Shown here piece by piece: positions 1-64,000 of a stretch of DNA of 64,000 bases. A program made the position numbers and the translations under genes. Position 1 is the stretch's first letter, and each line of letters begins with the position of its first letter. The notes beneath the pieces were generated by a model. That model saw only the letters and a list, made by a program, of their open reading frames with translations. It was not told the DNA's origin and made no database searches. Source of the stretch: Microtetraspora sp. NBRC 13810 (GTDB lineage: Bacteria; Actinomycetota; Actinomycetes; Streptosporangiales; Streptosporangiaceae); NCBI RefSeq assembly GCF_030268685.1, contig NZ_BSRQ01000023.1, positions 1 through 64,000 of the forward strand, written 5' to 3'.

Positions 1-1
1 C

Positions 2-100
2 AACCGCCTGGTCGGCATCCTCCACGGCTGCCTCAAAACACATACCCCCTACGACCAGGCAACCGCCTGGTCACACCGGCAACACGACCTCGCCGCTTGA
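2..100 (+). CDS. Transposase C-terminal fragment, probably IS110 family
   Basis: This is the last 32 codons of a reading frame that enters from the left edge and stops at 98-100. The peptide runs NRLVGILHGCLKTH followed by YDQATAWSHRQ, which resembles the C-terminal tail of actinobacterial IS110/IS116-type transposases. Those enzymes use a DEDD nuclease domain plus a C-terminal Tnp_20 domain and usually lack terminal inverted repeats, which fits the absence of any inverted repeat here. Family assignment rests on recall of the tail motif only. Homology to a nuclease gene begins right after the stop codon, so the element probably ends close to position 100-120 and has inserted into that gene. 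Confidence 0.55.
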   Translation, partial: NRLVGILHGCLKTHTPYDQATAWSHRQHDLAA

Positions 101-447
101 CATTCCGGCTCCAGGGATGTCTGACCCGGCTGTACAGCGGCGACGACTCCAAGGACAATCGGACCACAGCCTGCCCGCAGAGCCTGCCCCGGCCGACCGG
201 CAAGTCATGCGACGAGTACCCCTTCGCTTCCAGCAACCAGGGGGCGAGCCTGAGCGGCGGACCCGGCCGTACCTTCGGCTACTGCGAGGTGGCGCCACTA
301 CCGCAGGGGGTCACCGGCCCCACGGGATACAGCTCATGCATGATCAACGCTTCCCAGAACAGCGGCGGCGGGACTTGGCTTGGGACGGTGTACCGGCAGA
401 ACCGCATCCTCCAGAATGATCCGTTCTACGTCTGGATCAAGCCCTGA
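97..447 (+). pseudogene. NucA/NucB-type deoxyribonuclease domain, 5'-truncated
   Basis: The frame encodes about 110 residues containing SCDEYPFASSNQGA near residue 37, then CMINASQN and a terminal YRQNRILQNDPFYVWI. These are the conserved blocks of the NucA/NucB deoxyribonuclease domain (PF14040), an exported DNase fold also found at the C-terminus of large secreted and RHS-type proteins. The apparent ATG at 97 overlaps the transposase stop codon, has no ribosome binding site and gives no signal peptide. The real N-terminus was most likely removed by the upstream element, leaving a decapitated domain. The catalytic-region motif is intact, so the parent gene could have been active. The remnant is not expected to be exported. 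Confidence 0.7.
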
Positions 448-516
448 CCGTCCGATCTGACGGCGTTCCAGGCCGACGGCCGGGGACGCCGTCCTCCATG
501 ACAGGCCGGGACCGGG

Positions 517-1164
517 CTACCGGCGCCATACGAGACTCCCCACGCTGACCGCGGCTCTGAGACCGGTACGCGTTTCGGGAGCGCCTGTGCCGAGAGCGGT
601 TTCGACCGAGGAGAGGAGCGACGACAGGTCCGGCCAGCGCACGCCGGTGGCATCGGCGTCCACGTCGTCGATCTCAGTCACGCAACCGTACTGTCCGCCC
701 TTGCGTGTCCTGCGGTCCACCACCAGGAAGGTTTCGCTCTGGTCCTCCGCGATCGGGAGCCATGGCGAGATGAACCGGCCGGCTGGGGTCCCCGCAGGTT
801 CGGCGTTCAGATTCCGATCCTTTGATGTCGGATCGGCTGCAAGCTGCGCCAGACGGACCGCCCTGTCGGCGTCAACGGCGAATGCGGCACCGGAATCCGA
901 CACGCCGATAAGAAACGTCTCCCACCAGGCCACCACTTCTTCAAGAGCCAGCGGGCGAAATCCTGGAAACACGTATCCGGAGGGGGTCCGCTCGAGACCG
1001 TCGCATCGGCTGAAGAAATCAAGCACATCAGCCGGCCAGTTCCAGCCACCGGTCCGGCGCTGCGCCGAAGCCAGCGCGTCCGGCGTCTTGGCGGCTCGTA
1101 TCGCCGAGAACGTGTTCGGGGCGTTGTCCCTGCACCACTCCACAATGCTGTCCCATGAGTCCAC
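517..1164 (-). CDS. SMI1/KNR4 (SUKH) family protein
   Basis: This 215-residue protein has the SUKH superfamily pattern: a WPADVLDFFSRCDGLE segment (about 43-58) after a helical N-terminus, then a mixed alpha/beta core with FLVVDRRTRKGGQYGCV near 145-161 and a final helix WPDLSSLLSSVETAL. In bacteria, SUKH proteins are mostly immunity proteins that neutralise nuclease or deaminase effectors of polymorphic toxin systems. Others are housekeeping proteins of unknown role. It is convergent with the truncated NucA/NucB-type nuclease at 97-447, so the two may be the remains of a toxin-immunity pair (inference). No signal peptide or membrane segment is visible. The minus-strand start at 1164 is the first ATG in frame. 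Confidence 0.75.
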   Translation of the reverse strand: MDSWDSIVEWCRDNAPNTFSAIRAAKTPDALASAQRRTGGWNWPADVLDFFSRCDGLERTPSGYVFPGFRPLALEEVVAWWETFLIGVSDSGAAFAVDADRAVRLAQLAADPTSKDRNLNAEPAGTPAGRFISPWLPIAEDQSETFLVVDRRTRKGGQYGCVTEIDDVDADATGVRWPDLSSLLSSVETALGTGAPETRTGLRAAVSVGSLVWRR

Positions 1165-1180
1165 GACTCATTATGTCATG

Positions 1181-1362
1181 CCCGGACGAACGGAGCTTGG
1201 CATGGGCGGAGTCGGCCGCCTTCTGCGAGGCGTGCTTGTTCCTTCCCTTATCGGCACTGATCCCGAGGTCCATAACGGCGTTCCGTCCGGAGCGGCGAGA
1301 ACCTGAACGTTCATGCCATGGTGCCGGTGCTTGCCGGGGAGAAGCTACGATTGGGACATGTA
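1181..1362 (-). pseudogene. IS5-type DDE transposase relic with internal deletion
   Basis: Two pieces of one transposase lie head to tail on the minus strand in different frames. The upstream piece (about 1276-1362) reads LPGKHRHHGMNVQVLAAPDG and ends TPLWTS, the block around the first catalytic Asp region of actinobacterial IS5-type transposases. The downstream piece (1181-1261) reads ADKGRNKHASQKAADSAHAKL, which belongs well over 60 residues later in such proteins. The middle of the gene and a reading frame have been lost between them. No terminal inverted repeats are recognisable. This is a dead remnant. Confidence 0.6.
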
Positions 1363-1614
1363 AGCCATCAACTTTCTTCTCGGGAAGGTGGAGTGAGTGA
1401 AGAACGACAAAGGCTGGACGTTCAGTCTCGATGCAGACGAAATGGTTGTGCCGATCGCCCCCGCGGGGTGCCGGAAAATCTGAGGCCGGCTGTCGAGACG
1501 CTGATAATTCCCTTCGGTCTCACGGCCTATGCTGTAACGTAACTATCTCGAGCAATGGGAGCGGATGCGACAGGAGTTCGAGACCGGGTACATCGTGCAA
1601 ACGCTTAGCGCAAC
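1363..1614. other. Gene-poor debris between relics
   Basis: No supported gene lies here. A 28-codon frame at 1397-1483 (+, GTG start) encodes a peptide beginning VKNDKGWTFSLDADEM, but it has only the weak purine run GGAAGG ahead of it and no recognisable family. The base composition is lower in GC than that of the flanking genes, as expected for decaying or recently acquired sequence. Other frames crossing the segment are short and show no codon bias. Confidence 0.3.
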
Positions 1615-1872
1615 CGTGAAAGGCACCTCCCGGTATCCGGGGCTGAACCGGCGGGAAGCCGGGTCCGCGTCCACATTTGCGTCGATGTCGTGGCACGCCA
1701 GATGCAGTGCGGCGAACGCATGGCGGTCCTGGCCGGCCCGAGCGGCCATCTCCGCTTGGAGGGCGTGGGCGCGCAAGATCCGGCTGTCGCTGCGTCTGGC
1801 GAGCCGTACCGTCTCGTCGGCCACCATGCGGGCTGCGGTGACATCGCGACTGGAGAAGCAGGCCACCAGGGC
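1615..1872 (-). pseudogene. Helical (TPR-like) C-terminal fragment, possibly of an XRE-type regulator
   Basis: About 85 residues in one frame form Ala/Arg-rich paired helices (VADETVRLARRSDSRILRAH, then ALQAEMAARAGQDRHAFAAL, then a DADPASRRF turn). This resembles the TPR-like tail of large actinobacterial XRE regulators, but no DNA-binding domain precedes it. Instead the frame runs back without interruption into the SDR-like remnant at 1879-2233, so the two are a junction product rather than one natural protein. The assignment is tentative; other TPR proteins would look the same at this length. Confidence 0.3.
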
Positions 1873-1878
1873 CCGACT

Positions 1879-2233
1879 GGTGCCTATCACGGCCTGTTCC
1901 CAGGCCGTGATACCGGCCGCGGCGTGGGCGGCTTCCTCGCGCATATCGTTGGCGCCGGCGGCGCCGGCGGCCAGGCGCAGCGGAGGCTGGTCGCTGCCGA
2001 CGACTTCCGGAATGGCGGCGGCGACGTGCCCGGCGGAGTTGAACGCGCTGGGCGGTGGTTCGCCGAGTTGCCGCTGTACAGCCCGGACTGTCTGGTCGTA
2101 GCCGCTGACGGCGTCAGAGGTGTTGAGGTTCGGCCAAGAAGGCGGTGGCAGTCGGGGCGGGCTCGGTCAGGGTGACCTTGATGCCCGGCGGCTTCACCTC
2201 GCCGGTGAGAGCGTCGGTGAGTCCTTCGGCGTT
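1879..2233 (-). pseudogene. Short-chain dehydrogenase/reductase C-terminal remnant, frameshifted
   Basis: The first part (2114-2233) reads AEGLTDALTGEVKPPGIKVT followed by LTEPAP and TATAFLAEP. This is the helix and strand after the YxxxK region of classical SDR enzymes, where EPGP is the usual loop. That frame hits a stop at 2114. The following residues continue in another frame (DAVSGYDQTVRAVQRQLGEP, then HVAAAIPEVVGSDQPPLRLA), the typical SDR tail covering the substrate lid and final strand. The Rossmann glycine motif and catalytic Tyr-Lys are missing, so the protein is non-functional. The remnant begins 3 bp after the stop codon of the intact MDR gene at 2236-3216. Confidence 0.65.
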
Positions 2234-2235
2234 TC

Positions 2236-3216
2236 TCACGGGGTGAGGACGATGCGGCCGTTGGCCGTGTGGTTCTCCAGCCGCTCGTGGGCGGTCGAGG
2301 CGTCCGTCAGGGGAAGGACCTCGATCTCGGTGTCGGCCAGGCCGGCGGCGACCGCGGTCAGCGCGGCCTCGGCCGCGGGGCCGATGGCGTCGGGGTGGGC
2401 CGGCAGGTAGACGCCGGCGTTGAACCCGGCGACGACGACGTTGCTGTACCAGATCTGGTTGCCGTCGATGCGGTGGGTCCAGTCGCCGCTGGCATTGCCG
2501 ACCAGCAGGAGACGGCCGGACGGCGCGAGCAGGTCCAGGCTCTGTGTGCGGACCGCGCCGCCGACGGGGTCGATGATGACGTCGAACTTCTCGCCGCCCA
2601 GGGCGTCGGACAGCTCGGCGGAGTCGACGATGGCGTCGTAGGGCAGCTTGGTGGCGGCCGCCGCGCCCATCCTCTCGGTGCGGACCGTGCCGACCACACG
2701 TGAGGCGCCCAGCTGTCGGGCGATGCCGGGGAAGGCGGCGGCGAGCGCGCCCAGTGCGCCGTGGATGAGGATGCTCTCGCCCGCGGACATGGTGATGGCG
2801 CGGGTGAGGGCGACGTGGGCCATGATCGCGTTGGGCACGACGGCGACCGCGAGGGCGGGATCGATGTCGTAACCCTGGGTCGACACGACCCGCGTCTGGT
2901 CGCTGAGGTGCACCGACGCGTATCCACCCGTCGCGTCGGCGGAGAGCGCCACCACCTTCTCGCCGACGGCGAAGCCGGTGACCCCGTCGCCGAGCGCTCG
3001 CACGGTGCCGGCGACCTCCAGACCGGGAACGTACGGCGGTTGCGGCAGTCCTTCGCGGTCTTTGTACAGCCCCTGCCGGATGTAGACGTCGATGAGTCCG
3101 ACGGCGGCGTGAGTGACGTCGATCGCGACCTGACCCGGCCCGGGCGTCGGATCCGGCAGGTCGGTGACGGCGAGCACATCCGGTGCGCCGAACCGGGTGA
3201 CCTGGACAGCCTTCAT
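2236..3216 (-). CDS. NADPH:quinone reductase-like zinc-free MDR oxidoreductase
   Basis: This 326-residue protein belongs to the medium-chain dehydrogenase/reductase superfamily. It has a GroES-like N-terminal domain (about 1-115, including VPGLEVAGTVRALGDGV) and a Rossmann domain with the nucleotide-binding turn IHGALGALAAA at 151-161. The cysteine cluster of zinc alcohol dehydrogenases is absent, which points to the quinone oxidoreductase/enone reductase branch that uses NADPH. The usual AxxGxxG turn is slightly altered (GALGALAAA). The ATG start is preceded by GGAGGGG on the minus strand. Upstream lie inverted repeats that could bind a stress-responsive TetR/HxlR-type repressor, as is common for such enzymes. 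The physiological substrate cannot be read from the sequence. Confidence 0.88.
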   Translation of the reverse strand: MKAVQVTRFGAPDVLAVTDLPDPTPGPGQVAIDVTHAAVGLIDVYIRQGLYKDREGLPQPPYVPGLEVAGTVRALGDGVTGFAVGEKVVALSADATGGYASVHLSDQTRVVSTQGYDIDPALAVAVVPNAIMAHVALTRAITMSAGESILIHGALGALAAAFPGIARQLGASRVVGTVRTERMGAAAATKLPYDAIVDSAELSDALGGEKFDVIIDPVGGAVRTQSLDLLAPSGRLLLVGNASGDWTHRIDGNQIWYSNVVVAGFNAGVYLPAHPDAIGPAAEAALTAVAAGLADTEIEVLPLTDASTAHERLENHTANGRIVLTP

Positions 3217-3231
3217 GGCGATCCCCTCCCA

Positions 3232-3303
3232 TTACGCACCCAATGATGCGTTAAATGGACCATATCGCAATGCGCGAGATAGCGCATCTTGGGGTGCGTT
3301 AAT
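3232..3303. promoter_or_regulatory. Operator cluster upstream of the MDR oxidoreductase
   Basis: Three repeats sit in the 90 bp before the start at 3216. A perfect inverted repeat ATGCGC-N6-GCGCAT spans 3270-3287. A wider dyad is formed by ATTACGCACC (3231-3240) and GGTGCGTTAAT (3293-3303). TGCGTTAA occurs directly at 3247-3254 and 3295-3302. Such nested dyads usually mark a dimeric repressor site over the promoter. No cognate regulator gene lies next to it. Confidence 0.45.
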
Positions 3304-3420
3304 CGAGACGATCATCCCTGCCGACGCGAGCTGGGTGATGTCCGGCAAATGATCACGGTCAGCTGATCGTTTGTGGCGTGACGAGGTGAGCTGACCGACA
3401 AGGCCCGACATCGGATCGGA

Positions 3421-3449
3421 CCCCTGCCGCCCGGGACGGATGGCAGGGG
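3421..3449. terminator. Hairpin in the 3217-3646 intergenic region
   Basis: CCCCTGCC (3421-3428) pairs perfectly with GGCAGGGG (3442-3449) across a 13-nt loop. It lies about 200 nt downstream of the zinc-finger/HTH gene, which is transcribed leftward, so it could end that transcript. No T-run follows. The rest of the 430-bp gap shows no supported gene; an open frame across 3463-3690 has no homology I recognise. Confidence 0.3.
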
Positions 3450-3646
3450 ACGGCCCTGGCGCGTGATCACCGCGAGGTCATCTTGGGAGCATGTCTCTAT
3501 AACGGGTGAGCGATGGACGGTGTGCTCGGGCGCGGGTGTCGCCGGTGGTGGCGTTGAGGTGATGGTCGGGCTCGCCGGTCTGGTGTCGGCGGCGGTGATG
3601 GCCCGGTGGGCCTGGTCCGTGATGCGGCGGGTGGGCCCGGGCCGTG

Positions 3647-4018
3647 TCACTCCTCGCCGGAGAAGCGCTCCCAGGCGGACTGGCGGGTGACCCCGAGAGC
3701 TTCGCCGATCCTCGTCCAGGTGACGCCGCGCCGGCGCAGCTCCTGCACCCACGCGCGCAGGTCCGCCTCGGCCTGGTCGATGTGCGCGGCTACGCGCGGA
3801 ATGTGGCTCAGCATCTCCACGTCCGTCAACGACTCCCACACCGGCACCCGCGGACGCGTGGGGCCGCCGAAGCTCTCATCGATGATCGAGGCGGCCAGAG
3901 CCACGCACTCGTTGCAGATCTGCACTCCAGCGCCGGCGACCAGCTTGTCGACCTCGGTGTCCGGCTTGCCACAGAAGGAGCACCGGACGAGTTCGGTCAG
4001 CGTCTCAGGGGATGTCAC
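3647..4018 (-). CDS. ClpX-type C4 zinc finger protein with helix-turn-helix
   Basis: This 123-residue protein starts with the zinc-binding module of ClpX ([19 protein letters not shown], then ICNECV; Cys-X2-Cys and Cys-X2-Cys at about 13-38). It lacks the AAA+ domain. The C-terminal half contains an amphipathic helix ([19 protein letters not shown]) and a helix-turn-helix [20 protein letters not shown] at about 98-117. This combination recurs as small stand-alone proteins in actinomycetes; their function is not established. DNA binding is likely from the HTH, and the zinc finger may mediate dimerisation or a protein contact. The GTG start at 4018 follows AGGAG at 7-nt spacing. Two palindromes occupy the promoter, so autoregulation is likely (inference). 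Confidence 0.85.
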
Positions 4019-4028
4019 GGCACACTCC

Positions 4029-4078
4029 TATGGCGTCAGGGACTGCCTGACACCATAGCTCGTCAGGGAATCCCTGAC
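4029..4078. promoter_or_regulatory. Tandem palindromic operators upstream of the zinc-finger/HTH gene
   Basis: Two dyads lie 11-60 bp before the GTG at 4018. The first pairs TATGGCGTCAGG (4029-4040) with CCTGACACCATA (4046-4057), with one mismatch and a 5-nt spacer. The second is a perfect odd palindrome, GTCAGGGA-A-TCCCTGAC (4062-4078). Both share the half-site GTCAGG. Their position over the expected promoter and ribosome binding site suggests binding by the HTH protein encoded next to them. Confidence 0.55.
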
Positions 4079-4155
4079 AACTGTCGTGCGTGCAGCTCCC
4101 TTCGGAAGCGCACTCGCTCACTACACCCGGGAGCAGGCGATCATCGTCACCCCTC

Positions 4156-4527
4156 TCAGCCCACCACCGCCTTCATCGGCTGCCAGGGCGCCGCGTCGAA
4201 GATCAGCATGATCGAGGTGATCCTGCCGTCGTCGAGGCGGAAGTGCTCGGCGGTGCGCTGGGTGCCGGCGGGGGTGGCCGTGTGCACGTCGTAGACGAGG
4301 GTGGCCTCGGCCTCGCCGTACAGCTCGCTGATCAGGTCGACGCCGGTGACGACCTGAAGGAACCCGCCGATCCCGGCCAGATGTCCCGCGGGGTCGGCCG
4401 AGCTCATCATCGGGCTGCGGAAGGCGAACGGCTCGCCGATCTGGGCGGTCGCCGCGGGCACGTCCCCGCGAAACCTCGCCTCGTGGTAGGCGCGGACGGT
4501 CCGCCGGGTGTCATCGGCAACGCTCAC
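4156..4527 (-). CDS. SnoaL/NTF2-like protein
   Basis: The 123-residue product has the cone-shaped NTF2-like layout: helices at the start (DDTRRTVRAYHEARFRGD), a central segment with a hydrophobic pocket, and a curved sheet ending TAEHFRLDDGRITSIMLIFD. The FRLDDGRI turn is characteristic of SnoaL-like polyketide cyclase/isomerase relatives and of uncharacterised stress proteins. The GTG at 4527 is preferred over the TTG at 4539 because it has GGGAG about 6 nt upstream. No polyketide genes are nearby, so a role in secondary metabolism is not supported. Substrate unknown. Confidence 0.75.
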   Translation of the reverse strand: MSVADDTRRTVRAYHEARFRGDVPAATAQIGEPFAFRSPMMSSADPAGHLAGIGGFLQVVTGVDLISELYGEAEATLVYDVHTATPAGTQRTAEHFRLDDGRITSIMLIFDAAPWQPMKAVVG

Positions 4528-4575
4528 GGGGGCTCCCAAAGGGTTCGGTCCGCAAGGGACAGCAATAAGGGGTCA

Positions 4576-4617
4576 GGGGTGGAGGCGCAGGGGTGGAGGC
4601 GCAGGGGTGGAGGCGCA
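4576..4617. repeat. 14-bp minisatellite, three copies
   Basis: The unit GGGGTGGAGGCGCA is repeated three times without change, followed by a degenerate fourth copy GGGGTGGGGGCAGC. It lies in the spacer between the start of the NTF2-like gene and the end of the MarR gene and is not coding. The strand bias (G-rich top strand) continues to about 4735. Confidence 0.8.
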
Positions 4618-4717
4618 GGGGTGGGGGCAGCGGCGAGGCGGTAGGGGGCCAGCGCTGGGGCCGTGGGGGGCCAGCGGTAAAGGGGCGAAAGCGAAGGGAT
4701 CGGGCGCGGAGGTGGGG

Positions 4718-5302
4718 TCAGGGGCTGGGAGAAGGGGTGGGGGGTGGGTTCTGGGTCAGGTAGCGGGTGAGTCTCTGTTGGTTGGCGGCCAGGTGGAGGC
4801 AGAGGTGGCGTAGGCGGGTGAGGTCGTCGGGGGTGAAGCCGCGGAAGACGGCGGCCATGGCGGCCTGGGTGGGGCGGCGGAAGGCGTCGAGCCACTCCTG
4901 ACCGGCGGGCGTGATCCGGGCGAGCACGGAGCGCCGGTCCCTGCTGTCCGGCACCCGCCGCGCCAGGCCCTCCCGCTCCAGGGTGTCGACCAGGCCGGTG
5001 ACGTTGCGGGAGCTCACCCCGGCCGCCTGGGCCAGGTCGCCGATGCTGACGCCGTCGCCGGGCGAGGCGCTCAGCCGGATCAGCAGGTCGAGCGCCCCTG
5101 AGCTCAGCCCGCGCCCTTCGGATCCGTGTGAACGCATGCGCTCGACGGCGTGGAAGGCGGTGCGGACGGCCGCCGCGGTCTCCAGGGCGAGGATGTCCTC
5201 CCCGCCGGTGAACCGGGTCATCGCCTCCCTGACCGCGGGGTCGAAGAGCCTGCCGTCCGGATCGTGACCGAAGCCCTCTGATGAGTTATGTACGTCCTTC
5301 AT
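4718..5302 (-). CDS. MarR family transcriptional regulator
   Basis: This 194-residue protein has a winged-helix domain in which GVSIGDLAQAAGVSSRNVTG is the recognition helix-turn-helix (about 100-119). It is followed by the family signature DTLEREGLARRVPDSRDRRS with the DxRDRR wing. Flanking helices form the dimer interface. The ATG at 5302 was chosen over the longer frame because it gives the normal length. It is divergent from the sulfite-oxidase-like gene at 5428 across 125 bp that contains a perfect palindrome, so it probably controls that gene, itself, or both. The C-terminus is Pro-rich (NPPPTPSPSP). Confidence 0.88.
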   Translation of the reverse strand: MKDVHNSSEGFGHDPDGRLFDPAVREAMTRFTGGEDILALETAAAVRTAFHAVERMRSHGSEGRGLSSGALDLLIRLSASPGDGVSIGDLAQAAGVSSRNVTGLVDTLEREGLARRVPDSRDRRSVLARITPAGQEWLDAFRRPTQAAMAAVFRGFTPDDLTRLRHLCLHLAANQQRLTRYLTQNPPPTPSPSP

Positions 5303-5318
5303 GATGAAGCAACACTTT

Positions 5319-5328
5319 AGTACGTACT
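5319..5328. promoter_or_regulatory. Palindromic MarR-operator candidate
   Basis: AGTACGTACT is a perfect 10-bp palindrome 17 bp upstream of the MarR start. A related GTACGT occurs again at 5290-5295, inside the MarR 5' coding end. MarR dimers bind short palindromes of this kind between divergent genes. Confidence 0.45.
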
Positions 5329-5427
5329 TCCAGATATGGCCAAGCCGTTCCGACGATCTCCCGACACTCCGATCCGGTTCTTTCAAATTCCACTGTTTCT
5401 TGGTAGGAAAAGGGGGAGGAGGTGCCC

Positions 5428-6816
5428 ATGCCGTACGAGAGGCCCGCCGACGAGGACCCGCCGGGGGCGGCACGTCGCGCGCCCGGCAGGCGTGACCTGC
5501 TGCGGATGCTGCCCGCGCTAGGTGGATTCGCCGCGCTCGGCGGCGGCACGCGAGCGTGGGCGGCGCAGGCCGAACACGCGGCGGGCACCGGTGCGGGGCA
5601 CCCCGCCGCGCCGGGCGCCCGGCACCCGGCGGGCGGGATCACCCGTGCGGGCACGAGGACCGACGTGAACGGAAGGGCGGACGGGGACGACGCCGGCAGC
5701 GGCGGGAGCGGAAGGGGCGGGCGGGGGGTGGGGGTGAGTGGCATCGTCAAACCGCTGCCCGAGGACGTCTTCGTCGTGCACGGCACCAACGCGGAGACCC
5801 GCTGGGAGGCGCTCGGCGACGTGGGCCACCTCGTGCCCAACGACCGGTTCTTCGTGCGCAACCACACCTCGACCCCGCTGATCGACGCCGCCACCTGGCG
5901 GCTGCGCGTGCACGGGAGCGGGGTGCGCCGCCCCCACGAGTTCCGCTACGACGACCTGCGCGCCCTGCCCTCGGTCACGCTGGACGCCGCGATCGAGTGC
6001 GCGGGCAACGGCCGTTCGTTCTTCGGCTCGCAGCAGGGCTCGCCGGCGCCCGGCACGCCGTGGCGGCTGGGCGGCATCGGCGTGGCCCGCTGGCGCGGGG
6101 TGCCGCTGGCCACCGTGCTCCGCCTGGCCGGGCTGCTCCCCGGCGCGGTGGACGTGCTCCCGCGCGGCCTGGACGCCCCCTTCGTCAGCGACGGCGTGGA
6201 CCTGGGCCCGGTACGCCGGCCGCTGCCGGTGGCCAAGGCGCTGAAGGACGTGCTGCTGGCCTACGAGATGAACGGCGAGCCGCTGCCGCCCGACCACGGG
6301 TTCCCGGTGCGCCTGGTGGTGCCCTCCTGGATCGGGATCGCCTCCATCAAGTGGGTGGGGGACATCGAGGTGTCGGCCGAGCCGCTGTCCTCGCCGTGGG
6401 ACACGCGGTTCTACCGGATGTTCGGCCCCGGTCACCCGGCCGGGGGCGGCCCCCCGCTGACCACGCAGGTGGTGAAGAGCGCGTTCGAGCTGCCGTGGGA
6501 CGCCTCGCTGCCCGCCGGGCGGTCCCACGTGCTGCGCGGCCGGTCGTGGTCGGGCACGGGGAGGATCGTCCGGGTCGAGGTGAGCACGGACGGCGGCGGC
6601 ACCTGGCGGCCCGCCGACCTGCGCGGACCCCGGCAGCGGGCCGCCTGGTCGTCGTGGCGCCTCACCTGGCGTCCGCCCGGCCCCGGCGTGCACACCCTGC
6701 TCGCCCGCGCCACCGACGAGACCGGCGCCACCCAGCCCGCCGTCACCCCGCACAACACGTTCGGCTACCTGTTCGACGCCGTCGTGGCCCACCCTGTCAC
6801 GGTGTTCACGCCGTGA
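5428..6816 (+). CDS. Tat-exported sulfite oxidase-like molybdopterin oxidoreductase
   Basis: The 462-residue protein begins with a twin-arginine signal (GRRDLLRMLPALGGFAALGG). A low-complexity Gly/Ala stretch follows to about residue 105. The SUOX/YedY-type molybdopterin domain follows; Cys191 in IECAGNGR is the expected molybdenum ligand. The C-terminal Mo-co dimerisation domain (Ig-like, about 340-462) contains VEVSTDGGGTW and ends in FGYLFDAVV. The enzyme should act outside the membrane, probably on sulfite or a related substrate. No haem domain is present, so electrons must go to a separate acceptor. The ATG at 5428 is chosen because GGGAGGAGG lies about 5 nt upstream; the GTG at 5422 overlaps that site. 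It is divergent from a MarR gene. Confidence 0.88.
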   Translation: MPYERPADEDPPGAARRAPGRRDLLRMLPALGGFAALGGGTRAWAAQAEHAAGTGAGHPAAPGARHPAGGITRAGTRTDVNGRADGDDAGSGGSGRGGRGVGVSGIVKPLPEDVFVVHGTNAETRWEALGDVGHLVPNDRFFVRNHTSTPLIDAATWRLRVHGSGVRRPHEFRYDDLRALPSVTLDAAIECAGNGRSFFGSQQGSPAPGTPWRLGGIGVARWRGVPLATVLRLAGLLPGAVDVLPRGLDAPFVSDGVDLGPVRRPLPVAKALKDVLLAYEMNGEPLPPDHGFPVRLVVPSWIGIASIKWVGDIEVSAEPLSSPWDTRFYRMFGPGHPAGGGPPLTTQVVKSAFELPWDASLPAGRSHVLRGRSWSGTGRIVRVEVSTDGGGTWRPADLRGPRQRAAWSSWRLTWRPPGPGVHTLLARATDETGATQPAVTPHNTFGYLFDAVVAHPVTVFTP

Positions 6817-6822
6817 GGCGGA

Positions 6823-7896
6823 TCAGCGGGCGGCGTGCGCGCGGAGCATGCCGGTGACGGCGGCGGCCCACGGGAACAGCTCGGCGCGGGCGCGCGCCGC
6901 GGCGCCCGCCCGCGGGTCCAGCAGGTCGCACACCGCGCGGGCCAGTTCCGCCGGCTCGGCAGGCACGGCCCGCCCCGCGCCCGTCGCGAGCAGTTCGGGC
7001 AGGGCGCCCTCGTCCGGCGTGACCACCGGCGTGCCGCAGGCCAGCGCCTCCAGGGTGGCCAGGCCGAAGGTCTGCGCCGGCGCGGTGGCGAGCGCCACGT
7101 CCGCGGCGGCGAGCAGCCCGGCCACCTCGGCCCGGGAGGACAGGTGCCCGGCGAAGGACACCGGCAGCCCCTCGGCCGCCTGGCGCAGACGGCCGAGCAA
7201 CGGCCCGTCGCCCGCGACCACCAGGCGCGCGTCCACCCCCGCCCGGCGCAGTTCGGCGAGCGTGCGCACGGCCAGCATGGGGCGCTTGCCGGGGTACAGG
7301 CCGGTCACGGTGGCGAGCAGCACGTCGGCGGTGCCCCGCCAGCGCTGGTCGGCGGCGCCGGGATGGAAGACGGACAGGTCCACGCCGAACGGCACCCGCA
7401 CGACGTTGCGCGCGGCGATCCGCTGGAACTCGGCGGCGCCGTACCGGCTGGCGACCACGATCTTGTCGAAGCGGCGGGACAGGCGGCGGTTCCACGCGTC
7501 GGCCGCGCGCTCGGCGGGCAGCCACGGGCTCGTCCGGAGCAGCGCGTCGAGCCGCCGCCGGGCGACGAGCAGCGCGGGCACGCCGTTGGCCCGCGCCCAT
7601 GGGCCGAGGTAGCCGAGGGTGAGCTGGTCGCAGACCTCCAGCCGGTCGGCGGCGAGGTCTTCGAGCACCCGCAGCAGCGGGCGCCGGTACGCCACCATCC
7701 TGCGCCCGCCGGGGTAGGGCAGCCCCGGCACGGTGCAGCACCAGCCGGACCCGGCGTGCGACCTGCCCGGCTCCGGTCCCGGCCGGACCAGCACGGGATC
7801 GTGGCCGGCGGCGAGGTATCCCCGGCCGAGCTCCTCCAGCACGGTGTCCTCGCCGGTGGCCGGCATACCGAAGCCGACCACCCTGACGATCCTCAT
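6823..7896 (-). CDS. Glycosyltransferase family 4-like protein
   Basis: This 357-residue GT-B glycosyltransferase shows an N-terminal Rossmann half and the C-terminal donor-binding half typical of GT4 enzymes. VTGLYPGKRPMLAVRTLAEL opens the donor domain, and TFGLATLEALACGTPVVTPD (276-295) covers the nucleotide-sugar site; the GT4 EX7E motif is degenerate here. Retaining transfer from a UDP- or GDP-sugar at the cytoplasmic face is expected. The acceptor is unknown. The ATG at 7896 is used because upstream residues are not family-like. It is convergent with the oxidase gene, separated by only 6 bp, and stands alone without cell-wall or polysaccharide genes. Confidence 0.85.
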   Translation of the reverse strand: MRIVRVVGFGMPATGEDTVLEELGRGYLAAGHDPVLVRPGPEPGRSHAGSGWCCTVPGLPYPGGRRMVAYRRPLLRVLEDLAADRLEVCDQLTLGYLGPWARANGVPALLVARRRLDALLRTSPWLPAERAADAWNRRLSRRFDKIVVASRYGAAEFQRIAARNVVRVPFGVDLSVFHPGAADQRWRGTADVLLATVTGLYPGKRPMLAVRTLAELRRAGVDARLVVAGDGPLLGRLRQAAEGLPVSFAGHLSSRAEVAGLLAAADVALATAPAQTFGLATLEALACGTPVVTPDEGALPELLATGAGRAVPAEPAELARAVCDLLDPRAGAAARARAELFPWAAAVTGMLRAHAAR

Positions 7897-8195
7897 GCCG
7901 TCCGCCCCCCGGGACACGCCGTTGTGACCTTCTGGACACGCATCCCGCCATCGTCGAGGCGATCGTTGGCCGTGCGGTGACAACAAACTGTCAGCCCGGC
8001 GAAAGCCACGGAATTGTTCGACCCCCGTGCCCCTTATTTTCCTAAAGAAAAAGAACAAGTACCTCAATCCACAACCAATTACGCCGATTTCACCTGCGAC
8101 AATCTGCGGGAGACCCTACAGAAACGTTCGTGAAACGAAGCAGGGCGATGATGAACACAACCCCCCGTCCCGTTCCGTTGTAGGAGGCCTGACCG
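7897..8195. other. Intergenic region between divergent glycosyltransferase and WS/DGAT genes
   Basis: About 300 bp with an unusually AT-rich core at 8034-8110 (runs of A and T such as CCTAAAGAAAAAGAAC). It probably carries promoters for both flanking genes. No clear -35/-10 pair or operator dyad stands out. GTAGGAGG at 8180-8187 is the ribosome binding site for the WS/DGAT gene. Confidence 0.4.
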
Positions 8196-9815
8196 ATGCG
8201 CCAGTTGACCGCACTCGACGCGCAGTTCCTCCATGCCGAATCGCCCACGACGGCGGCCCATGTGGCGGGGGTGGCGGTGCTGGATCCGGCGTGCGCCTCA
8301 GGTGCGGTCACCAGGGACGCCCTGGTCGTGTTGCTGCGCAGGCGGCTGCACCGGGCGCCCGCGCTGCGGATGCGTCTCGCCGACGTCCCGCTCCGCCTGG
8401 ACCACCCCTACTGGACCGAGGACCGGGACTTCGATCCGGACGACCACGTCTACGAGGTGACCCTCGCCAACCCCGACCTGCTCGCCGAGGAGGTCGGCCG
8501 GATCCACGCCCGGCGGCTGGACCGGCGCCGCCCGCTGTGGGAGATGCACCTGATCCACGGGCTCGCCGGGGGCAGGGTCGCCCTCTACTCCAAGGTGCAC
8601 CACTGCGCGATCGACGGCGTCTCCGGCGCGGAGACCTTGGCCGCCCTGCTCGACCTCTCCCCCGAGCCGCCCGAGCCGTCCAGGCGGGCCGCGGCCCGGC
8701 CCGCCGGTCCCGCCCAGGTCACCGCGCCGGTCACCGCCCCGGGCTCGCTGGCGATGCTGGCGGGCGCCGCCGTCCGCTCCGCGGCCCATCCGCTGCACGC
8801 GCTCGGCTCGCTCTGCCGTACGGTGGCCGACCTGGACGCGCTGCCGCTCACCTCCGGGCTGCCCGGGGCGCGGCTGGTGGCCAAGGCGACCAGGATGCTC
8901 ACCGGGGACACCCGGCCGATGCCGGACCTGCCCGCGCTGCACGTGCCGCGCACCCCGTTCAACGGGCCGATCAGCGCGGAGCGGCGGTTCGCGTACGGGT
9001 CACTGCCGCTGGCCGAGATCAAGCGGGTGGCCAAGGCGTTCGGGATCAGCCTGAACGACGTGGTGATGACGTTGTGCGCGTCGGCGTTGCGCGGCTGGCT
9101 GCGGGAGAACGACGCGCTGCCGGACCGGCCGCTGGTCGCCGGGGTGCCGGTCGCGGTGCGCACGGCCGGGGCCTCGACCGTCGTCGGGAACCAGCTCTCC
9201 GCCATGGTCGCGCCCATGGCCACGGACGTGGCCTGCCCGCGGGAGCGGCTGCTCGCGACCGGCGCCGCCATGCGCGCCGCCAAGCGGCGGTTCGCCTCCT
9301 CACCCGCCACCTGGCTGAGCGAGCTGTCCTCGCTGCTGCCCGCCGCCGTCACCGCGCTGGCGACCGCCCCGGTCTTCCGGCTGGCCTCGGTCGCCTTCCC
9401 GCCGGTCAACCTGATCGTCTCCAACGTGCCGGGACCGCAGTTCCCGCTGTACCTCGGGGGCGCGCGAGTCGAGGCGTACTACCCGATCTCGGTGCTCACC
9501 GACGTGAGCGGCGGGGTCAACATCACCTGCTTCTCCTACGACGGCTCGCTCGACTTCGGCATCGTGGCCTGCCCGCAGCGGATGGCGGACGTGTGGCGGC
9601 TCTTCGAGCATCTCCGCGAGGCGATGTCGGAGCTGTCCGGGCTGTCGGAGCTGTCAGAGCCGCCCGAGCCGCCGGAGTTGTCGGAGCCGCCGGGCGCCGG
9701 CGTGGCGTCCCGCCGTCCGGCCGCACCCGTCGTCGAGGTACCGGCGCCCGCCGAGGCGCAGGCCGCCTCCGTGGCACCGCCCGCGAAGGCCGCGCGGGCC
9801 AAGGTGCCCGCCTGA
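8196..9815 (+). CDS. Wax ester synthase/diacylglycerol acyltransferase (WS/DGAT)
   Basis: This 539-residue enzyme carries the WS/DGAT hallmarks. The catalytic motif HHCAIDG lies at 135-141, preceded by RRPLWEMHLI, and NDVVMTLCASALRGWL lies in the C-terminal domain with a late VSNVPGP block. Such enzymes transfer acyl groups from acyl-CoA to diacylglycerol or fatty alcohol, making triacylglycerol or wax storage lipid at the membrane. The last 75 residues are not part of the fold: they form an ELSEPPEPPELSEPP-like repeat and an Ala/Pro-rich tail. The ATG follows AGGAGG at 8-nt spacing. No lipid genes adjoin it. The neighbour downstream is convergent and separated by a double hairpin. Confidence 0.92.
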   Translation: MRQLTALDAQFLHAESPTTAAHVAGVAVLDPACASGAVTRDALVVLLRRRLHRAPALRMRLADVPLRLDHPYWTEDRDFDPDDHVYEVTLANPDLLAEEVGRIHARRLDRRRPLWEMHLIHGLAGGRVALYSKVHHCAIDGVSGAETLAALLDLSPEPPEPSRRAAARPAGPAQVTAPVTAPGSLAMLAGAAVRSAAHPLHALGSLCRTVADLDALPLTSGLPGARLVAKATRMLTGDTRPMPDLPALHVPRTPFNGPISAERRFAYGSLPLAEIKRVAKAFGISLNDVVMTLCASALRGWLRENDALPDRPLVAGVPVAVRTAGASTVVGNQLSAMVAPMATDVACPRERLLATGAAMRAAKRRFASSPATWLSELSSLLPAAVTALATAPVFRLASVAFPPVNLIVSNVPGPQFPLYLGGARVEAYYPISVLTDVSGGVNITCFSYDGSLDFGIVACPQRMADVWRLFEHLREAMSELSGLSELSEPPEPPELSEPPGAGVASRRPAAPVVEVPAPAEAQAASVAPPAKAARAKVPA

Positions 9816-9855
9816 GAGACGTCGCGCCCGGAGACGTCGCGCCCGGAAAACCAGG

Positions 9856-9932
9856 CGCCCCCGGACCCGCGTGCCGGCGGATCCGGGGGCGTGGTGGCGG
9901 CCCGGCCCCGGGGGGGTGAAAGCCGGGCCGCC
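9856..9932. terminator. Double hairpin between convergent genes
   Basis: Hairpin one pairs CGCCCCCGGA (9856-9865) with TCCGGGGGCG (9882-9891). Hairpin two pairs GGCGGCCCGGC (9896-9906) with GCCGGGCCGCC (9922-9932). Both stems are perfect. Placed between the ends of WS/DGAT (+) and the symporter (-), they can stop transcription from both sides. A 17-bp direct repeat (GAGACGTCGCGCCCGGA) precedes them at about 9815-9847. Confidence 0.7.
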
Positions 9933-9952
9933 TGGGTCCCCAATGGGGTGGT

Positions 9953-11563
9953 TCAGTGGCCGGTCGCCTTCTCGGCGCCGACGCCGGTGAGGGAGCGGAC
10001 CTCCATCTCGGCATACTTGCTGGCGTTGTATTCCTTGCTGAGGATCGTGCCGAGCCAGCCGGCGACGAAGCCGATCGGGATCGACACGATGCCCGGGTTG
10101 GACAGCGGGAACCAGGCGAAGTCCGCACCGGGGAACAGCGCCGTCTCGCTGCCGGACACCACCGGCGAGAAGATCACCAGCAGCAGGGCGGAGACCAGGC
10201 CGCCATAGATCGCCGAGACCGCGCCAGCGGTGTTGAACCGGCGCCAGAACAGGCTGTACAGGATCGCCGGCAGGTTGCCCGAGGCGGCCACCGCGAAGGC
10301 CAGCGCGACCAGGAAGGCCACGTTCAGGCTCTGCGCCAGGATGCCGAGACCGATCGCGACCGCGCCGATGACGAACGCGGCGATCCGGGCGACCAGCACC
10401 TGCTCCTGGTCGGTGGCCCGGCCGCGCTTGAACACGTGGGCGTAGAGGTCGTGCGCGAAGCTGGAGGAGGAGGCCAGCGTCAGACCGGCGACGACCGCGA
10501 GGATGGTCGCGAACGCCACCGCCGCGATCACGGCCAGCAGGATCGTGCCGCCCACCGTGCCGAAGAGCTGCTGGCCTACCGCCTGGGCTAGCAGTGGCGC
10601 GGCCGTGTTACCGCCCTTGTCCGACGCGGCGATCGTGTCGCTGCCGACCAGCGCGGCGGCGCCGAAGCCGAGGACCAGGGTGAGCAGGTAGAAGATGCCG
10701 ATGATGCCGATACCCCAGAGCACCGACTTCCGGGCGTCCTTGGCGGTCGGCACGGTGTAGAAGCGGATCAGGATGTGCGGCAGGCCGGCGGTGCCGAGCA
10801 CCAGGGCGAGCCCGAGGCTGATCAGGTCGATCTTGCCCGCGATGCCCTGGGCCTCGGTGCCGTAGCGCAGGCCGGGGATGAGGAAGGAGTTCCCCTTGCC
10901 GCTCTGGGCGGCGGCCTCGCCGAGCAGCGCGGAGAGGTTGAACCCGAACCTGCCCAGCACCAGCAGCGTGATCAGCGCGGCGCCGGTCATCAGGAGCACG
11001 GCCTTGACGATCTGGACCCAGGTGGTGCCCTTCATGCCGCCGACGACCACGTAGACGATCATCAGCACGCCGACGCCGACGATGGTCAGCGCCTTGCCCA
11101 CCGGGGAGGTGATGCCGAGGAGCAGGCCCACCAGCGCGCCGGCGCCGACCATCTGGGCCAGCAGGTAGAAGATGCTGACCGTGATGGTGGACACGCCGGC
11201 CGCGGTGCGGACCGGGCGCGGGCTCATCCGGAAGGCGAGCACGTCGGCCATGGTGAACTTGCCGGAGTTCCGCATCAGCTCGGCGACCAGCAGCAGCGCC
11301 ACCAGCCAGGCGACCAGGAAGCCGATCGAGTACAGGAAGCCGTCGTAGCCGGACAGCGCGATGATGCCCGCGATGCCGAGGAAGGAGGCGGCCGACATGT
11401 AGTCGCCGCCGATCGCCAGGCCGTTCTGCGCCCCGCTGAAGGACCGGCCGCCGGCGTAGAAGTCGGTGGCGTCCTTGGTGTTCCTGCTCGCCCAGAACGT
11501 GATGCCGAGCGTGGCGGCCACGAAGAGCAGGAACAGAATGGTGGAAAGTGCCTCAGAACTCAC
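9953..11563 (-). CDS. actP: Cation/acetate symporter, SSS family (ActP-like)
   Basis: This 536-residue protein has about 13 hydrophobic segments and the sodium:solute symporter core. ASRNTKDATDFYAGGRSFSG follows the first helix, then NGLAIGGDYMSAASFLGIAG, and HILIRFYTVPTAKDARKS lies in the middle. These are the diagnostic segments of ActP/MctC-type monocarboxylate permeases, which import acetate, propionate or pyruvate. The GTG start (11563) overlaps the stop of the DUF485 gene by 4 bp (GTGA), so the two are translationally coupled as in other actP loci. No acs gene is present in the window. Confidence 0.9.
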   Translation of the reverse strand: MSSEALSTILFLLFVAATLGITFWASRNTKDATDFYAGGRSFSGAQNGLAIGGDYMSAASFLGIAGIIALSGYDGFLYSIGFLVAWLVALLLVAELMRNSGKFTMADVLAFRMSPRPVRTAAGVSTITVSIFYLLAQMVGAGALVGLLLGITSPVGKALTIVGVGVLMIVYVVVGGMKGTTWVQIVKAVLLMTGAALITLLVLGRFGFNLSALLGEAAAQSGKGNSFLIPGLRYGTEAQGIAGKIDLISLGLALVLGTAGLPHILIRFYTVPTAKDARKSVLWGIGIIGIFYLLTLVLGFGAAALVGSDTIAASDKGGNTAAPLLAQAVGQQLFGTVGGTILLAVIAAVAFATILAVVAGLTLASSSSFAHDLYAHVFKRGRATDQEQVLVARIAAFVIGAVAIGLGILAQSLNVAFLVALAFAVAASGNLPAILYSLFWRRFNTAGAVSAIYGGLVSALLLVIFSPVVSGSETALFPGADFAWFPLSNPGIVSIPIGFVAGWLGTILSKEYNASKYAEMEVRSLTGVGAEKATGH

Positions 11564-11889
11564 TGTTCCCTCGCTTCGACCTCGTCGCGGAGCTGGTCGG
11601 CCAGCGGATCGAGCTTCTTCTGCGCGTGCCGCGAGTAAGCCCACGCGATGCCGAAGGTGGACACGAACTGGAGCACACCGAGGACCAGTGCGACGTTGAT
11701 GTTGCCGAGGAGCTTGACGCCCATGAAGTCACGGGCCCAGCCCGACAGCACCACGTACAGCAGGTACCACCCGAGGAACGCGGCGGTCATCGGGAACGTC
11801 CAGGCGCGGAAGCGCCTTTTCAGCTCCTGGAACTGCTCACTTCCCTGTACCTGTTCATACACGGATGATTCATGTTCTTGGGTGGTCAC
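11560..11889 (-). CDS. DUF485 membrane protein partner of ActP
   Basis: The 109-residue protein has two transmembrane helices (about 35-57 and 70-92) separated by the short loop GWARDFMGVKLLG. A charged C-terminal tail ends DPLADQLRDEVEAREQ. This is the DUF485 (YjcH-like) family, nearly always encoded just ahead of an ActP-type symporter; its role in transport or stability is unclear. The GTG at 11889 is selected because GGGAGG lies 8 nt upstream. A Crp-like dyad lies only 19 bp before the start. Stop and next start overlap by 4 bp. Confidence 0.85.
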   Translation of the reverse strand: MTTQEHESSVYEQVQGSEQFQELKRRFRAWTFPMTAAFLGWYLLYVVLSGWARDFMGVKLLGNINVALVLGVLQFVSTFGIAWAYSRHAQKKLDPLADQLRDEVEAREQ

Positions 11890-11907
11890 CGGGCCGCCTC
11901 CCACGAA

Positions 11908-11923
11908 TGTGATGTGGATCACG
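11908..11923. promoter_or_regulatory. Crp/GlxR-type binding site upstream of DUF485-actP
   Basis: TGTGA-TGTGGA-TCACG matches the Crp/GlxR consensus TGTGA-N6-TCACA at 9 of 10 arm positions. It ends 19 bp before the GTG start. A possible -10 box TACGGT on the minus strand lies at 11929-11934, so the dyad would cover the transcription start, a position usual for repression. Acetate permease genes are known Crp/GlxR targets in several bacteria. Confidence 0.55.
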
Positions 11924-12056
11924 CCATACCGTAGGAGGGGACGCTACCCGCCGGGGAGGGGGGTGGGCGGGTTCTTCGCCGAGCCGTCTCCGCGCGGCGT
12001 TCAGCTGGACCCGGTGTGCGATGAAAGGTCGCATATGCGCGACGAACGGTCGCCGG

Positions 12057-13568
12057 TCAGCTCCGGCGTGGCCGCCAGTCGCCGCGGTCCACGTTCAGCA
12101 TCTCGGGAGTGTGCAACCGGACCATGACCCGGGCCACGTCGCCGGGTACCCGGTGCTGCGTGGCCAGCGAGACGACCACCATGACGACGAAGGCGATCGG
12201 CACGGTCCAGGCGGCGGGCTGGGCCAGCAGGGCGCCGGCCATCCCGTGGTGCGGGCCGCCCACGATGGTGGTCAGCACCGCCGTACAGGCCAGGCCGCCG
12301 CCCGCGAGCAGGCCGGCCATCGCGCCCGGCGGGGTGAGCCGCCACCACCAGATGCCCAGCACGAGCAGCGGGCAGAACGACGAGGCGGCGACCGCGAACG
12401 CCAGCCCCACCACGTCGGCCACCGGCAGCGACCGCGTCGTGGACGCGAGCGCCAGCGGCACGATCACGGCGAGCACGGTCGCCACCCGGAACGACCGGAC
12501 GCCCCCGCCGCCCAGGATGTCCTGCGCGATCACGCCCGCCACCGAGACGGTCAGGCCCGAGGAGGTGGACAGGAACGCGGCGAAGGCGCCCGCCGTGACC
12601 AGCGCGGCCAGCAGGTCCCCCGGCGTCCCGCCGAGCAGCCGGGCCGGCAGCGTCAGCACCACCTGGTCGGTCTGCCCCGTCGCCAGCAGGTCCCGCGCGT
12701 AGATCCGGCCCAGCGCCCCGTAGATCGCGGGCAGCAGGTAGAACGCGCCGAGCAGCGAGAGCACCACCAGCGTCGTACGGCGGGCCGCCCGGCCGTCCGG
12801 GTTTGTGTAGAACCGCACCAGCACGTGCGGCAGGCCCATCGTGCCGAGGAACGTCGCGAGGATCAGCGAATAGGTCGAGTAGACGGGATAGTCCCTGCCG
12901 CTGGCCAGCGGCAGCGCCCACGACGCGGAGTCTCCCGCGGGCAGGCCGGGCGCGCCGCGCGCCCGCCAGGCCATCAGCAGGAAGACCAGCGGCAGCGCCA
13001 GCGCGGTGAGCTTCAGCCAGTACTGGAACGCCTGCACGAACGTGATGGACCGCATACCGCCGGACAGCACGTTGACCGCGACCACCACCGCGACCAGCAC
13101 TCCCCCGGCCCAGTCCGGCGCCCCGGTGATCGAGTGCAGCACCACGCCCGCGCTCTGGAACTGCGGCATCAGGTAGAGCCACCCGATCAGCACCACGAGC
13201 ACGCTCGCCGTGCGGCGCACCGCCACCGACGACAGCCGGGCCTCGGCGAAGTCCGGCAGCGTGTAGGCGCCCGAGCGGCGCAGCGGCGCGGAGACCAGCA
13301 CCAGCAGCACCAGGTAGCCGCCGGTCCAGCCGACCGGCAGCCAGAGCATGTCGGCCCCGTAGGCGAGGATGAGCCCGGCGATGCCGAGGAAGGAGGCCGC
13401 CGACAGATACTCGCCGCCGATCGCGGAGGCGTTCCACAGCGGGGAGACCGTGCGGGAGGCGACGTAGAAGTCGGAGGTGGTGCGGGACAGCCGCAGCCCG
13501 AACCCGCCGATGAGCACGGCGGCGACCACCACGACCACGACCGCGGTGACTCCGTACGCGGGGTTCAA
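12057..13568 (-). CDS. Second SSS-family solute symporter (acetate/monocarboxylate type)
   Basis: This 503-residue paralogue of the gene at 9953 has the same landmarks: TTSDFYVASRTVSPLWNA, SAIGGEYLSAASFLGIAG and HVLVRFYTNPDGRAARR, within about 13 membrane spans. It belongs to the branch usually encoded after a LytS/LytTR pair and a small membrane protein in actinomycetes. Monocarboxylate uptake is expected; the exact substrate is not readable. The start is TTG at 13568, with GGAG 6 nt upstream, 20 bp after the small membrane gene's stop. The C-terminal tail RGDWRPRRS is basic. Confidence 0.85.
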   Translation of the reverse strand: MNPAYGVTAVVVVVVAAVLIGGFGLRLSRTTSDFYVASRTVSPLWNASAIGGEYLSAASFLGIAGLILAYGADMLWLPVGWTGGYLVLLVLVSAPLRRSGAYTLPDFAEARLSSVAVRRTASVLVVLIGWLYLMPQFQSAGVVLHSITGAPDWAGGVLVAVVVAVNVLSGGMRSITFVQAFQYWLKLTALALPLVFLLMAWRARGAPGLPAGDSASWALPLASGRDYPVYSTYSLILATFLGTMGLPHVLVRFYTNPDGRAARRTTLVVLSLLGAFYLLPAIYGALGRIYARDLLATGQTDQVVLTLPARLLGGTPGDLLAALVTAGAFAAFLSTSSGLTVSVAGVIAQDILGGGGVRSFRVATVLAVIVPLALASTTRSLPVADVVGLAFAVAASSFCPLLVLGIWWWRLTPPGAMAGLLAGGGLACTAVLTTIVGGPHHGMAGALLAQPAAWTVPIAFVVMVVVSLATQHRVPGDVARVMVRLHTPEMLNVDRGDWRPRRS

Positions 13569-13587
13569 CGGGCTCCGACCCTCCGGG

Positions 13588-13992
13588 TCACCGGCGTTCG
13601 ACCAGCTCGGTGAAGTGCCGTTCGTTGCGCTCGGCGTGCCGCACGTAGAGCCACGCGCCGGCCACGAACGCGGGGTAGATCAGCCCGGCCAGCACCGCCC
13701 ACGGCAGCGGCACCCCGAGCAGCCGCACCTCACCCAGGTCGGGCACGAGCATGAAAAGCACCGGCAGCCCGCACACGACGCAGCCGAGCACCGTGCAGAT
13801 GAACAGCGCGAGCCGGAACTGCGTCCTGACCAGGGAGCGGATGTAGACCTCGCCCAGCCGGGTCTGTTCGTCGATCTCCCGGGTCACCGGGTAACGCGGG
13901 CGGCGGGCGGCCCGCGTCCTCGGGCTGGTCACCACCTCCCGGCGCGGGCGGTCGCCGCCCATCCCGGAGATCCGCCGCGGCCTCTCGGTCAC
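13588..13992 (-). CDS. Small two-helix membrane protein (DUF485-like) of the symporter operon
   Basis: The 134-residue protein has a basic N-terminal tail (about 1-45, TRAARRPRYPVTREID). Two membrane helices follow at about 66-85 and 98-118 (LFICTVLGCVVCGLPVLFML; PWAVLAGLIYPAFVAGAWLY), then a charged end HAERNERHFTELVERR. It occupies the position and has the topology of DUF485 proteins beside ActP. Its GTG start at 13992 overlaps the response-regulator stop by 4 bp, tying it to the two-component system. Direct DUF485 membership is likely but not certain. Confidence 0.75.
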   Translation of the reverse strand: MTERPRRISGMGGDRPRREVVTSPRTRAARRPRYPVTREIDEQTRLGEVYIRSLVRTQFRLALFICTVLGCVVCGLPVLFMLVPDLGEVRLLGVPLPWAVLAGLIYPAFVAGAWLYVRHAERNERHFTELVERR

Positions 13993-14753
13993 CGCGCCCC
14001 CTGTCCCTTGCGCGCCCTGCGGACCAGCAGGTCGCGCAGCTCTCTGGTGTGCCGGCGGCTGACCGGGATCTCGGTGCCGCCGATGCGGACGACGCACCGC
14101 CCGGAGTCGATGTGCAGCTCGTCGATGTGCTTGACGGCCACCAGATGGCTGCGGTGCACCCGGACGAAACCGGAGGAGGCCCACCGTTCCTCCAGGGTGG
14201 CCAGCGAGATGCGGACCAGGTGGCTGCCGCTGGCGGTGTGCAGGCGGGCGTAGTCGCCCTGGGCCTCGACGTACCTGACCTCGGTGCTGGCGACGAACCG
14301 GGTCACGCCGCCCAGTTCGACCGGGATCGTGTCCGGCTCCCTGGCCGGTACGGCCTCCGGCTCGGTGAGCTCGGTGGCGACGCACACCCGCCTGATCGCC
14401 TCGGCCAGCCGTTCCGGGCGGACCGGTTTGAGCAGGTAGTCCTCGGCCTTGATCTCGAAGGCGTCCACCGCGTGGTCCTCGTAGGCCGTGACGAAGACGA
14501 TCTTGGGCGGGTTGGCGAACTGGGACAGCAGCCGGCCCAGCACCACGCCGTCCAGGCCGCGCATCCTGATGTCCAGGAACGCGGCGTCCATCGGCCGTCC
14601 GTCGGCGATGGCCCGGTCCAGCAGCCGCAGCGCCGCGGCGCCGTCCCTGGCCAGCGCCACCTCGCCGATCCGCGGATCGGCGCGCAGCATGTAGGCGAGG
14701 TCCTCCAGGGCGGGCAGTTCGTCGTCCACCGCCAGGACACGCAGGCCGGGCAC
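13989..14753 (-). CDS. LytTR-family response regulator
   Basis: This 254-residue regulator has a receiver domain (1-125) with acidic pair D10-D11, phospho-acceptor D61 in FLDIRM, and Lys in YLLKPVRP. The LytTR DNA-binding domain occupies about 145-245 (TRFVASTEVRYVEAQGDYAR; FVRVHRSHLVAVKHID). LytTR proteins bind direct repeats and are typically partnered with LytS-type kinases; this one is encoded after such a kinase. The second GTG (14753) is chosen over 14759 because GGAGGGG is 7 nt from it. It probably activates one or both downstream symporter genes in response to an external carboxylate (inference from gene order). Confidence 0.9.
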   Translation of the reverse strand: MPGLRVLAVDDELPALEDLAYMLRADPRIGEVALARDGAAALRLLDRAIADGRPMDAAFLDIRMRGLDGVVLGRLLSQFANPPKIVFVTAYEDHAVDAFEIKAEDYLLKPVRPERLAEAIRRVCVATELTEPEAVPAREPDTIPVELGGVTRFVASTEVRYVEAQGDYARLHTASGSHLVRISLATLEERWASSGFVRVHRSHLVAVKHIDELHIDSGRCVVRIGGTEIPVSRRHTRELRDLLVRRARKGQGAR

Positions 14754-14891
14754 CGTCACTCCCCTCCGGCGTGCCCGCGAACACACCGATCGCTGCGATT
14801 TCCGCGGCTTCCACTAGCTCGTGATGAAACAGGGGCGAGAAGTCAACGGCGTCACGGCGGGGTCACAGCTCGGCCGAATGCTCCGCGAGGC

Positions 14892-16088
14892 TCAGCGGAC
14901 CGAGACACCCGGGTGGTACTTGGGCAGCCGGACGCTCACCTTGGTGCCCGCCTCCGGAGCGGTCTCCACCACGAGACCGTACTCGTCGCCGTACACCTGG
15001 CGGAGCCGCTCGTCCACGTTGGCCAGGCCGACCCCGCCCGCCCCCGAGCGCTCGTCGGTGTCGCCGGCGAGGATGCGGCGCAGCCGTTCCGGGTCCATGC
15101 CGATCCCGTCGTCCTCGACGCTGATCAGGCACTCCGCCCCGGCGTCCTCGGCGACGATCGCGATGCGGCCGGTGCCGGGCTTGCTCTCCAGGCCGTGCCG
15201 CACGGCGTTCTCGACCAGGGGTTGCAGGCACAGGAACGGCACCGCCATCGGCAGCACCTCGGGGGCGATCCGCAGGGTGACCTGGAGCTGGTCGCCGAAC
15301 CGCGCGCGTTCCAGGGTGAGGTAGCGGTCGATGGAGCGCAGTTCCTCGGCCAGGGTGGTGAACTCGCCGTGCCGGCGGAAGGAGTAGCGGGTGAAGTCGG
15401 CGAACTCCAGCAGCAGTTCCCTGGCCCGCTCGGGGTCGGTGCGCACGAAGGACCCGATGGTGGTCAGCGAGTTGTAGATGAAGTGCGGGGAGATCTGCGC
15501 GCGCAGCGCCCGCACCTCGGCCTCCATCAGCAGGGTCCGCGAGCGGTCCAGCTCGGCGAGTTCGAGCTGGGAGTCGACCCAGCTCGCGACCTCCTGGGTG
15601 GCCCGGACCAGGCCGGCCGAGGCGTGCTCGCCGTACGCGGTGAGGGTGCCGACGACCCGCTCGTCCGGGGTGAGCGGCACCACGACGGCGGACCTGATCG
15701 GGCACTCGGGGTACTCGCAGGAGACGACGTCGGGGCCGAGGACGTGGGTCCTGCCGTCTTTGAGGGTCTCGGCGGCGTGCGCGAAGACGTCGGCGGCGTG
15801 GTGCTCCCCCGCGCCGTCGTAGACGAGCAGGCGCTCGCCGTCGGTGATGGCCAGGGCGGGCGAGCCGAGCAGGGCGCGCAGGTGGCGGGACGCCTTCAGG
15901 GTGCCCGCCTCGGTCAGGCCGGCGCGCAGGGCGGGCGCGGCCAGCGAGGCGGTGTGCAGCGTCTCGAACGTCGCCCGCTCGGCGGGGCTGCTGCCGAGCT
16001 CCCGCCGGCCGCGCAGCATCCGCCGCAGGACCAGCGCCGGCACACTGATCAGGACGAGTACCACCAGAACGGCCACGACGGGTTCCAC
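14892..16088 (-). CDS. LytS-type sensor histidine kinase
   Basis: The 398-residue kinase has one N-terminal membrane helix (about 4-22), a GAF-like sensor region (about 40-165), and the His_kinase (PF06580) block with H202 in ISPHFIYNSL. A HATPase module follows with PLVENAVRHGLESKPGTG as the N-box and VEDDGIGMDPE as the G1 box. GAF domains bind small molecules, and the sensor half includes Cys residues (SCEYPECP). Unlike classical LytS it has only one predicted membrane span. The GTG start has no strong ribosome binding site. It is followed at 138 bp by its LytTR partner. Confidence 0.9.
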   Translation of the reverse strand: MEPVVAVLVVLVLISVPALVLRRMLRGRRELGSSPAERATFETLHTASLAAPALRAGLTEAGTLKASRHLRALLGSPALAITDGERLLVYDGAGEHHAADVFAHAAETLKDGRTHVLGPDVVSCEYPECPIRSAVVVPLTPDERVVGTLTAYGEHASAGLVRATQEVASWVDSQLELAELDRSRTLLMEAEVRALRAQISPHFIYNSLTTIGSFVRTDPERARELLLEFADFTRYSFRRHGEFTTLAEELRSIDRYLTLERARFGDQLQVTLRIAPEVLPMAVPFLCLQPLVENAVRHGLESKPGTGRIAIVAEDAGAECLISVEDDGIGMDPERLRRILAGDTDERSGAGGVGLANVDERLRQVYGDEYGLVVETAPEAGTKVSVRLPKYHPGVSVR

Positions 16089-16142
16089 AGCCGCAGAGTA
16101 GCCCTTTTCCGATCTCGGGCCGACGTCCTTGACAAAGTAAGG

Positions 16143-16559
16143 TCACTTCATGGCTGCACGGATTTTCGCCGCATAAGTCTCAGCTTCACTTTCATCCGCA
16201 TATTTCACCCGGGGCCAGAAAAATCCGCGCAAACCGTCTTTTCGATTACGGGGCACCACGTGCACGTGCAGATGCGGCACGCTCTGGCTCACCCGGTTGT
16301 TCATCGCCACGAACGAGCCCGCCGCGGCCAGCCCCTCCTCCACGGCGCCGGCCACCGACCGCACCCGCTCGAAGAAGGGGCCCACCAGCTCGGCCGGCAG
16401 GTCGGTCAGCGTCTCCACGTGCGCCCGCGGCACGACCAGGACGTGCCCCTTGAAGACCGGGCGGCTGTCCAGGAATCCGATCGCCGTCTCGTCGGACAGC
16501 ACGACGTGCGCCGGACGGTCGCCGCCGGCGATGGCGCAGAACAGGCACTCGGCGTTCAC
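16143..16559 (-). CDS. HIT family protein
   Basis: This 138-residue protein contains the histidine triad HLHVHVVPR (His96, His98, His100), the catalytic signature of HIT nucleotide hydrolases/transferases. Cys5 and Cys8 (CLFC) match the N-terminal zinc-site pattern of Hint-like members. Expected activity is hydrolysis of AMP-linked or dinucleoside phosphates. Its GTG start overlaps the stop of the acyl-CoA dehydrogenase gene by 4 bp, so it is the second gene of a two-gene operon. Why these two are coupled is unknown. Confidence 0.9.
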   Translation of the reverse strand: MNAECLFCAIAGGDRPAHVVLSDETAIGFLDSRPVFKGHVLVVPRAHVETLTDLPAELVGPFFERVRSVAGAVEEGLAAAGSFVAMNNRVSQSVPHLHVHVVPRNRKDGLRGFFWPRVKYADESEAETYAAKIRAAMK

Positions 16560-17716
16560 CAGTCCAGTGTGGCCTCTCCCGAGACCAGGGCGCGCGCGAT
16601 CACCATCCGCTGCACGTCGTTGGTGCCCTCGCCGATCGCCATCAGCGGCGCGTCCCGGTAGAGTCGCTCGATCACGAACTCCTGCGAGTAGCCGTAGCCG
16701 CCGTGCACCCGCATCGCCTCCATCGTGGTGCGCAGCGCCACCTCCGAGGCGAAGTACTTCGCCATCGCCGCCTCGGCGTTCACCGCCCCCGCCGCCGACC
16801 GGTCCGCCGCCCAGTACGTGAGCAGCCTGGCCGCCTGGATGTCGGTGGCCATGTCCGCCAGTTTGAGCTGGATCGCCTGGAACTCCGCGATCGGCCGGCC
16901 GAACGCCCGCCGTTCCCGCGCGTAGGCCAGCGCCGCGTCGTAGGCGCACTGCGAGACCCCCACGGCCCGCGCGGCGATGTTGATCCGGCCCAGCTCCAGC
17001 GCGGAGAGCACCTGCTGCATGCCGCGCCCCTCGGCCCCGCCGAGCAGGTCCCCCACCGGCACCCGCACCTCGTCGAGCACCACCTCACAGGTCTCGGTGC
17101 CCTTGTAGCCGAGCTTGGGCAGGTCGCGGCCGATCGAGAAGCCCTCGCTCGCCGGATCGACCAGCAGCACGGACATGCCCTTGTGCGCGGGCGTGGTCCG
17201 CGACGTCTTCACCAGCACCGGCAGCGGGTCGGCGTGCCTGGCGTTGGTGATCCAGGTCTTGGTGCCGGTGACGACGTAATGGCCGCCGTCGCGGACCGCC
17301 CTGGTCTGGATGCCCTGCAGGTCGGTGCCGGCGGCCGGCTCGGTGAGCGCGATCCCGGTACGGCGGGCGCCGCTCGCCAGGTCGGGCAGCAGCCGGGCGC
17401 GCTGTTCGTCCGTGCCGTATTTCGCGATCATCCAGGTGGCCAGCGAGTGCGAGCCGAGCACGCCGGCCACGCCCATCCAGCCGCGGGCGATCTCCTCGAA
17501 GACCAGCGCGAAGGACACCCGGTCGAGGTCGAGCCCGCCGTACTCCTCGGGGACGGTGATCCCGAACAGGCCGAGCTCCGCGAACCTTTCGACGATCTCG
17601 GCCGGGTAGCGGCCGGTGCGCTCCCACTCGGAGGCGACCGGCACGATCTCCTTGTCCACGAACTCGCGGAGAGTCCGTCTGAACAGCCGCTGCTCGTCGT
17701 TCAGTGCGAAGTCCAT
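16556..17716 (-). CDS. Acyl-CoA dehydrogenase
   Basis: The 386-residue flavoenzyme shows the three-domain ACAD fold. The N-terminal helical domain includes FGITVPEEYGGLDLD, the beta domain has ALTEPAAGTDLQGIQTRA and WITNARHAD, and the C-terminal helical domain has AFGRPIAEFQAIQLKLADM. Glu363 in IGEGTNDVQ is at the catalytic-base position used by short/medium-chain enzymes. It oxidises an acyl-CoA to the trans-2-enoyl-CoA with electrons passing to ETF. Chain specificity cannot be assigned. It is the first gene of an operon with the HIT gene. Confidence 0.9.
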   Translation of the reverse strand: MDFALNDEQRLFRRTLREFVDKEIVPVASEWERTGRYPAEIVERFAELGLFGITVPEEYGGLDLDRVSFALVFEEIARGWMGVAGVLGSHSLATWMIAKYGTDEQRARLLPDLASGARRTGIALTEPAAGTDLQGIQTRAVRDGGHYVVTGTKTWITNARHADPLPVLVKTSRTTPAHKGMSVLLVDPASEGFSIGRDLPKLGYKGTETCEVVLDEVRVPVGDLLGGAEGRGMQQVLSALELGRINIAARAVGVSQCAYDAALAYARERRAFGRPIAEFQAIQLKLADMATDIQAARLLTYWAADRSAAGAVNAEAAMAKYFASEVALRTTMEAMRVHGGYGYSQEFVIERLYRDAPLMAIGEGTNDVQRMVIARALVSGEATLDW

Positions 17717-17791
17717 CAGCCCGCCGCCTCGACCGGAACATGATTCGGAACTTCTACGCTAACCGATCGCCCGGCCCCGCACCCCGACCGG

Positions 17792-18304
17792 TCAGGTCAG
17801 GCGTCCGGCGCGCGCGGACGGCGGGGCCGCGCGCCTGCCGAGCAGGCGCCGGACGATCAGGAAGGCGACCACCCCGCCCGCGGTCCACACGAGTCCCTGA
17901 CGGCGCCGGATCCCGGCGGCGGGCCCGGTCTCCCCCCGGTCGCCTCCGTCCCCGGCCGGGACCGAAACGGGCACGCCGGTGGCCTGGCCGTCCGGCGAGG
18001 GCCCGGCGGCGGGCGGCTCGCGGGACGCGCGTTCCCCGGCGGCCTTCCGCTCCAGCGCGCCCACCTGGGGCTCCGCCCCCGGCTCTCCGGCACGGGCGAA
18101 GTCCTCGTGCGCGGCCTTCTCCCGGCCGGTGGTCCCCAGCGTCTCCTCCCGCTCGGCGTACTCCCGCGCCCCCGCCCTCGTGTTCGGCACGTTCAGCGAC
18201 AGCCGCTCGTCGGAGGGCACCTCCTCGCCCACCGTCTGCCGGTGCGCGCCGACGTCACCCGCGGTGTACTCCGGGCGGACCTCCCCTGGATCACTCTCGG
18301 TCAT
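17792..18304 (-). CDS. Hypothetical protein with a C-terminal membrane helix
   Basis: The 170-residue product is hydrophilic and disordered for most of its length (rich in Glu, Arg, Ala, Gly). It ends with one hydrophobic helix, LVWTAGGVVAFLIVRRLLG, at about 140-158 and a short basic tail. This is the layout of a tail-anchored protein with the bulk in the cytoplasm. No domain is recognised. The ATG at 18304 has GGAGG about 12 nt upstream; further upstream residues look like non-coding readthrough. It lies between the dehydrogenase and lipid kinase genes on the same strand. Confidence 0.65.
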   Translation of the reverse strand: MTESDPGEVRPEYTAGDVGAHRQTVGEEVPSDERLSLNVPNTRAGAREYAEREETLGTTGREKAAHEDFARAGEPGAEPQVGALERKAAGERASREPPAAGPSPDGQATGVPVSVPAGDGGDRGETGPAAGIRRRQGLVWTAGGVVAFLIVRRLLGRRAAPPSARAGRLT

Positions 18305-18489
18305 CTCCGGCGAACCTCCTCCTCCCCGGGCCTCCCCCGGGCCTTCCCGGCGCCCGGCCCTGGTGCGCCTACCCGCGGGACACACGGCAAACCTGCGGCG
18401 GGCGCGCGCTCAGCGACGCGGGCGGGGATCGCGCCCGGGGAGGGGGGCGGCGGCGGTGGTGCGGATGTGGCCGGCGTGGAACCCGCTGA

Positions 18490-19458
18490 TCAGTTGTCCA
18501 CGAAGTCCGCGGGCACCATCACGCGCAGCCCGTTGGCCACGGTGCGCAGCGTGATCGGCGTGAGCAGGCGGACCTCGCCGTCCACGTCGGCCCGCATCGG
18601 CGGGTCGGTCTCCAGCACGATCTCCCTGCCGACCACGAACGGACCGCCGGCGAGGCTGCGCCAGCGCCCGCCGGTGGCCCGGGTCAGGGTCTCCACCAGC
18701 AGTCTCAGCCGCTTGCCCGAGCCGAGCTGGTAGGCGACCAGCCTGCCGTTGTCGATGCTGATGTCGCTGGCGACCTGCCAGCCGCCCTGGAAGCGGCCGT
18801 TGGCGATGTTGAGCTGGTGGGTCAGCACCTCGTGCCGCCGCCCGTCCACGGTCAGGTAGGCGCGGAAGGGCCGGTGGCCGGGCAGCACCGTGAGCGCGGT
18901 GAGCGGGTAGGCGGCGCGGCCGACCAGTCGCTTGAGCCACGGCCGGACCGTGCCCGCCACCTCGACCGAGACGCCGAAGCTGGCGAGGTTGGCGAAGGCC
19001 CGGTCGCCGGCCATGCCGAGATCGATGTCGGCCACCTTGCCCCGGCTGAGCACGCCGATCGCGCCCGCCAGGTCGAGCGGCAGGCCCAGGCTGCGCGCGA
19101 AGTTGTTGGTGGTGCCGAGCGGCAGCACGCCGAGCGCCACGTCACGGTGCGCCACGTGCTTGACAGCCGTGCTGAGCGTGCCGTCGCCGCCGCCGACGAT
19201 GAGCAGGTCGGGCCCGTCGGAGAGCGCGGCCTCCAGGGTCGCACGCAGCTTCTTGGGGTTGACCACGCTGAACACCCGGTAAGGGTCGAACCCGTCCCTG
19301 CGCAGGATGCGGATGGCCTCCGGATAGAGCCGGCGGCCCCGCCGGGAGTGCGTGTTGATCACCACGGTCGCCCGCCGCAACTCGTGGATCGCCTTGGTGT
19401 GCTCGGTCTTGCTGCGCAGCCCGGCCGTGCCGTCTCCCGCGCCTTGCTCGCTGCCCAC
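18490..19458 (-). CDS. Diacylglycerol kinase-family lipid kinase
   Basis: This 322-residue protein has the DAGK catalytic fold. The nucleotide-binding loop VGGGDGT lies at 88-94, LGVLPLGTTNNFARSLGLPL follows at about 109-128, and a C-terminal beta domain contains MRADVDGE. Relatives phosphorylate diacylglycerol, sphingoid or other lipid hydroxyls (YegS/BmrU group). NFARSLG and DVDGE are the metal- and lipid-site blocks of that group. The GTG start follows GAGGGGAAAC. It has an N-terminal extension of about 28 residues with no predicted structure. The gene stands alone. Confidence 0.88.
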   Translation of the reverse strand: MGSEQGAGDGTAGLRSKTEHTKAIHELRRATVVINTHSRRGRRLYPEAIRILRRDGFDPYRVFSVVNPKKLRATLEAALSDGPDLLIVGGGDGTLSTAVKHVAHRDVALGVLPLGTTNNFARSLGLPLDLAGAIGVLSRGKVADIDLGMAGDRAFANLASFGVSVEVAGTVRPWLKRLVGRAAYPLTALTVLPGHRPFRAYLTVDGRRHEVLTHQLNIANGRFQGGWQVASDISIDNGRLVAYQLGSGKRLRLLVETLTRATGGRWRSLAGGPFVVGREIVLETDPPMRADVDGEVRLLTPITLRTVANGLRVMVPADFVDN

Positions 19459-19532
19459 GTTTCCCCTCAGAACCGATTCCCTTGTGTCTCGCGGAGAACC
19501 GTCGATTGCCCGCCTCCATCGTAGAACGCGGA

Positions 19533-19564
19533 ACGCCGCCCCCGGGCGGTCCCGGGGGCGGCGT
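19533..19564. terminator. Strong hairpin after the M6 protease gene
   Basis: ACGCCGCCCCCGGG (19533-19546) pairs perfectly with CCCGGGGGCGGCGT (19551-19564) across the 4-nt loop CGGT. The 14-bp all-GC stem begins 18 nt downstream of the protease stop (19582, minus strand) and precedes the lipid kinase start. No T-run is present, as is usual in actinomycetes. Confidence 0.85.
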
Positions 19565-19581
19565 GGCCGGATGAATCCGTG

Positions 19582-22356
19582 CTACTTCCTGGCCGCCTTC
19601 GGCGGGGTCACCTGAATGATCGCGCCGAGGTTGCCGGGCAGCGGGGCGACCAGCTTGAGCTGAACGCCCAGCGCCTTGCCCTCGTCACCGGGGTTGCCGG
19701 AGCCGAGCACGCTGCCGTTCACCTGCTGGCCGTACAGCTCCTTGGCCGGGGTGCCGTCGGGGTTCACGACCCGGGTGGAGTACGGCTGGTCGTCCTTGGA
19801 CGGGACGACCACCGAGGCGTCGAAGTCGCGGTAGCTCAGCGCGCCGTTCCGGACCTCCAGACCCGGGTACCACGTCTTCGCGTCGGTGAAGGCGGAGACC
19901 GCGGACAGGGCCGGGAACTTCGTGCAGTACTCGCTGAACGGCTCGGCCGCCGCTTCGAGGCACTCGGTGAAGGGGTAGGTCTTGCCGAAGGAGAAGGCCG
20001 CGTTCGAGGTCTGCGGGCGTCCCGGCAGGTTCTTGGCGACGGTGGTGTCCTTCTGCGCCGCCACGCCGGTGCGCCGCAGCGGGTCGAAGTGCGAGTCCAC
20101 CAGCAGCAGGCTGCCCTTGGTGCCGAGGCTCGGCGGCAGGGCCAGGTTGGACTGGAGGATGTTGTTGGTGAAGGTCGAGTCGCGGTACCAGACGAGCATG
20201 CCGGGCGCGTTGTACTTGACCTTCTCCACCTTCCAGGCGCCGTCGCGCAGGTAGTTGGTGTCGTAGGTGTACTGGAGGCCCTTGTCGAAGCCGTCGAAGT
20301 TGCGCCACTCGGCGAGGTAGAAGCGCTCGACCTCACGCTCGCCGTTGTTGATCGCCCAGCCGCCGCCGTGGGTGTTGGTGTGCGTGCCGCCGCTGGCCGC
20401 CCAGCCGTTGGCGCCGCCCTCGACGTCGTCGCTCCACACGGTCTGGCCGCCGCTGGTCACCGAGAAGTCGTCGGAGTGCCAGCCGCGCGGGGTGAAGGCC
20501 GCGTCGGTGTTGTAGCGCAGGCGCAGCTTGACCGTCTTGCCGGCGAACGGCGCGAGGTCGACGTAGTCGTGCCGCCAGCCGTTGGTGTTGCCGGTCAGGC
20601 CGTACTTCTTGTTGCCGAAGGTGGCGAGGTTCTTGTTCGGGTCGGTGTAGTCGTCGTCGGTGCTGACCAGGTTGCCGGCCTCGTCGTAGACCTTCTGCTC
20701 GGCCCAGGTGGCGCCGCCGTCGGCGGACACCTCGACGAAACCGTAGTCCCAGTCCTCCTCGATCTCGTAGTTGTTCCACAGCCAGAACTTCACGTCGGAC
20801 CCGGCCGGGACCTGCACCTCGCGGGTGAGCTTGACGTCGGCCCACTCCTGGTCGAGGTTGGACCACCAGGCGTTCGATCCGCTGTGCGGCTCGATCATGG
20901 CGAGCGGCGCGCTGTCCAGGTTCACCCGGACGCCGTCCTCGGTGAGCTTGGGCGTGCGCGAGGTCTGGCCGACGGTCACCAGGCCGCCCCGGTCACCCGG
21001 GTCGAAGGTCTTCGGGTCCGCCCAGCCGAGCACCCACTTGTCCCACAGTCCCATGTGCGTGGGCATCGACTGGAAGATCGGCCCGGAGTGGGAGCCGCTG
21101 GACATGAGGTCCCAGAAGTCCACCGCCGACTCCGCGCCGCCGGAGGTGTCGTAGAGGTCGGGCAGGCCCAGGTCGTGACCGTACTCGTGGGCGAAGACGC
21201 CGACGCCGGAGTCCTCCGGCTGCACGATGTAGTTGGAGATCTTGAGCTGGGTGCCGGGGATGCTGTAGCCGCCGGCCACCGCGCTGGAGTGCGCCCAGAT
21301 CGCGTACGTGCCCTGCGCGCCGCCGTCGCCCGACTTGTCCTTGCCGGCGTGCACCAGCACCAGGTGGTCGATCACGCCGTCGGGCTCGGAGTAGTTGCCG
21401 TCGCCGTCGGCGTCGGAGACGTCCTCGACGTCGTAGTCGGCCCACGGGAAGTCCGGCTGCTGCTCGGCCAGCGTGTTCACCGCGTCGATGGCGAGCTGGG
21501 CCGCGCCGACCCGGTTGTCCGGGTGGCCGGACATGTCCTGCGCCGCGCCGCCACAGGCGGACGCGCCGTACCACGCCTCGGAGTGCGGGACCTTGAGCCA
21601 GCCGACGGCCTCGCCGTTGACCGAGTAGGCGCCCTTGGACATCTCCTCGTACATGTTCTTCATGGTGTAGCCGGACATGTCGATGCCGGCCTTGCCGTCG
21701 GGCCCCTTGAGGTCCTTGCGCACCCGGGTGGTGATGCCCTCCTTGGAGTAGAGCATCTTGTTGAAGTGCGAGGTGCTGAAGTCCGGCACCCACATGGTGT
21801 TGTTGTCCTTGCGGGGCAACTTCGCCGGGTCCGGGATCTGGTTGTGGAGGGGACCGTTGAGCAGGGTGCCCGGCGGCTCCGTCACGCAGTCGTCCGGGCC
21901 GCTGCCGATGGCGCGCGGCCGGGAGAACCCGGAGAAGTCGTCGTTCGCCTGGTCGTTGAACTCGACGAGCAGGGTGAGCAGCTCGGCGTTCTGCGTCTGC
22001 TTCGAGTTCTTGAAGATGAACTGCGCGGGGTTGAGGCCGGTCCGCATGGCCTGGCGCTCCCGGGCGGCGAGGACCCGGCCGGCGACCGGGTTGCCGCTGG
22101 AGAACTTCTGGTCGAACTTCTTGGTGGTCGCGGCCATCGTCCGGGCCCGGCTGGAGACGCTGGGCTCGCTCTGCTCCGGCTCGACGGCCGGGGCGGCGTA
22201 GTTGATGTAGTAGTCCGCCGGTGACGGCTGGTATCGCGCGATCGAGGTGTCGGCCGGAGTGGCGGCACCGGTGATCGCGAGGCCCGCTGCGGCGAGACCC
22301 AACGCCGGCACGATCGCGATGAGGCGCCGTCGGGCGCCCCTGCCTCTGCTGGACAA
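19582..22356 (-). CDS. Secreted immune inhibitor A-like M6 metalloprotease
   Basis: The 924-residue protein has a Sec signal peptide (basic start MSSRGRGARRR, then a hydrophobic helix to about residue 33). The M6 catalytic domain contains the zinc site HEYGHDLGLPD (His390, Glu391, His394, Asp400), followed by the DFWDLMSSG turn containing the Met-turn. Beta-sandwich domains with MAM/VEG-like features follow to the C-terminus (SGSNAWWSNLDQEWADVKL and later). Bacillus InhA relatives degrade host antibacterial and matrix proteins; in soil actinomycetes a general extracellular protease is more likely. The start is TTG at 22356 with GGAGGAAG 5 nt upstream. A strong hairpin follows the stop. Confidence 0.9.
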   Translation of the reverse strand: MSSRGRGARRRLIAIVPALGLAAAGLAITGAATPADTSIARYQPSPADYYINYAAPAVEPEQSEPSVSSRARTMAATTKKFDQKFSSGNPVAGRVLAARERQAMRTGLNPAQFIFKNSKQTQNAELLTLLVEFNDQANDDFSGFSRPRAIGSGPDDCVTEPPGTLLNGPLHNQIPDPAKLPRKDNNTMWVPDFSTSHFNKMLYSKEGITTRVRKDLKGPDGKAGIDMSGYTMKNMYEEMSKGAYSVNGEAVGWLKVPHSEAWYGASACGGAAQDMSGHPDNRVGAAQLAIDAVNTLAEQQPDFPWADYDVEDVSDADGDGNYSEPDGVIDHLVLVHAGKDKSGDGGAQGTYAIWAHSSAVAGGYSIPGTQLKISNYIVQPEDSGVGVFAHEYGHDLGLPDLYDTSGGAESAVDFWDLMSSGSHSGPIFQSMPTHMGLWDKWVLGWADPKTFDPGDRGGLVTVGQTSRTPKLTEDGVRVNLDSAPLAMIEPHSGSNAWWSNLDQEWADVKLTREVQVPAGSDVKFWLWNNYEIEEDWDYGFVEVSADGGATWAEQKVYDEAGNLVSTDDDYTDPNKNLATFGNKKYGLTGNTNGWRHDYVDLAPFAGKTVKLRLRYNTDAAFTPRGWHSDDFSVTSGGQTVWSDDVEGGANGWAASGGTHTNTHGGGWAINNGEREVERFYLAEWRNFDGFDKGLQYTYDTNYLRDGAWKVEKVKYNAPGMLVWYRDSTFTNNILQSNLALPPSLGTKGSLLLVDSHFDPLRRTGVAAQKDTTVAKNLPGRPQTSNAAFSFGKTYPFTECLEAAAEPFSEYCTKFPALSAVSAFTDAKTWYPGLEVRNGALSYRDFDASVVVPSKDDQPYSTRVVNPDGTPAKELYGQQVNGSVLGSGNPGDEGKALGVQLKLVAPLPGNLGAIIQVTPPKAARK

Positions 22357-22489
22357 CTAACTTCCTCCCTCGCCCGGGGTCACCGGGCAAACATCCAGGG
22401 CACGCTGGGGATGAGCGTGTCGTTCCGGATACATGGGCCACATGCGACACAGGGCTCATGAATCCGCAAACGGGACGTTAGAGGAGAAG

Positions 22490-22507
22490 GTAAAGCGGGA
22501 GTAAAGC
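22490..22507. promoter_or_regulatory. Direct heptamer repeat upstream of the M6 protease
   Basis: GTAAAGC occurs at 22490-22496 and 22501-22507, an 11-bp period. Actinobacterial PHO boxes are also 11-nt direct repeats, although the sequence differs from the published GTTCACC core. It is placed about 135 bp before the protease start and could equally serve the divergent glcD-like gene. Weak evidence. Confidence 0.25.
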
Positions 22508-22630
22508 AGTTGTCGGATGTTGTAAAACCGTGATTCATCCGAAGTGATCCGGTTTCCGGCCGGGGTCAGACCGCCTCCGGCTCGGACCGGCGGAGGGCAT
22601 GACGGTTGCCACCGGGGAACGTGGGAGTCG

Positions 22631-22642
22631 TACAGTCCTGGT
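22631..22642 (+). promoter_or_regulatory. Candidate -10 box giving a leaderless glcD-like mRNA
   Basis: TACAGT (22631-22636) is followed 6 nt later by the GTG start at 22643. A possible -35, TTGCCA, lies at about 22606-22611, 19 bp away. There is no ribosome binding site before the GTG, consistent with transcription starting at or near the start codon. Confidence 0.45.
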
Positions 22643-24004
22643 GTGACCGCAATCGCCCAGCTTGCCGCCGCCCTGCCTCCGGGCCGGGTGCTGACCGACC
22701 CCGACGTCACCGACGGCTACTCCCGTGATCGGACCTTTCTCCCGCCGGGCAGGCCCCTCGGCGTGGTACTCGCCCAGTCCCGCGACGAGGTCGCCGAGAC
22801 GCTGCGCTGGGCCGCCGCGCACCGGGTGCCGGTGGTGCCGCGCGGCGCGGGCACCGGCCTGGCCGGCGGCGCGACCGCCGTCGAGGGCTGCGTGGTCCTC
22901 TCCGTGGCGCGGATGACCGCGATCAAGGAACTGTCGCCCGGCGACGAGATCGCCGTCGTGGAACCCGGCGTGATCACCGCCGACCTGGACCGCGCGGCCA
23001 GGGAACACGGGCTGATGTACGCGCCCGACCCCTCCTCCTACGAGATCTCCAGCATCGGCGGCAACCTGGCCACCAACGCGGGCGGCCTGCGCTGCGTGAA
23101 GTACGGCGTGACCCGCGACTCGGCGCTCGGCCTGGAGGTCGTGCTCGCCGGCGGGCGGGTGCTGGACACCGGGCGGCGCACGATGAAGGGCGTCACCGGC
23201 TACGACCTGACCGGGCTGTTCGTCGGCTCCGAGGGCACGCTCGGCGTGATCACCGAGGCCGTCGTACGGCTGCGCCGCGCCCCCGCGGACCCGCCCGCGA
23301 CGGTCGCGGCCGAGTTCCCCGGGCTGCGCGCCGCCGCCTCCGCCGTGTCGGCGATCATCGCGGCCGGCTGCGGGCCCTCCATGCTGGAACTGCTGGACCG
23401 CGCGACCCTCCAGGCGATCGACGACTGGAAGCACATCGGCCTGGAGTCCTCGGTCGAGGCCATGCTCATCGCGCAGGCCGACTCCCCCGACAGCGCGGCG
23501 GTGGCCGAGCGGATGCGCCGGCTGTGCGAGGAGAACGGCGCGTCGTTCGTGGCCGTGTCCGCGGACCCGGCGGAGGCGGACGAACTCGTCGGGCTCCGCC
23601 GGCTCGCCTACCCGGCCAAGGAACGCCTGGGCAACTGCCTGGTGGAGGACGTCTGCGTGCCGCGGTCGGCGCTGCCCGAGATGATCTCGGCGGTGGAGGC
23701 GGCCGCCGCCAGGCACGACGTGACGATCTGCACGGTCGCGCACGCCGGCGACGGCAACGTGCATCCCGTGTTCGTCTTCGAGCACGGCGTGCCCGAGCCG
23801 CCGCCGCGGGTGTGGGCCGCGGCCGACGACGTCTTCCGCGCGGCGCTCGACCTCGGCGGCACGCTCACCGGCGAGCACGGCGTCGGGCTGCTGAAGCGGC
23901 GCTGGCTGTCGCTGGAGATCGGACCGGTGGCGGAGGAGGTCCAGCGCGGGATCAAGGGGGTCTTCGATCCCCTGGGGATCATGAACCCGGGCAAGGCGAT
24001 CTGA
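22643..24004 (+). CDS. FAD-binding oxidase, GlcD/D-lactate dehydrogenase type
   Basis: The 453-residue flavoprotein has the PCMH FAD domain (about 30-210), with VPVVPRGAGTGLAGGATAVE as the pyrophosphate loop and SSIGGNLATNAGGLRCVKYG at the flavin. The FAD-oxidase C-terminal cap domain ends with the conserved GTLTGEHGVGLLKR block and DPLGIMNPGK. The family oxidises 2-hydroxy acids such as glycolate or D-lactate. Most GlcD proteins act with GlcE/GlcF or an iron-sulfur partner; none is encoded beside it, so the electron acceptor is unknown. The start at 22643 (GTG) gives the usual family length and follows a -10 box directly. Confidence 0.88.
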   Translation: MTAIAQLAAALPPGRVLTDPDVTDGYSRDRTFLPPGRPLGVVLAQSRDEVAETLRWAAAHRVPVVPRGAGTGLAGGATAVEGCVVLSVARMTAIKELSPGDEIAVVEPGVITADLDRAAREHGLMYAPDPSSYEISSIGGNLATNAGGLRCVKYGVTRDSALGLEVVLAGGRVLDTGRRTMKGVTGYDLTGLFVGSEGTLGVITEAVVRLRRAPADPPATVAAEFPGLRAAASAVSAIIAAGCGPSMLELLDRATLQAIDDWKHIGLESSVEAMLIAQADSPDSAAVAERMRRLCEENGASFVAVSADPAEADELVGLRRLAYPAKERLGNCLVEDVCVPRSALPEMISAVEAAAARHDVTICTVAHAGDGNVHPVFVFEHGVPEPPPRVWAAADDVFRAALDLGGTLTGEHGVGLLKRRWLSLEIGPVAEEVQRGIKGVFDPLGIMNPGKAI

Positions 24005-24124
24005 ACGCCGCCTTTCTCCCTTGGCGCCTTTCCACCCCGGCGGTAAAGCACCCGCTTCAGACGCCACACTGGTACCGTTCTGCCGGGGTTAAACAAATTT
24101 GCAGGTCTTTGTCGGGGGGCATAG

Positions 24125-26362
24125 GTGGCGCAGGTCCAGCCGCTCACCACGGAAGATCCGCGCCAGCTCGGGGCGTACGAGGTGCTCGGCCGGCTCGGGG
24201 AGGGCGGTCAGGGGATCGTCTATCTGGGGCGCGGTCCCACGGGTGAGCAAGTAGCGGTCAAACTGCTGCACAGCGGGCTGGTCGCCGATCCGGAGGCGCG
24301 GGCCAGGTTCCTGCGCGAGGTCGCGGTCGCCCAGCGGGTGGCCGCCTTCTGCACCGCGCCGGTCCTGCACGCCGACCTGGCGGGCAACCAGCCCTACATC
24401 GTCAGCGAGTACGTGCCCGGCCCTTCGCTGCGCCAGCTGGTCGACCGGGAGGGGCCGCGCCGGGGCAGCGCGCTGGACCGGCTCGCGATCAGCACCGCCA
24501 CCGCGCTCGCGGCGATCCACCGGGCGGGCGTCCTGCACCGCGACTTCAAGCCCGCCAACGTGCTGATGGGCCCCGAGGGCCCGGTGGTGATCGACTTCGG
24601 CATCGCCAGGGCGCTGGACTCGCCCGGCGCGACGGCGACCGGCACCACCATGGGCACCCCGGCCTACCTGGCTCCCGAGCAGCTCACCACCGGGGACGTC
24701 TCCCCCGCGGCCGACGTCTTCGCCTGGGGCGTCACGATGGTCTTCGCGGCGACGGGCGCGCCCGCGTTCGGCCAGGACTCCATCCCGGTGGTGATGAACC
24801 GGATCCTGCACCAGGAGCCGGAGCTCGGTGACCTCGACGGGGCGATGCGGGAGCTGGTCGCCGCCTGCCTGTCCAAGGACCCGGCCGTCCGCCCGACCGC
24901 CGAGGAACTCGTCGGCCATCTCACCGGCCAGCCCACCGGTCCGCTCCGCACCCTCGCGGTGCCCTCCTCCCCGCCCCAGGCGTACGACGTCCGGCACGCG
25001 CCGCCGTACGAGCACGGCCACGCGCCCGCCGCCGACCCCACCCTCCTGCAGCAGCCGGCCTTCCACCTCACCGACCACGCGAACCCCCACGGCACCGCCC
25101 CCGGCACTCCGCAGGGCCACCCACCACCCCAGAGCCACGGAGCACCTCAGGGACACGGGCTGTCTCAGGGACACGGGCTGTCTCAGGGACACGGGCTGCC
25201 TCAGGGACACGGCGGACCGCAGGGACCCGGCGCCCAGTACGGTCCGTACGGGTCCGGCGGGCCGCAGGGACCCGGACCCCAGCAACATCACGGCTCACCG
25301 CAGGGACCCGGATCCCAGCAACATCACGGTCACGGCTCGCCGTACGTCCCCGGCGGACCTCAGCACCCTGGAGCGCCCCAGGGCCCCGGCGGCCCGCGCG
25401 GAGCACACGGAGCGCACGGCGGGCAGCCGCACGGCCCCGGGCCACAGGGCCCCGGTGGCCATGGTGGACCCGGCAGCCCCGGCGGACTCGGTGGACCCGG
25501 TGGGCAGCAGGCCGGGCCCGGCGGGCAGGGGCGGGCCGGGCAGGGGGGCGGGCCTCGGCACGGGACGCACGGGCGGGCCGGTTCCCGGCGCGGGAGCGCA
25601 CGGCGGCCGGTCGTCATCGCGCTGGGGTCGGTCGCCGCCGTCCTCGTGCTCGGCGGCGGGATCGTGCTGGCCAACGCCGGCCGGGAGCAGACCCCCGCGC
25701 CCGACCCGAACCCCGCGTTCGTGGCGGCCGAGGAGACCCAGACCCCCGACCCGGACGTGCCCGAGCCGACGCCGGTCACGGCCGAGGCGACCGCCGAACG
25801 CACGCCGAAGCCCAGGACGCCCAGCCCGTCGCGGACCGCCGCCCGGTCCCCCGAGCAGCGCCCGCGCACCTCCAGCGCCCCTTCGCCGCGCAGGACGCCG
25901 TCCGCCGAGCCGTCCAACGAGATCCCCGCGACGGACACCGCGGCCCCCACCCCCAAGCCGTCCTCGCCGAAGCCGACGACCGCGCCCCCGTCCTCGGCGA
26001 AGCCGAGACCCAAGCCGACCACGAGCGCGCCGTCCAAGCCGAACCGGTACTCGGCGGCGGGCGTGTGCGGCTCCGGGTTCAAGCAGATCGACTCGCACAG
26101 CCTCGGCGGCGCCACGGTCTACCTGCTGTACAACTCCGCCCAGGGCAAGAACTGCGTGGTCACCCTGTCCAGGTACGAGATGCCGGCCAAGGTGGCGATG
26201 AGCGCCGTCCTCCAGGTGCAGAACGGCGCGAGCGACAGCGACAGCGGCTCCTACAGCTCCTACGCGGGGCCGATCCGGCTGCCCGCGGTGAAGAAGTGCG
26301 TGATGTGGGGCGGTTCCTTCGGCGGCACCTCCTGGAAGAGCGGCTGGAGCCACTGCACCTGA
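24125..26362 (+). CDS. Membrane Ser/Thr protein kinase (PknB-type) with Gly/Pro/His-rich linker
   Basis: The 745-residue protein has a kinase domain (about 15-270): glycine loop GEGGQGIVYLG, VAVKLL Lys, catalytic HRDFKPAN (Asp140), DFGIAR and APEQL, all key residues present. The loop has Phe where most kinases have Leu (HRDFK). A 220-residue linker of QGHG, GPQ and GGPG repeats follows. A single membrane helix (VVIALGSVAAVLVLGGGIVL, about 496-515) precedes a Pro/Thr/Ser-rich stalk to about 640 and a small extracellular domain with four cysteines (about 645-745). This resembles receptor kinases that sense an envelope signal. The ligand is unknown. The GTG start follows a GGGGGG run. Confidence 0.9.
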   Translation: MAQVQPLTTEDPRQLGAYEVLGRLGEGGQGIVYLGRGPTGEQVAVKLLHSGLVADPEARARFLREVAVAQRVAAFCTAPVLHADLAGNQPYIVSEYVPGPSLRQLVDREGPRRGSALDRLAISTATALAAIHRAGVLHRDFKPANVLMGPEGPVVIDFGIARALDSPGATATGTTMGTPAYLAPEQLTTGDVSPAADVFAWGVTMVFAATGAPAFGQDSIPVVMNRILHQEPELGDLDGAMRELVAACLSKDPAVRPTAEELVGHLTGQPTGPLRTLAVPSSPPQAYDVRHAPPYEHGHAPAADPTLLQQPAFHLTDHANPHGTAPGTPQGHPPPQSHGAPQGHGLSQGHGLSQGHGLPQGHGGPQGPGAQYGPYGSGGPQGPGPQQHHGSPQGPGSQQHHGHGSPYVPGGPQHPGAPQGPGGPRGAHGAHGGQPHGPGPQGPGGHGGPGSPGGLGGPGGQQAGPGGQGRAGQGGGPRHGTHGRAGSRRGSARRPVVIALGSVAAVLVLGGGIVLANAGREQTPAPDPNPAFVAAEETQTPDPDVPEPTPVTAEATAERTPKPRTPSPSRTAARSPEQRPRTSSAPSPRRTPSAEPSNEIPATDTAAPTPKPSSPKPTTAPPSSAKPRPKPTTSAPSKPNRYSAAGVCGSGFKQIDSHSLGGATVYLLYNSAQGKNCVVTLSRYEMPAKVAMSAVLQVQNGASDSDSGSYSSYAGPIRLPAVKKCVMWGGSFGGTSWKSGWSHCT
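25148..25215. repeat. 18-bp tandem repeat in the kinase linker
   Basis: CAGGGACACGGGCTGTCT is repeated with little change about 3.7 times and encodes QGHGLS units. Because 18 is a multiple of three, copy number can change without frameshift. It lies inside the disordered intracellular linker of the kinase. Confidence 0.75.
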
Positions 26363-26502
26363 CCGGGGCACGGCTCCGCCGCGCCGGGGGGTCCTTCCCG
26401 GGCCGGACGCGCCCGCGTTAGATTGCTGCGTGATCGTCATGCGGCCGCCGCCGCAGGGCCGGCCGAGGCGGGAGCCGTGCCCGTCGTGTCCGAGGAGCGT
26501 CA

Positions 26503-27312
26503 GTGACCAGCAGCGATGGAGGGTGGCCCGTGGAGAGCCTGGTCCGCAGGGAGGTGGCGGACGGCGTGGCCACGATCACCCTGGACTCGCCGCGCAACCG
26601 CAACGCGCTCTCGGTGCGGCTGCTCGGCGACCTGGAGGCCCGGCTGAACTGGGCGCTCGGCGAGGAGAGCGTACGAGTGATCGTGCTGACCGGCGCGGGG
26701 CCCGTGTTCTGCTCCGGCGCCGACCTCAAGGAGCAGCGCGTCGCGCCGGACGATCCGCACCGCGCGCCGGTGACCGCGTCCTTCCCGGAGATCATGAGCC
26801 TGATCTGGGAGAGCCCCAAGCCGGTGATCTGCCGGCTGAACGGCACCGCCAGGGCCGGCGGGCTCGGCCTGGTCGCGGCCTGCGACTTCGCCATCGCGCC
26901 GCTGACGGCATCCTTCGCCTTCTCCGAGGTGCGGCTGGGGGTGGTGCCCGCGATGATCTCGGTGACCGTGCTGCGCCGGCTGGAGCCGCGGGCGGCGGCG
27001 GAGTACTTCCTGACCGGCGAGGTGTTCGACGCCGCGCGGGCGGCCGAGATCGGGCTGCTCACCCGGGCGGTGCCGGAGGAGGAGCTGGACGCGACGGTGG
27101 CGCGCTACGCGGACATGCTGTTGCGCGGCGGGCCCGAGGCGCTGGCCATCACCAAGGGGCTCGTGCGCAGGGTTCCGGCGCTGACGGTCGAGGAGGGGAT
27201 GCGGCAGATGGCCGAGCTGTCGGCGGAGCGCTTCACCTCGGCGGAGGGGCAGGAGGGCATCGCCGCGCTGCTGGACAGGCGCCCGCCCCGATGGGCGCCC
27301 CGGCCCGCCTGA
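26503..27312 (+). CDS. Enoyl-CoA hydratase/isomerase family protein
   Basis: The 269-residue crotonase-fold protein has the first oxyanion-hole segment FCSGADLKE (about 67-75) and GTARAGGLGLVAACDFAIA as the second. The Glu equivalent to rat Glu164 is present (FSEVRLGVVPA). The position of Glu144 is not Glu (GGLGL), so the acid/base pair is incomplete and a pure enoyl-CoA hydratase role is uncertain. Many actinobacterial methylglutaconyl-CoA or isomerase-type members differ here too. Its product could complete the leucine pathway encoded at 36-42 kb, which lacks a methylglutaconyl-CoA hydratase (inference). The GTG start follows GAGGAG. Confidence 0.8.
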   Translation: MTSSDGGWPVESLVRREVADGVATITLDSPRNRNALSVRLLGDLEARLNWALGEESVRVIVLTGAGPVFCSGADLKEQRVAPDDPHRAPVTASFPEIMSLIWESPKPVICRLNGTARAGGLGLVAACDFAIAPLTASFAFSEVRLGVVPAMISVTVLRRLEPRAAAEYFLTGEVFDAARAAEIGLLTRAVPEEELDATVARYADMLLRGGPEALAITKGLVRRVPALTVEEGMRQMAELSAERFTSAEGQEGIAALLDRRPPRWAPRPA

Positions 27313-27436
27313 CCGGAACCCCTGCCGCGGAGACTTTCCACGCGCCATCCCCCTTGTAGCCGAAACCCAATATTTCGGGTGGCGGGCGTAATATCCTGAT
27401 CCCTGGGCATTGGAACCTTCCAGCGACCTTGATCCC

Positions 27437-27456
27437 TATACAATTGCGCGCAATTG
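27437..27456. promoter_or_regulatory. Promoter -10 with overlapping palindromic operator
   Basis: TATACA (27437-27442) is a near-consensus -10. Overlapping it is the perfect 16-bp palindrome CAATTGCGCGCAATTG (27441-27456), which would cover the transcription start. Its core GCAATTGC recurs at 28715-28722 before the third gene of this cluster. Confidence 0.6.
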
Positions 27457-27486
27457 CAGGGGGGACCGCTCGGGGAAGGAAACATC

Positions 27487-27693
27487 ATGCGCTTGCGGTT
27501 TCTCGGCTCCACCTCGGAGGCGGGCGCCTGCCCGTCCCTCTACGAGACCGACCGCGGCACCATCGTCGTGCAGGGACTGCAGGTCAGCGACGCCGCCGCG
27601 CTCGCCGACCTGCGCCACGTGCTCGACGGGGAGGTCGCCGTCGAGGTGCCTCGCGAGCTGCTCACCGAGATCGCCCGGCGCGTTCTCGACTGA
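27487..27693 (+). CDS. Small conserved protein paired with XRE regulator
   Basis: The 68-residue protein (MRLRFLGSTSEAGACPSLYE, then DRGTIVVQGLQV and VEVPRELL) is the type encoded immediately ahead of many actinobacterial XRE/DUF5753 regulators. It has no known fold or function. The pattern is beta-rich with one DRGT turn. The ATG at 27487 is preferred over an in-frame upstream codon that lies within the operator palindrome. A GGGGAAGGA run gives a ribosome binding site. By analogy with similar regulator-small protein pairs it may modulate the regulator (inference). Confidence 0.7.
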   Translation: MRLRFLGSTSEAGACPSLYETDRGTIVVQGLQVSDAAALADLRHVLDGEVAVEVPRELLTEIARRVLD

Positions 27694-27854
27694 CCGGCGC
27701 CGCCCCCTCCGCCCGTCGTCGTTGATCACGATTTAGCCGCGCACCCTGGCACGGCCGCCCGGTCCGGTCTACTGTCATGCGCACCCCGGGCCCGGCACCG
27801 CCGCGGCTGCCGGGAACGTGGCCAGGCCCTTCGGCGCCCCGCAGCGGAGGTGGC

Positions 27855-28709
27855 GTGAGCAGCTTTCAGCAGGCTCGGATCGATCTCGGCTCCCAGCTGA
27901 GACGATTGCGGGAGGCCGCCCACCTGTCGGGCAAGGAACTCGCCGAGCGCCTCGGCTGGCAGGCGTCCAAGGTCTCCCGGCTGGAGAACGCCCGGCAGAC
28001 CGCGACCGAGGACGACGTGCTGATGTGGGGCCGGGCCGTCGGCGCCCCGCAGGGCACGGTCGGCACGCTGGCCGGGCAGGCGGCGTCGCTGGTGGAGCGG
28101 AACGAGTCCCGGCACCGGCCGCGCGCCGGCCTGGTGGCCATGCAGGAGGACATCAGGGACCTGGAGGCGCGCACCCGGTCCTTCCGCGTCTTCGAGCCCG
28201 GCGTGGTCATCGGCCTGCTGCAGACCACCGAGTACGCCCGCAACGTCTTCGCCAAGGTCAGGCGGCTCCAGGCGGCCCCGGAGGAGATCGACTCCGCGAT
28301 CAGGGTCCGGATGCAGCGCCAGGAGATCCTCTACGACCGCAACCGCCGTTTCCGGTTCGTCCTGCCCGAGGCGGTGCTGCGTTACCGGCTGGCCCCGCTC
28401 ACCGTCATCCTGGGCCAGCTGGACCGGCTGCTCGCCGTGAGCACCCTGCCCAACGTCGAGTTCGGCGTGATCCCGTTCGAGGCGCCGCTGCCGTCGGCCC
28501 TGCTGAACGGGTTCTGGATCTACGACGACGAACTCGTGGGGGTGCCGACCAAGACCAGGGACCTGCTGCTGCGCGCCCCGGAGGACGTCTCCTTCTACTG
28601 CTCGACGTTCGAGGAACTCTGCTCGGCCGCGGCCTTCGGCGACGCGGCGCGGGCGGTGGTGGTCAGGGTGATCGACGACTTCGCGCGGGAGGAACAATCC
28701 GCGAATTGA
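27855..28709 (+). CDS. XRE family regulator with DUF5753 effector domain
   Basis: The 284-residue protein has an N-terminal helix-turn-helix (LGSQLRRLREAAHLSGKELA to VSRLENARQ, about residues 9-50). A DUF5753 domain typical of BldB-cluster/WhiJ-like actinobacterial regulators follows (FEPGVVIGLLQTTEYAR, then LPEAVLRY, VLLNGFWIYDD-like region and AVVVRVID at the end). In Streptomyces such proteins work with small partner proteins in development and antibiotic control. The GTG at 27855 has GGAGG at 4-nt spacing and gives the usual family length; the ATG at 27777 has no ribosome binding site. Palindromes up- and downstream are likely operators. Confidence 0.9.
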   Translation: MSSFQQARIDLGSQLRRLREAAHLSGKELAERLGWQASKVSRLENARQTATEDDVLMWGRAVGAPQGTVGTLAGQAASLVERNESRHRPRAGLVAMQEDIRDLEARTRSFRVFEPGVVIGLLQTTEYARNVFAKVRRLQAAPEEIDSAIRVRMQRQEILYDRNRRFRFVLPEAVLRYRLAPLTVILGQLDRLLAVSTLPNVEFGVIPFEAPLPSALLNGFWIYDDELVGVPTKTRDLLLRAPEDVSFYCSTFEELCSAAAFGDAARAVVVRVIDDFAREEQSAN

Positions 28710-28714
28710 CCTTC

Positions 28715-28739
28715 GCAATTGCTTGCTTGTCATGACAAG
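28715..28739. promoter_or_regulatory. Paired palindromes before the third gene of the XRE cluster
   Basis: GCAATTGC (28715-28722) and CTTGTCATGACAAG (28726-28739) are perfect palindromes just after the regulator stop codon and 43 bp before the next start. GCAATTGC is shared with the operator at 27441-27456, pointing to control of both transcripts by the same XRE protein. Confidence 0.5.
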
Positions 28740-28781
28740 ATCGTGCAATCCTGTCGCGAGAAAAAGTTGCGGAGGTGACGC

Positions 28782-29048
28782 ATGATGCTGGACACGATGT
28801 CCTGTCTTGAGCACTTCGCCGTGGCGGCGCGCCGCCACGCCGACCTGACCGTGCAGAACCTCGCTCTGAGCAGCGACCCGGCTTACGTGTGCGTTCGGAA
28901 CCGGTTCAGCGACACGCTCCTGGAGACGGTGACCTGCTGCCCCGAGGGCAACTTCCTCACATCGTGGGGCTACCGGCTCGGCAGCGCCGACAACATCGAG
29001 GACGCGGCGGCCCGGCTCGCCTACCTGCTGGCCGCCCAGCCCGTGTAG
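28782..29048 (+). CDS. Small hypothetical protein of the XRE cluster
   Basis: The 88-residue product (FAVAARRHADLTVQNLALS, then YVCVRNRFSDTLLETVTCC and FLTSWGYRLG) has no recognised domain. It contains Cys at about 7, 46 and the pair 62-63. Its position, 72 bp after the XRE gene and 13 bp before a convergent TetR gene, resembles the third member of actinobacterial regulator-small protein sets. Start ATGATG follows GCGGAGG at about 7 nt. No signal peptide or membrane helix is evident. Confidence 0.6.
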   Translation: MMLDTMSCLEHFAVAARRHADLTVQNLALSSDPAYVCVRNRFSDTLLETVTCCPEGNFLTSWGYRLGSADNIEDAAARLAYLLAAQPV

Positions 29049-29061
29049 CGAGGTCGCGCGG

Positions 29062-29700
29062 TCAGTCGCCGAAGGCCGCCGGCGGCAGCCCCACCTCGCG
29101 GGCGGCGGCGATCCTGGCGTGCTCCAGCAGCCGCTGCCGGGTGAGCACGGCGGGGTGCAGCGTGTAGCGGGTGACCAGCCCGTCGAGCATCGCGTCGATG
29201 CGCTCGGCGGCCCCCCGGGGATCGTCGCAGCTGAACTCACCGGACTCGACCCCGGCCTTGATCAGCCCCTCGACGGCGGTGATCCAGGTCAGCTCCAGCT
29301 CGTACATGATCTCGCAGACCGCGGGCTCGCGCAGGGCGGCGGCCCAGGCGTCGATCCAGATGATCCAGCTCTGGTCGCTGCGCGACTCGGGGATGTAGAA
29401 CCGCAGCATCTGGTCCAGCCGCGACACCACGCTGCCCGGTGCGCCGGCCAGCTCGGCCAGCCGGGCGCTCTCCTCCTCCAGGGTGGCCCGGAGCATCGCG
29501 GTGATCAGCTCGTCCTTGGTGGCGAAGTGGTAGTGGATCAGCCCGCCGCTGACGTTGATCTCCTTGGCGATGTCGGAGACGCGGGTGCTGGCGAGCCCTC
29601 GCTCCAGCACGACCCTGCGGGCGGCGTCGAGCAGCTCCGCCCGCCGCTGGTCGGCCTGATCCGCCCTGGTGTTCGTCCTGGCTTCCCGCACGCTCCGCAT
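29062..29700 (-). CDS. TetR/AcrR family regulator, BetI-like
   Basis: The 212-residue protein has an N-terminal HTH (RRAELLDAARRVVLERGLAS, then VSDIAKEINVSGGLIHYHFA, about residues 20-65) and a C-terminal ligand domain with SWIIWIDAWAAALREPAV. That segment is typical of the BetI-like TetR_C branch. It is convergent with the XRE cluster and upstream, on the same strand, of the FAD oxidoreductase gene. Its target is unknown; an operator within 29701-29831 is not obvious. The ATG at 29700 has only AAGGA close before it. Confidence 0.88.
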   Translation of the reverse strand: MRSVREARTNTRADQADQRRAELLDAARRVVLERGLASTRVSDIAKEINVSGGLIHYHFATKDELITAMLRATLEEESARLAELAGAPGSVVSRLDQMLRFYIPESRSDQSWIIWIDAWAAALREPAVCEIMYELELTWITAVEGLIKAGVESGEFSCDDPRGAAERIDAMLDGLVTRYTLHPAVLTRQRLLEHARIAAAREVGLPPAAFGD

Positions 29701-29831
29701 TCCTTCAGACTATCGCCGCGCGCGGCTTCGGGGATCACCTGCGCCGCGCGGAGCCGCCGGGCTGACTCCACGATGCACCAGGTGGCTCCGCGGCGCCAGA
29801 GGGCGTCCGGTGAAGAGCGCGTGAAGGCTCG

Positions 29832-31358
29832 TCAACCGCCCAGGACGGCCATGGCGGCGTTGTGCCCGGGGATGCCGCTGACGCCGCCGCCCCTGCGCGC
29901 CCCGGCCCCGCACAGCAGGACCCGCGGGTGCCCGGTCCGCACGCCCCAGCGGTCCTCGCCCTCCGGCGCGTACGGCCAGGCGAGGTCGCCGTGGAAGATG
30001 TGCCCGCCGGGCAGCCCCGCGTCGGTCTCCAGGTCCACCGGGGTCTTCACCTCCAGGCAGGGGGCGCCGTCCGCGTCGCGGAGCAGGCAGTCCTCCAGCG
30101 GCTCGGCGAGCACGGAGTCGATCGAGGCGAGCGTGGCCCGCAGCGCCGCCTCGCGGGCGCCCGCGGGGTCCTCGCGGAACAGCCGGGCGGGCATGTGCAG
30201 GCCGAACAGCGTCATCGTGTGCGCGCCCGCGGCGCGCAGCTCCGGCCCGAGGATGGACGGGTCGGTCAGGGTGTGGCAGTAGACCTCGGCGGGCGGCAGG
30301 GCGGGGATACGGCCGGCGGCGGCCTGCGCGTGCGCGGCGGCCAGCTGGCCGTGCCCCTCGTTCACGTGGAACGTGCCGCTGAACGCCTCCGCCGGCTCCA
30401 CCGCGGGGTCCTTCAGCCGGGGCAGCCGGGCCAGCACCATGTTGATCTTGAGCTGGGCGCCCTCGGGCGGCTCCGCGTGGCCGCCGAGCAGCCGGGCGAG
30501 CACGGCGGGCGGCAGCCCGGCCAGCACGTGGCCGCCGCGCACCGTGTGCTCGCCGTCCTCGCCGGCGAACGTCACCTCGCCCGAGTCGGGGTCGATGGCC
30601 AGCACCTCCGCGCCGGTGCGGATCTCGGCGCCGGCCGCCCGGGCCGCGCCGGCGAGCGCGCCGGACACCGCGCCCATGCCGCCGACCGGCACGTTCCAGT
30701 CGCCGGTGCCGTCGCCGATCACGTGGTAGAGGAAGCACCGGTTGGCCAGCAGGCCGGGGTCGCCGGGGTCGGCGAAGGTGCCGATCAGCGCGTCGGTGAG
30801 CACGACGCCGCGCACCGTGTCGTCCGCGAACCGCTCCGCCACCGTCTCACCGATGGGCCGCTCGAACAGGTCGCGCCACGCCTCGTCCCCGACGGCCGCG
30901 CGCACCGCCGTACGGCTGGGGAGGGGTTCGAGCAGGGTGGGTGCGAGGCGGGCGGCCACCCGCGCGGTCATCGCGTAGAAGCGCCGCCACGCCTCGTGCT
31001 CGGCGGGGCCGCCGGTGACCGCGGCGAAGGAGGCGGCGGTGCGGCCCTCGTCGGCGCCGTCGACCAGCAGGCCGGTACGGCCGAGCGGGGTGTAGGAGGC
31101 GAACCGGCGGCGGCGCAGCTCCAGGGTCAGCCCCAGGTCCTTGACGATCCGCGCGGGCAGCAGGCTGACGAGGTAGGAGTAGCGCGACAGCCGGGCGTCC
31201 ACGCCGGGGAACGGCCGGGCGGAGACGGCGAGGCCGCCCACGTGGTCCAGGCGCTCCAGCACCAGGACCCGGCGGCCCGCCCTGGCGAGGTAGGCGGCGG
31301 CCACCAGGCCGTTGTGCCCGCCGCCCGCGACGACGACGTCATAACGCGAGGCTTGCAT
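29832..31358 (-). CDS. FAD-dependent oxidoreductase, phytoene desaturase/PYROXD2-like
   Basis: The 508-residue protein starts with a Rossmann dinucleotide loop (GGGHNGLVAAAYLARAG, about 12-28), then VLVLERLDHVGGLA, the binding mode of carotenoid-desaturase and amine-oxidase relatives. It ends with the second FAD block LCGAGARRGGGVSGIPGHNA. The closest functional group I recognise is the PYROXD2-like FAD oxidoreductases, which are not tied to carotenoid genes. No crtB or other isoprenoid gene is nearby, so a carotenoid role is not supported. Substrate unknown. A TetR gene follows on the same strand. Confidence 0.88.
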   Translation of the reverse strand: MQASRYDVVVAGGGHNGLVAAAYLARAGRRVLVLERLDHVGGLAVSARPFPGVDARLSRYSYLVSLLPARIVKDLGLTLELRRRRFASYTPLGRTGLLVDGADEGRTAASFAAVTGGPAEHEAWRRFYAMTARVAARLAPTLLEPLPSRTAVRAAVGDEAWRDLFERPIGETVAERFADDTVRGVVLTDALIGTFADPGDPGLLANRCFLYHVIGDGTGDWNVPVGGMGAVSGALAGAARAAGAEIRTGAEVLAIDPDSGEVTFAGEDGEHTVRGGHVLAGLPPAVLARLLGGHAEPPEGAQLKINMVLARLPRLKDPAVEPAEAFSGTFHVNEGHGQLAAAHAQAAAGRIPALPPAEVYCHTLTDPSILGPELRAAGAHTMTLFGLHMPARLFREDPAGAREAALRATLASIDSVLAEPLEDCLLRDADGAPCLEVKTPVDLETDAGLPGGHIFHGDLAWPYAPEGEDRWGVRTGHPRVLLCGAGARRGGGVSGIPGHNAAMAVLGG

Positions 31359-31650
31359 CGGGGGGTGTCTCCCAGCTGATCGTCCGGTCCCGCGGCCGGT
31401 GCCGGGCGCGGGCGGGCGCGGTTCGGTGACCGCGCCGGAGGGCTCCCGGAGGTCAGGGACCGCCGCGCCCGAACGGGCCGGGACGGGGTACGGCCAGGGC
31501 TCCCTCCACCACCATGCCGGGCACTCTACACCTGCGCCGCGGCCCCGAGTGGACGCCGGACATGGGCCCCCGTAACCTGCTCACTTCGGAACAAACACAC
31601 CGTTCCACGCAAAGCGCTAACGACTGTCGACGAGGGGTAAGAACCAGCCC

Positions 31651-32580
31651 ATGTCTAGGAGTGCCGACACCATCCTCCGCCCTTCCGCCGAGGTCGCCGC
31701 CGCCCTCGCCGAGGGGACGCCGGTCGTGGCGCTGGAGTCCACGATCATCTCGCACGGGCTGCCGCAGCCGCGGAACCTGGAGGTGGCCGGGGAACTGGAG
31801 GAGATCGTCCGGGAGGCCGGGGCCGTGCCCGCGACGATCGCGGTGCTGGACGGGGTCGCGCGGATCGGGCTGGACGAGGAGGGGCTGCGCCGCGTCGCCG
31901 CCGAGCCCGGGCTGCGCAAGCTGGGGCAGCGCGACCTGCCGCTCGCGGCGGCCCTGGGCGCGAGCGGGGCCACGACGGTCTCGGCGACCTCGTTCCTGGC
32001 CGCGCGGGCCGGGATCCGGGTCTTCGCCACCGGCGGCCTCGGCGGGGTGCACCGGGGCTGGACCGAGGACCAGGACGAGTCCGCCGACCTCGACGCGCTC
32101 AGCCGTACCCGGATCACCGTCGTCTGCGCCGGGGTGAAGTCCATCCTCGACGTACCGGCCACGCTGCAACGGCTGGAGACCCGGGGCGTGACGGTGGCCG
32201 GTTACCGCACCGACTTCTTCCCCGGCTTCTACCTGCACACCTCCGGCGAGCCGGTGGACTGGCGGATCGAGTCGCCCGCCGAGGCCGCGGCGGTCATGCG
32301 GGCCCAGGACGCCCTCGGCGGGACGGAGACCGCCCTGATCGTCGCCAACCCCGTCCCGGTGGAGCAGCAGCTCGACCCCGCCCTGCACGACCGGGTGCTC
32401 GCCGAGGCCCTCCAGGCGGCGTCCGCCGCCGGGGTCAGCGGCCAGGCGATCACCCCGTTCCTGCTCGACTATCTGGTCAAGGGCACCGAGGGCGCCTCCC
32501 TGGAGGCCAACCTCGCCGCCGTGCGCGGCAACACCCGCCTCGCCGCCCGGATCGCCGCCGCCTGGTCCACGGCCCGCTGA
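31651..32580 (+). CDS. psuG: Pseudouridine-5'-phosphate glycosidase
   Basis: The 309-residue enzyme begins its core with VVALESTIISHGLPQPRNLE, where Glu29 matches the catalytic/metal-site Glu of E. coli PsuG. ATGGLGGVHRGW follows, then ESADLDALSRT (Asp146) and CAGVKSILD with Lys163 at the position of the ribose-binding catalytic lysine. It cleaves pseudouridine 5'-phosphate to uracil and ribose 5-phosphate. The psuK kinase gene follows 6 bp downstream, giving a pseudouridine salvage pair. The 290-bp upstream gap (31359-31650) holds its promoter; I see no clear dyad there. Confidence 0.92.
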   Translation: MSRSADTILRPSAEVAAALAEGTPVVALESTIISHGLPQPRNLEVAGELEEIVREAGAVPATIAVLDGVARIGLDEEGLRRVAAEPGLRKLGQRDLPLAAALGASGATTVSATSFLAARAGIRVFATGGLGGVHRGWTEDQDESADLDALSRTRITVVCAGVKSILDVPATLQRLETRGVTVAGYRTDFFPGFYLHTSGEPVDWRIESPAEAAAVMRAQDALGGTETALIVANPVPVEQQLDPALHDRVLAEALQAASAAGVSGQAITPFLLDYLVKGTEGASLEANLAAVRGNTRLAARIAAAWSTAR

Positions 32581-32586
32581 CCCGCC

Positions 32587-33771
32587 ATGCCCGGCCGAGA
32601 CACCCCGGCGCCCCCACCACCCACCCCGCCCGACCCCGCACGCACTCCCCCGCCCGACCCCGCGCCCACCCCGCCCGACCCCGCACGCACTCCCCCGCCC
32701 GACCCCGCGCCCACCCCGCAGGTCCCCGCACGCACTCCCCCGCACGACGCCGCGCCCACGCCTCCCGCTGCCCACCGGCCCCCCGCGACCGCGGGTGGCC
32801 GTCTCCGGCCCGCCGCGGCCGGTGAGCGTGTGCCTCCGGCGGGGCTGCTGGTGATCGGGGACGTGGTGACCGATGTGGTGGCCATCCACCGGGAGGGGAT
32901 CGCGAAGGGGACCGACACGGCGGCCGACATCACGCTGCGGCCGGGCGGGTCGGGCGCCAACACGGCCGCGTGGGCCGCGCGGCTGGGCGCGGACGCGCGG
33001 CTGCTGGCCAGGGCCGGGTTCGACACGGCCGAGTGGCACACGGCGGCGCTGGTGCGGGCGGGGGTGCTCCCGCACGTGCGGGTGGACGCCGGGCGGCCCA
33101 CGGCTGTGGTGATCGCGATGGTGGACGGGACCGGCGAGCGGACCATGCTGACCAACCGGGGCGCGGGCGGCGCGATCGGCCCCGGCGACTGGGCCGACGA
33201 GCTGCTCGACGGCGTGGGCCACCTGCACGTGTCCGGCTACACCCTCTTCGCGGGACCCGGCCTGCTCCTCGCCCGCCGCGCCATGGCCGCCGCCGCCGGG
33301 CGCGGCGCGCGGATCAGCGTGGACCCGGCCTCGACCGGTTTCCTGCACGACTTCGGCGTCGAGCGCTTCCTGGCCGAGACCGCGCCGGCCGGCCTGGTGA
33401 TCCCGAACCTGGACGAGGCCCTGCTGCTGACCGGCGAGACGGACGCGGAACGCGCGGCCGAGCTGCTGAGCGCCCGGTACGGCACGGCGGTGGTGAAGCT
33501 CGGCGCGGACGGGGCGTTGCTGGCCAGGCGCGGCCGGGTGTCGGCGAGAGCGCCCGGCGCGCGCGTGGACGTGGTTGACTCGACCGGGGCGGGCGACGCC
33601 TTCGCGGCCGGATATCTGACAGCATCATTGGGGGGCGCGAACGACGCGGACGCGCTGGCCGCCGGATGCCGGTCCGGCGCGGATGCGACCACGCTGGTGG
33701 GGGGAAGGCCCGACTTGAGGCTTTCGCCCGATTTATCGCCCGACGAGCTTTACCCTATTGACACCAATTGA
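32587..33771 (+). CDS. psuK: PfkB-family kinase, probable pseudouridine kinase
   Basis: The ribokinase-fold protein has the PfkB first signature region (GGSGANTAAWAARLGADARL) and the ATP/anion-hole motif DSTGAGDAFAAGYL near the C-terminus, with catalytic Asp in GAGD. Coupled to psuG it most likely phosphorylates pseudouridine. The annotated frame (394 residues) starts with about 80 residues of Pro/Ala/Asp/Thr repeats not seen in PfkB enzymes. There is no ribosome binding site at the ATG, so translation may really begin at a GTG near 32830, just before the fold (PPAGLLVIGD). Alternatively the tail is a genuine disordered extension. The stop abuts the next gene's promoter. Confidence 0.85.
   Translation: MPGRDTPAPPPPTPPDPARTPPPDPAPTPPDPARTPPPDPAPTPQVPARTPPHDAAPTPPAAHRPPATAGGRLRPAAAGERVPPAGLLVIGDVVTDVVAIHREGIAKGTDTAADITLRPGGSGANTAAWAARLGADARLLARAGFDTAEWHTAALVRAGVLPHVRVDAGRPTAVVIAMVDGTGERTMLTNRGAGGAIGPGDWADELLDGVGHLHVSGYTLFAGPGLLLARRAMAAAAGRGARISVDPASTGFLHDFGVERFLAETAPAGLVIPNLDEALLLTGETDAERAAELLSARYGTAVVKLGADGALLARRGRVSARAPGARVDVVDSTGAGDAFAAGYLTASLGGANDADALAAGCRSGADATTLVGGRPDLRLSPDLSPDELYPIDTN
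32632..32760. repeat. 45-bp tandem repeat at the start of psuK
   Basis: Two near-identical 45-bp units (32632-32676, 32677-32721) and a degenerate third encode Pro-rich DPARTPPPDPAPTPP repeats. Units keep the frame. The region has no other coding explanation on either strand. Confidence 0.8.
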
Positions 33772-33787
33772 TAGCTTGCGGCGTAGG
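33758..33787 (+). promoter_or_regulatory. Candidate promoter overlapping the psuK 3' end
   Basis: A perfect -35 TTGACA lies at 33758-33763 inside the last psuK codons, with TAGGCT at 33784-33789 as a possible -10, but the 20-bp spacing is long. GGGAGG at about 33816-33821 is the ribosome binding site for the following gene. Confidence 0.3.
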
Positions 33788-33835
33788 CTGCACCATCAGC
33801 CACACGCGTCACTCTGGGGAGGTTGCGGTCTGCCG

Positions 33836-35842
33836 ATGGACGCCGAGTCATCGATCTGCCTGAGCGATCTGGTTCCGGCCCTGCGCTGGAGCCGGCCCAG
33901 ACAGGTCACCGAAGTTCTGGCCGACCCGCGACTTCCCGCCGGTTGGTGGGCCTCCGTGACGCTGCCACGGGCCTTGGCCGTGATGGGCATGGACTGGCTC
34001 TGTGACCGGCTCTCGCGGCTGTCCGTCACCCGCTGGGACCATCTTCCGCTGACCGACCTGATGCCCGCGTTGCAGGTGCACGCCGCCGACCCGGCGCTGC
34101 CCGGCTGGCCGGAGCCGGTCCGCGCGGTGATCAACGGGCTGGGCGGCTGGTCCAGGCTGCGCAGGCTCACCCCGGCCGACCTGTCCGCGCCGGCCGCGCC
34201 CGCCTCGGCGGAGACCGTGCTGTCGGCGATCTACCGCGACGTGCTGAGCCGGATCCCGGCGCACCGGTCCGCCGGCGCTGCCACCCAGCAGGCCCAGACC
34301 CAGGCCGGCGCGCAGCAGGGCACGCACATCGCCGCCCTGGCGGGCGGCCCCGCCGTACCCGCCGGGCGCCCCGCCCTGCCCCCGGCGCAGGCCGTTCCCC
34401 CCCAGCCACACCCGCAGGCCGCCCAGCCGCAGCCCGCTCACCCCCAGGCCGCCCAGCCGCAGCCCGCTCACCCCCAGGCCGCCCAGCCCCAGGCCCCTCA
34501 CCCCCAGGCCGTCCAGCCGCAGGCCCCCCAGCCACAGATCGGCCAGCCGCAGCTCGCTCAGCCGCCGGCCGCTCAGGTGCAGCCCGGTCAGCCGGCGCTC
34601 GCCCCGCCGCAGGCGGTCCAGCCCGGACAGCCGCAGCCGGGCAGCGCCGCGCCGCAGGCGCCTGCGCCGGGGGCGCCGGCCGCGCCGCCCACCCCGGAGA
34701 TGGTGGCCGAGCACCCGCTGGTCGGGCTCGTCGACTCGACCTTCCGCGAATGGCAGCCGCTGGAACAGGCCGTGGCCGTCGAGCGGCTGTTCGCCACCGA
34801 CCCGATCAGCCTGCGCACGCTCGCGCACCGGCTCGGCGTGGACCGCGAGGTGCTGTCACTGGCCCAGCGCAGCGCCGAGGAGCGGGTGCTGCTGTGGCTG
34901 CGCTCGCCGGCGTCCTCGCCGCTCACCGGGCACCTGTTCCGGCTGACCGAGTGGCTCGGCGCGGCGGCGACCGAGGAGCAGCTCGTCGGCGCCGACCCGT
35001 CGCATCCGGTCGAGGTGCCGATCCTGCGCACGCCGCTGTGGCGGGTGCTGGTGACGCTGATGCCCGACCGCAGGCTCCAGGAGGGCTGGCTGGTCGTCGG
35101 CGACCTGGGCGGCCTGCGCGAGCGCACCCGGCAGCTCGTCGCCACGAAACCGGCCGAGGCCGACGTGGTGGAGCTGCTCGCCCAGCTCGGCATCCGCTCG
35201 CACTCGGCCAGGGCCTGGCTCGACGCGCTGGGCACGATCCCCGCCGCGCACGAGCGGGCGGCCCACGAGCAGCAGCAGCTCCCGCAGCGGCCCGCCGGCG
35301 CCGCATCCGGCACGGTTTCCGGCGCGTTCCCGGCCCAGCTGCCCCGCCGTACGCCGGGGGTCAACGGCCACGCCCGGGGCGGTCAGCCGGTGCCGCAGGT
35401 CGCCAACACGAACATCGACCCGAGCGCCGCGCTCGCCACGCTGTCCGCGCTGTCGGCGAACGCGTTCGCCGGCAACGGCCAGCCGCGTCCCCCGCACCTC
35501 ACCCCCGGCCAGCGCGCCGGCGCGCCCTCCACGCCGCCCCCGCCGCCGCCGAGCCCGAGCTCCGACCCGCGCCGCTGGCAGCGCATCGACGTCACCAGCG
35601 AGCACCTGCGGGGCGAGCCGGTGGCCGTGCCCGAGGGGTACGCCGCGCAGCTCGGCATGCGCCCTGGCACGCTGCTGTCGGTGACCGGTCCCGGCGACAA
35701 CGCCGTGGTCCTGGTGTGGCGTGACCGCCAGCCGGTCTTCGACTCCCTCCAGCCGGTCCTCATGCGGCTCAACGCCCGCCCCGGCGACCAGGTCTACGTC
35801 ACCGTGGACGGCTACCGCCTGGACGCCCAGCTCCCCTCCTGA
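33836..35842 (+). CDS. Repeat-rich protein of unknown function with sigma/HTH-like helical domain
   Basis: I do not recognise a named family for this 668-residue protein. Visible parts are as follows. An N-terminal helical domain spans about 1-130 (ICLSDLVPALRWSRPRQVTE, then WLCDRLSRLSVTRWDHLPL). An A/Q/P-rich linker of about 130 residues is built from AHPQAAQPQP units. A central helical domain runs about 285-450 with an HTH-like segment (LRTLAHRLGVDREVLSLAQR) resembling sigma region 4, then LTGHLFRLTEWLG. A second disordered stretch precedes a compact C-terminal domain (about 585-668, RWQRIDVTSEHLRGEPVAV to DGYRLDAQL). The ATG at 33836 has GGGAGG upstream. The HTH-like part suggests nucleic-acid contact (inference). 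Confidence 0.7.
   Translation: MDAESSICLSDLVPALRWSRPRQVTEVLADPRLPAGWWASVTLPRALAVMGMDWLCDRLSRLSVTRWDHLPLTDLMPALQVHAADPALPGWPEPVRAVINGLGGWSRLRRLTPADLSAPAAPASAETVLSAIYRDVLSRIPAHRSAGAATQQAQTQAGAQQGTHIAALAGGPAVPAGRPALPPAQAVPPQPHPQAAQPQPAHPQAAQPQPAHPQAAQPQAPHPQAVQPQAPQPQIGQPQLAQPPAAQVQPGQPALAPPQAVQPGQPQPGSAAPQAPAPGAPAAPPTPEMVAEHPLVGLVDSTFREWQPLEQAVAVERLFATDPISLRTLAHRLGVDREVLSLAQRSAEERVLLWLRSPASSPLTGHLFRLTEWLGAAATEEQLVGADPSHPVEVPILRTPLWRVLVTLMPDRRLQEGWLVVGDLGGLRERTRQLVATKPAEADVVELLAQLGIRSHSARAWLDALGTIPAAHERAAHEQQQLPQRPAGAASGTVSGAFPAQLPRRTPGVNGHARGGQPVPQVANTNIDPSAALATLSALSANAFAGNGQPRPPHLTPGQRAGAPSTPPPPPPSPSSDPRRWQRIDVTSEHLRGEPVAVPEGYAAQLGMRPGTLLSVTGPGDNAVVLVWRDRQPVFDSLQPVLMRLNARPGDQVYVTVDGYRLDAQLPS
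34411..34560. repeat. Five 30-bp tandem repeats encoding HPQAAQPQPA
   Basis: Units start at 34411, 34441, 34471, 34501 and 34531. The first three are nearly identical and the last two are degenerate. Each codes a 10-residue Pro/Gln/Ala unit, so copy number can vary in frame. Confidence 0.85.
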
Positions 35843-35906
35843 CCCCCGTCACCCCGGCGCGTCCCACCGTCCCCGCGACGACGGGACGCGCCAGGGCACG
35901 CCGACG

Positions 35907-35940
35907 GCCCGGCGCGGAGTGATGCTCACCGGCGCCGGGC
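35907..35940. terminator. Hairpin between convergent genes
   Basis: GCCCGGCGC (35907-35915) pairs perfectly with GCGCCGGGC (35932-35940) across 16 nt. It is placed between the 668-residue protein gene (+) and the acyl-CoA dehydrogenase (-), suited to end both transcripts. Confidence 0.65.
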
Positions 35941-36003
35941 GTCGTCCAGGGGACAGGGTGCGGTCGGACACGGCGGGACGGGTGGGCCGGACCGCCTGGC
36001 GGG

Positions 36004-37161
36004 TCACAGGTCGGCGAGACCCAGCTGGCGGGCGATGAGCATGCGCTGGACCTCGCTGGTGCCCTCGCCGATCTCCAGGATCTTGGCGTCGCGGTAGAAG
36101 CGGCCGACCGGGAACTCGTTCATGAAGCCGTAGCCGCCGAAGACCTGGGTGGCGTCGCGGGCGTTGTCCATCGCGGCGTTGCTGGCGACCAGCTTGGCGA
36201 TGGCGGCCTCCTTCTTGAAGGGCTCGCCGGCGAGCATCTTCTCCGCGGCGTGGTAGTAGGCCAGGCGGGCGGTGTGCGCGCGGACCTCCATGTCGGCGAC
36301 CTTGAACTGGATGGCCTGGTAGTGGCCGATCGGGTGGCCGAAGGCCCGCCGTTCGCGGACGTAGCGCAGCGACTCGTCCACGCAGCCCTGGGCGAGGCCC
36401 ACCGACAGCGCGGCGATCGCGATCCGGCCCTCGTCGAGCGTCTGCAGGAACTGCGCGTAGCCACGGCCCCGCTCGCCCAGCAGGTTGGCGGCGGGCACCC
36501 GGCAGTCCGCGAAGGACAGCTCCCGGGTGTCCGAGGCCGACCAGCCGACCTTGGAGTACTTCTTCGACACGGTGAAGCCGGGGGTGCCCGACGGCACCAG
36601 GATGGTGGAGATCTCCGGCTTGCCGGCCTCGGTGGTCCCGGTGATCGCGGCCACGCCGACGACGCCGGTGATGTCGGTGCCCGAGTTGGTGATGAACGCC
36701 TTCGTGCCGTTGATCACCCACTCGTCGCCGTCGAGCACCGCGGTGGTGCGCATCCCGCCGGGCACGTCGGAGCCGCCGCCGGGCTCGGTCAGGCCGAACG
36801 CGCCCAGCATCTCCCCGGCGGCCAGCGCGGGCAGCCACCGTTCGCGCTGCTCGGGGGTGCCGAACCGGTAGATCGGCATCGCGCCCAGCGACACCGCGGC
36901 CTCCACCGTGATCGCCACGCTGGAGTCGACCCTGGCCAGCTCCTCCAGGGCCAGGCAGAGCGCGAAGTAGTCGCCGCCCATGCCGCCGTGCTCCTCCGGG
37001 ATCGGCAGCCCGAAGACGCCCATCGCGCCGAGCTGCCGCACGATGTCGTAGGGGAACTCGCAGCGCTCGTACAGGTCCCCGATCACCGGGGCGACGACGT
37101 CGCGGGCGAACTCGCCCACCGTCTTGCGAAGCGCTTCGTACTCGTCGCTGAGGCGGTGCAT
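36004..37161 (-). CDS. acdH: Acyl-CoA dehydrogenase of the leucine/branched-chain operon (AcdH-like)
   Basis: The 385-residue ACAD has LTEPGGGSDVPGGMRTTAV and WVINGTKAFITNSGTD in the flavin domain. It ends with GEGTSEVQRMLIAR, whose Glu occupies the short/medium-chain catalytic position. Human isovaleryl-CoA dehydrogenase has a different residue there, so substrate choice should not be assumed. Its place as last gene after mccB-mccA-HMG-CoA lyase matches the Streptomyces coelicolor acdH locus, an enzyme of branched-chain acyl-CoA oxidation. The expected step is isovaleryl-CoA (and related acyls) to 3-methylcrotonyl-CoA, feeding the carboxylase upstream. The gap to the HMG-CoA lyase stop is 9 bp. 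Confidence 0.88.
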   Translation of the reverse strand: MHRLSDEYEALRKTVGEFARDVVAPVIGDLYERCEFPYDIVRQLGAMGVFGLPIPEEHGGMGGDYFALCLALEELARVDSSVAITVEAAVSLGAMPIYRFGTPEQRERWLPALAAGEMLGAFGLTEPGGGSDVPGGMRTTAVLDGDEWVINGTKAFITNSGTDITGVVGVAAITGTTEAGKPEISTILVPSGTPGFTVSKKYSKVGWSASDTRELSFADCRVPAANLLGERGRGYAQFLQTLDEGRIAIAALSVGLAQGCVDESLRYVRERRAFGHPIGHYQAIQFKVADMEVRAHTARLAYYHAAEKMLAGEPFKKEAAIAKLVASNAAMDNARDATQVFGGYGFMNEFPVGRFYRDAKILEIGEGTSEVQRMLIARQLGLADL

Positions 37162-37170
37162 CGGATCCTC

Positions 37171-38097
37171 CTAGGAAAGCGCCTGGACGACGCGGGAAGG
37201 GCTGGGACGGCCGAGCTTCTCGCTCAGCCACACGCTGGTGCGCACGAGGGATTCGAGGTCCACGCCGGTCTCGACGCCGAGGCCGTGCAGCATCCAGACG
37301 AGGTCCTCGGTGGCGAGGTTGCCGGTGGCCGACTCGGCGTACGGGCAGCCGCCGATGCCGCCGGCCGAGGCGTCCACCACGGTGACCCCGGCCCTCAGCG
37401 CGGCGAGCGTGTTGACCAGGGCCTGGCCGTAGGTGTCGTGGAAGTGCACGGCGAGCCGCCCGGGGCCGATGCCGCGCGCGGCGAAGGCGTCGAGCAGGGC
37501 GGTGACGTGGCCGGGGGTGCCGACGCCGATCGTGTCGCCGATGGACAGCTCGTGGCAGCCGAGGCCGAGCAGTTGCTCGCCGACGTCCACCACCCGGCCG
37601 ATCGGGGTCGGCCCCTCCCACGGGTCGCCGAAGCACATCGACAGGTAGGCCCGCACCTTCACCTCGGCGGCCAGCGCGCGTTCCACCACCGGGGCGAACA
37701 TCTCGATCGAACCGGCCACGCTGCGGTTCAGGTTGCGCCGGGCGAAGGTCTCGGTGGCGCTGCCGAAGACGGCGATCTCGGAGACGCCGTGTTCCAGCGC
37801 CCGGTCCAGGCCGCGCTCGTTGGGCACCAGGACGGGGTAGCGGACGCCGGGCATCGGCGTCATCAGCGACAGCAGCTCCCCGGCGTCGGCGAGCTGCGGC
37901 ACCCAGGTGGGGTGCACGAAGCTGGTGGCCTCGATCGTGGTCAGCCCGGCCGCGGCCAGCCGGGCCAGGAACTCCGCCTTCACCTCGACGGGCACCACGG
38001 CCGACTCGTTCTGCAGGCCGTCCCGCGGCCCGACCTCGTAGATCGTGACCCGCTCGGGCAGCCCCGCCATCGGCACCTCGTACGGCTGCCGCATCAT
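37171..38097 (-). CDS. Hydroxymethylglutaryl-CoA lyase
   Basis: The 308-residue HMGL-like TIM-barrel enzyme has VGPRDGLQNESAVVP (substrate and metal Asp), GCHELSIGDTIGVGTPGHV in the centre, and the signature SAGGIGGCPYAESATGN with the active-site Cys. It cleaves 3-hydroxy-3-methylglutaryl-CoA to acetoacetate and acetyl-CoA, the last step of leucine breakdown. The first of two tandem ATG codons (38097) overlaps the stop of the carboxylase alpha gene (ATGA), coupling translation. The preceding hydration of methylglutaconyl-CoA is not encoded in this operon. Confidence 0.92.
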   Translation of the reverse strand: MMRQPYEVPMAGLPERVTIYEVGPRDGLQNESAVVPVEVKAEFLARLAAAGLTTIEATSFVHPTWVPQLADAGELLSLMTPMPGVRYPVLVPNERGLDRALEHGVSEIAVFGSATETFARRNLNRSVAGSIEMFAPVVERALAAEVKVRAYLSMCFGDPWEGPTPIGRVVDVGEQLLGLGCHELSIGDTIGVGTPGHVTALLDAFAARGIGPGRLAVHFHDTYGQALVNTLAALRAGVTVVDASAGGIGGCPYAESATGNLATEDLVWMLHGLGVETGVDLESLVRTSVWLSEKLGRPSPSRVVQALS

Positions 38098-40112
38098 GCT
38101 CCGGCCTCCCCCGCCCGCACCACGGCCAGCACGGCGTCCATGTCGACGGACTGGCCCGCCCGCACCGGCAGCTCGGCCACCACGCCGGCGGCCGGCGCGG
38201 TCACGGTGTGCTCCATCTTCATCGCCTCCACGATCAGCAGCGGCTGCCCCTCGGCGACCTCGTCGCCCACGGCGGCCTTCACCACCAGGACGGTCCCCGG
38301 CATCGGGCTGCGCACCACGCCGTCGCCGCCGAGCGCGGCCCCGGCCCGGTCGCCGGGGTCGCCCAGCAGGTGCCTGGTCAGCGCCCAGGCGGCTCCGTCC
38401 CCGCCGAGCCACAGCGTGTCGCCGTCCCTGGCCGCGGTGAAGCGGCGGGTGACGCCCGCGACGGTGACCGCGAGTCCGCCGCCGGCGTCCCCGGCGAGCC
38501 GGGCGGGGAGCGGGTCCGCGCCGGGGGTGCGCACCTCGGCGCCGGCGCGTGGCAGGCCGCGCACTCCCACCTCGTGCACCTCGCCGCGGGCCTCCAGCCG
38601 CCACGTCGTCCAGGCGTGGCCGCCGACCCGCCAGCCGTCCGCGACGTCCCACGGATCGGCGGCGTCAGCTCCCGGCGCGGGGGACAGGCCATCGTGGAAG
38701 ACGAGCGCGGCGGCGGCGAGCACGTCGGCGGGGACGCCGCCGGCCGGGAGCAGTTCGGGGAGCACCCGTTCGACCAGCCCGGTGTCGAGGTCGCCGGCGA
38801 GCACGGCGGGATGGGTCACCAGGCGGCGCAGGAAGGGCACGTTGGTGGTGAGGCCGAGGATCCCGGTCTCCCCCAGTGCCCGGTCCAGCCCGCGCAGCGC
38901 GCCCTCCCGGTCCGGCGCCCACACGACGACCTTGGCCAGCATCGGGTCGTACGCGCTGCTCACCACTCCCCCGGCCGCCAGCCCGGAGTCCACCCGCACG
39001 ACCGTGCCACCGGCCCCGCCACCGGTCGCGGCGTCGCGGGGCGGGGTCTCGGGCGGGGTGGTGAGGGCGAGGACGCGGCCGCCGGTGGGGAGGAAGTCGC
39101 GGGACGGGTCCTCGGCGTAGACGCGGGCCTCGGCGGCGTGGCCGGTCAGGCGCACCTCGTCCTGGGTGAACGGCAGCGGCTCCCCGGCGGCGATCCGCAG
39201 TTGCAGTTCCACGAGGTCCAGGCCGGTGACCATCTCGGTGACCGGGTGCTCGACCTGGAGCCGGGTGTTCATCTCCATGAAGTAGTGCTCGCGGGTCTCG
39301 CCGTGCACGATGAACTCGACGGTGCCCGCCCCGGCGTACCCGACCGAGCGGGCGGCCTCCACCGCCGCCGCGCCCATCCGGGCCCGCGCCCCGGCGTCGA
39401 GCAGCGGCGAGGGCGCCTCCTCGACGATCTTCTGGTGGCGTCGTTGCAGGCTGCACTCGCGCTCGCCGAGGTGCACGACGTTGCCGTGCCCGTCGGCGAG
39501 CACCTGGATCTCGATGTGCCGGGGCCCGGCCACGAACCGCTCGATGAGCAGCGTGCCGTCCCCGAACGCGGCCAGCGCCGTACGGCGGGCCGACTCGATG
39601 GCGCCGGGCAGTTCGGCGGCGGTGCGCACCAGCACCATGCCCTTGCCGCCGCCGCCCGCGGACGGCTTGATCAGCGCGGGGAGGCCGACCCGCAGCGCCG
39701 CCTCGGCGAGGTCGTCGTGCGGCTCCGCGCCGCCGGGCACCACGGGCACCCCGGCGGCCGAGACCGTCGCCTTGGCCCTGATCTTGTCGCCCATCGCCTC
39801 GATGGCCTCCGGCGGCGGGCCGACGAAGACCAGGCCGGCCTCGGCGCAGCGGCGGGCGAAGGCGGCGTTCTCGGCGAGGAAGCCGTAGCCGGGGTGGACG
39901 GCGCGCGCGCCGGTGGCCAGCGCGGCCGCGATGACGGCCTCGATGTCGAGGTAGCCGGGCACGGCCACCGCCGTGTCGGCCTCGGCGACGTGCCGGGCGC
40001 CCGCGTCGGCCGCGGTGTGCACGGCGATCGCGCGGACGCCGAGGCGGCGCAGCGTCCGGGTGACCCGGACGGCGATCTCGCCCCGGTTGGCGATGAGAAC
40101 CGCGTCGAACAT
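38094..40112 (-). CDS. mccA: Biotin-dependent acyl-CoA carboxylase alpha subunit (methylcrotonyl-CoA type)
   Basis: The 672-residue protein combines a biotin carboxylase (about 1-450: LIANRGEIAVRVTRTLRRLG, ATP-grasp loop PSAGGGGKGM, and MEMNTRLQVEHPVTE), a BT-like linker, and a C-terminal biotinyl domain with EAMKMEH carrying the biotin lysine. With the adjacent carboxyltransferase it should carboxylate 3-methylcrotonyl-CoA. The operon with HMG-CoA lyase supports that over acetyl- or propionyl-CoA. ATG 40112 is the family-like start; an in-frame GTG at 40118 is possible. It is 8 bp from the upstream gene's stop. Confidence 0.92.
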   Translation of the reverse strand: MFDAVLIANRGEIAVRVTRTLRRLGVRAIAVHTAADAGARHVAEADTAVAVPGYLDIEAVIAAALATGARAVHPGYGFLAENAAFARRCAEAGLVFVGPPPEAIEAMGDKIRAKATVSAAGVPVVPGGAEPHDDLAEAALRVGLPALIKPSAGGGGKGMVLVRTAAELPGAIESARRTALAAFGDGTLLIERFVAGPRHIEIQVLADGHGNVVHLGERECSLQRRHQKIVEEAPSPLLDAGARARMGAAAVEAARSVGYAGAGTVEFIVHGETREHYFMEMNTRLQVEHPVTEMVTGLDLVELQLRIAAGEPLPFTQDEVRLTGHAAEARVYAEDPSRDFLPTGGRVLALTTPPETPPRDAATGGGAGGTVVRVDSGLAAGGVVSSAYDPMLAKVVVWAPDREGALRGLDRALGETGILGLTTNVPFLRRLVTHPAVLAGDLDTGLVERVLPELLPAGGVPADVLAAAALVFHDGLSPAPGADAADPWDVADGWRVGGHAWTTWRLEARGEVHEVGVRGLPRAGAEVRTPGADPLPARLAGDAGGGLAVTVAGVTRRFTAARDGDTLWLGGDGAAWALTRHLLGDPGDRAGAALGGDGVVRSPMPGTVLVVKAAVGDEVAEGQPLLIVEAMKMEHTVTAPAAGVVAELPVRAGQSVDMDAVLAVVRAGEAGA

Positions 40113-40120
40113 GATCACAC

Positions 40121-41713
40121 TCACATCCGGAAGACGCCGTAGCCGACGGGGTCGAGGGGCGCGTTGGCGGCCGCGCCGAGGGCGAGGCCGAGCACCGTGC
40201 GGGTGTCGAGGGGGTCGATCACGCCGTCGTCCCACAGCCGGGCGGTGGAGTAGTAGGGGTTGCCCTGGTGTTCGTACTGTTCCCTGATGGGCGCCTTGAA
40301 CGCCTCCGCCTCCTCGCCGGTGAGCCCGGGGCGCACGGTGGCGAGCACGTTGGCGGCCTGCTCGCCGCCCATCACCGAGATCCGGGCGTTCGGCCACATC
40401 CACAGGAAGCGCGGCGAGTAGGCGCGGCCCGCCATCGCGTAGTTGCCGGCGCCGAAGGAGCCGCCGATGACGACGGTGAACTTCGGGACGCGGGCGCAGG
40501 CGACCGCGGTGACCATCTTGGCGCCGTGCTTGGCGATGCCGCCCGCCTCGTAGGCCCTGCCGACCATGAAGCCGCTGATGTTCTGCAGGAACACCAGGGG
40601 GATGGACCGCCGGTCGCACAGCTCGATGAAGTGGGCGCCCTTGAGCGCGGACTCGGCGAACAGGATGCCGTTGTTGGCGATGATCCCGACGGGGTGGCCG
40701 TGGATGCGGGCGAAGCCGGTGACGAGGGTGGGGCCGTACTCGGCCTTGAACTCCAGCATGCGGCTGCCGTCGACGATCCTGGCCACGACCTCGCGCACGT
40801 CGTAGGGGGTGCGCGGGTCGGGCGGGACGACGCCGTACAGGTCGCGGGGGTCCAGGGCGGGCTCCTCGCCGGGCGCGGTCTCCCAGGGGGCCGGGGACCG
40901 GGGGCCGAGGGTGGCGACGATGTCGCGGACGATCGCCAGGGCGTGCGCGTCGTCCTCGGCGAGGTGGTCGGTGACGCCGCTGGTGCGGGCGTGCAGCTCG
41001 CCGCCGCCGAGCTCCTCGGCGGTGACCTCCTCGCCGGTCGCGGCCTTCACCAGCGGCGGCCCGCCGAGGAAGATGGTGCCCTGGCCGCGCACGATGACGG
41101 CCTCGTCGCTCATCGCCGGGACGTAGGCGCCGCCCGCGGTGCACGAGCCGAGCACGGCGGCGATCTGCGGGATGCCCCGCGCCGACATGGTGGCCTGGTT
41201 GTAGAAGATGCGGCCGAAGTGCTCGCGGTCGGGGAAGACCTCGTCCTGGGCGGGCAGGAAGGCGCCGCCGGAGTCGACGAGGTAGACGCAGGGCAGCCGG
41301 TTGTGGAGGGCGACCTCCTGGGCGCGCAGGTGCTTCTTGACCGTCATCGGGTAGTAGGTGCCGCCCTTGACCGTGGCGTCGTTGGCGACGACCACGACCT
41401 CGCGCCCGCTCACCCGGCCCACCCCGGTGATGATCCCCGCGGCGGGCGCCTCGTCTCCGTAGAGGCCGGTGGCGGCCAGCGGAGACAGCTCCAGGAACCG
41501 GGATCCGGGGTCGAGCAGCGCGTCGACGCGGTCTCTGGGCAGCAGTTTGCCGCGCTCGACGTGCCGGGCGCGGGCGCGCTCGGAGCCGCCGGCGGCGGCC
41601 GTGGCCAGCCGCTCGCGCAGCTCGGCCGTCAGGCGCTCGTTGGCCTCCGTGTTGCGCTTGAACCCTTCTCCGCCCGGATCGCACGTCGTCCGCAGCACCG
41701 GCCAGGCGTTCAC
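40121..41713 (-). CDS. mccB: Methylcrotonyl-CoA carboxylase carboxyltransferase subunit
   Basis: The 530-residue carboxyltransferase has both crotonase-like halves. [20 protein letters not shown] opens the fold, and [20 protein letters not shown] and [19 protein letters not shown] follow in the N-half. [20 protein letters not shown] and [20 protein letters not shown] are in the C-half, the last being diagnostic for MCC beta. It transfers CO2 from biotin to methylcrotonyl-CoA. It is the promoter-proximal gene of the leucine operon; its GTG start follows GAGGAGGGG. The promoter region contains a TetR-type dyad. Confidence 0.93.
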
Positions 41714-41763
41714 CGCATCCCCTCCTCGGCTCAGCCTCCGCAGTCCGCCATTCCGGCTGCGAT

Positions 41764-41779
41764 GTTAGTCATCATTAAC
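41764..41779. promoter_or_regulatory. Operator candidate between mccB and the divergent TetR gene
   Basis: GTTAGTCA-TCATTAAC is an imperfect 16-bp dyad (6 of 8 arm positions). It overlaps the likely mccB promoter: TGGACA on the minus strand, 16 bp before TAATGA. It is 50 bp from the mccB start and 24 bp from the TetR start. Confidence 0.5.
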
Positions 41780-41802
41780 GTATCCGTCTACCATGTCCAG
41801 GT

Positions 41803-42396
41803 GTGACGGTTCCCCGGACACCTACCCGCAATCGGGGCACGCGGCGCGCCGAGATCCTGCGGGCCGCCGCCGCCCTGTTCGCCGCGCGCGGCTTCCACGG
41901 TGTGACGATCGAGGAGATCGGCGCCGCCGTCGGGGTCTCCGGCCCCGCGCTCTACCGGCATTTCAGCGGCAAGGAGGCCCTGCTCGCCGAGATGCTGCTC
42001 GACGTGAGCGAGCGGCTGCGCGCGTCGGGGGCGGCGGTGGCGACCGAGGCGGGCGGGCCACGGGAGGCGATGAACGCACTGGTCGCCGGACATATCGTGT
42101 TCTCGCTGGACGAGCCGGCGCTGATCCGGGTGCATGACAGGGAGCTGGACAACGTGCCGGAGCGGGACCGGCGGCGGATCCGCCGGTTGCAGCGGCTCTA
42201 CGTCGAGGAGTGGGTCACGGTGCTGAGCGAGCTGCACCCGGGCTGCCCGCCGCCCCGGCTGCGCGCCGCCACCCACGCCGTGCTGGGGCTGCTCAACTCC
42301 ACACCGCACAGCGCGGGCGAGCTGCCGCGCGCCGACATGGCCGCCCTGCTGCACCGGCTGGCCGTCGCCGCCCTCGCCGCCGTGGTTAGCGGTTGA
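41803..42396 (+). CDS. TetR family regulator of the leucine operon
   Basis: The 197-residue regulator has an N-terminal HTH (RRAEILRAAAALFAARGFHG to GVSGPALYRHFSGKEALLAE, about 14-57). The ligand domain (LVAGHIVFSLDEPALIRVHD) resembles TetR_C_33-type regulators of acyl-CoA genes. Divergent transcription from mccB and the shared dyad point to repression of leucine catabolism, probably relieved by an acyl-CoA intermediate (inference). The GTG start lies 8 nt after TACCAT, a -10-like box, with no ribosome binding site, so the mRNA may be leaderless. Confidence 0.88.
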   Translation: MTVPRTPTRNRGTRRAEILRAAAALFAARGFHGVTIEEIGAAVGVSGPALYRHFSGKEALLAEMLLDVSERLRASGAAVATEAGGPREAMNALVAGHIVFSLDEPALIRVHDRELDNVPERDRRRIRRLQRLYVEEWVTVLSELHPGCPPPRLRAATHAVLGLLNSTPHSAGELPRADMAALLHRLAVAALAAVVSG

Positions 42397-42403
42397 TAAC
42401 TTT

Positions 42404-43639
42404 TCACCCGGTCGAGCTCATGGTGGCCGGACGGCGCCCGGGGCCGGGTCCCGCTCCCGTGCCGATCGCGGCGATGAGCGCGGACGCGCCGAGCCCGAAC
42501 ATGGCCGTGGTCGCGCCCGCCGGGCCCAGGTCGAAGAGACGGCCGATCACCAGGTCGCCCGCGAAGGAGAACATGCCGGCGCAGAACGCCAGGACGCCGT
42601 AGTACGAGCCGAAGCTTCCTTGCGGGGCGTGGTGGGCGGCGCGCTGGAAGATGGCCGGCTGGATCAGCCCGTTCGCCACGCCGTTCAGGACCGCCGCGAG
42701 CATCAGCGGGCCGAGTTGCGTGCCGTCCAGCCGGGCGAGCACGAAGAACGCCGCCGCCGCGCACAGCAGTCCCGTGCGCAGCACCCACGGACGCCTGCCC
42801 CGCTGGCCGGCGGCGACGAACGGCTGGGCCGCCGCGGCGACCGCGGCCAGCACGCAGAAGCAGAGGGTCGCCGCGCCGGCCGGGAAGCCGAGGAGCGGCA
42901 CGGCCGTCATGATGTGGTTGGCGAGCAGCGTCGTGGGGGCGGTCATCACCGCGAAGAGCAGGAACGACCGGTCGCGCAGCACGGCCCGCACGCCGCTGAG
43001 GACCGCACCCTGGCGCGCGGGCGCGGGCCCGCGCCCGCGCCGGGGCAGGAGGAGGAAGAGGCAGCCGGCGACCGCCCACATGGCGGCGGCCGCGCCCGTC
43101 AGCAGCGCGAACCCGGAGCCCGGCGCGACGGAGACGAGGACGAGCCCCGCGGGCGGGCCGGCGACGGTCGCGACGTGCTGCGTCGCCACGTAGGCCGCGA
43201 AGCCGCCGGAGCGGCGGGCGGGGCCGACCCCGGCCAGCAGGCTCTGCGCCGCGGGGTTGTAGAACGCGCCGCCGGCGGCGAGGAGGACGGCCGCGCACAG
43301 CAGCGTCCCGACGCCGTCCGCCGCTCCGAGCGAGGCGAACCCCAGGGCGCGCAGGACGCAGGCGATCACCCCGGCGCGGCGTGCCCCGATCAGGTCGGTG
43401 GCCGCGCCGATCGGCAGCAGCAGCGCGAACTGCAGCCCGACCCGCACCCCGAGGACCAGCCCGACCGTGCTCGCCAGCAGGCCCAGGTCGTACCGGAGGT
43501 AGGCGACCAGGTGCGCCATCACGGCGAAGAAGCCCAGGCAGGAGGCGAACTGGATGGCGACCACCGTCACGATCACCCGGCGGGCGGACCGATCGTCTTC
43601 GACCTCGGGCGACGCGGGAACGAGGGCGGTGGAGTTCAC
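42404..43639 (-). CDS. MFS transporter
   Basis: The 411-residue protein has about 12 hydrophobic spans with the MFS loop 2-3 motif weakly preserved (GAATDLIGARRAGVI). An Arg/Pro-rich central cytoplasmic loop (LPRRGRGPAPARQGAVLSG) lies between spans 6 and 7. Substrate is unreadable; relatives include drug and metabolite exporters. It is convergent with the TetR gene (8 bp gap), not part of the leucine operon. The GTG start at 43639 gives a short cytoplasmic N-terminus. Confidence 0.85.
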   Translation of the reverse strand: MNSTALVPASPEVEDDRSARRVIVTVVAIQFASCLGFFAVMAHLVAYLRYDLGLLASTVGLVLGVRVGLQFALLLPIGAATDLIGARRAGVIACVLRALGFASLGAADGVGTLLCAAVLLAAGGAFYNPAAQSLLAGVGPARRSGGFAAYVATQHVATVAGPPAGLVLVSVAPGSGFALLTGAAAAMWAVAGCLFLLLPRRGRGPAPARQGAVLSGVRAVLRDRSFLLFAVMTAPTTLLANHIMTAVPLLGFPAGAATLCFCVLAAVAAAAQPFVAAGQRGRRPWVLRTGLLCAAAAFFVLARLDGTQLGPLMLAAVLNGVANGLIQPAIFQRAAHHAPQGSFGSYYGVLAFCAGMFSFAGDLVIGRLFDLGPAGATTAMFGLGASALIAAIGTGAGPGPGRRPATMSSTG

Positions 43640-43961
43640 GGCCGCCGGCGCCCGTGACGTGCCGCGGGCCGCACCGGGATCGCCCGGCCGGTCCCCGCAG
43701 GCGGGTACGGGCCGGGCGGGCGGCGCCGGTCTGCCGGCCGGTGGCGGCGGCGCCCCGGGACGTGCGGATCGCCGTGGCCGTCAGGAGGGGACGGCCGGGA
43801 CTGCTCGCACGGCATCTGGCGGGCACCTGCTTTCACTCGGCCGAGTCTCGGCGCTCCCCCGGACCGCGGACGTAAACACCGGGCCGTGGACATGGACACC
43901 GCGCCGTGGACGCGGACACCGCCCAGCAGACCAGAAGCGATCAAGAAGTGTCCAATATTGA

Positions 43962-43999
43962 TATCGCAAACGATGCGATAGCCGGATCTGTATCGATAC
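43962..43999. promoter_or_regulatory. Operator-like dyads upstream of E1 gene
   Basis: TATCGCA-AACGA-TGCGATA (43962-43980) is a perfect 7-bp inverted repeat. GTATCGATAC (43990-43999) is a perfect palindrome sharing the TATCG core. They lie about 220-255 bp before the E1 start. Confidence 0.5.
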
Positions 44000-44031
44000 T
44001 GGTGAGAGGTTCCGCCACAGGCTACGGGACG

Positions 44032-44061
44032 GAACCCTCCGCCGGCCTTCCGGGAGGGTTC
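44032..44061. other. Hairpin in the E1 leader or upstream region
   Basis: GAACCCTCC (44032-44040) pairs perfectly with GGAGGGTTC (44053-44061) across 12 nt. No gene ends before it on the plus strand, so it may be a leader structure or attenuator rather than a terminator. Confidence 0.45.
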
Positions 44062-44204
44062 GTTCGGCTTCACGGCCGTCCCCGTCAAGCGTTCACAAAT
44101 CTCAACAAAAGCATTGAAGATCGGTCAAAACGGCGGCATGACCTGGTTGACCCGCAGGCCAGGCGGATGTCGGCAGGCGGCAGACGAAGCCGGGGGCGTG
44201 GCGA

Positions 44205-44217
44205 CATAATCGGCAGT
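44205..44217 (+). promoter_or_regulatory. Candidate -10 box for a leaderless E1 mRNA
   Basis: CATAAT (44205-44210) sits 7 nt before the GTG at 44218, with no ribosome binding site between. No good -35 is visible. If this promoter is used, the hairpin at 44032-44061 lies outside the transcript. Confidence 0.35.
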
Positions 44218-46434
<2,217 letters not shown>

Positions 46435-46438
46435 GCCC

Positions 46439-47581
46439 TCAGAGCCAGTCGCGGCGTTTGAAGACCACGTAGAGCGTCAGGCAGACCACGGCCATCAGCA
46501 GCAGCGCGAACGGGTAGCCGAACATCCAGTGCAGCTCGGGCATGTAGTCGAAGTTCATCCCGTAGATGGTGCCGACCAGCGTGGGGGCGAACAGGATGGC
46601 CGCCCAGGCGGAGATCTTCTTGACCTCCTCGCTCTGCGCGTAGCTCGCCTCCGACAGCTTGGTGATCTCCTCGTTCTGCGCCTGGCTGACCAGTGTGGAG
46701 TTGACCACCAGGATGTCCTGGAGCATCTGGCGGAACCCCGCCGCCCGCTCCACCGCGGTGATCGCGTGGTCGGCCACGTCGCGCAGGTAACGCTCCAGCT
46801 CCTCGTCCACGCCGTACTTCGCCGAACCGGCGATGAACCCCTCCAGCATGCCGAGGAGCGGCCGGGTGGCCCGCTGGAACTCGATCACCTCGCGGGACAG
46901 CTCGTAGATGCGGCGGGAGACGGTGGGGTCGCCGCCGAAGACCTGGACCTCGATCTCGTCGATGTCGTTCTGCAGGCCGGAGACGACCGGGGCGTAGCCG
47001 TCCACCACGGTGTCCAGGATCGCGTAGAGCACCGCCTGGGGGCCCTGGCGGAGCAGGTCGGGGTCGGACTCCATCCGGCGGCGCACGCTGGACAGGTCGG
47101 GGGCCTCGCTGTGCCGTACGGTGATCACGAAGTTGGGGCCGACGAAGACGTGCAGCTCGCCGAAGCCGACCTCTTCCAGCTCGTCGTCGTAGCTGGCGGC
47201 GCGGAGCACCACGAAGAGGGTGTTGCCGTAGCGGTCGGACTTGGGACGCTGGTGGGCGACGATCGCGTCCTCGATCGCCAGCTCGTGCAGCGCGAACTCC
47301 TCGGCGAGCTCGGAGAGCTCCCGGTCCATCGGGCGGTAGAGGCCGATCCAGGCCATGCTGCCCCGGATCCGCTTCAGGCCCTCGAACGCCTCGGCCAGCG
47401 ACTCGGGGGTGGCCACCCTCCGCCCGTCCACGTAGAGCGCGTTGTCGATCACGCTCGGGCGGGCCGGGGTCTCCTCCTGGGCGCGCGGGTCCATCGACCG
47501 CTCGGGCGCCATCGTGGTGTCGTCGGGCCTGCTCGGGGGGCGGAGAAAGGTCCGCACGCCACGTGATCGCCGCTCGGTCAT
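46439..47581 (-). CDS. corA: CorA-type magnesium/cobalt transporter
   Basis: The 380-residue protein has a large cytoplasmic N-terminal domain with long helices (LYAILDTVVDGYAPVVSGLQ to EVIEFQRATRPLLGML). Two membrane helices at the C-terminus are joined by the GMN filter motif (YGMNFDYMPEL, Gly341-Asn343) and a basic end FKRRDWL. This is the pentameric Mg2+ channel family. It is convergent with the E1 gene, 4 bp apart. The ATG start has a GGGGGCGGGA run close before it. Confidence 0.92.
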   Translation of the reverse strand: MTERRSRGVRTFLRPPSRPDDTTMAPERSMDPRAQEETPARPSVIDNALYVDGRRVATPESLAEAFEGLKRIRGSMAWIGLYRPMDRELSELAEEFALHELAIEDAIVAHQRPKSDRYGNTLFVVLRAASYDDELEEVGFGELHVFVGPNFVITVRHSEAPDLSSVRRRMESDPDLLRQGPQAVLYAILDTVVDGYAPVVSGLQNDIDEIEVQVFGGDPTVSRRIYELSREVIEFQRATRPLLGMLEGFIAGSAKYGVDEELERYLRDVADHAITAVERAAGFRQMLQDILVVNSTLVSQAQNEEITKLSEASYAQSEEVKKISAWAAILFAPTLVGTIYGMNFDYMPELHWMFGYPFALLLMAVVCLTLYVVFKRRDWL

Positions 47582-47677
47582 TCCCGCCCCCTTCCCACCG
47601 GGACACCCGTCATCTCCGGACGAACCGATGAATTCTCGGTCACTCGCGGCACAGGGCCCGGACGTCCACGAGTGTAG

Positions 47678-48586
47678 TCAGGATGCCAACCCGAAGAGCC
47701 CTGCCGCATTCTCCCAGCACACCGCGCGCAGCCAGTCCTCGCCCAGGTCGAGACGTTCCAGCGCGTACAGCTGGTGGGCGTAGGGATAGGGGATGGTGGG
47801 GAAGTCGCTGCCGAGCAGGACCTTTCCGGCCAGGCCGAGGTCGCGCAGCCGGGGCCTGAGCCGGGCGGGGAACGGCGCGTCCGGCTCGCTGTGGTCGGTG
47901 AAGGCCATCGTGGTGTCCAGCCGCACCCGCTCGTGCTGTTCGGCCAGTCCGAGGAACTCCGCGTACTCCGGCATGCCGAGGTGCGCCACGATCACGGCCA
48001 GCCGGGGATGGCGGCCGAGGACCTCCGCGATGGGGCCGGGGCCGGTGTGCCGGCCCGGCACCGGCATCGAGCTCGCGTGCACCACGACCGGGACGCCCGC
48101 CTCGGCGAGCAGCCCCCACACCTCGTCCAGCTCCGGCAGCCGCGGGTCGAACGCCCCCACCTGGAGGTGCACCTTGAAGATCACGGCCCCGTCGTCGATC
48201 GCCCGCCGGACCTGGCCGAGCACGCCCGGCTCGGGGAAGAAGGTGGCCGAGGGCAGGCAGCCCGGCGTCCGCGCGGCGAAGGCGAGGGTCCACTCGTTGA
48301 GGTCGCGGGCCATGTCCGGTCTGTGGGCGTACGCCAGGGCCGGGAAGGCGCGCACCCCCATCTCCGCCAGCCGGGCCACCCGCCGCTCGACCGGCCAGGC
48401 GTACTCGACCGCCCAGCCGTCGCCGACCAGCGGACCGCCGTGGGTGAAGTGGTGCCAGACCCGGCGCTCCATCCGGGGTGGCAGGAAATGTACGTGGACA
48501 TCCGCGAGTCCGGGCAGTCCGAGCCGCGCCCACCAGGCGGTGACCTGCGCATCCTCCGTCAGCACCGAATGCCGTTCCACGGTCAT
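47678..48586 (-). CDS. Amidohydrolase (PF04909 type)
   Basis: The 302-residue TIM-barrel hydrolase has metal site HxH in LADVHVHFLPP (about 28-38), VVHASSMPV and VIVAHLGMPE for further His ligands, and the terminal Asp in VLLGSDFPTIPYP. Amidohydrolase-2 family enzymes are decarboxylases or lactonases of aromatic or cyclic acids; no substrate can be given. It is divergent from the M50-type gene across 70 bp and has no operon partners. Confidence 0.87.
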   Translation of the reverse strand: MTVERHSVLTEDAQVTAWWARLGLPGLADVHVHFLPPRMERRVWHHFTHGGPLVGDGWAVEYAWPVERRVARLAEMGVRAFPALAYAHRPDMARDLNEWTLAFAARTPGCLPSATFFPEPGVLGQVRRAIDDGAVIFKVHLQVGAFDPRLPELDEVWGLLAEAGVPVVVHASSMPVPGRHTGPGPIAEVLGRHPRLAVIVAHLGMPEYAEFLGLAEQHERVRLDTTMAFTDHSEPDAPFPARLRPRLRDLGLAGKVLLGSDFPTIPYPYAHQLYALERLDLGEDWLRAVCWENAAGLFGLAS

Positions 48587-48656
48587 GGGACGATCTTAGG
48601 CTCGGCCCTTCACTCCGGGTCGCGGGGCGGTAATGTTTCGGGCAAGCTTGAGCTTG

Positions 48657-49391
48657 ATGGAGTCGCTCAACAAGGTGTGGGCCCACCTGATCACGGCCCA
48701 GGACCAGCCGCCGTGGTGGGCCGTCCTGCTGGCCGCGCTGGCCGCCCTGGTGATCGTGCTGTCGTCCACGTCGTGGCAGCTGTCGCGGGGGCTGGTCACG
48801 ATCGCGCACGAGGGCGGGCACGCGGTGGCCGCCGTGCTGACCCGCCGCAAGCTCCAGGGCATCCGCCTGCACTCCGACACGTCGGGGGTGACGCTGACCC
48901 GGGGGCGGCCGACCGGTCCCGGCATGATCCTCACCGCACTGGCCGGTTACGTCGCGCCGTCGCTGCTCGGGCTCGGCGGCGCGTGGCTGGTCTCGACGGG
49001 TTACGTGACGATCCTGCTGTGGGCCGTGCTCGCCCTGCTGCTGTGCATGCTGCTGCTGATCCGCAACCTGTTCGGGGTGGTGTCGCTGCTGGCCACCGGG
49101 GGCGCGGTGTTCGCGCTGTCGTGGTTCGCCAGCGGCGAGGTGCAGGCCATCTGCGCCTACCTCGCCGTGTGGTTCCTGCTCTTCGGCGGCGTGCGGCCCA
49201 TCCTGGAACTGCAACGCAAGCGCCGGTACGGCCGCGCCGCCAACTCCGACGCCGACCAGCTCGCCCGGCTCACCCTCTTCCCCGCCGGGTTCTACATCCT
49301 GTTCTTCCTGCTGGTCGCCGCGCTGTCGCTGGTGGCCGGGTTCACCATGATGGTGCCGCTGCCGCCGAGCTTCGACCTGCCCCTCCCCTGA
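48657..49391 (+). CDS. M50-type membrane metalloprotease
   Basis: The 244-residue integral membrane protein has 6 or so helices and a zinc-site HEGGH (His51, Glu52, His55) inside a membrane segment (LSRGLVTIAHEGGHAVAAVL). These features match the M50B/site-2-like peptidases. A second loop (GRPTGPGMILTALAGYVAPS) likely supplies more of the active site. Such proteases cut transmembrane regulators, but no anti-sigma or substrate gene is nearby. ATG 48657 is used; the ATG at 48633 overlaps TAATGT, a possible -10 box, and adds 8 residues. Confidence 0.78.
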   Translation: MESLNKVWAHLITAQDQPPWWAVLLAALAALVIVLSSTSWQLSRGLVTIAHEGGHAVAAVLTRRKLQGIRLHSDTSGVTLTRGRPTGPGMILTALAGYVAPSLLGLGGAWLVSTGYVTILLWAVLALLLCMLLLIRNLFGVVSLLATGGAVFALSWFASGEVQAICAYLAVWFLLFGGVRPILELQRKRRYGRAANSDADQLARLTLFPAGFYILFFLLVAALSLVAGFTMMVPLPPSFDLPLP

Positions 49392-49402
49392 GGGACCCCG
49401 CC

Positions 49403-50014
49403 CTACTCCGGTGACTGGCGCAGGCCGTCGAAGGCGATCTTGCAGACCGCGTCGGCCAGCGCCTCCGCGCCCATCCCGCCGCGCGGCCGGTACCACTCGG
49501 TCAGCGAGTTGACCAGGCCGAACAGCAACCGGCTGGTGACCGCCGGGTCCACGTCGGGGCGGACGTCGCCCTCCGCCTCGGCCTGCTCGACCAGCGCGCT
49601 GACCAGCCGGTCGAACTCGCGCCGCCGGGCCAGCGCCTGACGCTCGACCTTGGTGTTGCCGCGCACCCTGAGCAGCAGCGTGACGAAGGGGAGGCGGTCC
49701 ACCAGGACGTGCACGCTGCGCCGTACGAGGTGTTCCAGGCGGTCTATGGCGCGGCCCTGCATGGCGGTGGCCTCGCCGGCGGCCTCGAAGAGGCCGTCCA
49801 GCGCGTGGTCCACCGCCAGGCGCAGCAGCTCGTCCTTGCCCGTGACGTGGTGGTAGATCCCGGACTTGGTGATGCCGAGCCGCCGGGAGAGGTCCTCCAT
49901 GCTGGTGGCCTCGTAACCGCGCTCGTTGAACACCTTGACCGCCACGGCGAGCAGCGATTCCAGGTCGTATCCCGGCCGGCCGCGTCGGGCGGGGCGGGTG
50001 GTGGAAGCGGTCAC
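49403..50014 (-). CDS. paaR: TetR family regulator, probable PaaR
   Basis: The 203-residue regulator has the HTH RGYEATSMEDLSRRLGITKS then IYHHVTGKDELL (about residues 30-60). It has the helical C-terminal domain of TetR regulators of aromatic-CoA genes (RLPFVTLLLRVRGNTKVERQ). It is divergent from paaZ, with a 22-bp operator between them matching the corynebacterial PaaR consensus except for one base. Phenylacetyl-CoA is the usual inducer of PaaR-type repressors. The GTG at 50014 gives a normal N-terminus (ASTTRPARRGRPGYDLE). Calling it PaaR rests on context plus the operator. Confidence 0.87.
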   Translation of the reverse strand: MTASTTRPARRGRPGYDLESLLAVAVKVFNERGYEATSMEDLSRRLGITKSGIYHHVTGKDELLRLAVDHALDGLFEAAGEATAMQGRAIDRLEHLVRRSVHVLVDRLPFVTLLLRVRGNTKVERQALARRREFDRLVSALVEQAEAEGDVRPDVDPAVTSRLLFGLVNSLTEWYRPRGGMGAEALADAVCKIAFDGLRQSPE

Positions 50015-50111
50015 CGGACGAGTATTCCAGGCCCGGACCGCCGCCCGGCTCGGCGAGTCGCCGGACGACCTGCTCCCCTCCCTTTCGCGAGGCATGCCGC
50101 GAAGGTAACAT

Positions 50112-50133
50112 ACTGAACGAATGGACGGTAAGT
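50112..50133. promoter_or_regulatory. PaaR operator before paaZ
   Basis: Arms ACTGAACG (50112-50119) and CGGTAAGT (50126-50133) flank 6 nt. The form ACTNACCG-N6-CGGTNAGT, as I recall it from Corynebacterium glutamicum PaaR sites, is met at all fixed positions except one (A for C). The site ends 23 bp before the paaZ start, inside the promoter area, suited for repression. Confidence 0.65.
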
Positions 50134-50155
50134 AATTCGGTCGAGGAGGCCGCCG

Positions 50156-52198
50156 ATGACCCCGCTGAGCAGCTACGTCAACGGCTCTTGGCATGTGCCC
50201 GGCGACGAAGGCACACCGGTGCTGGACGCGGTGACGGGTGAGGAGATCGCGCGCCTGTCGAGCGCCGGGATCGACTTCGCCGCCGCGCTCGACCACGGGC
50301 GGCGGACCGGCGGCCCGCCGCTGCGCGAGCTGACGTTCCACCAGCGCGCCGCGCTGCTCAAGTCGCTCGCCTCGTACCTGCGCGAGCACCGCGAAGAGCT
50401 CTACCGGCTCTCCCTGCACACCGGCGCGACGCTCGCGGACGCCCGGTTCGACGTGGACGGCGGCATCGGCACGCTGTTCTCCTACTCCTCCAAGGGCCGC
50501 AGGGAGCTGCCCAACGACACGCTGTACCTGGACGGCGGCGTCGAACCGCTCGGCAGGGGCGGCACGTTCGCCGGGCAGCACCTGTGCACGCCGCTGCTGG
50601 GCGTGGCGGTGCAGATCAACGCGTTCAACTTCCCGGTCTGGGGGCCGCTGGAGAAGCTCGCGCCCGCCTTCCTGGCCGGGATGCCGTCGCTGGTGAAGCC
50701 GGCCGGCCAGACGGCCTACCTGACCGCCCGGCTGGTGGAGCTGATCATCGAGTCCGGCCTGCTGCCCGAGGGCTCGGTGCAGCTCGTCTGCGGTGACGTG
50801 CGGGACCTGCTCGACCACCTGACGGAGCAGGACGTGGTGGCGTTCACCGGGTCGGCCGCCACGGCGAGGAAGCTGCGCGCGCACCCGGTGATCACGTCCC
50901 GCGCGGTGCGGTTCAACGCCGAGGCCGACTCGCTCAACTGCTCGATCCTCGGCCCCGACGCCACGCCGGGCACCGCCGAGTTCGACCTGTTCGTCCGGCA
51001 GCTCGTCACCGAGATGACCGTCAAGGCCGGTCAGAAGTGCACCGCGATCCGCCGCGCGTTCGTCCCCGCCGGGCTGCTCGGCGACGTCGCCGAGGCCGCC
51101 GCCGCGCGGCTGGCCGAGATCAGGGTGGGCGACCCCGCCGACCCCGAGGTGGGCATGGGCGCGCTCGCCGGGCTGGACCAGCGCGAGGAGGTGCGGCGCG
51201 CGGTCAAGGTCCTGATGTCGGCGGGCACGGCGGTGTTCGGCGACGCCGAGCAGGTGCGGGTCACCGGCGCCGACGCCGAGCGGGGCGCGTTCGTCTCCCC
51301 GGTGCTGCTGCGGGCCGAGGACCCGGGCCGCGCCGAGCCGCACGAGATCGAGGCGTTCGGCCCGGTCAGCACCCTGATGCCCTACACCTCCGCGGACGAG
51401 GTGGTCGCGCTGGCCGCCCGCGGCCGGGGCAGCCTGGTCGGCTCGGTCGTCACCGGGGACGGCGACTTCGCGCGCCGGGTCGTGCTCGGGGCCGCCCCGT
51501 GGCACGGCCGGCTGCTCGTGCTGGACGCCGAGTCGGCCGCCGAGTCCACCGGGCACGGCTCGCCGCTCCCCGTGCTGGTGCACGGCGGTCCCGGCCGGGC
51601 CGGCGGCGGCGAGGAGCTCGGCGGGATCCGCGGCGTCCTGCACCACATGCAGCGCACCGCCGTACAGGGCAGCCCCGCGATGCTGACCGCGATCACCGGC
51701 CGCTGGACGCCCGGCGCGCCGCGCGCCGCCGGCGGCGTGCACCCCTTCCGCAAGCACCTGGAGGAGCTGCGGCCGGGCGACACGGTGGTGGCGGGGCCGC
51801 GGCGGGTCTCGCTCGCCGACATCGAGCACTTCGCCGAGTTCACCGGCGACATGTTCTACGCGCACATGGACGAGGAGGCGGCCAGGGCCAACCCGTTCTT
51901 CGACGGCAGGGTGGCGCACGGCTACCTGGTGGTTTCGCTGGCCGCCGGCCTGTTCGTGGACCCGGCCCCCGGGCCGGTGCTCGCCAACTACGGGCTGGAG
52001 AACCTGCGCTTCCTCACGCCGGTCTACCCCGACGACGAGCTGACCGTCACGCTGACCGCCAAGCACGTCGACCCCCGGGAGGGCGCGCCGCACGGCGAGG
52101 TCCGCTGGGACGCCGACGTGACCAAGCAGGACGGCTCGTCGGTGGCGAAGTACGACGTGCTGACACTGGTCGCCAAGCGCGACCCGGAATCGAGGTGA
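50156..52198 (+). CDS. paaZ: Oxepin-CoA hydrolase/semialdehyde dehydrogenase
   Basis: The 680-residue bifunctional enzyme has an N-terminal aldehyde dehydrogenase (about 1-520) with Glu256 (FNAEADSLN) and Cys295 (GQKCTAI), exactly the residue numbers known for E. coli PaaZ. A C-terminal MaoC-type hydratase follows (about 540-680, [19 protein letters not shown]). It opens the oxepin-CoA ring and oxidises the resulting aldehyde to 3-oxo-5,6-dehydrosuberyl-CoA. It is the first gene of the paa operon here; its stop overlaps the paaA start (GTGA). ATG follows GAGGAGG. Confidence 0.95.
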
Positions 52199-53163
52199 CC
52201 GACGTGACCGGAACCCCCCAGGGCGACACGCTCCCGCTGGAGCGGGACTTCGAGGCGACGATCGGGCACGACCAGCGGATCGAGCCCCGGGACTGGATGC
52301 CCGACGGCTACCGGAGGACGATGGTCCGGCAGATCGCGCAGCACGCCCACTCCGAGATCATCGGCATGCAGCCGGAAGGCGAGTGGATCACCAGGGCGCC
52401 GTCGCTGCGCCGCAAGGCGATCCTGCTGGCCAAGGTGCAGGACGAGGCGGGCCACGGCCTCTACCTCTACTCGGCGGCCGAGACGCTGGGCGCCGACCGC
52501 GGCGAGCTGACCGAGATGCTGATCGAGGGGCGGCAGAAGTACTCCTCGATCTTCAACTACCCGACGCTGAGCTTCGCCGACGTCGGGGTGATCGGGTGGC
52601 TGGTGGACGGCGCCGCGATCTGCAACCAGGTGCCGCTGTGCCGCAGCTCCTACGGCCCCTACGCGCGCGCCATGATCCGCATCTGCAAGGAGGAGTCGTT
52701 CCACCAGCGGCAGGGGTTCGAGCTGCTGCTGACGATGATGCGCGGCACCCCGGCCCAGCGGGAGATGGTGCAGGACGCGGTGAACCGGTGGTGGTGGCCG
52801 TCCCTGATGATGTTCGGGCCGCCGGACGACGCCTCGCCGAACACCGAGCGGTCGATGGCGTGGAAGATCAAGCGGCACACCAACGACGAGCTGCGCCAGC
52901 GGTTCGTGGACATCACGGTCCCGCAGGCCGAGGTGCTCGGCGTGACGCTGCCCGACCCCGACCTGCGGTGGAACGCCGAGCGCGGCCACCACGACTTCGG
53001 CCCGATCGACTGGTCCGAGCTCAAGCGGGTGATCAGCGGCGACGGCCCGTGCAACGCCGCGCGGATGGCCCGGCGCAGGTCGGCGCACGAGGACGGCGCG
53101 TGGGTGCGCGAGGCGGCCGCGGCTCACGCGGCCAGGAAGACCGGACGGGAGGTGGCGGCATGA
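52195..53163 (+). CDS. paaA: Phenylacetyl-CoA epoxidase catalytic subunit PaaA
   Basis: The 322-residue PaaA is the di-iron oxygenase subunit: ferritin-like helices with Glu/His ligands in [28 protein letters not shown] and [14 protein letters not shown]. It inserts oxygen into the ring of phenylacetyl-CoA to form the 1,2-epoxide, with PaaB and PaaC forming the oxygenase core and PaaE supplying electrons. The GTG start (52195) overlaps the paaZ stop by 4 bp. The C-terminus overlaps paaB by 4 bp. Confidence 0.95.
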
Positions 53164-53447
53164 CCGGCTCGTCCTGGCCGCTGTACGAGGTGTTCGTGCG
53201 CAGCAAGCGCGGGCTCAACCACGTCCACGTGGGGTCGCTGCACGCGGCCGACGACGAGACGGCCCTGCGCCACGCCCGCGACCTGTACACCCGGCGCAAC
53301 GAGGGCGTGAGCATCTGGGTGGTCCGCTCGGCGCACATCACGGCCTCCAGCCCGCAGGAGAAGGACCCGTTCTTCGCCCCCAGCGGCGACAAGGTCTACC
53401 GGCATCCCACCTTCTACGCCATTCCCGACGACGTACCGCACATGTGA
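53160..53447 (+). CDS. paaB: Phenylacetyl-CoA epoxidase subunit PaaB
   Basis: The 95-residue PaaB has the family start [20 protein letters not shown] and end [19 protein letters not shown]. It is a small non-catalytic subunit that links the PaaAC core. The ATG at 53160 overlaps the paaA stop (ATGA). The length is typical. Confidence 0.95.
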
Positions 53448-53457
53448 GGGAAGTGAC

Positions 53458-54333
53458 ATGTCCACCGGCAACGCCTACGAAGCGTTGAACGACGCGGCGG
53501 GGGACGCGCGCTGGGCCTACGGCACCGGTTTCGCGGACCCGCTGGCCGGCGTCGACACCCGCCTGCCGGACGGCGTGGACGGGGCCGACCTGGGCGCCTA
53601 CTGCCTGATGCTGGGCGACGACGCGCTGGTCATGTCGCACCGGCTCCAGGAGTGGGTCACCCGGGCGCCGGAGCTGGAGGAGGAGGTCGCGCTCGCGAAC
53701 GTCGCCCTCGACCTGCTCGGCCAGGCCCGGCTGCTGCTCGCCCGCGCGGGCCAGGCCGACGGCTCCGGCCGCGGCGAGGACGACCTCGCGTTCCACCGCG
53801 AGCCGCACGAGTTCCGCGGCGTGCTGCTCGCCGAGGCCGAGAACGGCGACTTCGCCCACACCATGGCCCGGCTGCTCGTCTTCTCCACCTGGCGGCTGGC
53901 GCTGCTCGACCGGCTCCGCGCCTCGCGGGACCCGGTGCTCGCCGCCGTCGCGGGCAAGGGCGTCAACGAGGTCGCCTACCACCGCGACTACGCGGCGGGC
54001 TGGGTGGTGCGGCTCGGCGACGGCACCGCGCTGTCCAGGGAGCGGATGGCGGCCGGTCTCGCCGCCGTCTGGCCGCTCACCGGCGAGCTGTTCGCGGCGC
54101 ACGAGGTGGAGACGCGCCTCGTCGCGGCGGGGGTGGCGGTGGACCCGGCCGGGCTGCGCGAGGAGTTCGGCGCGGTGCTCCGCCAGGTGCTGGCCGCGGC
54201 CACCCTGGACGCGCCGCCGCTCCCCGTCCCCGGCGCCGCCGCCGGCCGTTCGGGCGAGCACACCGGCGCGCTCCGCGACCTGCTGGCCGAGCTCCAGGGG
54301 GTCGCCCGCGGCCTTCCGGAGGCGACGTGGTGA
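53458..54333 (+). CDS. paaC: Phenylacetyl-CoA epoxidase structural subunit PaaC
   Basis: The 291-residue PaaC is a ferritin-like helical protein (GDDALVMSHRLQEWVTRAPE, then EEVALANVALDLLGQARLLL, and LDRLRASRDPVLAAVAGKGV). It pairs with PaaA as a structural, non-catalytic partner. The ATG at 53458 lies 11 bp after the paaB stop. The end overlaps the paaD start by 4 bp. Confidence 0.94.
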   Translation: MSTGNAYEALNDAAGDARWAYGTGFADPLAGVDTRLPDGVDGADLGAYCLMLGDDALVMSHRLQEWVTRAPELEEEVALANVALDLLGQARLLLARAGQADGSGRGEDDLAFHREPHEFRGVLLAEAENGDFAHTMARLLVFSTWRLALLDRLRASRDPVLAAVAGKGVNEVAYHRDYAAGWVVRLGDGTALSRERMAAGLAAVWPLTGELFAAHEVETRLVAAGVAVDPAGLREEFGAVLRQVLAAATLDAPPLPVPGAAAGRSGEHTGALRDLLAELQGVARGLPEATW

Positions 54334-54827
54334 CCGGTCTCGCCCAGCGGGTCGCCGAGGCCGTCCCCGACCCCGAGCTGCCCATGCTGACCCTCGCCGA
54401 CCTCGGCATCCTGCGCGGTGTCGAGGAGGCGGGCGCGGGCCGGGTGGTGGTCACGATCACGCCGACCTACAGCGGCTGCCCGGCGATCGGGGCGATCCGC
54501 GCCGACCTGTCCGCGCGGCTGCGCGAGGCGGGCTACGACGAGGTGGAGATCCGCACGGCGCTCTCCCCCGCCTGGACCTCCGACTGGATCAGCGAGACGG
54601 GCCGGCGCAAGCTGTCGGCCGCCGGCATCGCCCCGCCGGGCGCCGCCCCGGTACGGCGGAGCGGGCCGGTGCCGCTGACCCTCGGGCCGGTCCGGCGGCG
54701 GGTGAGCTGCCCGCGGTGCGGTTCGGCGGAGACCGAGGAAGTGTCCGGGTTCGGGGCAACGGCGTGCAAGGCGCTGTGGCGCTGCCGCGCGTGCGCGGAA
54801 CCGTTCGAGCGGGTCAAGGAGATCTGA
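54330..54827 (+). CDS. paaD: PaaD, metal-sulfur cluster assembly factor (MIP18 family)
   Basis: The 165-residue PaaD has the DUF59/MIP18 block DPELPMLTLADLGILRGVEE and TPTYSGCPAIGAIRADL (with the conserved Cys). A C-terminal zinc-ribbon-like segment has four Cys (CPRCGSAE, CRACAE). It is needed for maturation of the PaaABCE oxygenase. GTG 54330 overlaps the paaC stop; an in-frame GTG at 54327 is the alternative. Confidence 0.93.
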   Translation: MTGLAQRVAEAVPDPELPMLTLADLGILRGVEEAGAGRVVVTITPTYSGCPAIGAIRADLSARLREAGYDEVEIRTALSPAWTSDWISETGRRKLSAAGIAPPGAAPVRRSGPVPLTLGPVRRRVSCPRCGSAETEEVSGFGATACKALWRCRACAEPFERVKEI

Positions 54828-54829
54828 AC

Positions 54830-55906
54830 GTGAGCACCACCACCCTGCGCCGTACGGAGTTCGCCACGTTGCGCGTGGCCCGGGTCGACCGGCTGTGCGA
54901 CGACGCCGCCGCGATCACCCTGGACGTGCCCGAGGAGCTCTCCGCCCGTTTCGCCTTCCGTCCGGGTCAGTGGCTCACGCTGCGCCGGACGGTGGACGGC
55001 CGGGAGGAGCGGCGGTCCTACTCGATCTGCGCCCGGCGCGGCGGCCCGCTGCGCATAGGCGTGCGGGAGGTGCCCGGCGGGCTCTTCTCCTGCTGGCTGG
55101 TGCGCGAGGTGCGGCCCGGCGACGAGGTCGAGGTGCTGCCGCCGGCCGGCGGTTTCACCCCCGACCTGGCCCGGCCCGCCCACCACGTGCTGATCGCGGC
55201 CGGCTCCGGCATCACGCCGGTGCTGTCCATCGCGTCGTCGGTCCTGGAGGACCCGGCGGGCCGGGCGACGATCTTCTACGGCAACCGCGCCGCGGACACC
55301 GTGATGTTCGCCGACGAGCTGGCCGACCTCAAGGACTCCTGCCCGGCCCGGCTGGAGCTGGTGCACGTGCTGTCCCGGGAGGCCCGCGAGGCGGAGCTGT
55401 TCAGCGGGCGGCTCGACGCCGACCGGCTGCGCGTGCTGCTGCCCGCCCTGACCAGGGTCGCCGAGGTGGACCACTGGTGGCTGTGCGGGCCGTACGAGAT
55501 GGTCGCGGACGCGCGGCGGGTGCTCGCCGAGCTGGGCGTGCCCGCCGAGCGGGTGCACCAGGAGCTGTTCTTCGTGGACGAGCCGCCGCCCGGCCCGGTG
55601 CGCAGGGAGGACACGCCGGACGGGGAGGCGGCCAGCGAGGTGACCGTGGTGCTCGACGGGCGTGCCACGACGATGACGCTGCGGCGTGACGTCACCGTCC
55701 TGGAGGGCGCCCAGCGGGTGCGGCCCGACCTGCCCTTCGCGTGCAAGGGCGGCGTGTGCGGCACCTGCCGGGCGCGGCTGGTCTCCGGGCGGGTGGACAT
55801 GCGGCGCAACTTCGCGCTGGAACCGGCCGAGGTGGCCGCCGGGTTCGTGCTCACCTGCCAGTCGTCGCCGGCCTCCGGCGCGGTCGTCGTGGACTACGAC
55901 GCCTGA
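54830..55906 (+). CDS. paaE: Phenylacetyl-CoA epoxidase reductase PaaE
   Basis: The 358-residue reductase has an FAD-binding barrel (about 1-105, RRSYSICARRGGPLRIGVRE), an NAD-binding domain with VLIAAGSGITPVLSIASSVL (about 119-138), and a plant-type 2Fe-2S ferredoxin domain at the C-terminus (CKGGVCGTCRA plus a later Cys in LTCQ). It passes electrons from NAD(P)H to the PaaA di-iron centre. The GTG start is 2 bp after the paaD stop. It is the last paa gene of this operon; a hairpin follows. Confidence 0.94.
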   Translation: MSTTTLRRTEFATLRVARVDRLCDDAAAITLDVPEELSARFAFRPGQWLTLRRTVDGREERRSYSICARRGGPLRIGVREVPGGLFSCWLVREVRPGDEVEVLPPAGGFTPDLARPAHHVLIAAGSGITPVLSIASSVLEDPAGRATIFYGNRAADTVMFADELADLKDSCPARLELVHVLSREAREAELFSGRLDADRLRVLLPALTRVAEVDHWWLCGPYEMVADARRVLAELGVPAERVHQELFFVDEPPPGPVRREDTPDGEAASEVTVVLDGRATTMTLRRDVTVLEGAQRVRPDLPFACKGGVCGTCRARLVSGRVDMRRNFALEPAEVAAGFVLTCQSSPASGAVVVDYDA

Positions 55907-55928
55907 CGCCCGCACCGGGTCACCCAGG

Positions 55929-55969
55929 GTGACGCCCGCGCCGGGTCACCCGGGTGGCACGGGCGTCAC
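55929..55969. terminator. Hairpin after paaE, overlapping the moxR 3' end
   Basis: GTGACGCCCG (55929-55938) pairs perfectly with CGGGCGTCAC (55960-55969). The right arm lies within the last codons of the convergent moxR gene, whose stop is at 55946-55948. A 24-bp imperfect direct repeat (TGACGCCCGC-CCGGGTCACCC) precedes it. Confidence 0.6.
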
Positions 55970-58765
55970 CGCGCAGATCTCCTCGACCAGGTCCGCCGCG
56001 GTGCGCCCGCGAGCCTGCGCCTCCGGGGTGAGGGCTAGCCGGTGGGCCAGCACCGGAACGGCGAGCGCCTTGACGTCCTCGGGCACCACGTAGTGCCGCC
56101 CGGCCGCGGCGGCCCGCACCCGCGCGGCCCGGAGCAGCCCGATACCGGCCCGCGGGCTCGCCCCGGACCGCGTGTCCTGCGCGGTCCTGGTGCCCGCGAC
56201 GACGCCCACCACGAAGTCGTAGATCGGGTCGGCGACGTGGATCCGGGTCGCGAAGTCGATCATGCCGGCGACGTCCGACGCCCTGGCCACCAACGGCAGC
56301 TGCTCGACCTGGGCGCCGGAGTTCCTGAGCATGTCCACCTCGGCCGCGTGGTCCGGGTAGCCGACCGGCACGCACATCAGGAAGCGGTCGAGCTGGGCCT
56401 CCGGCAGCGGGTGCGAGGCGTCGGTGTCCGCCGGGCTCCGGGTGGCCAGCACCAGGAACGGCCTGGGCACCGGCCGGGACTCCGCCCCCACCGTGACCCT
56501 GCGCTCCTCCATCACCTCCAGGAGCGCCGCCTGCGTCTTCGGCGCCGCCCGGTTGATCTCGTCGGCGAGCACGATGTTGCCGAACACCGGCCCCTCGTGG
56601 AACTCGAACCTCTGCGCCTGCGGGTCGAACACCGACACGCCCGTGATGTCCGAGGGCAGCAGGTCGGGGGTGAACTGCACCCGCCGCAACCGCGCGTCCA
56701 CACCGGCCGCGATCGCCCGCGCCAGCGTCGTCTTGCCGGTGCCCGGCACGCCTTCCACCAGCAGGTGCCCCTCGGAGAAGAGGCAGATCAGGGCCAGCTC
56801 GACGACGTCCCGCCTGCCCTTGATCACCTTCTCCACGTTGCCCGCGAGCAGTTCGAACCGCTGCGCGAACTGCGCCGCCAGCGCCGCCACCTCGCCCTGC
56901 GCCTCCGGCACCTCCATCCGCCGCTGGTGACCGGACTCCGGCGTCGGCGCCGCATAGGGCGCCTGCGCGGCGTAGCCGTCCCCCTGGTGGGAGGGGCTGT
57001 ACGGCGCGAGCTCCTGCCCCGGCGCGTACGACGCCGCGTCCCTGTACTCCTGGTAGGCGGGCTCCTTCGGCGGGTACACCGGGGTGTCCTTCGCCGCGTA
57101 GTCCTTGGCCCCGTAGTCCTTGGCCGCGTACGAAGGCCCGTCCTTGAACGCCGGCCGGTCCACCGGGGCGTAGGAGTCCTGGGCCCCGTAAGGCACGACC
57201 TCCTGACCGGCGTGCTCCTTCGGAGCGTAGTCCTGGCCTCCCCTGTAGGGGACGTCCTGCGAGGTGTACGGCGAGGCGTCGCCGTACGGGGGAGGCGTAC
57301 GGTAGCCGTTGTCCGGCGAGGGCCGGTGCGCGGGCTCGAACCCGCCATCCGTACCGGAACGGGGTGCCGGGTCCGGGGCGGGCCGGGGGTCGTAGCCGGG
57401 ATCGGACCCCGGGCGGTCGTAAGTGTCGGTGCCCGGACGCGGGGACGGGTCATAACCGCTGTCGGAGGCGGGCCGGGGGTCATAACCGCCGTCCACCCCC
57501 GAACGCGGCGACGAGTCGTACCCGCCGTCAGAGCCAGTCCGCGCGTCGTAACCGCCGTCGGACCCCGGACGCGGCTCGTAGCCACCGTCCGAGCCAGGCC
57601 GGGGATCGAAACCGCCGTCGGAACCAGGCCGAGGATCGTAACCGCCGTCCGAGCCAGGCCGGGGATCGAAACCGCCGTCGGCGCCTGGGCGAGGCGACGG
57701 ATCGTAAGCGCCGTCAGACCCCGGACGCGGCGACAGATCGTAGCCGCCGTCCGAACCGGCGCGGGGGTCGTAACCACCCTCAGATCCCGAACGCGGAGAC
57801 GGCTCATAACCACCGTCGGCCCCGGGACGCGGCTCGTAACCACCGTCAGAACCCGGGCGCGGAGCAGGGTCGTAGCCACCGTCCGAACCGGGACGCGACT
57901 CGTAACCACCCTCGGACCCCGAACGCGAAGCGGGGTCATAACCACCGTCGGGACCAGGACGCGACTCGTAACCACCCTCAGATCCCGAACGCGGAGACGG
58001 CTCATAACCACCGTCGGACCCGGGACGGGGGTCGTAGCCGGCGTCGGAACCGGGGCGGGGGTCGTACCCGGTGTCAGAACCGGGACGAGGGTCGTAGCCG
58101 CTGTCGGGGGCCGGGCGGGGGGACGGGTCGTAGCCGCCGGAGAGGGGGGCGGAGGCGTCGTAGCCGTGGCTTCTGACCGGCATGGCGTAGGTGGTCTCGC
58201 CGTCGCGGTAGGCGAGGTCGCCGGGTGCCTTGTCGTCGTCGTAGCCGGGGCCGCGGCCCGCGCCCGGGTAGGCGGGGAGGCCGGGCAGGGTCGGGTACCC
58301 GCCGGTGATGATCTGCGCGACGTCGATGCCGCCCGAGGGCTTCTTCTCGCCGTACCCGCCCGGCGGCGGACCGCCCTTGTCACCGTAACCGGGCGGCGGG
58401 CCCTGGTCGCCGTAACCAGGGGGCGGACCTTGGTCGCCGTAGCCAGGTGGCGGGCCCTGGTCGCCGTAGCCCGGGGGCGGGCCCTGGTCGCCGTAGCCCG
58501 GGGGCGGGCCCTGGTCGCCGTAGCCCGGGGGCGGGCCCTGGTCGCCGTAGCCAGGTGGGGGGCCGTCGGCGTACGGGCCGGGGCGGGGGTGGTCGTCGTA
58601 GGCGTTGGGCTGGCGGGGGGTGGGGCGGTCGCGGTCGGCGGAGCCGGGGGCGGTCGGGAAGCCGAGCGCGTCGACGGCGCCGTGCTCGCCTTTGGCGGGA
58701 CGCCTGCCGGAGGAGTCCGCGTACCCCTCGCGGGGCTGGCCGGACTCCGGGCGGTTACTGCTCAC
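55946..58765 (-). CDS. MoxR-family AAA+ ATPase with giant repeat-rich N-terminus
   Basis: The 939-residue protein has a normal MoxR module only at the end (about 615-939): VEGVPGTGKTTLARAIA (Walker A near 672), VLADEINRAAPKTQAALLEV (Walker B and sensor) and LATRSPADTDASHPLPEAQL. Before it lie about 600 disordered residues: eight or so GPPPGYGDQ units (about 68-133), a spacer, then about 25 decapeptides of GSDGGYDPRP type (207-468) and a Tyr/Pro/Ala tail. MoxR proteins remodel or insert metal into partner proteins and usually sit beside DUF58 and VWA genes; none is adjacent here. The GTG start follows GGAGG at 7 nt. The unusual tail may form a condensate or surface contact (inference). Confidence 0.88.
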   Translation of the reverse strand: MSSNRPESGQPREGYADSSGRRPAKGEHGAVDALGFPTAPGSADRDRPTPRQPNAYDDHPRPGPYADGPPPGYGDQGPPPGYGDQGPPPGYGDQGPPPGYGDQGPPPGYGDQGPPPGYGDQGPPPGYGDKGGPPPGGYGEKKPSGGIDVAQIITGGYPTLPGLPAYPGAGRGPGYDDDKAPGDLAYRDGETTYAMPVRSHGYDASAPLSGGYDPSPRPAPDSGYDPRPGSDTGYDPRPGSDAGYDPRPGSDGGYEPSPRSGSEGGYESRPGPDGGYDPASRSGSEGGYESRPGSDGGYDPAPRPGSDGGYEPRPGADGGYEPSPRSGSEGGYDPRAGSDGGYDLSPRPGSDGAYDPSPRPGADGGFDPRPGSDGGYDPRPGSDGGFDPRPGSDGGYEPRPGSDGGYDARTGSDGGYDSSPRSGVDGGYDPRPASDSGYDPSPRPGTDTYDRPGSDPGYDPRPAPDPAPRSGTDGGFEPAHRPSPDNGYRTPPPYGDASPYTSQDVPYRGGQDYAPKEHAGQEVVPYGAQDSYAPVDRPAFKDGPSYAAKDYGAKDYAAKDTPVYPPKEPAYQEYRDAASYAPGQELAPYSPSHQGDGYAAQAPYAAPTPESGHQRRMEVPEAQGEVAALAAQFAQRFELLAGNVEKVIKGRRDVVELALICLFSEGHLLVEGVPGTGKTTLARAIAAGVDARLRRVQFTPDLLPSDITGVSVFDPQAQRFEFHEGPVFGNIVLADEINRAAPKTQAALLEVMEERRVTVGAESRPVPRPFLVLATRSPADTDASHPLPEAQLDRFLMCVPVGYPDHAAEVDMLRNSGAQVEQLPLVARASDVAGMIDFATRIHVADPIYDFVVGVVAGTRTAQDTRSGASPRAGIGLLRAARVRAAAAGRHYVVPEDVKALAVPVLAHRLALTPEAQARGRTAADLVEEICAVTPVPPG
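57360..58145. repeat. Long array of 30-bp-type tandem repeats in moxR
   Basis: About 25 imperfect units, mostly 30 or 33 bp, encode G-S-D-G-G-Y-D/E-P-R/S-P peptides. Unit boundaries keep the reading frame. Divergence is mainly at third positions, showing coding selection rather than CRISPR or satellite DNA. Confidence 0.85.
58366..58560. repeat. 27-bp tandem repeat (GPPPGYGDQ) in moxR
   Basis: Seven to eight units of 27 bp (for example GGCCCTGGTCGCCGTAGCC on the plus strand), three of them identical, code the nonapeptide GPPPGYGDQ on the minus strand. Near identity suggests recent expansion. Confidence 0.85.
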
Positions 58766-59321
58766 CGGAACCTCCGGAAGAGGCCCGGCCGCGAGGCCGG
58801 GACGTGATCCGGCCCCCGTTAAGGGGGGCCCGGCGACAGCGGGGCAGCCTCGGCCGCGAAGCGTCCGTCATGAGCGAGTCCTCTCTCGATCAGATGCGGG
58901 ATCCGGGCGTTCACGAAACGGCGGGCACGCCGGACGTCGAAGAGACGGGAAACCGTCCCCGGCCGTCTCCGCGGGCCTCTCGCCGCGGAGCGCTCAGGCC
59001 GCCGTTCCACTCGATCCGGGACCGGGTGGCGCCGATCTGACCGGTACCGTCATCGGCGCGGGCGGTCACGTCCGCGTTTCCGGGAACGCCGCAGGCCGGA
59101 CCGGTGGCCCGACCGCTTGGCGGCCTGGGGAATCTCACCCTGACTCACCCCGTGTGCCCGATGACTGATCCTTGGTCCCCGTTTTAACCAGGGTCACCCT
59201 AGCGTGGGTCACAGGTAACCCGCAGGTATCCATCCAAGCCATGACATTCTGCACAGGGGTCGGGCGGGGGCGCCCGGCGAGCGGGCCAGGACTGTCGTAC
59301 GCACGCCGTACCGTAGTGCGC
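58766..59321. other. Intergenic region between moxR and the SMC-like operon
   Basis: About 550 bp separate the divergent genes. A 56-codon ATG frame at 58870-59040 (+) has no ribosome binding site and weak codon bias, so I do not call it a gene. Stems GGCCCGGCC/GGCCGGGAC (about 58781-58802) and GGCCCCC/GGGGGGCC (58811-58831) lie in the moxR leader. The segment 59140-59250 has lower GC and repeated GGGTCAC-like motifs (GGTCACC, GGGTCAC) that may be regulator sites. Confidence 0.4.
59309..59321 (+). promoter_or_regulatory. Candidate -10 box for a leaderless SMC-operon mRNA
   Basis: TACCGT (59309-59314) is followed 7 nt later by the GTG at 59322, with no ribosome binding site. An in-frame GTG at 59316 is too close to the box to be used from this promoter. 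Confidence 0.4.
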
Positions 59322-60536
59322 GTGCTTCAGACCGACCAGGCGATCACCCTCGACTCAGCGCTGAGCGAGGAGGCGGTGCTCGCGACCTACCGGCGCATGT
59401 TCGCCGCCCTCGCGCGGGACAGCGGCGCGGTCGTCGACGATCCCGTGCTCGTCGACATCGCCGAGACGCTGTTCGCGGCGTTCGCGGAGGCGGGCGAGGA
59501 GTGGCTGACCCACGAGCAGATGCGTTATGCCTGCCGCGACCACCCGGCCGACCTGTTCGAAAACCGGTTGCGCGTGCTCAGGGGGCTCGGCGCGATCCGC
59601 GAGGTCTTCCCCAAGCCCAACCAGCTGCGTTACCGGGCGTCGTTCACCAGCGTGGTCGGCCTCATGTTCGTCCGGCGGATGATGGACGACGGCGGCCAGT
59701 CCGAGATGCACCGCCTGCTCGCGCTCGAAGATCTCAACGTCGCCGACCCGCGCACCACCATGGAGGAGGCGCGGCAGAGCGCGCACAACCTGGCGCGGGC
59801 GTTCCGGCTGTGGGCGCTGGAGCTGATCACCCTGACCATGGGCACCATCGAGGAGCTGCGCGAGCAGGCTCCGAAGCTGTGGGGCACCGAGGAGATCGCG
59901 CGGCGGGCGCAGAGCCTGCACGGCACGATCCTGACCCGCTGGCCCGAGCTCGACCGCACCTGCACCGAGCTGCGCGCGGCGATCTACTCCTACAGCGACG
60001 CCTCGCGGCGGGCGGCGGGCCGCCTGGCCGACTCGGCCGGCACCACCCGCAACCTGACCCTGCTGCCGTCCGAGACGTGGCGCACCTTCGCCCAGACGGC
60101 GTCCAAGGAGCGGCTGGCGGCGGTGCTCGACGGGCTGGTCTTCGACGCCCCCGCGCCGTGGCACGACCCGGCGGCGATCGTCCGCGCCGTGGACGAGAGC
60201 CCGCGTCCCGCGCTCGCCCAGCCCACGCCCCCGCGCTCGGCCCTGCCCGACCCCGGTCCCGAGGGCTCCTACGACGCCGGCGGCGGACCGGCGGCGGACC
60301 GCCTGACGGCCGTGGCCGAGGAGGCGCTGGCCGGGCGTGACTCGGTCGCCCTCCAGGAGCTGCTGGGCGCGGCGGGCGACTGGGTGTCCGCGCGCCGCCT
60401 CCTCGCCGACCTCGCCGCCGTGGATCTGCGGCCCGAGCTCCCCTACCGGCTGCGCTGGTCCGACGAGCTGACCGCCTCCCCCGAGGCCGAGCCCACCTGG
60501 CTCACCCACGGCCGCCTCGAAAGGACCACCCCGTGA
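59322..60536 (+). CDS. Winged-helix kleisin-like protein (MukF/MksF/JetA position)
   Basis: The 404-residue protein has an N-terminal winged-helix-like segment (EEWLTHEQMRYACRDHPADL, then LRVLRGLGAIREV and QLRYRASF, about 60-108). A long all-helical middle follows (FVRRMMDDGG to LWALELITLTMGTIEELREQ), then helices to about 270, a flexible stretch and a C-terminal helical/WH-like end (LAGRDSVALQELLGAAGDWV to YRLRW). This is the layout of MukF-type kleisins, and the gene is first in a row with a WH protein and an SMC-like ATPase. It does not resemble DUF3375, the usual Wadjet type I JetA. GTG 59322 fits a leaderless start. The stop overlaps the next gene by 4 bp. Confidence 0.65.
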   Translation: MLQTDQAITLDSALSEEAVLATYRRMFAALARDSGAVVDDPVLVDIAETLFAAFAEAGEEWLTHEQMRYACRDHPADLFENRLRVLRGLGAIREVFPKPNQLRYRASFTSVVGLMFVRRMMDDGGQSEMHRLLALEDLNVADPRTTMEEARQSAHNLARAFRLWALELITLTMGTIEELREQAPKLWGTEEIARRAQSLHGTILTRWPELDRTCTELRAAIYSYSDASRRAAGRLADSAGTTRNLTLLPSETWRTFAQTASKERLAAVLDGLVFDAPAPWHDPAAIVRAVDESPRPALAQPTPPRSALPDPGPEGSYDAGGGPAADRLTAVAEEALAGRDSVALQELLGAAGDWVSARRLLADLAAVDLRPELPYRLRWSDELTASPEAEPTWLTHGRLERTTP

Positions 60537-62257
60537 CCCCCGCCACCCCCGGACCGTCCGACGCGCCCCCGGACGCCCCCGGGTCCGCCCCCTCCACGGG
60601 CGGCTCCGGGCGCTTCTCGCATGCCGCGGACCATGACGGAGGGCCGTTGCGGGGCGCCGGGGCGGGGATCGGGGCGCGTGGGTGGGAGCCTGCGGTGGCG
60701 CACGCGGTGGCGCGGGCGACGGGGCCGCTGGCGCTCGGGGTCGACGAGCCCGCGCCCGCGGGGATGACGCGGCTGGTGCACGACGACGGCACGGGGCTCG
60801 CCCTGCCGGTGTGGCCGGACGGGGCGACTCCCGCGCTGCTGGAGGAATACCAGGTCACGGCCGTCTCGGTGGAACGTTCCGGTGAGGCCCGGCGGGTGCT
60901 GGCCGCCTGCCTCACATGCTGCTGGACCGACCTCGACGCCGACCCGTGGCCGGGCGAGCCCGCGCCGCTGGATCTCGTCCTCGCCGCCTATCGCGCCCTC
61001 ATCGGCCGCAACGACGACCTGATGCGCAACTGGGCGATCGGCGCGCTGCGCCGGCTGCACGACTCGGCCTGGGTGACCCTGTCCGGGGGTGTCGTACGGC
61101 TCGGCCCGCGCTGCGCCACCTGGCCCCCGGAGTCGCACGGCCAGCTGCGCGAGCTGATGCGCCGCCTCCCACCCCCCGAGGCCCCCTCCGTCCTGCCCCT
61201 CTTCTCCCCCGCCGCGCCGCCGGCGGCCACCCCCTCCACCACCCCGGCGACCGTCGGCACGGAAGCGACCGCCGAAGGCCCGGAGACCACCGCAGAAGAC
61301 GAGGAGGCGACCACCCGGAGCGCGGAGATCACTGCCGAGGGCGCGGAGGCGACCACCCGGAGCGCGGAGGCCACCGCCGAGGGCGCGGAGACGTCCGCCG
61401 CCCTCGACGGCGTGACCGCCCCTCCTCGCGACGCGGCCGAGGCGATGTCCCCGGCGACGTCCCCGGCGACGCAGGAAGGGGAGCGCGGCGGGGAGCCGGT
61501 GGGGGTGACCGTGCTGGACGGCGGCGGGTGGGACGACGAGTGCCTGGAGGCGTTCGACGAGCGGCGCCGGGCGGAGCTGGTGGCGGCGTTCCTGGCCGTG
61601 GAGCACGCGGCCGAACCGGTGCAGGAGGCGCGGTTCGCCGCGCTGCGCGACCCCGCGCTCCGCCGTACGCTCGGCGAGATGCTCGCCAGGCGGGGGCGCG
61701 CGCTGATCCAGCGCCGCGACCGCTGGACGTCGGGGTACGACGACGCGGTGGCGGCCGGTGTGGGCACGACGCTCGGCGAGGCGGAGCGGGCGGTGCTCGT
61801 GCTGGTGCTCGTGCACTCGGTGGCGATCCCGCGCTCGGAGGGGGTGCTCGGGGAGGACACCTGGCTCTCGCCGTTCCCGACCCCGGCCGAGGAGCTGCGC
61901 CGCCACTCGCAGCTGCCGATCGGCGAGCTGGAGTCCGCGCTCAGGTCGCTCCGGCACGCGGGCCTGCTCACCCAGGTCAAGGCGGGCGAGGAGGCGGGCG
62001 GCTACGTCCCGGGCCCGCAGTTCCACCGGCTGACCCAGGAGGCGCGGCGCCGGCTGCAGGAGGAGCTGATCCTGGCCGCCGGCCCGAACACGCCGCTCGC
62101 GGCGGCCGTGCGCGCGAAACGCGCACCCCAGGAGCGGCACGGCGCCCGGCCCGCGACGGCCGGCGGCGAAAACGATCAAGATGGTGCCGGCGGACTGTCC
62201 ACGGCGGGTACGGCCGGCGGGCGCGGGCGGGGCGACGGAGAAAGGGGCGGGAAGTGA
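60533..62257 (+). CDS. Large winged-helix protein (MukE/MksE/JetB position)
   Basis: The 574-residue protein has two ordered parts separated by a disordered linker. The first (about 100-210) contains the WH-like segment LMRNWAIGALRRLHDSAWVT and LSGGVVRLGPR. The second (about 320-530) has LGEAERAVLVLVLVHSVAIP, then LRRHSQLPIGELESALRSLR and HAGLLTQ, a WH with a wing GGYVPGPQFHRLT. The linker (about 220-310) is Glu/Thr/Ala-rich with tandem repeats. MukE-type subunits are WH dimers of about 200-240 residues that bind the kleisin, so this would be an enlarged version. The GTG start overlaps the upstream stop and the TGA overlaps the SMC-like start. Confidence 0.6.
   Translation: MTPATPGPSDAPPDAPGSAPSTGGSGRFSHAADHDGGPLRGAGAGIGARGWEPAVAHAVARATGPLALGVDEPAPAGMTRLVHDDGTGLALPVWPDGATPALLEEYQVTAVSVERSGEARRVLAACLTCCWTDLDADPWPGEPAPLDLVLAAYRALIGRNDDLMRNWAIGALRRLHDSAWVTLSGGVVRLGPRCATWPPESHGQLRELMRRLPPPEAPSVLPLFSPAAPPAATPSTTPATVGTEATAEGPETTAEDEEATTRSAEITAEGAEATTRSAEATAEGAETSAALDGVTAPPRDAAEAMSPATSPATQEGERGGEPVGVTVLDGGGWDDECLEAFDERRRAELVAAFLAVEHAAEPVQEARFAALRDPALRRTLGEMLARRGRALIQRRDRWTSGYDDAVAAGVGTTLGEAERAVLVLVLVHSVAIPRSEGVLGEDTWLSPFPTPAEELRRHSQLPIGELESALRSLRHAGLLTQVKAGEEAGGYVPGPQFHRLTQEARRRLQEELILAAGPNTPLAAAVRAKRAPQERHGARPATAGGENDQDGAGGLSTAGTAGGRGRGDGERGGK
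61304..61387. repeat. 42-bp tandem repeat in the linker of the WH protein
   Basis: Two 42-bp units begin at 61304 and 61346 and differ at four positions. They code EATTRSAE-I/A-TAEGA peptides in the acidic linker. In-frame and likely variable. Confidence 0.75.
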
Positions 62258-64000
62258 CCCGGATGGAGAACGTCGTGGGGGATCGGGTGCTCATCGCCGT
62301 GCAGGCGGTGAACATCTCCCGGCTGTCCACCCATCCGGTGCCGACCGTGCCCGGCACGCTGATCGTCGTCGCGGGCGCCGGGCCGAAGGACTCCAACGGC
62401 GCGGGCAAGTCCTCGTTCATCGCGGCGATCACGGCGTTGCTCGGCGACGAGCAATGGCGCTTCGCCTCGGGTGCCAAGACGGTGGCCGAGCTGCTGTTCA
62501 ACGCGGAGCTGGCCACCGGGGCGGGCGGCCGGCAGTGGGCGAGCGCCGATCACGGCTACATCGTCGGCGTCTTCGACCACGCCACCCCCGGCGACCCGCT
62601 GACCGTGTGGCTGCGGGTCAACCAGGAGGCGCCGCACCTGGAGATCCGCTGGACCTCGGGGGTGTACGTCTCCACCGCGCCCTCGGAGGCCGAGCGGGTG
62701 GCCCGTGCCGACGAGATGTGGCTGACGCTGCCGCGTTCGGCGGGCCGGCGCGACGTGGTGGCGCGCGACCTCACCAAGTTCCTGTACGGCGACCGCGTGC
62801 GCTGCGTGTCCTTCCTGTCCACCTCGGTGCGTACCAAGGTGGCCACCAACCTGCTCTCCCAGCCGCTCAACGAGATCTCCCCTGAGCGGGTCTTCGAGGC
62901 GGTCGCCGCGCTCACCGGGCTCGACGCCGAGCTGGACCTGGAGCGTGAGGCCAGGCGGGACGAGCACGCCAAGCGGGTGCGGGCGGCGCAGGCGGGCGAG
63001 CGGCTGCGCGAGTTCGGGGCGGAGTCCCGGTCGCTGCTGGTCACCTTCGACCGCCGTGACCAGGCGAGGATTCACCTGGCCGACGCCCTGCGCTGCTGGC
63101 GGGGGCGGCTGGCGCGCCGCCTGGCGGACGCCGGTGAGCGCGACGCCGCGCTCGCCGGCGACCTGGAGAGGCACCGGGCGGCGGCGCTGGCCGCGGCCGA
63201 GGCGATCGCCGCGGTCAAGGCCGAGATCGCCACCCTGAAGGACGACACGGTGGCCAGAGGTCTCGCCGAGGCGCGCAGGGGGCTGGCGGAGACGCAGGCC
63301 AGGGCGGCGAAACTGGAGGCCGACCGCGCCGTCGCGGAGAACTCCGCGGACGAGCTGCGCGGCCGGATCCCCGGCCTGGAGGAGGCCAGGCGCTTCGCCG
63401 ACGGCAGGGAGGTGCCGGCCGCCGAGCGGGAGCTGGCCGAGGCCAGGCAGCGGCTCAACGCCGCCCTGAAGGCGCTCGGGGTGGCCGACCGCGAGGTCGA
63501 GGGCGCCGCCGCCGCGCTGGACGACGCCGAGGGCGGCCCGGCCGCGGCCCAGCTCAGGACGCTGGCCGAGGCGGGGGTGGCCGCCAGCGGCCTGCTCGAC
63601 GCGGTCGACGTGGCCGAGCAGGCTCGCGACAACGCCCCGTCGCCCGCGCCGCTCGACGGGCTGCGCGGCTGGCCGCACGAGCACGCGGTGATCGTCGACG
63701 CCGCCGAGCTGACCGCCGCGTCCAGGGCGCTCGCCGAGCTGCCCGGGTCGGTGCTGGTCAGCGCGGCGGGCGTCACGGTCGTCGGGTCGTTCGACGCCGT
63801 GACCACCGGCAGGGAGGCCAGGATCAAGGCCGCCGAGCAGCGGCTGAACCGCGCCCGCGACGCGCAGGACGAGGCGGCCGGGGCGGTGCGCGCGGCCGAG
63901 GACGGTGTGGCGGAGGCGTCGCGGCGGCTGGAGGGGGCGCGGGCGGGTGTCCGGCTCGCCGACATCGAGCGCAGGCTCGCCGAGCGGCGGGAGCGGCTGA
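62254..64000 (+). CDS. SMC/MukB-like ATPase, N-terminal part (cut by window end)
   Basis: The frame from GTG 62254 runs open to the window end (582 codons seen). It begins with an ABC/SMC nucleotide-binding lobe: Walker A GPKDSNGAGKSSFIAAITAL (Lys52), with Q-loop and other landmarks less clear (VAELLFNAELATGAGG, DVVARDLTKFLYGDRVRC). A coiled coil begins near residue 235 (LDLEREARRDEHAKRVRAAQ, heptad pattern) and runs to about 455. A non-coiled segment at about 470-520 (GLRGWPHEHAVIVDAAELTA to VTVVGSFDAV) could be a hinge, and a second coil follows. The layout is SMC-like, as in MukB/MksB/JetC. The C-terminal lobe and any JetD gene lie beyond the edge. Confidence 0.75.
   Translation, partial: MTRMENVVGDRVLIAVQAVNISRLSTHPVPTVPGTLIVVAGAGPKDSNGAGKSSFIAAITALLGDEQWRFASGAKTVAELLFNAELATGAGGRQWASADHGYIVGVFDHATPGDPLTVWLRVNQEAPHLEIRWTSGVYVSTAPSEAERVARADEMWLTLPRSAGRRDVVARDLTKFLYGDRVRCVSFLSTSVRTKVATNLLSQPLNEISPERVFEAVAALTGLDAELDLEREARRDEHAKRVRAAQAGERLREFGAESRSLLVTFDRRDQARIHLADALRCWRGRLARRLADAGERDAALAGDLERHRAAALAAAEAIAAVKAEIATLKDDTVARGLAEARRGLAETQARAAKLEADRAVAENSADELRGRIPGLEEARRFADGREVPAAERELAEARQRLNAALKALGVADREVEGAAAALDDAEGGPAAAQLRTLAEAGVAASGLLDAVDVAEQARDNAPSPAPLDGLRGWPHEHAVIVDAAELTAASRALAELPGSVLVSAAGVTVVGSFDAVTTGREARIKAAEQRLNRARDAQDEAAGAVRAAEDGVAEASRRLEGARAGVRLADIERRLAERRERL

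What the first reader, a model, noticed from the sequence alone, without database searches (positions are those of the whole stretch)
59322..64000. A kleisin/WH/SMC-like operon resembling Wadjet or MksFEB but with non-canonical subunits
Three genes in a row overlap by 4 bp each. Gene 1 has an N-terminal winged-helix and helical layout like MukF/JetA. Gene 2 is a WH protein like MukE/JetB but 574 residues long with a repeat-rich linker. Gene 3 starts with an SMC-type Walker A (GAGKSS) and a long coiled coil around a possible hinge. Order A-B-C matches MukFEB, MksFEB and JetABC. The first protein lacks the DUF3375 start known from Wadjet type I in mycobacteria. This could be an undescribed branch of SMC complexes for plasmid defence or chromosome organisation in actinomycetes.
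Basis: partly seen in the sequence, partly recalled or inferred. Interest (0 to 1): 0.9.

Follow-up and report, generated by a model that had tools for sequence, protein, structure and literature searches.

The report
Nuclease-less Wadjet-like SMC complex, actinobacteria
This operon encodes an undescribed DNA-handling motor complex related to a bacterial anti-plasmid machine, but in this lineage it has lost the DNA-cutting subunit and been kept under strong selection, which suggests a defence machine turned to another job.

Summary
Three genes overlap by 4 bp: K (59322-60536), W (60533-62257) and S (62254 to contig position 65202, beyond the window). None convincingly matches a Pfam, NCBIfam or PADLOC family. 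Predicted folds put K closest to the kleisin MukF, W closest to the KITE proteins ScpB and MukE; both scores are modest. S has invariant Walker A and B motifs around a long coiled coil. Relatives (331 in one GTDB scan; the 80 kept are Actinomycetota) have the order K-W1-W2-S, so gene 2 is a fusion of two winged-helix genes. 40 of 101 loci examined (35 of 95 distinct) carry a JetD/MksG-type Toprim gene beside the operon; three others carry a JetD-type N-terminal domain joined to a Ser/Thr kinase. In the SMC tree the window's clade (45 of 45 rows) has no JetD in the fetched flanks, and none was detected anywhere in the window genome. K, W and S there are under purifying selection. Best reading: an undescribed Wadjet-like SMC branch whose nuclease was lost in this lineage, leaving a MukBEF-like DNA motor. 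Function and direction of change are inferred. Canonical Smc is also present in the genome.

The parts
59322..60536 (+). Gene 1 (K): kleisin-like protein, 404 aa; N-terminal winged helix (about residues 41-106), helical middle, C-terminal winged-helix-like part (about 322-401)
   Evidence: ORF and start; AF2 model pLDDT 75.6, pTM 0.44; Foldseek top hit MukBEF chain 9gm7_C (MukF by length) E 2.5e-4, then JetABC chain 9qxt_E E 0.033; VIA MukF(1-287) Z 9.9 over 192 residues, rmsd 6.6
60533..62257 (+). Gene 2 (W): fusion of two winged-helix (KITE-like) modules, 574 aa
   Evidence: Two separate genes W1 and W2 in 65 of 97 loci, one frame in 32 of 97; AF2 pLDDT 70.2, pTM 0.60; Foldseek top hits ScpB 6juv_A E 7.7e-4, then ScpB and MukE
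60689..61210 (+). W1 module
   Evidence: W1 profile match L009:1690-2211, E 1.4e-50
61196..61508 (+). Low-complexity linker between W1 and W2 (about residues 222-325)
   Evidence: pLDDT below 50 over most of 222-322; shorter or absent in relatives
61541..62137 (+). W2 module (tandem winged helices)
   Evidence: W2 profile match L009:2542-3138, E 1.2e-78; VIA ScpAB chain 3w6j_C Z 8.6 over model 345-514
62254..64000 (+). Gene 3 (S), SMC-like ATPase; 982 aa, runs on to contig position 65202
62380..62418 (+). Walker A of S (GPKDSNGAGKSSF, residues 43-55)

Best explanation
The operon encodes a kleisin-KITE-SMC complex of an undescribed, Wadjet-like branch. S dimers (ATPase heads, coiled coil) are bridged by the kleisin K, and the W1-W2 pair, here covalently fused, acts as the KITE dimer. 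Ancestrally the complex worked with a JetD-type Toprim nuclease, as many relatives still do. In the lineage of the window JetD was lost, the two KITE genes were fused, and the ATPase core was kept under selection. It most likely still loads on and moves along (loop-extrudes) chromosomal DNA using ATP, without cutting, in parallel with MukBEF/MksBEF. Shown: genes, order, motifs, co-occurrence, JetD in relatives, its absence here as far as detectable, purifying selection. Supported by fold prediction of moderate confidence: kleisin and KITE identity. Inferred: complex assembly, DNA translocation, direction of change (loss), chromosomal rather than defensive role.
For: Kleisin-like and KITE-like predicted folds. 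Invariant Walker A and B residues in 90 of 90. Fixed order K-W1-W2-S in 96 of 101 loci. JetD-type gene beside 40 of 101 loci, 35 of 95 distinct; those scanned match Pfam JetD_C or DUF2399 (10 of 10, best 2.4e-18 for JetD_C), PADLOC JetD (5 of 5), and their profile matches MksG 8b7f (E 7.4e-6). SMC tree: 45 of 45 rows of the window clade lack JetD in the fetched flanks; its sister group of 9 has 2 with JetD and 3 with JetD N-domain plus kinase; the kleisin tree keeps the window clade as one (99). JetD and SMC identities correlate (Mantel r 0.75, 0 of 999 permutations). No JetD in the window genome by two queries with positive controls. dN/dS 0.05-0.32 for K, W and S in seven window-clade pairs, except 0.66 for one 94-codon stretch of K. 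14 of 16 genomes of one genus of the family carry S.
Against: Sequence profiles do not join K or W to Wadjet-II JetA or JetB (hhalign best 9.5% and 1.0%). AF2 confidence is moderate (pTM 0.44 and 0.60), TM-scores of the best hits are low (0.12-0.26 of the query), unrelated winged-helix proteins stand among the next hits, and designed helical proteins outrank MukF in VIA. S was not folded, so the hinge is untested. The trees are unrooted, so JetD loss rests on parsimony. Among SMC pairs under 60% identity, JetD and SMC identities correlate only at r 0.32. Apart from the window genome, G078 and G120, absence of JetD was judged from flanks only. No functional data.
Confidence: 0.6

Rival explanations
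1. It is still a defence complex: K-W-S senses foreign DNA and recruits an unlinked or general effector instead of JetD, for example a nuclease encoded elsewhere or the neighbouring SbcCD.
For: Related loci swap effectors: 3 loci have the JetD N-domain joined to a protein kinase. sbcC lies within the fetched stretch of 22 of 45 window-clade loci and 316 bp upstream of K in L138.
Against: No linked effector was recognised at the window locus. The locus is kept in 14 of 16 genomes of one genus. Synteny with sbcCD may be simple inheritance of one chromosomal site.
Confidence: 0.25
2. A DNA-repair complex that works with SbcCD (Mre11-Rad50), handling ends or hairpins.
For: sbcC or sbcD near the operon in three different arrangements in the window clade and its sister: downstream and convergent in Streptosporangiaceae, upstream and divergent in some Thermomonosporaceae, directly upstream on the same strand in L138; also 5 of 36 distant loci, one Streptomycetaceae subclade.
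Against: 23 of 45 window-clade loci show no sbcC in the fetched stretch, though some stretches are short; apart from L138 and one side of L077 the genes are on the opposite strand, so not one operon.
Confidence: 0.15
3. An ordinary MksBEF or Wadjet operon that the libraries fail to detect.
For: Same gene order and predicted folds.
Against: No convincing Pfam, NCBIfam or PADLOC family for K, W or S; profile comparison with 13 Wadjet-II operons joins only the Walker A region of S (86%); two distinct KITE-like genes. Wadjet I and III were not compared by profile.
Confidence: 0.1
4. A decaying remnant left after loss of JetD.
For: JetD is absent; one distant relative (L101) has its SMC gene interrupted by transposase-like genes and only a fragment of K.
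Against: dN/dS 0.05-0.32 in seven window-clade pairs, one short stretch excepted; invariant catalytic residues.
Confidence: 0.03

Closest known systems
Wadjet (JetABCD / MksBEFG)
   Same: Kleisin-KITE-SMC order; relatives carry a JetD/MksG-type Toprim gene next to the operon
   Different: No match to Wadjet JetA, JetB or JetC models for the window proteins; two KITE-like genes or a fusion; JetD absent in the window clade; some relatives carry a kinase in place of the Toprim domain
MukBEF / MksBEF
   Same: Nuclease-free kleisin-KITE-SMC operon in F-E-B order; K fold nearest MukF, W near MukE
   Different: No sequence family shared; relatives found only in Actinomycetota; coexists with canonical Smc in the window genome; the KITE pair is made of two different modules, here fused
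Smc5/6 with the Nse1/Nse3 KITE pair (recalled; named in listing titles)
   Same: Two different KITE subunits per complex
   Different: Eukaryotic; one SMC gene here instead of two; no further domain recognised in W by Pfam
Smc-ScpAB
   Same: KITE fold of W matches ScpB
   Different: The genome has its own Smc (L172); S does not reach the TIGR02168 cut-off

Membership tests
Wadjet (JetABCD) | JetD Toprim nuclease in the operon | tested here: not met
   No JetD downstream and none in the genome by two queries with positive controls; met in 40 of 101 related loci
Wadjet (JetABCD) | Match of K, W, S to JetA, JetB, JetC family models | tested here: not met
   PADLOC and Pfam give none for the window proteins; two distant S proteins reach JetC models at 6e-6 and 3e-5 over coiled coil only; hhalign with Wadjet-II A and B insignificant, with C only the Walker A region
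Wadjet (JetABCD) | Kleisin, KITE and SMC subunits in that order | tested here: met
   Foldseek: MukF and JetABC chains for K; ScpB, MukE and JetABC chains for W; Walker motifs of S; model confidence moderate
Wadjet (JetABCD) | Restricts circular plasmids | not testable with these tools
   Needs an experiment
MukBEF / MksBEF | Nuclease-free F-E-B operon | tested here: met
   subunit identity rests on predicted folds
MukBEF / MksBEF | Sequence relationship to MukF, MukE, MukB | tested here: not met
   No Pfam or NCBIfam match; PDB profile search with S gives only coiled-coil stretches (SMC3 2.7e-4, MukB 0.028), ABC-transporter ATPases and P-loop-free hits; with K and W no MukF or MukE
MukBEF / MksBEF | MukB-like hinge | not tested
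   S was not folded; a central region is conserved among relatives
Rad50/SbcC | Zinc hook CxxC in the centre of the coiled coil | tested here: not met
   No cysteine in residues about 430-520 of S (read); comparison with an SbcC profile finds only a 17-column P-loop match at 18%
Canonical Smc | TIGR02168 above cut-off | tested here: not met
   Only a 22.9-bit coiled-coil match; a true Smc lies elsewhere at 895.6 bits, cut-off 567
Lamassu | LmuB with LmuA/LmuC | tested here: not met
   Coiled-coil match of S to LmuB at E 5.8e-4; K and W match neither LmuA nor LmuC

The most novel reading that the evidence does not exclude
An anti-plasmid SMC machine was domesticated in Streptosporangiaceae and Thermomonosporaceae: JetD was shed, in most Streptosporangiaceae loci the KITE pair was fused, and the motor took on a chromosomal job beside canonical Smc, an independent replay of the proposed Wadjet-to-MukBEF route. 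In a sister branch the Toprim domain of JetD was replaced by a Ser/Thr kinase, so that DNA sensing would trigger phosphorylation instead of cleavage.
Probability: 0.4. Interest if true: 0.88.

Novelty: new variant of a known kind. Interest (0 to 1): 0.74.

Why it matters
A 2023 review (PMC10586767, section 7 read) calls the evolutionary relation of Wadjet to other SMC complexes unresolved and finds it tempting to speculate that Wadjet gave rise to MukBEF and MksBEF. Here one SMC family holds nuclease-bearing, kinase-bearing and nuclease-free forms, two of them in one genome in G078 and G120, so the step from plasmid restriction to another function can be tested by comparing relatives. It also adds an SMC branch that the defence and domain libraries used here do not recognise.

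Tried and rejected
Sequence-profile joins: hhalign of K, W1, W2 and S with Wadjet-II proteins (13 operons; JetD from 9 of them) was insignificant except the JetD-type gene (97.9%) and the Walker A region of S (86%); splitting S into parts did not help. PDB sequence searches with profiles of K and W gave nothing related. VIA-align lists for K and W are dominated by generic winged helices and helical designs; absence of JetA from the shown VIA rows is not counted against. Viral contigs: 330 pattern matches, no relative. Phages, with one distant SMC (L066) as query: none. Plasmid collection: three queries hit one record only, an 11.85-Mb Nonomuraea record that by its size I take for a chromosome. 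A replacement effector next to JetD-less Streptomyces loci (L070-L072, L080) was looked for by eye and not recognised. Weak hits of S or its relatives to ASRP, LmuB, JetC and other coiled-coil families were set aside; the mad3 hit of S starts at the P-loop (E 6e-4) and was not pursued. Neighbour-sharing between the two clades was compared, but the distant clade has few pairs at equal identity. Rows dropped before the SMC tree: 11 of 101 (six duplicates L058-L063; L052 and L122, window-clade type; L101, damaged; L079 and L082, whose SMC was not called as a gene). The fusion count of 3 changes includes L127, whose W1 lies off the contig and was labelled unfused. With it set aside the fused rows fall in two separate parts of the tree. 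Wadjet types I and III, and PF09664 in the own genome, were not searched separately.
Full report
What is there. The window is contig 23, bases 1-64000, of an 8.97-Mb genome rated 100% complete. K (59322-60536), W (60533-62257) and S (62254 to contig 65202) overlap by 4 bp each. After S come about 560 bases without a coding call, then STAS and isochorismatase genes, a membrane-protein gene by eye, and sbcC and sbcD on the other strand. No JetD follows.

Families. Pfam and NCBIfam find nothing for K and W at E up to 1; PADLOC gives one weak match to K (DrmMI, E 0.0016). For S there are only P-loop or coiled-coil matches below the curated cut-offs. The S ATPase is nevertheless complete: G43, P44, D46, N48, G51, K52 and D886, E887 are invariant in 90 of 90 rows. 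There is no SGGE signature; the same place has Y851, N856 and A858 invariant.

Relatives. With S as query, 62 of 150 genomes of the window's family, the own one included, have a real match (67 at E 0.001, five of them only weak short hits). In the phylum sample two of the other 295 genomes do, plus one weak hit. A GTDB scan with a 10-row SMC alignment found 331 relatives; the best 80 were kept, Actinomycetota by their titles. They are ranked by likeness to the distant query L063 and had to match short conserved patterns, so fractions below are not a census.

Gene order. Six-frame profile search shows K-W1-W2-S in order in 96 of 101 loci; five start at a contig end. Both W modules were found in 97: one open frame in 32, separate in 65 (three duplicates in each). 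Gene 2 of the window is therefore a fusion. W1 and W2 resemble each other weakly (hhalign 46%, E 2e-4), as paralogues might.

The fifth gene. A JetD-type gene, mostly 400-480 aa where fully called, lies after S or before K in 40 of 101 loci (35 of 95 distinct), on the opposite strand in two distinct loci. Ten were scanned: each matches JetD_C or DUF2399 above the Pfam cut-off. Five scanned with PADLOC match JetD models, one of them only at 3e-4. The 17-row profile matches MksG 8b7f in the PDB (E 7.4e-6). E317, D364 and D366 are invariant in these 17 rows, where a Toprim has its acidic residues (motif recalled). Profile comparison with Wadjet-II JetD gives 97.9%. This ties the operon family to Wadjet.

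JetD is missing here. The 17-row profile finds none in the window genome but finds it in 5 of 5 control genomes. Pfam JetD_C finds none, while ringing in Corynebacterium glutamicum. Two genomes, G078 and G120, hold a window-type copy with no JetD match on its contig, and a JetD-bearing distant copy.

Phylogeny. In the 90-row SMC tree (quick method, SH-aLRT only) the window clade has 45 rows, none with JetD in the fetched flanks, from Streptosporangiaceae and Thermomonosporaceae where named. Its sister has 9 rows: 2 with JetD, 3 with a JetD N-domain plus kinase, 4 with neither. The distant side has 36 rows, 31 with JetD. The tool warns of several long branches, nearly all on the distant side. 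The kleisin tree (78 rows) again has the window clade as one side of a branch (99) and the distant rows as one side (100); the sister rows do not form one group there. The kinase-type N-domains are nearest to the JetD N-domains of L138 and L057, the two JetD-bearing members of the same sister group (41-48% against 37% or less for the next long match), so JetD very probably was in an ancestor of that group. JetD and SMC identities correlate (r 0.75, 0 of 999; only 0.32 among pairs under 60%). The root is not inferred, so loss is the parsimonious, not the proven, direction.

The kinase form. L109, L115 and L125 (Streptomyces, Micromonospora, Saccharothrix) have an N-domain matching JetD's (3.4e-13 to 2.6e-15) followed by a protein kinase domain (Pfam 3e-27 to 2e-26), with dN/dS 0.17 and 0.30. 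I recall no such Wadjet effector; one literature search listing showed none by title, but the papers were not read for this.

Folds. K was predicted from 55 sequences (pLDDT 75.6, pTM 0.44): winged helix, helices, linker, winged-helix-like end. The only PDB match under E 0.001 is a MukBEF chain (9gm7_C); a JetABC chain follows at 0.033, named MukF entries at 0.09-0.55 and a second JetABC chain at 0.26, with unrelated winged-helix proteins between them. W from 21 sequences (pLDDT 70.2, pTM 0.60) has ScpB as the only match under 0.001, then ScpB, ScpAB and MukE entries at 0.004-0.03 and, at 0.16-0.19, JetABC chains of Wadjet I and II. Which subunit an unnamed MukBEF or JetABC chain is, I judged by its length. 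These are modest scores with low TM-scores, but the top rank among 350,542 chains falls on the expected subunits both times.

Selection and conservation. For seven window-clade pairs dN/dS is 0.05-0.32 (K and S in all seven, W in four), one 94-codon stretch of K excepted (0.66). A JetD-less Streptomyces pair of the distant side gives 0.22 and 0.38. In one genus 14 of 16 genomes carry S. Canonical Smc is present elsewhere in the window genome, so this is not a replacement condensin.

Literature. Review PMC10586767 (passages and section 7 read) states that JetA/B/C are kleisin/KITE/SMC, that JetD has a Toprim domain and that Wadjet has types I-III, and speculates that MukBEF and MksBEF descend from Wadjet. 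PMC10482375 (passages) reports Wadjet in 42% of Actinobacteria. PMC12647877 (passages) mentions a Wadjet-II; its structure paper was not held. Searches listed no paper that by its title or abstract start describes this branch; only listings were seen for the rest, and most subscription papers and preprints were not searchable.

Verdict. An SMC-kleisin-KITE complex of a Wadjet-like branch not in the libraries used, nuclease-free in the window's lineage. Composition and relationship are well supported, mechanism is inferred.

Noticed in passing
L109:12063-13433, L115:12093-13430, L125:12141-13478: JetD-type N-terminal domain fused to a Ser/Thr kinase directly after the SMC gene, an apparent effector swap.
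   Followed up: partly
L009:9758-15439 and 22 of 45 window-clade loci: sbcC (often with sbcD) lies near the operon; also 316 bp upstream of K in L138 and near a Streptomycetaceae subclade.
   Followed up: partly
L097:5617-8937 and ten other loci (11 in all): A protein of about 1100 aa, with weak sub-threshold HEAT-repeat matches in the two scanned, on the same strand just after S in 11 of 23 loci of the Thermomonosporaceae side, 9 of the 11 with a Ser/Thr kinase-family gene further on; could be a HEAT partner of the complex or a chance neighbour.
   Followed up: partly
L101:9004-13403: SMC gene interrupted by transposase-like genes (by eye) and K only a fragment, in a Streptomyces.
   Followed up: no
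window 55946-58765, minus strand: AAA (MoxR-like by eye) ATPase with a long N-terminal run of GYGDQGPPP and RPGSDGGYDP type repeats.
   Followed up: no
L077:1278-4870 and 17331-21046: A Kitasatospora locus with sbcCD-like genes on both sides of a JetD-bearing operon.
   Followed up: no
plasmid record NZ_LT559118.1: An 11.85-Mb Nonomuraea record in the plasmid collection, probably a chromosome.
   Followed up: no
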